A stretch of DNA of 33,932 nt, from contig JADFIY010000005.1 of NCBI GenBank assembly GCA_022566415.1, forward strand, positions 1-33,932. Reading direction: 5' to 3'. Origin of the DNA: Acidobacteriota bacterium. Its GTDB lineage: Bacteria; Actinomycetota; Acidimicrobiia; Spongiisociales; UBA5794. Positions 1-33,932 of the stretch are shown here, one piece after another. A program made the position numbers and the translations under genes. The notes beneath the pieces were generated by a model that saw only the letters and a program-made list of their open reading frames with translations, was not told the DNA's origin and did not search any database. The number at the start of each line of letters is the position of its first letter. Position 1 is the stretch's first letter.

Positions 1-188
1 AGCGCCAGGCACGTCGCAACGCAGGGCTCACCCACGACGCGGTCGGGGCCGGCGACGAGGCAGCCGGGCTCACAGCATCCGAAGTCGCGGCGCTGGAGCA
101 ACCGATAACGAGCGAGAAGAACGGGACGGAAGCAGCAGCGGGAGTAGCCAAGCTGGAACGACGTCGCCTTCTAGCATCCCGCCCATGA
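1..188 (+). CDS. C-terminal end of an unidentified protein upstream of MoxR (partial)
   Basis: The third reading frame is open from the window edge to a TGA at 186-188 and encodes about 61 residues ending LERRRLLASRP. The stop overlaps the moxR start as ATGA, the same 4-base coupling used throughout this window, so I take this as the true end of an upstream operon gene. The visible part is hydrophilic, rich in Ala, Glu and Arg, and has no membrane segment or recognisable motif. In actinobacteria the gene before MoxR/DUF58 is often a DUF4350 or DUF4129 membrane protein, and the visible tail would fit a cytoplasmic end of one. That is inference from position, not from sequence. Confidence 0.5.
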   Translation, partial: RQARRNAGLTHDAVGAGDEAAGLTASEVAALEQPITSEKNGTEAAAGVAKLERRRLLASRP

Positions 189-1114
189 ACGACATCCGCC
201 CCCGACTCCAGGCCGAAGTCTCGAAGGTGGTCGTTGGCCAGGACACAGGCGTCGACATATTGCTGGTGGCGATCGCAATCGGCGGCCATGTGTTGATCGA
301 GGGAGTTCCAGGGGTAGCCAAAACGCTCATGGCGCGTGCTTTCGCTACAGCGACCGGCCTCGAGTTCACCAGGATCCAGTTCACCCCGGACATGCTGCCG
401 TCCGATGTGGTTGGCACCATGGTCATCCGCGATGGTGATCTCGTCTTCCGGGCGGGGCCGGTCTTCACCCAGGTGCTTCTGGCAGACGAGATCAACCGCA
501 CCCCCCCGAAGACGCAGTCCGCACTGCTGGAAGCGATGGGCGAGGGCCAGGTGACGGTTGACGGCACCACCCGTGCTCTTCCCACCCCTTTCCTCGTCGT
601 AGCCACGCAGAACTCGATCGAGTACGAGGGAACGTATCCGCTGCCCGAGGCGCAACTCGATCGTTTCCTGATCAAATTCGACATGGGATATCCCGCCGAG
701 ATCGACGAGGTGGCGATGCTGAAGCTGCGCCGGGCCGGGATTGTGCCTTCCACCCTCGACGACGTCGAGGCGGTGGTGTCGGCGGACGATCTGGCGGGTC
801 TGCGCGTCGTGGTCGATCAGACCACGGTGTCCGATGAAGTCGCCGCCTACGTCGCCTCGCTTGTCCGGGCAACGCGGACGCTCCCCGCGGTCGAGGTTGG
901 AGCGAGTCCCCGAGCTGCGGTGCACCTGCTCGCCGTCGCCAGGGCAACTGCTCGCCTCAACGGCCGCGACTTTGTCATCCCGGATGATGTGATGGCGATG
1001 GCGTCAAGCGTGCTCGCTCACCGGCTGGTGCTGCGCCCTGAGGCCGAGATCGAACGGTATCAACCAGCGGACGCGGTGGCCACAGCGCTCTCGACCGTCC
1101 CCGTGCCGCGCTGA
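185..1114 (+). CDS. MoxR-family AAA+ ATPase
   Basis: This is a 309-residue MoxR-type AAA+ ATPase, the usual length. Walker A is GVPGVAKT (residues 40-47), Walker B is VLLADEINR (97-105), and sensor 1 is VATQN (138-142), followed by the family stretch YPLPEAQLDRF. The C-terminal lid with PRAAVHLL is present. MoxR ATPases act as chaperone-like remodelers, usually with a DUF58 protein and a von Willebrand-type partner; here the DUF58 gene starts 3 bases downstream. The client is unknown. The ATG overlaps the stop of the preceding gene (ATGA), so translation is probably coupled. The arrangement resembles the mycobacterial Rv3692-Rv3695 region (from memory). Confidence 0.95.
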   Translation: MNDIRPRLQAEVSKVVVGQDTGVDILLVAIAIGGHVLIEGVPGVAKTLMARAFATATGLEFTRIQFTPDMLPSDVVGTMVIRDGDLVFRAGPVFTQVLLADEINRTPPKTQSALLEAMGEGQVTVDGTTRALPTPFLVVATQNSIEYEGTYPLPEAQLDRFLIKFDMGYPAEIDEVAMLKLRRAGIVPSTLDDVEAVVSADDLAGLRVVVDQTTVSDEVAAYVASLVRATRTLPAVEVGASPRAAVHLLAVARATARLNGRDFVIPDDVMAMASSVLAHRLVLRPEAEIERYQPADAVATALSTVPVPR

Positions 1115-1117
1115 CCG

Positions 1118-2362
1118 GTGGCGCCGACGCCTCGGGCCGCACTGTTGCTGGGGGCGATCGGAGTCGCCGCTCTTGTGCTTCCGTTGCCCCTCATACTGGC
1201 TGCGGTCGTCATCCTGGCGGGGTCGATCGTTGCCGATGCGTGGGCAGCGCGCCGGTTTCCCACGACGACCCGCCATGTCCCCGAGCTGCTGTACCGGGGA
1301 GTGCCCGGCCCGTTCTCGGTTCACCTGCACGGCCAGGCACAGCGCACCCGGGTGCGGCAGCCGGCGATTCCAGACATCGATCTCAACCCATCTGAGGGGG
1401 ACGGCGGGCTCGATGCAACGATCACTCCGCAAAGGCGGGGCAGGCATGTCCTCCCCCCCTTGGCGGTACGGTCGACGGGCCCACTCGGGTTGGCACGGGC
1501 CGTTACCAGCCAGGCCGAGGACCACGAGCTGCTGGTGTATCCCGACATGCCGTCGGCACGCCGCTTGGCGGCCGCGGTGCGAACCGGCCGTTTCCGTACC
1601 GAGGGGCGCAGAAATCGGGGGCCCATCGGGTTGGGGACCGAATTCGAGTCGATCCGTGACTACACCGAGGACGACGACATCCGGTCGGTGAACTGGCAGG
1701 CGACCGGTCGCATGCAGCGCCCGATGGCGAACGTGTGGCGCGTCGAGCAGGACCGCGATGTGATCTGCGTGATCGACTCCGGTCGCCTGATGGGAGCCCC
1801 CATCGGGACGCTGACCCGACTCGACGCCGCCATCGATGCCACTGCGGCGATGGCGGTCGTTGCCGATGTCGTCGGCGACCGCGTCGGCGTGATCGTCTTC
1901 GACGACGGCATCCGCCGCGAGTTGCGACCCCGACGCCGGGGTGGCGAGGCGGTGCCGGTGGCGATCTTCGACGTCGAGCCATCGAACGCTGATTCCGACT
2001 ACCTGATGGTCTTTCAGAAGCTGACCTCCTACAAGCGTGCCTTCGTGCTGGTGCTCACCGACCTCGTGGAAGAGTCGGCGGCGCGTCCGCTGATCGAAGC
2101 CCTTCCGGTGCTGTCCCGCCACCATGCTGTTGCGGTAGCCTCGGTTCGCGACCCCGATCTCACGGCCGTGCTCACCACGACCCCGCACCAAATGCTGGAG
2201 GTGGCTCAGATGGCGATCGCCGCCGACGTCGCCGATGCGAAGGACCGCGTCAGCCGGTCTTTGGTCCACCGCAATGTGGCCGTGATCGATGTCTCACACC
2301 AAGCGCTCAGCCGCGCCTGCATCGCTGCCTATCTGCAAGCCAAGTCTGTCGCTGCCTTCTGA
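1118..2362 (+). CDS. DUF58 domain-containing membrane protein
   Basis: A 414-residue protein starting at a GTG three bases after the moxR stop. Residues about 5-40 form two closely spaced hydrophobic helices, placing the rest in the cytoplasm. The DUF58 signature lies around residue 175-205 (GTEFESIRDYTEDDDIRSVNWQ in part: FESIRDY then DDIRSVNWQATGR). It is followed by a VWA-like strand CVIDSGRLMG, where a classical metal site would read DxSxS; here only D-S-G remains. Partner of the upstream MoxR ATPase by known family association. Its last 69 bases overlap the end of the convergent SpoIIM-like gene, so the two transcripts would be complementary at their 3' ends. Confidence 0.92.
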   Translation: MAPTPRAALLLGAIGVAALVLPLPLILAAVVILAGSIVADAWAARRFPTTTRHVPELLYRGVPGPFSVHLHGQAQRTRVRQPAIPDIDLNPSEGDGGLDATITPQRRGRHVLPPLAVRSTGPLGLARAVTSQAEDHELLVYPDMPSARRLAAAVRTGRFRTEGRRNRGPIGLGTEFESIRDYTEDDDIRSVNWQATGRMQRPMANVWRVEQDRDVICVIDSGRLMGAPIGTLTRLDAAIDATAAMAVVADVVGDRVGVIVFDDGIRRELRPRRRGGEAVPVAIFDVEPSNADSDYLMVFQKLTSYKRAFVLVLTDLVEESAARPLIEALPVLSRHHAVAVASVRDPDLTAVLTTTPHQMLEVAQMAIAADVADAKDRVSRSLVHRNVAVIDVSHQALSRACIAAYLQAKSVAAF

Positions 2363-3304
2363 TTTGCCGAGAACCACCGCCAGGACCCAGTAGCCGCCGC
2401 CGAGGAACACACCGATCAGTACCGCCGGCCCGGCGGTCGTGCCGGTACGCGATACGAACTCTTCGACGACGGCGGCCACCACCAGGAAGGGAATCGTCCC
2501 GAGGGCAAGCTGAACCGCAGGGCCGGCCTCGGCGATGAGGGCCTTGCGCCGGGTCTGGTGCCCCGGTCGGATCAGCCCGGAGGCCAGTCGCAGCCCGGCG
2601 ACCGCACCGGCAACGATGCAGCTGAGCTCGAGCAGACCATGGGCGGCGATCGCCTCGACGAACAGCGCGGTATTGCCGGCGCCGACGGCGAGCCCACCGA
2701 CCGTGCCCAGGATGACCCCGTTGAAAATCATGATGAAAATGGTGCCAAAACCCCACAGGATGCCACCAGCGAAGGCGACCAAGGTCACTCGAACGTTGTT
2801 GACGAGGATGAAGGCGGACAGCCCCGCCAGCTGGTCTGCTGCGAGGCCTTGATCGGTGCCTTGCGGCTGGGTTTCGGCCACCCAGAGGAATGCTCCTGGC
2901 ACGATGGAGGCGGCCGCAGCGGGGTCGGTCATCGCAACCACCCATCCGATCACTGCGGGCACGAGCAGCAATGCGGTGGCGATTGCGAGAATGACGCGGC
3001 GCTCAACCAGCAGCTGCCAATACCGGGTGCGGTAGAAGCCGGTCAGATTGACGGAGCGGCTCCGATCCGTGTAGACGAGGGCCCTGCTCCGCATGACCAA
3101 GGATTCGAGCCTGCCGACTACCGGATCCGACGGGAACAGACGCCGAGCCTGCGCCAGATCAGCCGCAGTCTGTCGATACAACCCACCCATGCGACGGAGG
3201 CGCGATCCGCCGAGCGATGCGGGACGCGAACCTGCGGCGTCGACTAGCTGCTCGAGCTCGGTCCAGCCGGCTTCGTTCGAAGAAAGGAATCGCTCTAGGT
3301 TCAC
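2294..3304 (-). CDS. Stage II sporulation protein M-like (DUF95) membrane protein
   Basis: About 336 residues beginning MNLERFLSSNEAGWTELEQLVD, the usual N-terminal style of actinobacterial SpoIIM/DUF95 proteins, then a cytoplasmic helical region and several hydrophobic helices from about residue 95 on (VILAIATALLLVPAVIGW, LSAFILVNNVRVTLVAFAGG, the glycine-rich AHGLLELSCIVAGA). The AFILVNNVRV and HGLLEL stretches are typical of the family. The name does not imply sporulation; such genes are widespread beside MoxR/DUF58/RDD genes. I chose the GTG at 3304 because a TACCCT box lies 8 bases upstream and no Shine-Dalgarno is visible; a GTG at 3346 is the alternative but would run into the RDD gene. 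The 3' end overlaps the DUF58 gene by 69 bases. Confidence 0.85.
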   Translation of the reverse strand: MNLERFLSSNEAGWTELEQLVDAAGSRPASLGGSRLRRMGGLYRQTAADLAQARRLFPSDPVVGRLESLVMRSRALVYTDRSRSVNLTGFYRTRYWQLLVERRVILAIATALLLVPAVIGWVVAMTDPAAAASIVPGAFLWVAETQPQGTDQGLAADQLAGLSAFILVNNVRVTLVAFAGGILWGFGTIFIMIFNGVILGTVGGLAVGAGNTALFVEAIAAHGLLELSCIVAGAVAGLRLASGLIRPGHQTRRKALIAEAGPAVQLALGTIPFLVVAAVVEEFVSRTGTTAGPAVLIGVFLGGGYWVLAVVLGKSEGSDRLGLQIGSDAGAAERLV

Positions 3305-3312
3305 CGTGTGCG

Positions 3313-3318
3313 AGGGTA
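3313..3318 (-). promoter_or_regulatory. Candidate -10 box for a leaderless SpoIIM-like mRNA
   Basis: On the minus strand this reads TACCCT and ends 8 bases before the GTG at 3304. The same bases on the plus strand lie in GAGGG (3312-3316), the apparent Shine-Dalgarno of the divergent RDD gene. One short segment may therefore serve as a -10 element in one direction and a ribosome-binding site in the other. No convincing -35 is visible. Confidence 0.4.
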
Positions 3319-3324
3319 GAGCCG

Positions 3325-4047
3325 ATGCACTTCGAAGAACGGGCACGAATCGAAACGCCAGAGGGTGTGACTCTCGATCTCAGGATGGCCGGCATCGGAT
3401 CCAGGATGTTGGCGTGGATGCTCGACGGGCTGATCAAGCTGGTGGGTTTCATTGCACTCGCCGTCCTCGTCGCAGTGATGGGCCTCGATGGCACGATCGT
3501 TCTCGGCTTCATCGCCGTCTACGTCCTCTCCGCCTTCTTTTTCTACGACATAGCATTCGAGGTCCTGTGGGCCGGTCGCACGCCCGGTAAGCGTGCCATG
3601 GGCCTCAGAGTCACGATGAGCTCTGGAGCCTCGATCGGTTTTACCGCATCGGCCGTTCGCAACGTGCTGCGCCTCATCGATTTTCTGCCGTCGCTGTACG
3701 CGGTCGGGATCGTCTCCATCGGAGTCACCAAACGGAACCAGCGCATCGGCGACCTAGCGGCGTCGACACTGGTGGTTCGGGAGCGGACCTCGGTCGAAAC
3801 AGGCACCACGCCGCTTCCTCGGGTCTCGATCCCGGCAGGGCTGGACGTGACCGGAGTTACCGCAGAGCAGCTCGTGCTCGCCCGAAGGTTCCTGGACCGC
3901 CGCGACTCGATGAGCCAGGGCTCTCGCATCGAACTCGCAGGCAAGGTGGCTGCTGCCCTACGACCGGCCCTGGCGGGACCCATCGCCGATCTGGATAACG
4001 AGCGACTGATCGAGGTCGTGGTAGTAGCCAAGGCAAGATCGGGATGA
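3325..4047 (+). CDS. RDD-family membrane protein
   Basis: A 240-residue protein with the RDD domain: the first membrane segment is preceded by GSRMLAWMLDGLIK (Arg and two Asp, the name-giving residues), then helices around residues 35-55 and 57-75, the WAGRTPGKRAMGLRV loop that defines the family, and a third helix near 120. The C-terminal third is soluble and helical. RDD proteins are small membrane proteins of mostly unknown function; in this locus they accompany SpoIIM-like and MoxR/DUF58 genes. The ATG at 3325 has GAGGG 8 bases upstream. An in-frame ATG at 3217 would overlap the divergent gene and add an Arg-rich, non-conserved N-terminus, so I rejected it. Confidence 0.88.
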   Translation: MHFEERARIETPEGVTLDLRMAGIGSRMLAWMLDGLIKLVGFIALAVLVAVMGLDGTIVLGFIAVYVLSAFFFYDIAFEVLWAGRTPGKRAMGLRVTMSSGASIGFTASAVRNVLRLIDFLPSLYAVGIVSIGVTKRNQRIGDLAASTLVVRERTSVETGTTPLPRVSIPAGLDVTGVTAEQLVLARRFLDRRDSMSQGSRIELAGKVAAALRPALAGPIADLDNERLIEVVVVAKARSG

Positions 4048-4118
4048 GCAGAGTCGAAAGTCGCAAGTCGCAGGTCGGATCTTGCTTGGGACTTGCGACT
4101 TGTGACTTGTGACTCTCT
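4048..4118. repeat. Heptad (AGTCGCA) repeat hairpin filling the RDD/ahcY convergent gap
   Basis: The 71 bases between the two stop codons are almost entirely copies of AGTCGCA/AGTCACA: direct on the left (4058-4076) and inverted on the right (4090-4108). The arms pair over 19 bases with two mismatches around a 13-base loop. The position between two convergent genes suggests a bidirectional terminator or mRNA 3'-end stabiliser (inference). There is no U-tract of classical length. Confidence 0.75.
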
Positions 4119-5366
4119 CTACGTTCCTGTTTCCCAGGACGACAGGTAACGCTCCTGCTCGGAGGTGAGGGTCTCCAGAGTGGCCCCCATTGATTCGAGC
4201 TTCAACCGCGCCACCTCTTGGTCGATCTCCCGCGGCAGGATGTGCACGTCGGGGGACAACTCGTCGCCTTCGTTGATCAGCCATTCGGCAGCGAGTGCCT
4301 GATCCGCAAACGACATATCCATGACATCGGCGGGATGTCCCTCGGCGGCGCCGAGGTTCACCAAGCGCCCCTCGGCGACAATCACAATGCGACGGCCGTC
4401 GGCGAGCTCGTACTCATCGAGGTTGTTGCGCAGGTGACGTTTGGCGACGGCGAGCTCGCCGAGCGCATCGAGGTCGATCTCGACATCGAAATGGCCCGCA
4501 TTAGCCAGGATCACCCCGTCCTTCATCACCTTGAAGTGCTCTGCTCGAAGGATGTGGATGTCACCGGTGGCGGTGAGGAACACGTCCCCGATCGGGGCCG
4601 CCTCGGCGGCCGTCAACACCCTGTACCCCTCCATGACAGCCGACAGAGCCCGAATTGGGTCGACCTCGATCACGACCACGTTGCCGCCGAGGCCATCAGC
4701 CCGCTTGGCGATCCCCCATCCGCAGTCGCCGAACCCGGCAACCACGACCGTCTTGCCGGCAAAGAGGATGTTGGTGGCGCGAAGAATGCCGTCGAGAGCC
4801 GACTGGCCGGTCCCATGACGATTGTCGAAAAGGTGTTTGGTGTCCGAATCGTTCACCGCCACAACCGGATAGCGCAGCACGCCGTCCGCAGCCATCGCCC
4901 GCAACCGCATGACCCCGGTCGTTGTCTCCTCGAGGCCCCCGAGGATGGGCTGATCCTTGCGTGCCTGGTGGAGGACCGTCGTGGTGTCGGCACCGTCGTC
5001 GAACACGATGTGTGGCTCGGTGTCGAGGATCGCATCGATGTGCTCGTAGAACGTGTCGGAATTTTCGCCGCGGATTGCAAAGACCGGGATTTCGTCTGCG
5101 ACGAGAGCGGCGGCGACATCATCCTGGGTGGACAACGGATTGGATGCGCTCAACACAACGGAGGCTCCGCCGGCACGAAGTGTTCGCATCAGGGTGGCGG
5201 TTTCGGTGGTGACGTGCATGCAAGCGGCTATCCGAATACCGTCGAGCGGGCGTTCCTTGTCGAAGCGATCCTTGATTTGCCCGAGCACGGGCATGCGTCG
5301 GGCCGCCCAGGCGATCCTCAGCTCCCCGTCCTCAGCAAGGGCGGGATCGGCGATGTCGTAGTTCAC
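4119..5366 (-). CDS. ahcY: Adenosylhomocysteinase (S-adenosyl-L-homocysteine hydrolase), short form
   Basis: Catalyses the NAD-dependent reversible hydrolysis of S-adenosylhomocysteine to adenosine and homocysteine, which removes product inhibition of methyltransferases. The 415-residue product contains HVTTETA (51-57), EETTTG (146-151), [12 protein letters not shown] with the catalytic Lys177 and Asp181, and the NAD-binding loop GFGDCGWG (211-218). It lacks the roughly 40-residue insertion and the C-terminal Lys/Tyr tail of the long actinobacterial and eukaryotic enzymes, ending in SWETGT, so it resembles the short archaeal/thermotogal type. The GTG start at 5366 has AGGAAGG seven bases upstream (5374-5380) and overlaps the stop of the SIS gene as GTGA. 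Last gene of the manB operon. Confidence 0.96.
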
Positions 5367-6352
5367 TGATTTTCCTTCCTGAGCGTTGTCTTGAAACCTT
5401 CGAGGATATCGACCGGCATCGGATCCGTTCCCGCGTTCTCCGCCACCGCAACCGACGCTACGTCCCCCACCACTGCGAGGCTGAAGAACCGGGCGATCGG
5501 CCCGGCCCCAGACGAAGCAACCGTCGCCGTCGCGGCAACGGGGATTGTGGCAGCGCTCAGCTCCATCCGGCGCAGGATCCGTGGGTGATCGTGCTCGTCC
5601 GTCAAGTACACGATGGTGAACCGCTCCGCGGCTGGACCGCGCCAACCCTCCAGCTCATTGTGGTTCATCTCGGGCACGACACCGGCATAGGCGGGTACCT
5701 TGGCGTTCTCGTTGAGCTGGGTCTTCCATCGGTAGGCGGCGGTCGAGCCCACCCCATACCCGCCATAGATGATGGCCGTTCTGTTCTCGAGGCCCTTGGC
5801 GACCGTTGTTCCCTGCTCGACTGCGGGACCGTCTCCGTTCCCCAGCAATACCTCGACCACGTCGGCCGCCTCGGCGAGCTGGCCGCTCGCATCGGCGATC
5901 AGCCCGAAAGCTTCTAGCACCTTGGCAACCGCCGCCGTCTGGTAACCAACACCGGCACGAGGCTGGAGCCCTGCGGGCACAAGGGCGATCGGGAAGCCGC
6001 GTTCGCTCGCGATCTCCGCCAGTCGGCCCCCGGAGGCAACGATCGAGACGTCGAGATGGGCCGATAGCGCGACATCCACCCCTGAGAGCACCTCCTCGGT
6101 GTTTCCGCTATAGGAGACGGCAACGACGACGGCGCCTGCTTCCTCCGCCCAACCGGGCAACCCGTAGCTGCGGTGCACGATGACGGGGGCGGAGCCGGTG
6201 GTGGCCAGACCCGCCACCGTCGCCGCCATCGCCGAGCCCCCCATCCCGAGGAGCACGACGGGGCGATCGGTGACCTGACCTGTCACGCCGAGGTCGATTC
6301 CCCACCGCAGCTGCGCGGGCAGCTCGACCACGTGATCCATCATCGATGTCAC
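5363..6352 (-). CDS. SIS-domain phosphoglucose/phosphomannose isomerase-like protein
   Basis: About 329 residues. The first SIS domain contains [21 protein letters not shown] and [15 protein letters not shown]; the second contains [38 protein letters not shown] and a closing acidic helix. This is the bifunctional PGI/PMI layout, where the Glu of NENAK and His of NHNE are catalytic. It could interconvert fructose-6-P with glucose-6-P or mannose-6-P and so feed ManB, encoded in the same operon; many actinobacterial members have no proven activity. The GTG at 6352 overlaps the upstream stop as GTGA; an ATG at 6343 is a possible alternative and neither has a clear Shine-Dalgarno. Confidence 0.88.
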
Positions 6353-6528
6353 GATGGTGGCAGCGCCTCGTCGACGAGCATGACGGGAATCCCATCGCGC
6401 ACCGGGTACCGCCGGCCGCAGTCTGCGCACACCAGGACGTCGGGTTCCCGCTGCTCGCTCAGCGTCCCGGCATCGACCGGGCACTGCATGATCGCCAGCA
6501 GCGCCGGGTCCACCAGGTGGTCGGTCAT
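6349..6528 (-). CDS. Trm112-like small zinc-binding protein
   Basis: A 59-residue protein of the Trm112/UPF0434 type: it starts with DPALLAIMQCPV and ends with VLVCADCGRRYPVRDGIPVML, the core family motif. The canonical first pair CPxC is here C16-P-V-D19, so only three of four zinc-ligand cysteines remain (Cys16, Cys34, Cys37), with Asp19 in the fourth place. In eukaryotes and archaea Trm112 activates methyltransferases; in actinobacteria the role is unproven, but linkage to ahcY, which clears methyltransferase product, fits. The ATG at 6528 has GGAGG four bases upstream and overlaps the manB stop (ATGA). Confidence 0.88.
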   Translation of the reverse strand: MTDHLVDPALLAIMQCPVDAGTLSEQREPDVLVCADCGRRYPVRDGIPVMLVDEALPPS

Positions 6529-7862
6529 GTTTCCTCCATGATCACCGCCGCCACCGTTGCGACCAGTTCGTCGACGGCTGCGGCGTCGGGCGCCTCGGCG
6601 TTGAGGCGCAGCTTTGGCTCCGTGTTCGATGGTCGCAGATTGAACCACCTATCGCCAAGGTCGATGGTCAACCCATCGAGGTGGTCGGCCTCACCCGCAG
6701 GGAACGCCGACTCCGCGGCTCGCATCGCTCGACCCTGGTCGACAATGTCGTAGTTGATCTCCCCGGAGGCGGCGTACGGCTCGTACACCGATCGGAGCTC
6801 CGACAGCGGGCGTCCCGCCTCCGAGAGCACCTGCATCAGCACCAGCATGGCCAGGGTCCCGGAATCGGCCCCGTAGTTGTCGGCAAAGTAATAATGCCCC
6901 GAGTGCTCGCCACCGAACACGGCGCCGGTGTCCTTCATCACCTGCTTGATGAAGGAGTGCCCGACCCTGGTGCGGACCGGTGTCCCACCGGCGGCAATGA
7001 TCGTTTCCGGGACCGCTTTGGAGGTGATGAGGTTGTGCACGACGGTGGCTCCGGCATGGTTGCTCAGGAACCAGTCGGCGATGATCGCCGTCGTCACGCT
7101 CCCAGACAGCGGGACCAGCTGGTCGTCGATGAAGAACGCACGGTCGGCGTCACCGTCGAAGGCGACGCCGAGATCGGCGGGCGACCGCTCCATGAGCGCC
7201 AGTAGGTCGGTGAGGTTCTCCTCCTGGAGCGGATCGGCCGGGTGGTTGGGGAAGGTTCCATCCGGATCGAGATACAGACCATCGAGATGGGACGGGATCC
7301 GCTCGAACACCGAGGGCAGCGCGATGCCGACCATCCCGTTGCCGCCGTCGGCAGCCACACGAAGTTCCGAGAATCGCCCGGCATCCACGATCCCGAAGAG
7401 GTGATCTACGTAGCCAGCGAGCAGGTCGCGCCGCTCGACGTTGCCCTGCGGTCGCGAATCTGTCGGGGGATCGGTCGCGACTGCCTTGATCTCACCTAGG
7501 CCGGTCTCCTGACCGACCGGGGCAGCTCCAGCCAGGCAGAACTTCATCCCGTTCCACTCCGGCGGGTTGTGCGAAGCCGTGATCACGACGCCCGGCAGGT
7601 CCAGCGAGCCGCAGGCGTAGTAGAGGGCATCGGTGCTGATCGGCCCAATGTGGATCACGTCGACGCCGCGGCCGGTGATTCCGGCGATGAGCGCCTCCGA
7701 CAGACGGGGAGACGATAGGCGGCAGTCGATCCCCACCACGATCGCCGAAGCTCCTGCGAACTCGGCAAACCCGACCCCGATGCGCCGTGCCGCCTCGTCA
7801 TCCAGCTGGCCGGGGACGAGACCACGTACGTCGTACGCCTTGAAGATGGCGTCCAGATCCAT
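6525..7862 (-). CDS. manB: Phosphomannomutase/phosphoglucomutase
   Basis: A 445-residue alpha-D-phosphohexomutase that would convert mannose-6-P to mannose-1-P, the precursor of GDP-mannose for cell-envelope glycans. All four family sites are visible: the phospho-Ser loop TASHNP (95-100, Ser97), the Mg-binding DGDADR, the sugar-specificity loop GGEHSGHYYF, and the phosphate-binding loop RPSNTEPKLRL near the C-terminus. The start MDLDAIFKAYDVRG is the classical one; it has no Shine-Dalgarno but a TACACT box 8 bases upstream, suggesting a leaderless mRNA. First gene of the four-gene minus-strand operon ManB-Trm112-SIS-AhcY, an arrangement I recall from Streptomyces and mycobacteria. Confidence 0.95.
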   Translation of the reverse strand: MDLDAIFKAYDVRGLVPGQLDDEAARRIGVGFAEFAGASAIVVGIDCRLSSPRLSEALIAGITGRGVDVIHIGPISTDALYYACGSLDLPGVVITASHNPPEWNGMKFCLAGAAPVGQETGLGEIKAVATDPPTDSRPQGNVERRDLLAGYVDHLFGIVDAGRFSELRVAADGGNGMVGIALPSVFERIPSHLDGLYLDPDGTFPNHPADPLQEENLTDLLALMERSPADLGVAFDGDADRAFFIDDQLVPLSGSVTTAIIADWFLSNHAGATVVHNLITSKAVPETIIAAGGTPVRTRVGHSFIKQVMKDTGAVFGGEHSGHYYFADNYGADSGTLAMLVLMQVLSEAGRPLSELRSVYEPYAASGEINYDIVDQGRAMRAAESAFPAGEADHLDGLTIDLGDRWFNLRPSNTEPKLRLNAEAPDAAAVDELVATVAAVIMEET

Positions 7863-7870
7863 ATCCGCGG

Positions 7871-7876
7871 AGTGTA
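7871..7876 (-). promoter_or_regulatory. Candidate -10 box for leaderless manB
   Basis: TACACT on the minus strand, ending 8 bases before the manB ATG, with no ribosome-binding site between. Transcription would start at or next to the start codon. Heptad repeats begin directly upstream, leaving no recognisable -35. Confidence 0.4.
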
Positions 7877-7880
7877 AGGA

Positions 7881-7910
7881 GTTGCCAGTCGCCAGTCGCC
7901 AGTCGCAAGT
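7881..7910. repeat. Heptad repeat, CAGTCGC units
   Basis: About four units of the AGTCGCC/AGTCGCA heptad stand directly upstream of the manB promoter. Unlike most other sites in the window, this one lies between divergent genes, so it cannot be a terminator for either. Confidence 0.65.
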
Positions 7911-7911
7911 A

Positions 7912-7986
7912 TTCGCCTCTCCCGCAAGCGGCAGCACCGCGGGGAGGCGCGAGGCAGCAAAGCTGCCGAGCGGAGGGGGCTTTGGG
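7912..7986. repeat. Dispersed GC-rich palindromic element, copy 1
   Basis: Begins TTCGCCTCTCCC and ends CGGAGGGGGCTTTGGG. A second copy with the same ends and a different, shorter core lies at 12739-12793; both follow an AGTCGC heptad and both precede GATGAGC. The interior carries complementary GC-rich segments able to form hairpins. Together with its flanking heptads it accounts for much of the 301-base manB/GT2 gap; 7990-8105 holds nothing else I recognise. Confidence 0.55.
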
Positions 7987-8105
7987 AGCTTGCTGGGGAT
8001 GAGATGAGCACCGACCGGACCCGGGAGCTGGGACTGGGAACCAGCCTCCGGCCTCCGGCCACCGGTCACCGGCCAGAACTCGGGCCCGGCCACCTATCAC
8101 AAGCC

Positions 8106-8140
8106 GGGACTGGGAGCTGGGAGCTGGGAACTGGGAGCTG
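8106..8140. repeat. Heptad repeat, GGGAGCT/GGGAACT units
   Basis: Five 7-base units (GGGACT-, GGGAGCT, GGGAGCT, GGGAACT, GGGAGCT), the reverse complement of the AGTTCCC heptad, end 11 bases before a TACCCT box. A further degenerate pair lies at about 8024-8043. Confidence 0.65.
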
Positions 8141-8150
8141 CTGCTCCTCC

Positions 8151-8156
8151 TACCCT
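8151..8156 (+). promoter_or_regulatory. Candidate -10 box for the GT2 gene
   Basis: TACCCT seven bases before the ATG at 8164; the intervening bases contain no Shine-Dalgarno, consistent with a leaderless transcript. Confidence 0.4.
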
Positions 8157-8163
8157 CACCGGC

Positions 8164-8856
8164 ATGGCGACCCCTGCCTTCTCCATCGTGATTCCCGTTC
8201 ACAACGAGGCCGACTACATGCCCGGTGCGCTTGCCGAGCTTTTCGCAGAGCTGTCCACCGTGCCCGCCTCGATCGAAGTGCTCATCGCGGAGAACGGATC
8301 GACGGACGGAAGTGCGGCGGTGGCGCGGGCGCTCATCCCCGATCATCCCGGATTGTCTGTGATCTCCCTGCCCACACCCGACTACGGGGCGGCGATGCGT
8401 GACGGCTTCGAAGCAACCGACGGCGACTGGGCGGTCAACTTCGACATCGATTACTTCTCGGGAGACTTCCTCAACGTGGTGCTCGATCTCGGCGACGGCG
8501 CCGACATCGTGCTCGCGTCAAAACGGGCGCCCGGTGCCGACGACCGCCGCTCCATGTTCCGTCGGTTTGCCACCTGGACGTTCAACAAGCTCCTCCGCTA
8601 CGGACTGGGGTCAGGGGTATCGGACACCCATGGCATGAAGGCGATCCGGCGCCAAGTCATCGCCGACATTGCGCCGCAGTGCAGGTCCACCCAGGATCTG
8701 TTCGACACCGAATTGGTAGTGCGGGCGGAGCGAGCCGGGTACCGGATCGTCGAGGTGCCGGCGATCGTCGAGGAGAAACGGGAGACGAAGTCCAGCCTGG
8801 TGGCCCGGGTACCGCGGACCTTGCGCGGCATGATCGCCATCCGGCGAAGCCTCTGA
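8164..8856 (+). CDS. Family 2 glycosyltransferase, dolichol-/polyprenyl-phosphate mannose synthase-like
   Basis: A 230-residue soluble GT2 with FSIVIPVHNEADY (6-18), IAENGSTDGS (about 40-49) and the metal/nucleotide site NFDIDYFSGDF (about 93-103), the DxD of the family. There is no C-terminal membrane anchor, as in single-domain Dpm1-type enzymes. Likely transfers a sugar from GDP- or UDP-sugar to a polyprenyl phosphate at the inner membrane face. It faces a GtrA gene and a large membrane protein across a palindromic repeat, and ManB would supply mannose-1-P, so polyprenyl-phosphate-mannose is a reasonable product (inference). The start follows a TACCCT box by seven bases. Confidence 0.88.
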   Translation: MATPAFSIVIPVHNEADYMPGALAELFAELSTVPASIEVLIAENGSTDGSAAVARALIPDHPGLSVISLPTPDYGAAMRDGFEATDGDWAVNFDIDYFSGDFLNVVLDLGDGADIVLASKRAPGADDRRSMFRRFATWTFNKLLRYGLGSGVSDTHGMKAIRRQVIADIAPQCRSTQDLFDTELVVRAERAGYRIVEVPAIVEEKRETKSSLVARVPRTLRGMIAIRRSL

Positions 8857-8863
8857 GAGCGTG

Positions 8864-9024
8864 CACCGATTAGACCGGTCGCCTCGACAGAAGCAGAACC
8901 ATTTTTTTCCGCTCTTGGCTACAGGCCGCTCGGGCCACGGCTCCGCAGATGGCCATTTCAACAAAGACGGGATCGCGCCCTATTTGCGAAGCGCCATTTT
9001 GCGTGGCCCGAGCGGGCCGTAGCC
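8864..9024. repeat. Large inverted repeat between convergent genes (8917-8939 and 9002-9024)
   Basis: Two 23-base arms match at 21 positions in inverted orientation, separated by 62 bases that themselves contain the inverted pair GGCCATTT/GCGCCATTTT. The left part, from CACCGAT at 8864 through GCGCCAT near 8997, is a diverged single copy of the element tandemly repeated at 12001-12354 (shared CCTCGACAGAAG, GGCCGCTCGGGCCACGGCTC and TCGCGCCCTA). It lies between the GT2 and GtrA stop codons, so as RNA it could end both transcripts. Size and symmetry recall a miniature inverted-repeat element, but I see no target-site duplication. Confidence 0.75.
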
Positions 9025-9060
9025 CAGAGACGGGAAAGCTTCTGGGGAGAGGACGGTCAG

Positions 9061-9525
9061 CTATCGGTGCTGTCTTTCGGCAGCCGTTTCCTCGGCAAGG
9101 GCCTTCCCGAACACGATGTCGCGGTAGGAGGCGAACTTGGGCAACAGGATGATCGCCGATGCGAACAGGTAGACGCCGTTGGCCGCCAGGTGCGACAGCG
9201 GTCCGAACAGAGTCTCGGCAAGCCACATCATGCCGGCGGTCCCCGCCCAGGCCGCCCCGTTGACGAGATAGAACTGGACCGTCTCTCGCCCGGAGACCTT
9301 GCCACCGCCAAGCTCGAAGGTCCAGATCCGGTTGAGCAGGTAGGACAGGAAGGTGGTGATGGCGAAGGCAACCGAAACCGCCAACACCGACGTCCAGTCG
9401 AAACCGATCAGGAACAGGTTGAACAGCGCAAACGACACCACGGTGTTCACCACTCCGATGACGCCGACCCTGATGAACTGGTTGAAAGACTTCCGATTGA
9501 GAAAACTCTCGAGGTACTGCTTCAC
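9061..9525 (-). CDS. GtrA-like membrane protein
   Basis: A 154-residue protein with four predicted membrane helices (about 18-40, 46-66, 86-108, 113-132) and the GtrA hallmarks FIRVGVIGVVNTVVSFALFN and SYLLNRIWTF. GtrA proteins are thought to flip or accommodate polyprenyl-phosphate-linked sugars and typically accompany a DPMS-like GT2, here at 8164. The ATG overlaps the stop of the upstream PTPS-related membrane protein gene (ATGA), making the two an operon on the minus strand. Confidence 0.92.
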   Translation of the reverse strand: MKQYLESFLNRKSFNQFIRVGVIGVVNTVVSFALFNLFLIGFDWTSVLAVSVAFAITTFLSYLLNRIWTFELGGGKVSGRETVQFYLVNGAAWAGTAGMMWLAETLFGPLSHLAANGVYLFASAIILLPKFASYRDIVFGKALAEETAAERQHR

Positions 9526-11729
9526 GTCGTGGTCCTCTCCCGTTCACGCCGTTCCCGTCGCAGGAGGTAGGCGTACGCCACCAGCCCGACGAGGGCGAAC
9601 ACGGTCACGGCCGTACCGATGTTCTCGGCAGCCGTGTTGCGGAACTCGAGGACCACGTTTTCTTGAGTTGGGACTACCACCATCAGTGACGGTGCGGCCC
9701 GATACGGCCCGTCGGCCCCGTCGGCCTGCCAATTGGGGAAATACGAGACCTTGACCAGGTGAGGCACGCCGACCGCAGTGGTGGTGAACGAGATACGGTG
9801 ATCCTCGAGCACGACGTTGCTCACCACACCGTTGGTCTGGTATGGCGCGTGGATGGCCAGTCGGTCCTCGACGGCGGCCACCGTCGTCCAATCCGCCGGT
9901 CCGGTCTCAACGAGCCAGCGGTCGAGGTTGGCGACGTCGTCATACCACTCGAGGGCCGGTTCAAGGAAATCACCTCCGCCGCCCCACACGGTCGGCTCGA
10001 AGCTGGCAACGTCAACGAGGTCGCTATCAGGGAGGGCGAAGATCGTCCACGGGGGCGCAACGGCCATTTCGTCGAGGCCGGCCACACGAGCTGCGTCCGC
10101 CCCACGCTCGGTGAAGCTCACGTAGTAGGCGACGTCGTAGAGGCCGAGGTGGGTGATCCCACGCTCCATGTCGAAGCCGTTGTATTCCAGGCCACGTACC
10201 GGGTTGGATGGGCGGTCGCTGACCTCCGATGCATTGAGGAAGTGAAACGGCGTTGTCAGGGATGACTCGAAGAACAAGCCCTCCATCGACGGGTGCTCCT
10301 CGCTCCAGTACCCGGTCAGCATCAGCGCCATCGGCGTCCCGTACTTGTTCATTTCGTTGTTTGCTTCCCACATCACCCGGCCCGGCGGGAGACGGTCGAT
10401 CTGCCCCATCAGGGCCTGGTATTCGGGATAGGTGGCCTTTCCTTCGTACCCCTCGAAATTCCACTTGACCCATCCGGGCACGTCGTGGATGTTGGCGATC
10501 GTTGCCGTCAGCAGGACCAGCCCTGCGAGCACAGTCCCTCCGATGAGAACGGGTCTTCGAAGCGCCGATCGTCTGGCGACTTCCGTGGCCCCGAGGCCGA
10601 GGGCGATGCCGGCAAATAGGAACATCCCGAAGTACCAGTACGGCAACAGCCTTGCGTTGTACAGGACGGTCACACCGAGCCTGGGGAGGATGAAGTAGCC
10701 GGCAAGCGGGAGCAGCGTCAGCCACACCAGAGCTGCGACATCGTCGCGGCGCAACATGGCCCAGATCATCCCGACACCGCCGAGCACCGCGATCGGGATG
10801 AACTCGCCGGGCAGGGGGGTCCCGGGACTGGCGTCGCCGAGGATGTTGGTCACCGGGGCCCATCCCATATCGGTGGTCATGCCGCCCCATACCCTCAGTC
10901 CGAGCGGCAGGGCCCAGAAGGCGGCGATGGCGAACCCGAGAATCCATGACGGGGCGACCGTGCGGGGACCGTTCTTCTTGAACAGGAGGGGCACGGTCGC
11001 CAATACGACGATGATCGTCGGCACGATATGGGCGAGCGCGGTCAGCGCGAGCAGGATGCCGGCGAGGGGGGTCCAACCACGAGCCTGCCTGACATCGCGC
11101 ACGACGACACCGAGATAGAGGATGGACAAGGCGAACGACCAGGAGAAGGAGAACTCACCAGCGAGGGTCGACTTGATGTTCCCCCCGAAGATGGAGTAGC
11201 TCTCCATGAACAGGAACATTCCCCCGGCGATCGCTGCCACCCCGCCGATCGGCCGCGAGTAGCCGAGCATCCTCACCAACAGGTAGGTGACGAAGGGCAA
11301 GGCCACAAGACCGGCGATAGTGACCAGCTTGAACGCCACCCCGTACGGGAGCACAACGTCGAGGAGGACGATGGTCAGCGCAGGGAGCGGGAAATAGAAG
11401 TAGAGGACCGGGAACCCCGCGTACCAGGCGTTGGACCAGCCCAGGATCCGGCCGGAGGGAAGCAGGCTGTCGGCAAGGACCTGCGGAAGGAGCACGTGTG
11501 CCCCCATGTCGCCGCCCGTCGGGGTATTGGCGACGAGCAACTGGGGGAACCGGATGAGGGAACCGGTACCGATCGTCCCAAGCGTCCCCGACATGATGAG
11601 CACGACGAGGAGGGTCGGAACGGCAACCAGTGCAACGATCAGCCACGTCGGCACAGGTTGGTGCGGGGTGAGGGTGCGGCGGGGCGGGGCGGACTCCGGA
11701 ACGGTTATCCGCGCAGTGGTCGTCACCAC
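9522..11729 (-). CDS. Large integral membrane protein with 6-pyruvoyl-tetrahydropterin-synthase-related (GT-C-like) domain
   Basis: About 735 residues. After a Thr/Pro-rich cytoplasmic start come a dozen or so hydrophobic helices. The first long loop has TGGDMGAHVLLPQVLAD, then GRILGWSNAWYAGFPVLYFYFPLPAL, the signature of the PTPS-related membrane family; the Asp-rich first loop is GT-C-like. The C-terminal 250 residues form a non-membrane domain followed by a final helix and an Arg-rich tail. No pterin enzyme activity is implied. With GtrA and the DPMS-like enzyme nearby, a polyprenyl-phosphate-sugar-using glycosyltransferase is plausible (inference). Starts as GTG GTG; the second, at 11726, lies seven bases after a TAGCCT box. 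Confidence 0.82.
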   Translation of the reverse strand: MVTTTARITVPESAPPRRTLTPHQPVPTWLIVALVAVPTLLVVLIMSGTLGTIGTGSLIRFPQLLVANTPTGGDMGAHVLLPQVLADSLLPSGRILGWSNAWYAGFPVLYFYFPLPALTIVLLDVVLPYGVAFKLVTIAGLVALPFVTYLLVRMLGYSRPIGGVAAIAGGMFLFMESYSIFGGNIKSTLAGEFSFSWSFALSILYLGVVVRDVRQARGWTPLAGILLALTALAHIVPTIIVVLATVPLLFKKNGPRTVAPSWILGFAIAAFWALPLGLRVWGGMTTDMGWAPVTNILGDASPGTPLPGEFIPIAVLGGVGMIWAMLRRDDVAALVWLTLLPLAGYFILPRLGVTVLYNARLLPYWYFGMFLFAGIALGLGATEVARRSALRRPVLIGGTVLAGLVLLTATIANIHDVPGWVKWNFEGYEGKATYPEYQALMGQIDRLPPGRVMWEANNEMNKYGTPMALMLTGYWSEEHPSMEGLFFESSLTTPFHFLNASEVSDRPSNPVRGLEYNGFDMERGITHLGLYDVAYYVSFTERGADAARVAGLDEMAVAPPWTIFALPDSDLVDVASFEPTVWGGGGDFLEPALEWYDDVANLDRWLVETGPADWTTVAAVEDRLAIHAPYQTNGVVSNVVLEDHRISFTTTAVGVPHLVKVSYFPNWQADGADGPYRAAPSLMVVVPTQENVVLEFRNTAAENIGTAVTVFALVGLVAYAYLLRRERRERERTTT

Positions 11730-11733
11730 GGGC

Positions 11734-11739
11734 AGGCTA
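11734..11739 (-). promoter_or_regulatory. Candidate -10 box for the PTPS-related gene
   Basis: TAGCCT on the minus strand, seven bases before the GTG at 11726 and four before the GTG at 11729. No Shine-Dalgarno is visible, so the second GTG may be the leaderless start. Confidence 0.35.
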
Positions 11740-11766
11740 GTGAGACAAGCCCCTTAGGGCGCGTGG

Positions 11767-11967
11767 TTAGACGTGTCTGCGGTTCAGGTCGACGAGGGCA
11801 TCGAGCTCGAGATGGTCTCCGTCCCGATCCCACCACTTCGACTCGCAACGGTGGCACGAGCAAAAGATGACCTCAGATCCGTCGGGGAGCGTGAGCTCGA
11901 TCTGGATGACGGACTCGTTGCCGCATTCCTCGCAGCGCAATCCGGAGGTGGGTTCTTGCCTTCCCAT
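11767..11967 (-). CDS. Small zinc-ribbon protein of unknown function
   Basis: A 66-residue protein, MGRQEPTSGLRCEECGNE followed by a beta-rich stretch IQIELTLPDGSEVIFCSCHRCESKWW and an acidic tail ending LNRRHV. The CxxC...CxCxxC spacing (Cys12, Cys15, then Cys35, Cys37, Cys40) and the preceding strands make a four-Cys zinc ribbon with an extra cysteine. I recognise no named family; single zinc ribbons of this size are often nucleic-acid or protein adaptors. The ATG at 11967 is chosen over an upstream in-frame start because the longer version translates the 104-bp repeat. It lies eight bases after TACTGT, without a Shine-Dalgarno. Confidence 0.68.
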   Translation of the reverse strand: MGRQEPTSGLRCEECGNESVIQIELTLPDGSEVIFCSCHRCESKWWDRDGDHLELDALVDLNRRHV

Positions 11968-11975
11968 GGCAGGAA

Positions 11976-11981
11976 ACAGTA
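11976..11981 (-). promoter_or_regulatory. Candidate -10 box for the zinc-ribbon gene
   Basis: TACTGT on the minus strand, eight bases before the ATG at 11967. The region farther upstream is the tandem repeat array, so any -35 would lie at its edge. Confidence 0.35.
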
Positions 11982-12000
11982 GCGCGTTAGGCGCGAAAAG

Positions 12001-12354
12001 CACCGATGGGTGACCGGTGGCCTCGACAGAAGTGGAGCGAACCCCTTTCCCGCTCCTGCCGCTTCGCGGCGGGCCGCTCGGGCCACGGCTCCGCCAAATC
12101 GCCTTCGCTGACAAAACACCAGGTCGCGCCCTACATGCGGAGCGCCATCTCTCCCGCTCACGCCGCTCCGCGGCGGGCCGCTCGGGCCACGGCTCCGCCC
12201 AATCGCCTTCGCTGACAAAACACCAGGTCGCGCCCTACATGCGGAGCGCCATCTCTCCCGCTCACGCCGCTCCGCGGCGGGCCGCTCGGGCCCCGGCTCC
12301 GCCAAATCGCCTTCGCTCACAAAAGACCAGGTCGCGCCCTACATGCGGAGCCTC
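12001..12354. repeat. Tandem repeat of a 104-bp unit, three copies
   Basis: The landmark GGGCCGCTCGGGCC starts at 12071, 12175 and 12279, giving an exact 104-base period. Each unit holds CGCCGCTCCGCGGCGGGCC-type palindromes, the segment CGCCTTCGCTGACAAAACAC, and TCGCGCCCTACATGCGGAGC. Copies 2 and 3 differ at only a few positions, copy 1 at a few more; the third is cut short at GCGGAGCCTCTAG, which supplies the end of the DUF6788-like gene. The first copy carries an extra head (CACCGAT to about 12047) that is also present at 8864. This fills the 386-base gap between the two small genes; I see no gene or transposase in it. Confidence 0.88.
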
Positions 12355-12641
12355 TAGACGCGAAAAGCTGCCTCAGGCAGATCCTCGAGCTTCCCGAGGT
12401 AGCGAGATCGTCTTCGACCGTCCTCGGACCAGTACGCGTACCAGTACGGCCCGTGCGGACAGCGGGTGCAGCTGTCCTTGCCACAACGGACCTTTTGCTG
12501 ACGAAGCTTCACCTTGGGGCCGGAGCCAGACAACGTCATGCCGCGGCTCTCGAGGCGAGCCTTGGTCAGGATGTAGAGCCGACGGAGCTGATGCTCGTCC
12601 ATCTCGCGTACCGCTTCGAGCACGTCGCGGTCGATCGGCAT
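12354..12641 (-). CDS. Small DUF6788-like Cys-rich protein
   Basis: A 95-residue protein. The first half is a charged helical region (DRDVLEAVREMDEHQLRRLYILTKARLESRG); the second half is KVRCGKDSCTRCPHGPYWYAYW followed by SRYLGKLEDLPEAAF. The CGKxxCxxC-HGPYWYxYW-RSRYLGK pattern matches small proteins annotated DUF6788, often found near mobile DNA; the function is unknown. The cysteines (four closely spaced) probably bind zinc, and the aromatic strand may contact nucleic acid (inference). The ATG at 12641 has GGAGGGAG just upstream (12646-12653), one of the strongest ribosome-binding sites in the window. Its stop codon lies at the edge of the 104-bp repeat array. Confidence 0.72.
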   Translation of the reverse strand: MPIDRDVLEAVREMDEHQLRRLYILTKARLESRGMTLSGSGPKVKLRQQKVRCGKDSCTRCPHGPYWYAYWSEDGRRRSRYLGKLEDLPEAAFRV

Positions 12642-12738
12642 CGGTCTCCCTCCAGCGGGCTGGACGCTGGAACTTAGGAACCGGGCGAGACGAGTCCAAG
12701 GATCAATGGCCAGGATCGCGTGCTGAGAGTCGCGACTC

Positions 12739-12793
12739 TTCGCCTCTCCCACGAAGTGGCGCAAGCGAAGCTTGCTCGCGGAGGGGGCTCTGG
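12739..12793. repeat. Dispersed GC-rich palindromic element, copy 2
   Basis: Starts TTCGCCTCTCCC and ends CGGAGGGGGCTCTGG like the copy at 7912-7986. The core contains the hairpin GCAAGCGAAGCTTGC, and the left edge overlaps a perfect 14-base palindrome, AGAGTCGCGACTCT (12726-12739). It lies in the 211-base gap between the thioredoxin-like gene and the DUF6788-like gene; the rest of the gap holds only the Shine-Dalgarno of the latter. Confidence 0.55.
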
Positions 12794-12852
12794 AGGCCAG
12801 CCGAAGAAGATGAGCTCACCTGACCCACTCTCCCAGAGCCCTCAACGAACAA

Positions 12853-13236
12853 CTACTCCAGCAACCCCGCGCGCCTGACAGCGCGGCGTAGTGCGCCGCG
12901 TCGCGGCACACCAGCGGCGAGCAACTCGGTGTGTCCTACAGCGTCGACGACGGTGACGAGCGGCACCGCCTCGACGCCGACGCTCTCGAAGACACCGGGC
13001 TCGAGCTCCCAGGTGATCTCACGGACCTCGACACCGAAAGATCCGACCACAGCAAGGGCCTCCTTGCAGTTGGTGCAATCGGTGGACGTGAACAGCACGA
13101 CACCGGGACGGGGGCCAATGTCACCGAGGTCGATCGACGGGTGTGACGGGCGCCGCAACCGACCGGCAAGGCGCATCACAACGATCACGATGACTGCGGC
13201 AACAAGAACGATCACAACGCGTGTTGCGATCGTCAT
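12853..13236 (-). CDS. Membrane-anchored thioredoxin-like protein
   Basis: A 127-residue protein with an N-terminal hydrophobic helix (about 5-22, VVIVLVAAVIVIVVM) and a thioredoxin-fold domain. The active-site loop is FTSTDCTNC (Cys54, Cys57), and the cis-proline is in EAVPLV (Pro92), the spacing expected of the fold. The Arg-rich residues after the helix (RLAGRLRRP) suggest that the domain faces the cytoplasm by the positive-inside rule, which is odd for a thiol oxidoreductase of envelope proteins; orientation is uncertain. The ATG overlaps the DUF5719 stop (ATGA), so it is translated with that gene. Confidence 0.82.
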   Translation of the reverse strand: MTIATRVVIVLVAAVIVIVVMRLAGRLRRPSHPSIDLGDIGPRPGVVLFTSTDCTNCKEALAVVGSFGVEVREITWELEPGVFESVGVEAVPLVTVVDAVGHTELLAAGVPRRGALRRAVRRAGLLE

Positions 13237-14690
13237 TCGACCGGAATCCCGCCGATGAAGGCGACGCCGCGGCTCCCGGCGATAGACAGCCCGGTGCTGA
13301 TCGGCACCGTCGCGTCGACGATCAGGCCGGTCAACCCGGTCTCTGAGACCTCGGCGAACGGAACCTCGACGATCGATCCGGGGGGGACGATGATCTTGTC
13401 GGGGCCGGTTGCGATGGCTCCGAGCGGGATGAGGGTGACCGTCGCCTGGTCGCCGGAGGGGTTCATGAGCCAGATCGAGGTGTCGGCGGCGGGCACCACC
13501 CCGATCCCAGTGAGAAGCCATCGGGTCGCCGGGTCGGTGTTGCCGGTGGTGGATGCCAACCCGATGTAGGTATCGGGGACCCCATCGTCGCCACTCTCGG
13601 TGACATCTCCGTCGTCTCCCCCTGGCGCGACGTCTGCCGTCAGGTCTTCGTCTGGGCGATCGCCGAGCTCGCTGCGCGGGAAGGTGCCTGGAGGACCAGC
13701 CTGGATGACCGCACCGATGGGCCTGTTGGAGCGGACCCTGACACCGAACGGCGGAGTAGCGAAGTCGGAGAGGTGGAGACGGACCGGCTGCTGTGGCGAC
13801 ACGAGCAGGCTGGTCACTTCGAGCATCGCGCCGTCGGTGGTGAACACGTCGATGGTGATGTTGGCCGGGAGGTTGCCTGTGTTCGAAAGCACCAGCGTCG
13901 GTTCGAGTCCGGGAACGCTCGTCACCGGGAAGTCCCATGTAGCCGACTGGCTGATGCCAATCCAGGAGGCTTCGTCGGTTTCGTTATTCAGCACAAGAGC
14001 GGGGATCACCAGACCGGTGTCGGCCTTGACGGTGAGCGTCACGTTGTCGAGGAACGGGATCACCCGGGACAGGTCCTCGGTGATCCACGACCGGCCGGGC
14101 ACGTCGAGGCCCTCGAAGCCAGCCAGTGGTGAGCTGCCGAACTCGCTCACCGCCTGGACCGTCACCTTGGCCGCCTCAGGGAACGGATTGAACAGCCGCA
14201 GCTCGAGGGTGAATCCTTCTGCGGTGATGCCCCCGACGAGATGCCACACCTTTGGCACGGACACCACGCACCGGTCCCCGGTCAGCAGCTCATCGGTCCA
14301 CATGGTGTTGGACACCGCCGCCGGACCGTCGTCGAACTCGACTATCCCCGGCGTCGGACCGCGCCTGGCGAGCTCTGCGGTATCGACGCTCCTGGCGTCG
14401 GGTCCCCGCAGCACAAAGGCCAGTGTGTCGGGCTCCAGCGTCGGGTTGGAGTTGGGCAAGGTTATCGAGGCCTCGACATCGACGGCGGCGCCGATGTCGT
14501 AGGTCGAGTCGCGGACGGCTCCCGACTCGACCCAGGGGCAATACCAGACACTCTGGTCGCCGATGGCGCCCCCAGGGTCGATCGGTACCGAGAACCCAAG
14601 GCCTGGCTCGTTTGGCGCCGACGGCTCCACCTGGATCCACGCCAGGGCACCGAGCGTGACTGCAGCAATGATGGCCAGGATCCTCCTCAT
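13233..14690 (-). CDS. DUF5719 family secreted/envelope protein
   Basis: A 485-residue protein with an N-terminal signal or anchor (RRILAIIAAVTLGALAWI) and the DUF5719 mark SVWYCPWVESG near residue 50. The rest is a series of beta-rich segments (FNPFPEAAKVTVQAVSE, LVLSNTGNLPANITIDVF, WLMNPSGDQATVTLIPLG) that look like repeated Ig-like or lobed beta domains, ending with SRGVAFIGGIPVE. Function is unknown; the family sits next to large GT2 membrane proteins in many actinobacteria, and the upstream gene here overlaps by four bases (ATGA). Extracytoplasmic location is inferred from the signal sequence. Confidence 0.85.
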   Translation of the reverse strand: MRRILAIIAAVTLGALAWIQVEPSAPNEPGLGFSVPIDPGGAIGDQSVWYCPWVESGAVRDSTYDIGAAVDVEASITLPNSNPTLEPDTLAFVLRGPDARSVDTAELARRGPTPGIVEFDDGPAAVSNTMWTDELLTGDRCVVSVPKVWHLVGGITAEGFTLELRLFNPFPEAAKVTVQAVSEFGSSPLAGFEGLDVPGRSWITEDLSRVIPFLDNVTLTVKADTGLVIPALVLNNETDEASWIGISQSATWDFPVTSVPGLEPTLVLSNTGNLPANITIDVFTTDGAMLEVTSLLVSPQQPVRLHLSDFATPPFGVRVRSNRPIGAVIQAGPPGTFPRSELGDRPDEDLTADVAPGGDDGDVTESGDDGVPDTYIGLASTTGNTDPATRWLLTGIGVVPAADTSIWLMNPSGDQATVTLIPLGAIATGPDKIIVPPGSIVEVPFAEVSETGLTGLIVDATVPISTGLSIAGSRGVAFIGGIPVE

Positions 14691-17473
14691 CCGAATCTCC
14701 TGCCCGCCCAGGCGAATCCGACCAGAACGATGGCCCAGAAAGCCGCGGCGTACGCCTGGTACCTGCGCCCATCGATCGGTTTGAACCCGGAGACGCCGGT
14801 CGACGCCGACACCTCATTCCAAACGCCCCCCTGCTGCCACGGTTCCGGGCCCCACCGCTGGTGCGCATTCTCCCTGACAGTGAGCCGACCGGTCTCGGAC
14901 GTCCCCTCGTAGCCGACCCCGACGCGGGCCCAGGCCGTGGCGCCGGAGGTCACGGCCCGCACTGCGCCGGTGGATTCGTTCTCGTAGGTCTCGTTGGCGA
15001 GGCCTGCGCTCAGTGACACGATGTCGAGCTGCCCGGTCAGCCGATCGCTCCATGCCGTGGCGTACGACGCATCGTCATCGGATTGCATGATCACGATCCA
15101 CCGAATCCCGAACGGTGCGAGCGTCTCACCGGCACGCGACGTCTCGCCGGCGATGATGGTTTCGAGGACGTCGTCAAGCTCCCGGTCGGCGAGGTGAAGG
15201 CCGTCGAGGTTTGCCTCCCACAGCTCCGGCATCGGTGCCGCCACCACCCGGTAGGTGGCGCCCTGGATGATCCGCTCATCGCCCGGGAGGTCTCCGGGAC
15301 CACCCAGAACCAGGATCCTGGACTCCGCCGGGTCCCCAGGCCTGGCCTGGGTGAAGGCGAAAGCCTCGCGGAACCGATCGGCGGGAATACCGGCTCGGCC
15401 TCCGATAAGGACCACACTCGAGGCAGCCACCAACACGGCGGCGGCGACTACGCCGACGCCGCCCGCGATCCGGCGCCACCCTGCGGTCTCGACACGGGTG
15501 ATCGACTCGAAGGCCGCCCCGGTGATACCCGCCAACCCGAGGGCGGCGAGGGCGAGCCCGGCGTGGCCGATCTCGGAACCGGCGCCGAACGCGGAGCTCC
15601 GTGCCCCAAGCGCGCCACCGGCGGCGAGAATCCCGGCCCAGCCGGCCACCCTGGCGAGCCTCACCGGAGCGGAGGCGACAACCGTCACCAAGGCGACGAC
15701 GACGGCCGCTGCGACCACGATGGAGGTCGATGAGTACAGCGCACCATCAGTGAGGAAGGCATTGAGGTCGGCGGCACCGACCCACGGGAACAGGAGCGGC
15801 ACCGCTAAACCCACACCGGCCACAGCAACGGCTACCGCCCTCCAGGCGACTCCGTCGTTCACGTTTACCAGCGCCCAGATAACAAGCGCCAGCAGCGGCA
15901 CCAGCACCAGTGACGGCGATGCGACGGCGACGATGCCTGTAGTCAGCCCGACCGCAGCGACCCTGCCCACCCGGCCAAGCGATGTCGCCGGCCACCTCGC
16001 CAGGGACAGCCGCATCACCCAGGGCACCATCCCGAGGGCGATCATGGCCCCGATCGCAGTCTCCGCCGCCAGCCCCTGCGCCGCAGATCCCGCCACGTAC
16101 ACGACCCCGGCCATGGTCCCGGCAACCGCGGTGACCCCCCACCCCCGGAGCAACCGGACGGTGCCCCACACGCCCAACAGAGCCGAACCGGTGATTGCCA
16201 CATACTCGGCCAAGCGACCGGAGTTGAGCAGAACGATGCGAACGATGGCGGTGAGCGCGATCAAAGGTTGCAACGGTTCGGCACCTCCGAATCCAGCCGG
16301 ATTCCAGCCGCCGGCGTAAGCGTCGAGGCCGGCCAGCCCGGAATCGGGAAAGGGGAGGCTGTACCCCACCGCGGGGAGGCCGACGGCCCACAGCGATCGG
16401 CCGGCGAGAAGGATGAACAGGACGGCACCGATCCCGACCACGAAAGAGGGCCGGCGGAGCTCCCGACCGATCATCTCCATGGAGGTGGTGTCCTCGCCGG
16501 GGAGTCGCTGCCTCACCTGGTCGGCGAGCTGCGAAGCCGTGACCTTGAGCGCCAGCGAACCGCTGACCTGGTAGCGGAACAGCTCCTCGTCACCGACCTC
16601 GCGGCCGCGTCTGGCCTTCCGCCGTTCCCGAACCGTGTCGGGGAGACGCAGCAGGTTCCAACCCCAGGCGCGCAGCCAGCTGAAGAACAGCCACCGTCCC
16701 AACAGCAAAGACATCGCGGCCTGGGTCAACCCGGAAAGGAAGGCGGCGGGCACCGACCAGGCGACGGTCAGTGGCCCATACACCTTGAGCATGCCTCTGA
16801 TGCGACTGGCGCGCTCCAGCCATTGCTCCGAGCGGCGCCCGGGATCCGGGGCCAGAACCTCCGAGGATGGGACGACGATGATCCGGGCTCCGCGCAACCT
16901 GGCTCGCTGACAAAAGTCAACGGCGGCCGCCAGCTGTGGCATCAGCCGGTCCGGACCTCCGATCCCGCGCGCCAGATCCCTGCGGACGAACATTGAGTCG
17001 CCGGCGACGGCGGCGACGTCCCGCACCACGTCGTACTGGCCCTGGTCGAGCTCATCCTCATCGAGGCCGCTGTAGGGCGTTCCAAAGACGTCGGTGGCGA
17101 ACCCAACCGAAAGCAAACGATCCGGGTTGTCGAGATCCAGGATCTTGGACCCGGCGACCGAAGCATCGAGCTCAGTCGCGGTGGCGACGAGGGCAGCGAG
17201 TGCGTCGGCGCGGGGCTGGACGCCGCTGCGAACGAACCAGAGGTGGCTCGCACCTATCCGATCAACGGCTCCCGAGACAGCAGGGACCCACTCCACTTCC
17301 TCGGATCCTGCGAAGCGGCGCGCATCCGAGTCCCCACCGACCACGATGATCTGCTCCGATCCGTACACTTGGCGACGGATCGCATCCAGGGTGCCGGCAA
17401 GACCTGCTGTGTCGTGCACGAGAATCGCCGTCACAACGGAGGCCGCGGTTCTTCCCGCGAGAGAAGCTGACAT
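14687..17473 (-). CDS. Large membrane protein with degenerate GT2 domain
   Basis: About 928 residues. Residues up to about 220 follow the GT2 pattern of large actinobacterial glycosyltransferases (VVTAILVHD, then DELDQGQYDVVRDVAAVAGDSMFVRRDL); about a dozen hydrophobic helices and a soluble C-terminal region follow, ending in a last helix. Where relatives have an Asp-Asp-Asp metal site (LWLLDDD...P), this protein reads LWFVRSGVQP, and the usual D-G-S-T-D is GGDSDA, so the domain may not be catalytic. The start is uncertain: the ATG at 17473 overlaps the CofD ATG head to head, while a GTG at 17434 (MTAILVHD) would leave a 37-base gap. First gene of the operon with DUF5719 and the thioredoxin-like protein. 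Confidence 0.85.
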   Translation of the reverse strand: MSASLAGRTAASVVTAILVHDTAGLAGTLDAIRRQVYGSEQIIVVGGDSDARRFAGSEEVEWVPAVSGAVDRIGASHLWFVRSGVQPRADALAALVATATELDASVAGSKILDLDNPDRLLSVGFATDVFGTPYSGLDEDELDQGQYDVVRDVAAVAGDSMFVRRDLARGIGGPDRLMPQLAAAVDFCQRARLRGARIIVVPSSEVLAPDPGRRSEQWLERASRIRGMLKVYGPLTVAWSVPAAFLSGLTQAAMSLLLGRWLFFSWLRAWGWNLLRLPDTVRERRKARRGREVGDEELFRYQVSGSLALKVTASQLADQVRQRLPGEDTTSMEMIGRELRRPSFVVGIGAVLFILLAGRSLWAVGLPAVGYSLPFPDSGLAGLDAYAGGWNPAGFGGAEPLQPLIALTAIVRIVLLNSGRLAEYVAITGSALLGVWGTVRLLRGWGVTAVAGTMAGVVYVAGSAAQGLAAETAIGAMIALGMVPWVMRLSLARWPATSLGRVGRVAAVGLTTGIVAVASPSLVLVPLLALVIWALVNVNDGVAWRAVAVAVAGVGLAVPLLFPWVGAADLNAFLTDGALYSSTSIVVAAAVVVALVTVVASAPVRLARVAGWAGILAAGGALGARSSAFGAGSEIGHAGLALAALGLAGITGAAFESITRVETAGWRRIAGGVGVVAAAVLVAASSVVLIGGRAGIPADRFREAFAFTQARPGDPAESRILVLGGPGDLPGDERIIQGATYRVVAAPMPELWEANLDGLHLADRELDDVLETIIAGETSRAGETLAPFGIRWIVIMQSDDDASYATAWSDRLTGQLDIVSLSAGLANETYENESTGAVRAVTSGATAWARVGVGYEGTSETGRLTVRENAHQRWGPEPWQQGGVWNEVSASTGVSGFKPIDGRRYQAYAAAFWAIVLVGFAWAGRRFG

Positions 17474-18443
17474 GAACGACGCCATTCAAGAGAGGAAGTC
17501 GCGCTACTCCAATCATCCGCGGGTCGTGGTTCTCGGTGGTGGAGTCGGCGGAGCACGTGCCGCCCGCGCCCTCGCCTCGGTACTCCCTGCCACGGACCTC
17601 ACCATCGTCGGCAACGTCGGGGACGACGAGGTCCGCTACGGGGTCTATGTCTCGGCCGATCTCGACACGATCACCTACACCCTCGCCGGCATCGAAGGCC
17701 CCCAGGGCTGGGGCATCGCCGGTGACACCTTCGCCGCCATGGACCAGATGGCGGCCCTCGGCGAGGACACGACATTCCGGCTCGGCGATCGTGATCTCGC
17801 CAACTGCCTGGTGCGCACCGCCCGGCTCGCCGATGGGCAACCACTGTCAGCGGCGATCGAAGAAACGGCAAAGGCACTCGGCGTCGATCTTGGCATCCTC
17901 CCGGCAACCGACGATCCGCTCCGAACCGAGATCCTCACCACAAGTGGAGAGCGCCTTGCCTTTCAGGAGTACTTCGTGATCCGAGCTCAGCGCGACGAAG
18001 TGGCGGAGCTGGCCTTCGCCGGTGCTGCCGAAGCCCGCCCCGCCCCCGGTGTCATCAAGGCGATCACCGACGCCGACGTCGTGGTGATTGCACCGTCCAA
18101 CCCGCCGCTCTCCATCTGGCCGATCCTCGCAGTAGCTGACATTTCCCGCACCGTCCGCCGCCATGATCGGGTGGTTGCGATCAGCCCCCTCTTCGGGGGT
18201 GTGCCGCTGAAAGGACCGGCCGATCGCGTGCTCGCCTCACTCGGCCTGCCACCCGGCAACGAGGGCGTCGCCGCCGCCTACGACGGGTTGCTGTCCGATC
18301 TGGTCGTCGACGACGGGGACGCAGTCGACGTACACCAACTAACCCGCCCGGATCTTGCCGTTCACGCCCTCAACACGATGATCGACGAGGGCGATGCTGG
18401 CAAGCGCTTCGCCACCGACTTACTCGAGACGCTCGGATGGTGA
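17472..18443 (+). CDS. fbiA: 2-phospho-L-lactate transferase-type enzyme of F420 biosynthesis (CofD/FbiA)
   Basis: A 323-residue CofD-family enzyme that joins the phospholactate or phosphoenolpyruvate moiety to Fo in coenzyme F420 synthesis. Signatures: VVVLGGGVGGAR near the N-terminus, the DLDTITYTLAG segment, APSNPPLSIWPILAV and SPLFGGVPLKGPAD, all in family order. The ATG at 17472 gives a 17-residue leader before the first strand; a GTG at 17526 would be too short, and an upstream ATG at 17094 lies within the divergent gene. No clear Shine-Dalgarno or -10. The end overlaps the CofE start by seven bases, so the two F420 genes are coupled. The presence of F420 genes supports the actinobacterial assignment. 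Confidence 0.93.
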   Translation: MNDAIQERKSRYSNHPRVVVLGGGVGGARAARALASVLPATDLTIVGNVGDDEVRYGVYVSADLDTITYTLAGIEGPQGWGIAGDTFAAMDQMAALGEDTTFRLGDRDLANCLVRTARLADGQPLSAAIEETAKALGVDLGILPATDDPLRTEILTTSGERLAFQEYFVIRAQRDEVAELAFAGAAEARPAPGVIKAITDADVVVIAPSNPPLSIWPILAVADISRTVRRHDRVVAISPLFGGVPLKGPADRVLASLGLPPGNEGVAAAYDGLLSDLVVDDGDAVDVHQLTRPDLAVHALNTMIDEGDAGKRFATDLLETLGW

Positions 18444-19138
18444 CCAGGATCGAGATCATCCCGATCGAGGGTATCCCCGAGATCAGAGCGGGCGACGACC
18501 TGGGAGTTGCGCTCCTCGATGCGATCACCGACGCCAACGAATCAGTCGTCGATGGCGACGTCGTAGTCGTGACCCACAAGGTCGTCTCCAAGGCAGAGGG
18601 ACGCCTATCCGCTATCCCGGACGACGCCTCTTACCGCCGCCTTGTCGAGAACGAGGCAGACACCATCCTGCGTCGCCGCGGCGACCTCGTGATCACCAAG
18701 ACTCGCCACGGGTTCATCTGTGCCAATGCGGGCGTGGATCGATCGAACACCGACGATGCCACGGCCGTGCTGCTGCCGGTCGATCCGGATCGCTCGGCAC
18801 ACCGGCTGCGCATACAGATCGAGCGAACCACCGGCGCCTCGATTGCCGTCGTCGTCACAGATACGTTTGGCCGGCCGTGGCGGCGGGGTCTTGTGGACGT
18901 CGCCATCGGCATCTCCGGGGTGCCGGCCATCGTCGATCTCCGCGGCTCGGTCGACGGATCCGGCAGGATCCTAGAGGTCACCGAGATAGCCGTTGTGGAT
19001 GAGATCGCCGCCGCCGCCGACCTGGTGATGGGCAAGGCGAGCCGGGTCCCAGCCGCGATCGTACGCGGGCTGGGCCTGAGCGGGGAAGGCCGCGCCACCG
19101 ACCTGGTACGCCCGCCCGAAGAGGACATGTTCCGATGA
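18437..19138 (+). CDS. cofE: Coenzyme F420-0:L-glutamate ligase (CofE type, stand-alone)
   Basis: A 233-residue gamma-glutamyl ligase that adds glutamates to F420-0 with GTP and divalent metal. Family motifs: DGDVVVVTHKVVSKAEGR, TRHGFICANAGVDRSN, TDTFGRPWRRGLVDVAIG, in order and at usual spacing. It ends at residue 233, so the C-terminal nitroreductase-like FMN domain of mycobacterial FbiB, which reduces dehydro-F420-0, is absent; that step needs another protein if the phosphoenolpyruvate route is used. The ATG at 18437 overlaps cofD by seven bases; GTG at 18440 is an alternative. In FbiB-bearing relatives this gene would be called fbiB. Confidence 0.92.
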   Translation: MVTRIEIIPIEGIPEIRAGDDLGVALLDAITDANESVVDGDVVVVTHKVVSKAEGRLSAIPDDASYRRLVENEADTILRRRGDLVITKTRHGFICANAGVDRSNTDDATAVLLPVDPDRSAHRLRIQIERTTGASIAVVVTDTFGRPWRRGLVDVAIGISGVPAIVDLRGSVDGSGRILEVTEIAVVDEIAAAADLVMGKASRVPAAIVRGLGLSGEGRATDLVRPPEEDMFR

Positions 19139-19150
19139 GAGGCACTTCTC

Positions 19151-20038
19151 ATGCCTGAGCTTCCTGAGATCGAGGCGTACCTGCACGCCCTGCGCCCTCG
19201 GGTGGTCGGCCATGAGCTGGAGCAGCTGAGGGTCGCCAGCTTCTCGCTGCTCCGAACCTACGACCCCCCGACGACCGCCGTCGAGGGGAAGGCAGTCACC
19301 GGAGTCCACCGCATCGGGAAGCGCATCGCCATCGACCTCGAGGAGGATCTCGCCGTGGTGATCCATCTGATGGTCGCAGGGCGCCTGAAGTGGCTCGAAC
19401 ACGGGGCGGCTGTCCCGAAGCGATACGGGCTCGCTGCCATCGACTTCGACAACGGGACCCTGCTGCTCACCGAGGCAGGAACCAAGCGGCGAGCGACGAT
19501 GCACCTCGTTCGGGGAGAAGAATCGTTGGCCGCACTCGATCCCGGCGGCGCCGAGATCGCGGACCTGGACCGCGAAGCGTTCAAGGAGCGCCTGCTCACC
19601 GAGCGGCATACGCTGAAACGCACGCTCACCGACGCCCGGTTCTTCTCCGGCATCGGGGGCGCCTTCGCCGACGAGATCTTGTGGCGTGCGAAGCTCTCCC
19701 CGACCCAGATGAACACCAACCTGGACGACCAGGAGATCGCACGCCTGCATGAGGCGGCGGTCGATGTGCTCGACCGCTGGACGGCGGCGCGCATCGAAGA
19801 AACCGGAGATGGCTTCCCAGAAAAGGTGACGGCCTTTCACCCCGACATGGGCGTGCACGGCAAGTTCGGCGAGCCGTGCCCGGTGTGTGGCGCGCCCATA
19901 CAGCGGATCGTCCACGGTGGCCGTGAAACCAATTACTGCCCTGGCTGCCAGACCGGAGGGAAGATCCTGGCCGACCGTGCCCTGTCGCGACTCCTCAAAA
20001 ACGACTGGCCGAAGACGCTCGACGACTTAGTGGAGTGA
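19151..20038 (+). CDS. Formamidopyrimidine-DNA glycosylase / endonuclease VIII family (Fpg/Nei)
   Basis: A 295-residue base-excision repair glycosylase/AP lyase. The start MPELPEIE exposes the catalytic Pro2 and Glu after Met removal; HRIGKRIAI carries the conserved beta-hairpin Lys; the H2TH region is FSGIGGAFADEILWRAKLSP; the zinc finger is CPVCGAPIQR...ETNYCPGCQTGG near residues 245-275. The LSPTQ and QTGGK features are family-typical. Whether it is Fpg (8-oxoguanine) or Nei-like cannot be decided from sequence alone, since the alphaF-beta9 loop is short. The ATG has GAGAGG about nine bases upstream. It lies 12 bases after cofE and probably shares its transcript. Confidence 0.93.
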   Translation: MPELPEIEAYLHALRPRVVGHELEQLRVASFSLLRTYDPPTTAVEGKAVTGVHRIGKRIAIDLEEDLAVVIHLMVAGRLKWLEHGAAVPKRYGLAAIDFDNGTLLLTEAGTKRRATMHLVRGEESLAALDPGGAEIADLDREAFKERLLTERHTLKRTLTDARFFSGIGGAFADEILWRAKLSPTQMNTNLDDQEIARLHEAAVDVLDRWTAARIEETGDGFPEKVTAFHPDMGVHGKFGEPCPVCGAPIQRIVHGGRETNYCPGCQTGGKILADRALSRLLKNDWPKTLDDLVE

Positions 20039-20170
20039 CCAGTTACCAGTTCCCAGCAAGAAGGGATTCAGTTACTAGTTACCAGTTCCCAGCAAGAAGG
20101 GAACGACCCCTGCGCCCACCCGTCAGGTCTGCGGCGATTAGCAACTGGCATTGCCCAACTGGGAACTTTT
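20039..20170. repeat. Heptad repeat block with direct 26-base duplication and hairpin, nei/epimerase gap
   Basis: Between the two convergent stop codons. Positions 20041-20066 and 20077-20102 are identical over 26 bases (AGTTACCAGTTCCCAG then CAAGAAGGGA). The inverted partner CTGGGAACT at 20159-20167, followed by TTT, pairs with AGTTCCCAG at 20084-20092. Units are AGTTACC and AGTTCCC. Probable bidirectional terminator (inference). Confidence 0.78.
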
Positions 20171-21115
20171 CTACAAATTCTCCCTGGTCCAGTCGATGGC
20201 CCTCACCAGGCCGTCATCGAGTGTCGTCCACGGCTCCCAGCCGAGGTCTCGGGCAGCCTCGGAGGGGTCGAGGCCCGACCGCCGCTGCTCCCCGGGACGA
20301 GGTGCGGTGTGCATGGGCTCGGAGTCGGAGCCGACGATGGCAGCCATCTTGGCGTACAGGTCGACCACGGTTGTCTCCACCCCGGTTCCAATGTTCAGGT
20401 AGCGCCCGCCACCCTGGAGGGCGGCCCGCCAGCAGGCATCGGTGACGTCCTCGACGTAGACGTAGTCCCTCGTCTGCTTGCCGTCCCCGTAGATCGTCGA
20501 CACACGACCGCTGAGCAGGTCGCCGGCGAATATGGCGACCACTCCGGCCTCGCCGCGTGGATCCTGGCCTGGCCCGTACACGTTGGAGAATCCGAGCGAT
20601 ACGTAGTCGAGGCCGTGGGCGCGTTTGTAGTAGGCGAGGTAGTCGTCGACCACTTTCTTGGAGACGCCGTACGGCGACTCAGGACGCCGCGGCTCCGTCT
20701 CTCTGGTCGGGATCTGGTCGGTGTCGCCGAAGGTCGCCCCGCCCGATGACGCGTAGACGACGCGCTCTACAGCGGCGTCCCTTGCCGCTTGGAGCAGGTT
20801 GATGGTGCCGAGGATATTGACGTCGGCATCGAAGGTGGGATCGACCACCGAGGCGCGCACGTCGATCTGGGCGGCGAGGTGAAAGACGACCTGCGGGGTG
20901 AAGCCGACGATCACGTCCTTGAGCTCCTGGGCACGGACATCCATCTGATGGAAGTGGATGTGGCCGCGGCGGCGTGCGTCGCCAAGGCTGGACAGCATCC
21001 CGGAAGACAGATCGTCGATGACCAGCACCTCGGTGCCCTCGTCGACCAGCCGATCGACGAGGTTGGCTCCGATGAAGCCTGCGCCGCCGGTCACAACGGC
21101 CTTGGAGATCGCCAT
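20171..21115 (-). CDS. NAD-dependent epimerase/dehydratase (UDP-glucose 4-epimerase-like)
   Basis: A 314-residue extended short-chain dehydrogenase/reductase. The Rossmann loop is GGAGFIG (10-16); the catalytic Ser123/Ser124 in YASSGG and the pair Tyr149-x3-Lys153 (YGVSK) are present, as is the family segment RDYVYVEDV. This is the GalE/RmlB-like group acting on nucleotide sugars; the exact substrate is unknown. The ATG at 21115 shares one base with the stop of the upstream dienelactone-hydrolase-like gene (TGATG), so this is the last gene of the birA operon. It ends at the heptad-repeat block. A role in envelope sugar supply is likely given the neighbouring sugar genes. Confidence 0.9.
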   Translation of the reverse strand: MAISKAVVTGGAGFIGANLVDRLVDEGTEVLVIDDLSSGMLSSLGDARRRGHIHFHQMDVRAQELKDVIVGFTPQVVFHLAAQIDVRASVVDPTFDADVNILGTINLLQAARDAAVERVVYASSGGATFGDTDQIPTRETEPRRPESPYGVSKKVVDDYLAYYKRAHGLDYVSLGFSNVYGPGQDPRGEAGVVAIFAGDLLSGRVSTIYGDGKQTRDYVYVEDVTDACWRAALQGGGRYLNIGTGVETTVVDLYAKMAAIVGSDSEPMHTAPRPGEQRRSGLDPSEAARDLGWEPWTTLDDGLVRAIDWTRENL

Positions 21116-21750
21116 CAGATCTTTACCGGCAAGGATTCGGCAAAGAACTCGATGACCCGGTCCCTGGTGTCCTCTGCCGCGACCGGGTCATAGCCCTCGG
21201 CGTTGATGTTCCAGTACTGCACTCCCACTCCGTCGTAGACGACCCACTCAGCGTGCGGGGCCGCTGCCCTGGCATCGTCGAGTCCTTCCAAGCCCTCCCG
21301 GCCGTTGCAGCCGAGCACCGGAACCGCGACCTCGGTCAGCAGGTCGAGCGCAGCTTGGTCGAGCGTGGGATCGACGAGAGCCAGAGACGAAACGAGACCT
21401 GACGCCACCGTAGCGGTGGTCTCCGCCGTGCTCGCGTCGCCGACCGAGAGGATGCCGAAGCCGTGCTCGGCATTTGACCAGTGGCCCGCCGGGTTGGTGA
21501 TGAATCCGATGAATGCGTCGAGACCGTCGGTGCCGGGGGCGACGGCGGCAATCCCGTTTCTGGCGAGGTCGCGGCAGATGGCGTGCACCGATGACGAAGC
21601 CTCGTATGACGGGGAAGGCACCACCACGGTTGGCCACTCCCCCATCAGGTCAGGTCGGGCCAGGTACCCGCGATAGGCGCGCGCTCTCGTCGAAACATTC
21701 GTTGTCCCGTACAGGATGACGGTCGTGCCCTCTCCCTTGAGAACGCTCAT
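21115..21750 (-). CDS. Dienelactone-hydrolase-like alpha/beta fold protein lacking the catalytic triad
   Basis: A 211-residue protein with the DLH framework: GYLARPD, WPTVVVPSPSYEASSSVHAICRDLARNGIAAVAPG (compare the family's vVvlhewwGL...rdvadrLA..GY.vlaPd), VAVPVLGCNGREG, and a C-terminal YDPVAAEDTRDRVIEFF. The nucleophile loop, normally GxCxGG, reads SVGDAST (102-108); the acid position is REG (151-153) instead of a Glu/Asp-Asp-Pro; the His of GAGHGF is Val177 in DGVGVQYW. So all three catalytic residues seem replaced, and it may be a binding or regulatory pseudoenzyme. Operon position: ATGA overlap with birA upstream, TGATG with the epimerase downstream. Confidence 0.68.
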   Translation of the reverse strand: MSVLKGEGTTVILYGTTNVSTRARAYRGYLARPDLMGEWPTVVVPSPSYEASSSVHAICRDLARNGIAAVAPGTDGLDAFIGFITNPAGHWSNAEHGFGILSVGDASTAETTATVASGLVSSLALVDPTLDQAALDLLTEVAVPVLGCNGREGLEGLDDARAAAPHAEWVVYDGVGVQYWNINAEGYDPVAAEDTRDRVIEFFAESLPVKI

Positions 21751-22460
21751 GCTGACTCCCCCGACTCGACGGCGCCTGGGAGCGTAGTGGGGTCTTGTAT
21801 CCGAACCTCCCCGGCATGAACAGCGATGAGCCCGTCCCCGGTGTCGATCAGGAGAGCGCCGTCGGCGGCGATGTCGACGGCAATGCCGCTCCCCCGTTCG
21901 TAGGCGACGTGCTCGCCAAGGGTGACGCTCGCTGCCCGGTACTCCTCGGGTTCCCAGGCCACGGCCTCGCCGTCCATTCGGTCGAAGAACCTGCTCACCC
22001 ATGCCGCGGCAAGGATCCCCGCAGCATTGGGCCCGGGATCCGTAGGCAGCACGCCCGCCGCCCCTGGGATCGGATCGCTCCACCACAGGTTCACACCACA
22101 CCCGACCACCGCCCGATCCTCGTTCGCCTCGACCAGGATCCCCCCGACCTTGTCCGAGCCGACAACGAGGTCGTTTGGCCAGCGGAGTCCGGCGTCAACG
22201 TCGAGCGTTGCGGCGAGCGCTCGGCGCACCGCCAAACCGGTGATCAGAGGAATGAGCCCCCGATTCTCGGCCGACGGTGTATACACCAGCGAGGAGAACA
22301 TGCTGCGATCCGCTTCCAGCCACGCCCGATTCAGCCTTCCCCGCCCCTCAGCCTGGTGCGCGGCGACGATCAGAAGTGGCGAGCCGGTGAAGCGAGCAGC
22401 AGCCTCATCCTGTGTCGATCCGACTGAGTCGAGCAGGATGGTTGCGTAATGTGTATCCAT
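21747..22460 (-). CDS. birA: Biotin-[acetyl-CoA-carboxylase] ligase, monofunctional
   Basis: A 237-residue biotin protein ligase without the N-terminal DNA-binding domain. It carries STQDEA, the biotinyl-AMP loop GRGRLNRAW (39-47; most relatives GRGRxGRxW, here Asn replaces Gly), RWPNDL, and the catalytic Lys in KVGGILVE (Lys104), with the C-terminal SH3-like domain (YERGSGIAVDIAADGALLIDTGDG). It activates biotin and loads it on the carboxylase carrier domain; the substrate is encoded divergently at 24160. Without a winged helix it cannot act as the biotin repressor. Starts 43 bases from the divergent carboxylase beta gene. Confidence 0.93.
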   Translation of the reverse strand: MDTHYATILLDSVGSTQDEAAARFTGSPLLIVAAHQAEGRGRLNRAWLEADRSMFSSLVYTPSAENRGLIPLITGLAVRRALAATLDVDAGLRWPNDLVVGSDKVGGILVEANEDRAVVGCGVNLWWSDPIPGAAGVLPTDPGPNAAGILAAAWVSRFFDRMDGEAVAWEPEEYRAASVTLGEHVAYERGSGIAVDIAADGALLIDTGDGLIAVHAGEVRIQDPTTLPGAVESGESA

Positions 22461-22503
22461 CGATCAGGGTCGCGGGTCAAAGCTGGAGCCTACCGGGAGC
22501 GCC

Positions 22504-24054
22504 GTGAGCACCGAAGACCGTATCAATCGCCTCCGCGAGCTGCGTCAGGAAGCACTCGAGCCGGCCAACCAACGCGCCGTCGACCGCCAGCACGATCTGG
22601 GCAAGCTCACCGCACGCGAGCGGGTGGAGCTGCTTCTGGACAAGGGATCCTTCCAGGAACTCGGCATGTTCGTCCGCCATCACGCGACGGGCTTCGGCAT
22701 CGAGGAGAAGCGGCCGGTCGGTGATGCGGTGGTCACCGGCTGGGGCACGGTGGATGGCAGGACGGTGTTCATCTTCGCCGAAGACTTCACCGCCTTCGGG
22801 GGCAGCCTCGGCGAGGCGGTGGCGGACAAGATCTGCAAGGTCCTCGACCTTGCCATGGACAACGGTGTCCCTGTGGTCGGGATCAAGGACTCCGGCGGCG
22901 CCAGGATCCAGGAGGGCGTGGTGGCCCTCGACGGCTATGGCAGGATATTCGAGCGCAACGTGAGGGCGTCTGGGGTGATCCCGCAGATCTCGGTGATCAT
23001 GGGGCCGTGTGCCGGTGGGGCGGTGTACTCCCCAGCGATCACAGACTTCGTGTTCCAGGTCGAGGAAACGTCGCATCTGTTCATCACCGGCCCCGACGTG
23101 ATCAAGGCCGTCACCGGTGAAGACGTGACGATGGAAGAACTGGGGGGTGCCCACGCCCACGCCACCCGCTCCGGCGTCACCCACTTCGTCGTCGACAACG
23201 ACAGGGCCGCCATGGAGGAGGTCCGATATCTGCTCTCGTTCCTCCCGCAGAACAACATGGAGGTCCCTCCCTTCTTTACTCCGATGGACAGCGCCGACCG
23301 CACCGAGGAGTCGCTGACCACGATCGTCCCCGACTCCCCCAACCAGCCCTACGACATGGTCGATGTGGTGACCGCAATCGTCGACGACGGGGAGTTCTAT
23401 CAGGTCCACGAGCACTTCGCCCCCAACCTCATCGTCGGGTTGGCCAGGCTCGACGGCTACACCGTCGGGGTCATCGGTAACCAACCGGCGACGCTCGCAG
23501 GGACGCTCGACATCAATGCATCCATCAAAGGAGCGCGATTCGTGCGGTTCTGCGATGCGTTCAACATCCCGCTCATCACCCTGGTCGACGTGCCCGGTTT
23601 CCTCCCCGGCGTCGACCAGGAGCACGAAGGCATCATTCGCCACGGCGCCAAGCTGCTGTACGCCTTCGCGGAGGCCACCGTCCCCCGGGTGACGGTGATC
23701 ACCCGCAAGGCCTACGGCGGTGCCTACCTCGTGATGAACTCACGGGCGCTCCGCGCAGACGTGGCGTTCGCCTGGCCCACCGCACAGATCGCAGTCATGG
23801 GTGCTCAGGGGGCGGTCAACATCGTTCACCGGCGCCGGATCGCTGCCGCCGAGGACCCGGACGTCGAAAGAGAACGGCTCATCCGCGAGTACGACGAGGC
23901 GTTCTCCAACCCATACATCGCCGCAGAACGCGGTCTCATCGACGACGTGATCGAGGCCAGGGAAACCCGGCCGCGCCTCGTTCGGGCGCTGGCGATGCTG
24001 CGCAACAAGCGGGAATCGATGCCGCCGAAAAAGCACGGCAACATTCCGTTGTAG
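22504..24054 (+). CDS. Acyl-CoA carboxylase carboxyltransferase (beta) subunit
   Basis: A 516-residue carboxyltransferase of the acetyl-/propionyl-CoA carboxylase beta family, two crotonase-like halves. Markers: KLTARERVELLLDKGSF, GGSLGEAVADKI and KDSGGARIQEGV in the first half; GPCAGGAVYSPA; NQPATLAGTLD, DVPGFLPG and RKAYGGAYLVMNS in the second. At the specificity position studied in Streptomyces (Asp422 in PccB, Ile in AccB) this protein has Leu409 (GGAYLVM), hydrophobic like AccB, so it is not a strict propionyl-CoA enzyme by that criterion (inference). Starts at GTG 22504, with GGGAG four bases upstream. Followed by the alpha subunit 105 bases downstream, likely an assembled carboxylase. 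Confidence 0.94.
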   Translation: MSTEDRINRLRELRQEALEPANQRAVDRQHDLGKLTARERVELLLDKGSFQELGMFVRHHATGFGIEEKRPVGDAVVTGWGTVDGRTVFIFAEDFTAFGGSLGEAVADKICKVLDLAMDNGVPVVGIKDSGGARIQEGVVALDGYGRIFERNVRASGVIPQISVIMGPCAGGAVYSPAITDFVFQVEETSHLFITGPDVIKAVTGEDVTMEELGGAHAHATRSGVTHFVVDNDRAAMEEVRYLLSFLPQNNMEVPPFFTPMDSADRTEESLTTIVPDSPNQPYDMVDVVTAIVDDGEFYQVHEHFAPNLIVGLARLDGYTVGVIGNQPATLAGTLDINASIKGARFVRFCDAFNIPLITLVDVPGFLPGVDQEHEGIIRHGAKLLYAFAEATVPRVTVITRKAYGGAYLVMNSRALRADVAFAWPTAQIAVMGAQGAVNIVHRRRIAAAEDPDVERERLIREYDEAFSNPYIAAERGLIDDVIEARETRPRLVRALAMLRNKRESMPPKKHGNIPL

Positions 24055-24146
24055 GGATCGGCTACACGGCCAAGCCCACTGCCGGCACCTTTCGAGTAAC
24101 GCCTTCTTCAACGGGGCGGTCGGATGAGAGTCGGTGACCTCTCCTT

Positions 24147-24152
24147 TAGGAT
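24147..24152 (+). promoter_or_regulatory. Candidate -10 box or SD-like AGGA before the carboxylase alpha subunit
   Basis: TAGGAT seven bases before the GTG at 24160. It could be a -10 element for a leaderless mRNA, or its AGGA could serve as a weak ribosome-binding site at an 8-base spacing. The sequence does not decide between them; no convincing -35 is visible. Confidence 0.35.
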
Positions 24153-24159
24153 ACGCGCC

Positions 24160-25905
24160 GTGGAATCCGTTCTCATCGCCAATCGCGGCGAGATCGCCGT
24201 GCGGGTCATCCGCGCCGCCCACGACCTCGGGCTGCGAGCGATCGCCGTCTACTCGGAACTGGACCGCGACGCCGTCCACGTCGACCTTGCCGACGAGGCA
24301 TGGAACGTCGGGCCAGGGCCATCCGCAGAGTCCTACCTGAACATTCCAAAGATCCTCGAAGTCGCCGCGGCATCCAATGCCGACGCCATACACCCCGGCT
24401 ATGGGTTTCTGGCGGAAAACGCCGGATTTGCCACTGCAGTGATCAATGCAGGGCTGATCTGGGTGGGCCCTCCCCCTGAGGCAATCGCCACAATGGGCGA
24501 CAAGATCGCGTCACGGGCCGCCGCTGAGGCCGCCGGGGTCCCCACTGTCCCCGGCACCATGGAGCCGCTGACCGAGGTCGACCAGGTCGCCGCCTTTGCC
24601 GAGGATCACGGTTTTCCTATCGCGATCAAAGCCGCCCATGGCGGCGGAGGGAAGGGACTGAAGGTGGTTCGCTCGCCGGACGAGCTCGACGCCGCCTTCG
24701 AGAGCGCGAAACGGGAGGCGGACGCCTGGTTCGCCAACCCCGAGGTCTACGTGGAGCGTTATCTCGACAATGCGAGACACATCGAAGCACAGATCATCTT
24801 CGACAAACACGGCAACGGTCAATTCCTGGGCGAGCGTGACTGCTCGATGCAGCGCCGGCATCAGAAACTGATCGAAGAGACGCCGGCTCCATTTTTCACA
24901 AGCAAGCAACGGTCGAGGCTAGGCAAGGCGGCCCTCGCCGTCGCTCGCGCCGCCGCATACGAAAACGCCGGAACCGTCGAATTCCTCATGGACGAAACGG
25001 GAAACTTGTATTTCCTCGAGATGAACACTCGGATCCAGGTAGAGCACACGATCACCGAGGAAGCCACGGGCATCGACCTGGTTGCGGAGCAGCTGCGTGT
25101 GGCCGCCGGTGAGGAGCTCTCCTTCGACGACGTTGACGCCCGCGGGCACGTGATGGAGTTCCGCATCAACGCCGAGGACCCCGCGCGCGGATTCCTCCCC
25201 ACCCCGGGCACACTGTCGCGCTACCGGGAAGCGGCGGGTCGCGGGATCCGTGTGGATAGCGGCGTTCGCCAGGGCTCCTCGATCTCGCAGTACTACGACA
25301 CCCTCATCGCCAAGCTCATCGTCTCCGGCCGCGATCGCTCGGAGACCATCGCTCGTGCCAAGCGAGCCCTAGCCGAGTTCGACATCGGCGGGGTCGATAC
25401 CACCATTCCTGCACATCTCACCATCCTGGACAACGAGGATTTCGTCGCCGGACGAATCTCGACCCGTCTCGTCGAAGATTCGATGGATTTCACCCACCTC
25501 GCCACCAAGACGGCCCCGGCGCTGCCCGAGGACACCGAACTGCAAGAGCGCAACATCACCGTCGAGGTTGGCGGTCAGCGCTACGAGGTTCGCTACTGGT
25601 CCGAGGTCATCGCACCGACCACTTCCGGCCAGCGCCCGGCGCCGCGCCGACGGGCGCCGAAACTGTCCGAGCGCAGCGGCGGCCAGGGAGGCGAGGGCAT
25701 CGTCACCGCCCCGATGCAGGGAACGATCGTCAAGGTCCACCATGGTGCCGGTGATGCGGTGGTTGCCGGCGAGCCGGTCTGCATCCTCGAGGCGATGAAG
25801 ATGGAGAACGAGATCAAGGCGCCAAACGATGGCGAGATCGTCGATCTCCGGGTCCAACCCGGCGACACCGTCACCTCCGGCGCGGTGCTGATGGTGATCA
25901 GATAG
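24160..25905 (+). CDS. Acyl-CoA carboxylase alpha subunit (biotin carboxylase with biotin carrier domain)
   Basis: A 581-residue protein that carboxylates its own biotin with ATP and bicarbonate. The biotin carboxylase domain begins ESVLIANRGEIAVRVIRA; HPGYGFLAENAGFA, KAAHGGGGKGLKVV (ATP loop), MQRRHQKLIEE, FLEMNTRIQVEHTITE and RINAEDP follow in order. A Pro/Arg-rich linker precedes the carrier domain with LEAMKMEN (biotinylated Lys547, 35 residues from the end). The GTG at 24160 fits the family start; an ATG at 24124 would add a non-conserved leader. The TAG stop overlaps the first AGTTCCG heptad. Works with the beta subunit and birA next to it. Confidence 0.95.
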   Translation: MESVLIANRGEIAVRVIRAAHDLGLRAIAVYSELDRDAVHVDLADEAWNVGPGPSAESYLNIPKILEVAAASNADAIHPGYGFLAENAGFATAVINAGLIWVGPPPEAIATMGDKIASRAAAEAAGVPTVPGTMEPLTEVDQVAAFAEDHGFPIAIKAAHGGGGKGLKVVRSPDELDAAFESAKREADAWFANPEVYVERYLDNARHIEAQIIFDKHGNGQFLGERDCSMQRRHQKLIEETPAPFFTSKQRSRLGKAALAVARAAAYENAGTVEFLMDETGNLYFLEMNTRIQVEHTITEEATGIDLVAEQLRVAAGEELSFDDVDARGHVMEFRINAEDPARGFLPTPGTLSRYREAAGRGIRVDSGVRQGSSISQYYDTLIAKLIVSGRDRSETIARAKRALAEFDIGGVDTTIPAHLTILDNEDFVAGRISTRLVEDSMDFTHLATKTAPALPEDTELQERNITVEVGGQRYEVRYWSEVIAPTTSGQRPAPRRRAPKLSERSGGQGGEGIVTAPMQGTIVKVHHGAGDAVVAGEPVCILEAMKMENEIKAPNDGEIVDLRVQPGDTVTSGAVLMVIR

Positions 25906-25938
25906 TTCCGAGTTCCGAGTTCCCAGTTCCCAGTCCTC
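25904..25938. repeat. Heptad repeat forming the whole carboxylase/mutase gap
   Basis: Five direct units AGTTCCG, AGTTCCG, AGTTCCC, AGTTCCC, AGTCCTC with an exact 7-base period. The first overlaps the TAG stop of the carboxylase gene and the last overlaps the TGA stop of the convergent mutase gene. There is no inverted arm, so this copy is not an obvious hairpin terminator. Confidence 0.82.
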
Positions 25939-27499
25939 AACCCCCAGGCCGGTAGCGGCCGAACACCTGCTCCAGGGTCGCCGACACCTCCCCGAGGGTC
26001 GCACCCAGAAGCAGCGCTTCACGCATCGGATACAGCAGGTTGTCCTCACCGCCTGCACTCACCCTTACCGAGTCGAGGGCGGCGCTCACCGCCGATTCGT
26101 CGCGTTGGTCACGGTGCTCCTGCAACCCTTGTATCTGGGCGGCCTCTGTTGCCGGGTCCACTTTCAGGACCGCCTGCTCGCCGACGTGGTCCTCCACGAA
26201 CTCGTTGACCCCGACCACAACCTCCGCTCCGGACTCGACACTGCGGGCCTGGGCGTATGCAGCCTCCTCGATCTCGCCTTGCTGGAATCCCGCTTCGATG
26301 GCGGCAACCGCACCTCCGTAGGCGTCGATGCGCTCGATCAGTGCCTCTGCTTCCGCCTCGAGGCGATCGGTGAGCGCCTCGACGTAATACGACCCCGCCA
26401 ACGGGTCGACGACCTCCGCCACTCCGGTCTCGGAGGCGAGGATCTGCTGGGTGCGAAGCGCCACCACGGCAGCCTCCTCGGTTGGGAGCCCAAGCGCCTC
26501 GTCGTAGGAATTGGTGTGAAGCGACTGGGTACCTCCGAGCACTGCGGAAAGGGCCTGATAGGCGGTCCGGGTCACGTTGTTCAGCGGTTGCTGCGCGGTA
26601 AGCGACGATCCCGCCGTTTGGGTATGGAAGCGCATCCGCCACGACTCAGGCTCGGTGGCACCGATGCGATGGCGCATGAGGCGGGCCCACAGACGGCGCG
26701 CCGCTCGGTACTTGGCGGCCTCCTCGAAGATGCCGTTGTGGGCGTTCCAGAAAAACGACAGCCGCGGGGCGAACCTATCGATGTCGAGCCCGGCGCTGCT
26801 CGCCGCCTCTACATAGGCGAGCCCGTCGGCGATCGTGAATGCTATCTCCTGAGCAGCGGTGGAGCCTGCCTCGCGGATGTGATACCCGCTGATCGAAATC
26901 GTGTTGAAGTTGGGTAGTTCGGCAGCGCAGTAGGCAAAAAGGTCGGTCACCAGGCGCATCGACGGTCCAGGTGGATAGATGTACGTCCCCCTGGCGATGT
27001 ACTCCTTGAGGATGTCGTTTTGTACGGTCCCGCCAATCCGATCAGGCGATATCCCCTGCTCGGTCGCCACCAGCTCGTACAACAACAACAGGATCGCCGC
27101 CGTGGAGTTGATCGTCATCGAGGTGGTGACCTCAGAGAGCGGGATCCCGGCAAAGAGCACTCGCATGTCCGCAATGGAGTCGACGGCCACGCCCACCTTC
27201 CCGACCTCGCCGCTGGCCATCTCATCATCCGAGTCGTAACCCATCTGGGTGGGCAGGTCGAAGGCGACCGACAACCCCGTCTGGCCGGCATCGAGCAGGG
27301 CACGGAACCGGCTGTTCGTGGTCGTCGCATCGCCGTAACCGGCGTATTGGCGGATCGTCCACGGCCGTTCCGTGTACATCGAGGGGTACGGCCCCCGGGT
27401 GAAGGGGTACGACCCTGGCATGCCGAGTTTTTCCTCCGGATCCCAGCCGGAGAGATCCTCGGCGTCGTATTCGGGCCGTGACCGCTCGTCTTCAGTCAT
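25937..27499 (-). CDS. Methylmalonyl-CoA mutase large subunit (catalytic TIM-barrel domain only)
   Basis: A 520-residue acyl-CoA mutase catalytic domain. [12 protein letters not shown] (45-56), [48 protein letters not shown] and APRLSFFW are in family order. Tyr52 and Arg170 match Tyr89 and Arg207 of Propionibacterium MCM, the residues that distinguish methylmalonyl-CoA from isobutyryl-CoA mutases (Phe, Gln), so methylmalonyl-CoA to succinyl-CoA is the likely reaction. It stops at residue 520 with no cobalamin-binding DxHxxG domain; a separate small subunit must exist elsewhere. It lies tail to tail with the carboxylase genes; its cofactor could come from the adenosyltransferase at 33.4 kb. 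Confidence 0.93.
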
Positions 27500-27599
27500 C
27501 TCAGTACCCCGCGTATCTGGGCCTGCTTCCTATGCTCTTGAACGGCTTGGATGCTACCTAGGGGGAGCAGACCAACCCTCTTCTCCTGAGGTCATGACG

Positions 27600-29315
27600 A
27601 TGGACCCCAATATCCACGAGGCTCACCGCAGAGACCGTCGGCGACGGCGGCTGCCTTCGCTGCTGTTGTTGACGATCATCGTGATCGTCGTCGCCAGCTG
27701 GATCGGCCTGTTCGGGTTCCTTGGATCGACGGCAGCAATGGGGACCGCCCAGAGCCTCGAAGAGCGATATCTGTGCGACATCGATGGGATGGACCTGACG
27801 TTCCCCGACGTATCACGGCTCTCGTCGGTCGTCACCAGCGACGGCGTTGAGCTCGGGAAGCTGTCCGAACGCAACAGCCAGCCGACACCGCTCGATGAGA
27901 TGCCGGTCATGGTGATCGATGCGCTGCTCTCGGCCGAGGACAAGAGTTTCTATGAGCACTCCGGAGTCGACTTCAGGGCCATCTTCCGGTCTGCGCTCGC
28001 CGGAGGGGAGAGCGGGGCTTCCACCATCACCCAACAGGTGGTCAAGCAGAACTTCCTCAGCTCGGACCGGACCATCGAACGCAAGATCTGCGAGGCGCAG
28101 GTGGCAACCGAGCTCGAGCGCCGTTTCACCAAAGAGCAGATCCTCGAGTTCTACGCCAACTCGGTGTTCTTCGGCTCCAACGCCTACGGGGTCGTCGCCG
28201 CTGCGCAGGAGTATTTTGGCAAGTCGCTCGACGAGCTCACCATTGCCGAGGCCGCCACCTTGGTGACCCCGATCCGGAGCCCCACCTTCTATCACCCCAG
28301 GCAAAATCCACAGAACTCCTTTGAAGCTCGCAACCGCACCATCGATCGGATGTTCGACAACGGGTTCATCACTGTGGACGCAGCGACGACGGCAAAGGCA
28401 CAGCCGCTCGGGGTTGTGCCGCACCCAGAGAGTGAGGAGTTGTCGCCCCAGGTGATGATCGCGGTGCGGCGGGCGCTGCTCGACGACACGGACCCTCGTT
28501 TCGACCCCCGCTTCGCATCGGTCCTCGGCGACACATACACCGAGCGTAAACAGGCCATCTTCGGATGTCCTGCCGCCGATACCACCTGCAGCGGCGGCGG
28601 CGGACTCACCATCGTGACCACCGTCAACGACGACTGGCAGAAAGAGGCGAACCGGATCCTGCGGGCGTGGTACCGGCCAGGGAGCGGGGGGCCGACCGGC
28701 GCCATCGCCACCGTGGAGAACGCCACAGGAGCCATCCGGGTCGTTGCCTCCGGTATCGAGTACGGCACCGATACCGCCGCCGGCGAGCGCCCCTATGACC
28801 TGGCCATTGGGGGGCGGCGCCACGCCGGGTCGGCGCTCAAGCCGTTCACGCTGGCCGCAGCTCTAGAGAATGGTGATCTGGAGGGAAGGCGGGTCACCCT
28901 CAATTCATACTGGGATCGCTCGAGCCCGGCTGCAATCGACTGCGGTAGCCCCGGCTGCGGGGGGAACCCCAACAACAGCATCTGGGCACCCCTCAACGCC
29001 GGTCGTGAGCCGCACAGGCTCACCACCCTCGAGGCCGGAACCTACTCCTCGATCAACACCGTTTATGCCAGGGTGATCCAGGCGATAGGTCCGGAGGTAG
29101 TCATCGAGATGGCCGCCCGTCTTACTCGGTCACCCTTGGTGCCGCCTCGGTCAGCCCGCTGGAGATGGCCTCGGCATACTCGACGTTCGCCAACAGCGGC
29201 AACTACATCGAGCCGTACCTCATCGAGCGCATCACCGACGCGTCGGGCACGGTCGTCTACCAGCACCGCAGCCAGCCGGTGCGGGTGTTGTCGGAACAGA
29301 TCGCCGCTGCGGTGA
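27600..29315 (+). pseudogene. Class A penicillin-binding protein, 5' part (glycosyltransferase and first half of transpeptidase), frameshifted
   Basis: Cytoplasmic Arg-rich start, one membrane helix (about 20-45), then a GT51 lipid II polymerase domain with EDKSFYEHSGVD, GASTITQQVVKQN, RKICEAQVATELERRFTKEQILEFYAN and EYFGK. The transpeptidase domain begins with AGSALKPF (SxxK: Ser-Ala-Leu-Lys) and SSINTVYA (SxN) and then loses the family pattern after EMAARL at about 29123; the frame continues as Arg-rich nonsense to 29315. The rest of the gene is in the +2 frame from 29123. The ATG at 27600 has GAGG eight bases upstream; an ATG at 27594 is too close to it. Sequencing or assembly error is the alternative to a real lesion. 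Confidence 0.88.
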
Positions 29316-30103
29316 CCTCAACGCTGGAAAAGGTTGTCTCCAGGGGAACGGGGAACCCGCAGGCCAACATCGGCCGTCCCCAGGCCGGAAAGACCGGTAC
29401 CGCAACCGACTACACCGACGTCTGGTTCATCGGGTTCATCCCGCAGTACAGCACGGCGGTGTGGGTCGGCCACCCGGACGGGTCGATCGAGATGCGAGGT
29501 TTCACCGTCTGGAACGACATGGAGGGACGCGAGCAGTCGCATCGGGTGGCCTATGGCGGAACGGTTGCCGCTCCGGTGTGGAGGCAATTCATGCTCTATC
29601 TGACAGAAGATCTGGAGGTGCTCGAATTCCCGGAGCCCCCAGACGGAACGAGCGCCTATTACGCCGTGCCAGGAACCAGCGTTCCCAGAATCAATGTAGA
29701 GATGAAGCTCGAGGACATCGAGGACGCGGTGTACGCCGCCCACCTCAGAGTCGAGATCGTCGAGGTGCCCTCGTTCGAAGAGCCAGGCACCATCATCAGC
29801 CTTGCACCGGAGTCGGGGACGAGGCTGGCTCAGGGGTCGGCGGTGACGCTCGAGATCTCGATCGGGATCCCAGAAGACATCGAAGGCCCCGACCTCATCG
29901 GGTTGTCGGTGACCGAGGTGCCCAGCGCACTCGCCCTTTTCGAGGAGGAGACCGCGGTGACTCTGAACTGGGTCAGGGTCGACGTCGAAGTGCCAGACCC
30001 GACGCAATGGAGCACAGTCATCAGCACGGATCCGATCCCGGGAGCGCTGGTCTCGCCCGGTGACACCATCACCGTGTTCGTCGGCGTCCAACCAACCGCG
30101 TAG
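29123..30103 (+). pseudogene. Class A penicillin-binding protein, 3' part (rest of transpeptidase plus PASTA domains)
   Basis: Continues the protein in another frame: YSVTLGAASVSPLEMASAYSTFANSG is the normal family sequence just after the break, and AGKTGTATDYTDVWFIGF has the KTG triad. Two C-terminal beta-alpha-beta repeats resembling PASTA domains follow (VEIVEVPSFEEPGTIISLAPESGTRLAQGSAV and the TWSTVISTDPIPGALV region), which would sense muropeptides or lipid II outside the cell. All three transpeptidase motifs exist but in two frames, so they cannot be in one product without frame repair. The first ATG in this frame is at 29165. It ends just before the heptad repeats at 30104. Confidence 0.85.
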
Positions 30104-30202
30104 GAAGTCGCAAGAGGCAAGTCGCAAGTCGCAAGTAGTTCCCAGTTTCCAGTTGCCGGAGACCGGGGACCGGGGGCGAGCGCGGCGAGCGGACTGGGAA
30201 CT
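30104..30202. repeat. Heptad repeat block with hairpin downstream of the PBP gene
   Basis: AAGTCGC units (30106-30136) switch to AGTTCCC/AGTTTCC units. AGTTCCCAGT at 30137-30146 pairs with ACTGGGAACT at 30193-30202 over 10 bases across a GC-rich loop, followed by CTTTCCGCTTTC. Possible terminator of the PBP transcript; the following gene is co-directional. Confidence 0.68.
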
Positions 30203-30276
30203 TGCTTTCCGCTTTCTTTCGCGACCTTTGATCACAGCACTTGATGTCAATTGTGGTTACCTGTATCTATATGGAC

Positions 30277-30756
30277 ATGGCAGATCGCTCAACGATCTCG
30301 GCGGCGTCCGAAGCCCTCCTCGACGGTGTTCGTCCTCCCACCGCCTGGGAACCCGCGCCACCTTCGGACGTCGCCGGTCGCCATCTCTATCGTGCGCTCC
30401 GACCCACGGCGGCGCGGCGCCCCTTCATCCGCCCTGTGGTTTGGCCGGATGGGAATGCCCGAGCCGGGTTTGCCACCAACGACCCCTACGTACGCCGCTT
30501 CTGGACGGCGGCGATCGGCCCGGGAGCGGTCGCCGATCTCATGCGTCTCGCCGTTGCCGCACAGCGCGACCGCTCCCTCCTCCGGCCCGAGGCGCTCAGG
30601 ACCCTGGTGCGGGAAGACCTGGCCCGTTGGGTACGCGGTCGGCTGCTGGTTCGGGTGAAGATCCCGCCACTGTCGCAGGTCCAGCTCCGCCGTTTGTCAC
30701 CTGAGTTGCGACGCGAGCACCACCCGTACACCAACCGCCTCGCCGCCGACGCCTGA
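30277..30756 (+). CDS. Conserved-looking protein of unknown function
   Basis: A 159-residue protein I do not recognise. It begins MADRSTISAASEALLDGVRPP and is rich in Arg, Ala and Pro; RFWTAAIGPGAVADLMRLAVAAQRD and RTLVREDLARWVRGRLLVRVKIPPLS are likely helical and strand segments of one soluble domain. It has no signal peptide, membrane helix or Cys motif. Several ATGs precede it (30244, 30271, 30277); a TATCTA box with TTGATG 17 bases upstream (30241-30246) would start transcription at about 30277, so I use that ATG, but the -10 lacks the final T of TANNNT. The next gene begins 34 bases downstream and has its own candidate promoter. Confidence 0.68.
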   Translation: MADRSTISAASEALLDGVRPPTAWEPAPPSDVAGRHLYRALRPTAARRPFIRPVVWPDGNARAGFATNDPYVRRFWTAAIGPGAVADLMRLAVAAQRDRSLLRPEALRTLVREDLARWVRGRLLVRVKIPPLSQVQLRRLSPELRREHHPYTNRLAADA

Positions 30757-30778
30757 AAAGCACGCCCGGAAGCGCCGC

Positions 30779-30784
30779 TAGCCT
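30779..30784 (+). promoter_or_regulatory. Candidate -10 box for the rhodanese-MoeB gene
   Basis: TAGCCT six bases before the ATG at 30791. GGAG lies one base before the ATG, too close to act as a Shine-Dalgarno, so a leaderless transcript is more likely. Confidence 0.38.
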
Positions 30785-30790
30785 CGGAGC

Positions 30791-31906
30791 ATGGATTATC
30801 GGAGGCTGATCGAGGGCTACCGCGAGCAGGTGACCGAATACGAGCCGTTAGAAGCAGCCACCATGGAATTCGACGCCGTCATCGACGTAAGGGAGCCGAT
30901 GCAACGGGTCGAGGGCTCGATCGACGGTTCCTTCGCTGTGCCCCGTAGCACCCTGGAACGGGACATCTCCGAAGTGGTCGAGGACCAAGATGCGCGGATC
31001 CTGCTGTATTGCGTGGTCGGCCAGAGCTCCATCCTCGCTGCCCACACCATGCAGATGCTCGGATACACCAAGGTCAGCTCGCTTGCCGGAGGGTTTCGAC
31101 AGTGGCGCGATGAAGGGCTGCCGTGGGTCGTAGATGACGGCCTGGCGCTCGACGAGAGGATCCGATACGACCGCCAGCTACGGCTCGACCAGATCGGATC
31201 GGCAGGCCAGCAGCGTCTGCTGTCATCCCGGGCGCTCATCGTTGGTGCCGGAGGCCTCGGGTCCCCCGCTGCGCTGTATCTCGCTGCGGCGGGCGTCGGC
31301 ACCGTCGGGATCGTCGACGACGACCGGGTCGATGTGACCAACCTCCATCGGCAGATCATCCACGACACCGCTTCGGTGGGGCGGTCCAAGACCCAGTCGG
31401 CCGCCGATCGAATCGGAGCGCTCAACCCCGGGATAAAGGTCCAGCTTCACGAGATGCGGCTCACCGAGGAAAATGCAACAGACCTCGTTGCCGGTTACGA
31501 CGTCGTCATCGACGCCTCCGACAACTTCCCAACCAGGCTTGCGCTCAACGACGCCTCGATCGCCACCGCCGTGCCGGTGGTCCACGCCTCGGCGCTCCGT
31601 TTTGAGGGAACGGTCGCCGTGTTCGACCCTCCACGGGGTCCGTGTTATCGATGTCTTTTCCCCGTCCTGCCCGAGGACGCCATGACCTGTGCCGAGGCCG
31701 GTGTCCTTGGTGCAATGACCGGCGTGATCGGGTCAACCCAGGCCGTTGAGGCGATCAAGCTGCTGGTCGGGGCCGAGCCTCTCTCCGGTATCTTGCTCAC
31801 CTACGACGCCCTGGGATCGCGGTGGTCTCGGTACCGGTTCGACAAGGACCCAAACTGTGCGGCATGTGGCCGTCGCGAATCCATCGCTGATCCAGCCATC
31901 GGGTAG
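30791..31906 (+). CDS. Rhodanese-MoeB/ThiF fusion (adenylyltransferase with N-terminal sulfurtransferase domain)
   Basis: A 371-residue fusion. Residues 1-115 are a rhodanese domain with DVREPMQRVEGSIDGS and the active-site loop CVVGQSS (Cys74), then GGFRQWRDEGLP. The E1-like domain has RYDRQLRLDQIG, GAGGLGSPAALYLAAAGVG (ATP), NLHRQIIH, DASDNFPTR, the zinc pairs CYRC and CAAC, and TCAEAGVLG with the usual thioester Cys. Such proteins adenylate and thiocarboxylate MoaD/ThiS-type sulfur carriers for molybdopterin or thiamin. In mycobacterial MoeZ the rhodanese follows the E1 domain; here it precedes it. No sulfur-carrier gene is in the window. Confidence 0.9.
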   Translation: MDYRRLIEGYREQVTEYEPLEAATMEFDAVIDVREPMQRVEGSIDGSFAVPRSTLERDISEVVEDQDARILLYCVVGQSSILAAHTMQMLGYTKVSSLAGGFRQWRDEGLPWVVDDGLALDERIRYDRQLRLDQIGSAGQQRLLSSRALIVGAGGLGSPAALYLAAAGVGTVGIVDDDRVDVTNLHRQIIHDTASVGRSKTQSAADRIGALNPGIKVQLHEMRLTEENATDLVAGYDVVIDASDNFPTRLALNDASIATAVPVVHASALRFEGTVAVFDPPRGPCYRCLFPVLPEDAMTCAEAGVLGAMTGVIGSTQAVEAIKLLVGAEPLSGILLTYDALGSRWSRYRFDKDPNCAACGRRESIADPAIG

Positions 31907-31908
31907 CA

Positions 31909-31950
31909 AGTACCAAGTACCAAGTAACACGTCGCCCCTACTTGTTACTT
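31909..31950. repeat. Heptad repeat AAGTACC at the MoeB/pepA gap, hairpin reaching into pepA
   Basis: Units AGTACCA, AGTACCA, AGTAACA, then the inverted TGTTACTT (31943-31950) pairing with AAGTAACA (31922-31929). The right arm codes for the last residues of the convergent pepA (Lys-Ser-Asn-Lys and its TAG), so the repeat crosses the stop codon. Confidence 0.72.
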
Positions 31951-33395
31951 TTACCCCGACTCATTTGGGCAGCGAGCTCGACCAGGGTCCGCACTCCAAA
32001 GCCGGACCCACCCTCGGTGAGGTAGTGCTCGTTCTTGTCGGCGCGGCCGGGACCGGCGATGTCGAGATGCACCCACGGCGTGTCTCCGACGAACTCGGAC
32101 AGGAACAGGGCGGCGTTGATGGCACCCCCATACCCGTCGGACGCGATGTTCTGCACATCGGCGATCGACGAATCTAGCTTCGACCGGTACTCCCTTTCCA
32201 GGGGCAGCTCCCACCACTTCTCGCCGGCGAAGCGGCCCGCCGCCAGCACCGATGCCACTGCGTCGTCGTCGTTGCCGAGCACGGCCCCGATCAGCGGTCC
32301 GAGCGCCACCTTGGCGGCACCGGTCAGCGTGGCGATGTCGACGATGAGATCCACCTCGGCTTCCGCGGCGATGGCGAGCCCGTCGGCCAGGATGAGCCGA
32401 CCCTCGGCGTCGGTGTTGAGGACCTCGACGGTCTTGCCCCCGTAAGCGGTGAACACATCACCGGGTCGCTGGGCGGCCCCACCGGTCATGTTCTCGGTGA
32501 GCGGAGCCACACCGAGCACCTCGATCGGCAACCCGAGGGCGGCGATGGCCTTCATCGCCCCAAAGACCGCGGCCGCCCCTGCCATGTCCGTCTTCATCGT
32601 CTCCATCCCCTTTGCCGGCTTGATCGAAAGCCCGCCCGAGTCGAAAACGATGCCCTTTCCGACAAAAGCGACCGACGCGGTGGCGCCTTCCGGCTGGTAG
32701 CGAAGCAATACCAACCGGGGAGGGTTGGTGGCACCCGAGGCGACGGCCAGGAGCCCGCCGTAGCCTCGCGAGCGCGCCTCTTGTTCTTCGACGATCTCGA
32801 CCGCGACTCCCGGGATCTCGGCGGCTCGCTCGGCCAACACTGCCGGCGGCTTGGCCCCGGCAGGCTCGTTCACCAAGTCGCGGGTCAGCCGTACCCCTTC
32901 GGCAACGATGGTTGCGCGCTCGATGTCGGCGGCGGCCCCGTTGGTCGCGTCGAGCAACACCAGCCGCTCGTTGATCCGCTCCTTCGGCTCCGATCGATAA
33001 TCGTCGAACACATACGACCCGAGCAGATAGCCGAGGACGACGGCCTCGGTTGCGCCCTCAACGTCGAGTTGATGCAACGTGGTTGCCACCTCGGCATGGC
33101 GGCCGGCGGCCCGGCCCAGATTCCCTGCCGCCCGCCGGATCGCTTCCGCATCGACGTCGTCGCCGAGCCCCAGGAATAGGACCTCAGCGAACGGAAGGTC
33201 ACCGCCGGGGACCGAAACGCGCTGGCCGGCCTTCCCGGTGAACTCGTGGGTCTCCAGGTAAGCGTCGAGCCAATCACCGAGCTGCTCGGCGACCGCTTCG
33301 CCTCCCGGGCCAAAGGTGGTGTCGGCAAGGACCGGCACCGCCAGGAGATCGCCGGCGGCGTCCTCCAGTGATCCTCCGCCAACGATCTCAACCAT
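31938..33395 (-). CDS. pepA: Leucyl aminopeptidase (M17 family)
   Basis: A 485-residue cytosolic metallo-aminopeptidase of the M17 family, which removes N-terminal residues, classically Leu, with two metal ions. The C-terminal catalytic half has GKGIVFDSGGLSIKP (metal-binding Lys and Asp), MKTDMAGAAAV, NTDAEGRLILADGL (signature with metal ligands Asp and Glu) and ATLTGA; the N-terminal half is the typical macrodomain-like region. The ATG at 33395 has GAGGAG six bases upstream (33402-33407). Its stop codon and last residues come from a heptad repeat (31938-31950). The start overlaps the adenosyltransferase stop by eight bases, an operon link with no obvious functional reason. Confidence 0.95.
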   Translation of the reverse strand: MVEIVGGGSLEDAAGDLLAVPVLADTTFGPGGEAVAEQLGDWLDAYLETHEFTGKAGQRVSVPGGDLPFAEVLFLGLGDDVDAEAIRRAAGNLGRAAGRHAEVATTLHQLDVEGATEAVVLGYLLGSYVFDDYRSEPKERINERLVLLDATNGAAADIERATIVAEGVRLTRDLVNEPAGAKPPAVLAERAAEIPGVAVEIVEEQEARSRGYGGLLAVASGATNPPRLVLLRYQPEGATASVAFVGKGIVFDSGGLSIKPAKGMETMKTDMAGAAAVFGAMKAIAALGLPIEVLGVAPLTENMTGGAAQRPGDVFTAYGGKTVEVLNTDAEGRLILADGLAIAAEAEVDLIVDIATLTGAAKVALGPLIGAVLGNDDDAVASVLAAGRFAGEKWWELPLEREYRSKLDSSIADVQNIASDGYGGAINAALFLSEFVGDTPWVHLDIAGPGRADKNEHYLTEGGSGFGVRTLVELAAQMSRGKSNK

Positions 33396-33932
33396 CGGGT
33401 GCTCCTCGACTGGGGGTCCACTCGCCCTCGACCGAACGAGCGAGCATGTACAGATAGTCGGCAAGACGATTGAGATAGGGGACAACGAGGCTGCCCGCTG
33501 CGCCGCTCTCACCCTCCCAAGTGACCGCCCGCCGTTCGGAGCGACGCACAACGGATCTCGCCACATCGACAGCGGCCGCCACCGGGTTCCCGCCGGGCAC
33601 GATGAACTCGGTCGGCATCCCGCCGTCGGCGACGAGCGCATCGATCCGCTCTTCCAAGCCGTCGATCATCGATTGGCTCACCCTGCTGACACCGTTCTCC
33701 AGCATGTCGCGTTTGACCGGGTTGGTGGCGAGCTCGGCGGCCACCACAAACAGCTGCCGTTGAGTGGCGAGGATCTCTGCGGCGAGATCGCCGGAGGCAG
33801 CCGCCCTGGCTATGCCGAGGGCAGACACCGCCTCGTCGACGGCACCGTAGGCCTCGGGACCTGCGGCATCTTTCGCCACGCGGCCACCATGGAACAACCC
33901 GGTCGTGCCGTCGTCACCCCGCCGTGCGTAGA
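33388..33932 (-). CDS. PduO-type ATP:cob(I)alamin adenosyltransferase (5' end beyond window)
   Basis: An alpha-helical trimer-type adenosyltransferase that makes adenosylcobalamin, the cofactor of methylmalonyl-CoA mutase. From the window edge the minus strand reads YARRGDDGTTGLFHGGRVAKD (family R-T-G-D-x-G-x-T ATP motif; here Arg replaces the usual Thr), then AYGAVDEAVSALG, RLADYLYMLAR near the end, and RRSERRAV. The first few residues lie outside the window. A TTG at 33897 is in frame but lies inside the motif, so it is not the start. Overlaps pepA by eight bases. Links functionally to the mutase at 25937-27499 but is not adjacent. Confidence 0.92.
   Translation of the reverse strand, partial: YARRGDDGTTGLFHGGRVAKDAAGPEAYGAVDEAVSALGIARAAASGDLAAEILATQRQLFVVAAELATNPVKRDMLENGVSRVSQSMIDGLEERIDALVADGGMPTEFIVPGGNPVAAAVDVARSVVRRSERRAVTWEGESGAAGSLVVPYLNRLADYLYMLARSVEGEWTPSRGAPDG

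Follow-up and report, generated by a model that had tools for sequence, protein, structure and literature searches.

The window, by which we mean the whole 33,932-nt stretch of DNA analysed, carries a tandem array between a zinc-ribbon-like ORF and a DUF6788-like gene, and a second copy of the same element beside a glycosyltransferase gene. The features of the two elements are as follows.

8854-8856, plus strand: TGA stop codon of the glycosyltransferase gene (8164-8856), adjoining the left end of the second element
8857-8996, plus strand: second copy, consisting of a head and one body unit with core type B (repeat finding; covariance-model match at 8856-8996)
8997-9073, minus strand: incomplete copy in inverted orientation, comprising core B and the head in antisense (inverted pairs I3 and I6)
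11988-12001, plus strand: left one of two near-identical 14-nt direct repeats that bracket the array, TAGGCGCGAAAAGC (repeat finding, family D14)
11997-12044, plus strand: head of the window element, with a degenerate left end GCGAAAAGCACCGATGGG... where the family consensus reads GAGCGCGCACCGATAGG... (covariance-model match at 11997-12147)
12045-12148, plus strand: body unit 1 of the array (repeat finding, unit comparison)
12149-12252, plus strand: body unit 2 (repeat finding, unit comparison)
12253-12353, plus strand: body unit 3 and right terminus GCGGAGCCTC (repeat finding, unit comparison, end comparison)
12354-12356, minus strand: triplet adjoining the right end of the array, the TAG stop codon of the DUF6788-like gene (12354-12641/12764)
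12355-12368, plus strand: right member of the 14-nt direct repeat, TAGACGCGAAAAGC (repeat finding, family D14)

A first-pass annotation of this DNA had described a three-copy tandem array of 104 bases, and the array proved to be real. TRF reported a period of 104 with 2.9 copies, 96% matches and 0 indels at 12048-12351, and the repeat finder, run on the window, gave units at 12045-12148, 12149-12252 and 12253-12356 with 100, 95 and 89% identity. As had also been noted, the array starts just outside the zinc-ribbon ORF (11767-11967; 66 aa, with a sub-threshold match to transcription factor S), at a distance of about 30 nt, and ends where the DUF6788-like gene ends, the Pfam match of which is weak (E=0.002). 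Long ORFs run across the array, yet the codon-usage gene caller places no gene there, so the statement that it lacks a coding signal holds. The altered left end of the head was also present in the ortholog L082. Other tandem repeats in the window lie at 20034-20102 (36 bp x 1.9) and 30105-30136 (7 bp x 4.6).

The recurrence of head plus body that had been seen near 8864 was located at about 8857-8996, and the partial inverted copy that continues it to about 9073 had been missed. The GtrA-like gene at 9061-9525 takes its final codons and its TAG stop (9061-9063) from this inverted copy, the source of the stop being the inverted head at 9054-9073. Both elements in the window touch gene stop codons.

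Searching the window's own genome (G000; 2.57 Mb, 272 contigs, 92% complete) with the array as query gave at least 44 matches. When patterns were counted with up to 3 mismatches allowed, 79 heads and 139 body cores were found in this genome and 31 heads and 57 cores in G001, which was the sole further genome from this genus in the analysis (60% complete); reversed patterns gave 0-1 matches. A covariance model built on 36 one-unit copies detected the family in 2 of 50 genomes of the taxonomic family, G000 and G001, and no relative in the other 48. Outside the genus only fragments of 22-30 nt were found; plasmids and phages gave no relative, and an exact 26-mer search of viral contigs gave no match. 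A match to a known IS or RNA family, which had been raised earlier as a possible outcome, was likewise not found, the Rfam covariance models giving no match over 8700-12900 up to E=1. These data show that the window array belongs to a dispersed family of about 80 copies that is restricted to the genus. The first-pass annotation had called the family dispersed, correctly, but had missed this scale. The sister MAG (G001) is labelled Acidobacteria, although F420 biosynthesis genes of a kind that is common in actinobacteria are present in the window genome, with CofD and F420 ligase genes in the window itself; the label may be wrong.

Comparison of 87 distinct copies revealed the anatomy of the element. 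A complete copy consists of a head of about 44 nt (consensus 1-44), one to four bodies of about 102 nt (45-146) and a CTC(T) tail; the one-unit form is about 146 bp, and no gene was called over the element. Its termini are imperfect inverted repeats starting with GAG (GAGCGCGCACCGATAG...CCGGTC versus GAGGCTCCGCAAATAG...CCGGTC), and only 6 of 2000 shuffles scored as high as the left end compared with the reverse complement of the right end. Among 59 copies the commonest ends were GAGCGC on the left and GCCTC on the right, and the element ends are given as GAGCGCGCACC/GAGGCTCCGCA. Elements occur in both orientations, and at L053, L055 and L066 whole elements stand in tandem pairs 3 bp apart. Two head-only sites, L062 and L074, were considered as candidates for an autonomous element and turned out to be decayed copies with no transposase in the sequence examined.

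We compared the joined flanks of 21 sites with both genomes and found three G000 sites (L039, L060 and L063) that are empty in G001. Alignment of filled and empty sites placed the element boundaries at GAG...CTC and revealed duplicated triplets, TTA at L039, TCA at L060 and TTA at L063. In two of these cases the two triplets differ by a single-base change in one of them. Across 59 copies, the left and right triplets agreed beyond shuffled expectation (p=0.007). The 14-nt direct repeat around the window array is far longer than the 3-bp duplication of the other copies, and part of it is found in the G001 ortholog. Short repeats that resemble CAGTTACCAGT/GATGACTG and are similar to the short tandem repeats at 20034-20102 and 30105-30136 occur beside elements elsewhere (e.g. 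L047, L071). At one further site (L027 in G000, L114 in G001) the element lies in opposite orientations in the two genomes, reflecting either an inversion in place or two separate insertion events at one target; the L114 copy holds an extra unrelated insert of about 100 bp.

High copy number, hairpins, intergenic positions beside gene ends and occurrence in both orientations are also features of REP/BIME-type palindromic repeats, which are spread by a Y1 (RAYT) transposase. However, no Y1 transposase was found in G000 or G001, whereas control genomes did give matches, and our elements show inverted termini together with a 3-bp duplication. Y1 transposition is not known to make such a duplication. 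We therefore regard a REP/BIME origin as highly improbable.

The 3-bp TNA duplication fits the rule of the IS1031 group of IS5: members of that group insert at TNA with 3-bp repeats and have an end reading GAACCTG, so that the termini start with GA(G/A) in both (PMC12016507). The difference is that our element carries no transposase of its own and that no IS1031-like transposase was found in G000 or G001. The IS5-type transposase families PF13340, PF13359 and PF13586 were absent from both genomes, which are incomplete, and no autonomous element sharing the ends was found in either (92% and 60% complete). PF01609 matched a single IS1182 gene in G001, and in G000 it matched a fragment. The G001 gene is part of a complete IS1182 element whose inverted ends match perfectly over 16 bp (L119:615-2383). 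As the sole full DDE transposase it was considered as the mobiliser and rejected, its ends (GCTAGGAGTCTGCTGA) being unrelated to the element. Because no such transposase was found, we can only infer the mobiliser: a DDE transposase, most likely IS5/IS1031-like, would act in trans and recognise the GAG...CTC ends.

The contact with stop codons seen in the window recurs across the family. Using genes predicted by a codon-usage caller trained on these loci, we placed 35 of 86 elements at most 4 nt from the 3' end of a gene, whereas only 1 of 148 element ends lies that near a 5' end. Of the three empty sites, two already had the stop codon before insertion. With element bases removed, the share of stop codons among the permissible TNA sites is 18% in the loci and 28% in the window, and the enrichment at stop codons is thus modest, 1.5-2.3 fold. 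Selection in a compact genome together with the TNA rule could explain it. Many copies would lie exactly at stop codons because in a compact, GC-rich genome the TNA sites left by selection may often be stop codons.

The position of many copies directly 3' of stop codons would also be expected of a functional structured RNA or 3'-UTR regulator (a terminator or stabiliser) that is kept by selection and amplified by duplication. The outer body stem (GGCTCCGC/GCGGAGC) speaks for this possibility, being about 95% paired and showing, in a test on 75 one-per-array units, 5 compensatory cells where shuffles averaged 1.6, with 5 of 500 shuffles reaching the observed count. But the core hairpins showed 0 compensatory changes, the inner stem was unconvincing in that sliding it by 1-3 columns yielded at least as many compensatory cells, and the full-element alignment gave one compensatory pair only. 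The strong palindromes reported earlier stood in part: each unit contains hairpins, and the one-unit element as DNA folds better than its shuffles (z -2.3), whereas the RNA of the whole array shows no such advantage (z -0.23). Copies in both orientations and at species-specific sites, and the absence of an Rfam match, also argue against a selected RNA. The first-pass annotation had listed a structured RNA as a candidate, and we found nothing beyond a conserved stem with a few compensatory changes to support it. Nothing in these data pointed to the protein-binding array that it had also listed. Taken together, the folding data fit the hairpins of a mobile element and do not demonstrate an RNA function, which is weakly supported at best; as the explanation of the family we consider it improbable. 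Transcripts of the element would form 3'-UTR hairpins, likely as a side effect and not as the reason for its existence.

Orthologous arrays were compared between the two genomes. L012 has three units in G000 and one in G001, and L057 has two units in G000 and three in G001. At the window site both genomes have three units, near-identical to one another in G000 and mutually different in G001. Because orthologous arrays differ in unit number and sequence, we conclude that units turn over in place. The worry, voiced earlier, that the array is an assembly artefact is unlikely to be justified, because G001 carries a three-unit array at the same site with different unit sequences. That the array is a simple minisatellite, or such an artefact, with no mobility involved is scarcely credible: several copies do lie at contig ends, as is usual for repeats, but the roughly 80 dispersed sites, the empty sites and the orthologous arrays in an independent assembly all stand against it.

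In the left part and in each half of the variable arm, identity within arrays was higher than between arrays (0 of 1000 permutations); the body core showed no such excess (104 of 1000). Core type A was found in 39 of 42 later units, whereas type B occupied 16 of 36 first units (Fisher p=0.00016), a pattern not accounted for by plain duplication. Most of the observations on turnover are explained by slippage, unequal exchange or gene conversion, through which body units would multiply and homogenise in place. A more speculative possibility, to which we give little weight, is templated growth, in which an added unit would combine the family-wide core A with a copy of the resident variable arm and not arise by plain duplication. 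Its route, equally doubtful, might be an element-specific template switching or directed conversion between dispersed copies.

These results suggest that the array is very probably a copy of a non-autonomous MITE with a modular, BOX-like A-Bn-C anatomy, moved in trans by a putative transposase. The assignment to MITEs rests on copy number, ends and target duplications. The first-pass annotation had proposed a MITE-like element expanded in tandem, and this is borne out by the dispersed copies, the defined imperfect inverted ends, the 3-bp duplications at empty sites and a length that varies between species. The family is a new, genus-restricted one of a known kind, and some of its sites are occupied in one species but vacant in the other. 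Filled, empty and length-variant sites can be matched between the two sister genomes, which makes them a workable case for studying how middle units multiply and what brings small transposons to settle at stop codons.

Several known systems resemble this family. The Correia, RUP and Nezha MITEs are likewise short, non-coding and present in high copy number, with inverted ends, target duplications and hairpins, but they differ from our element in that it has one to four tandem bodies that homogenise within each array and is not AT-rich. REP/BIME repeats with RAYT are similarly palindromic, intergenic and beside gene ends; here, RAYT is missing and a target duplication is present. BOX elements (boxA-boxBn-boxC) of Streptococcus pneumoniae share the modular head, variable tandem middle and tail, the inverted ends and target duplications, a size at one site that varies between strains, and the frequent supply of stop codons at gene 3' ends, which accounts for 36 of 58 CDS overlaps; whole pneumococcal BOX elements measure 67-637 bp (PMC3049150). 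Our family differs in its GC-rich host, its body unit of about 102 nt and its TNA duplication, and the comparison is an analogy of architecture only, no common origin being known and no descent claimed. The present elements thus add a family of BOX-like modular MITEs in an uncultured lineage that is GC-rich and encodes F420, and because this lineage is far from streptococci, they suggest more than one origin of the head-(body)n-tail design.
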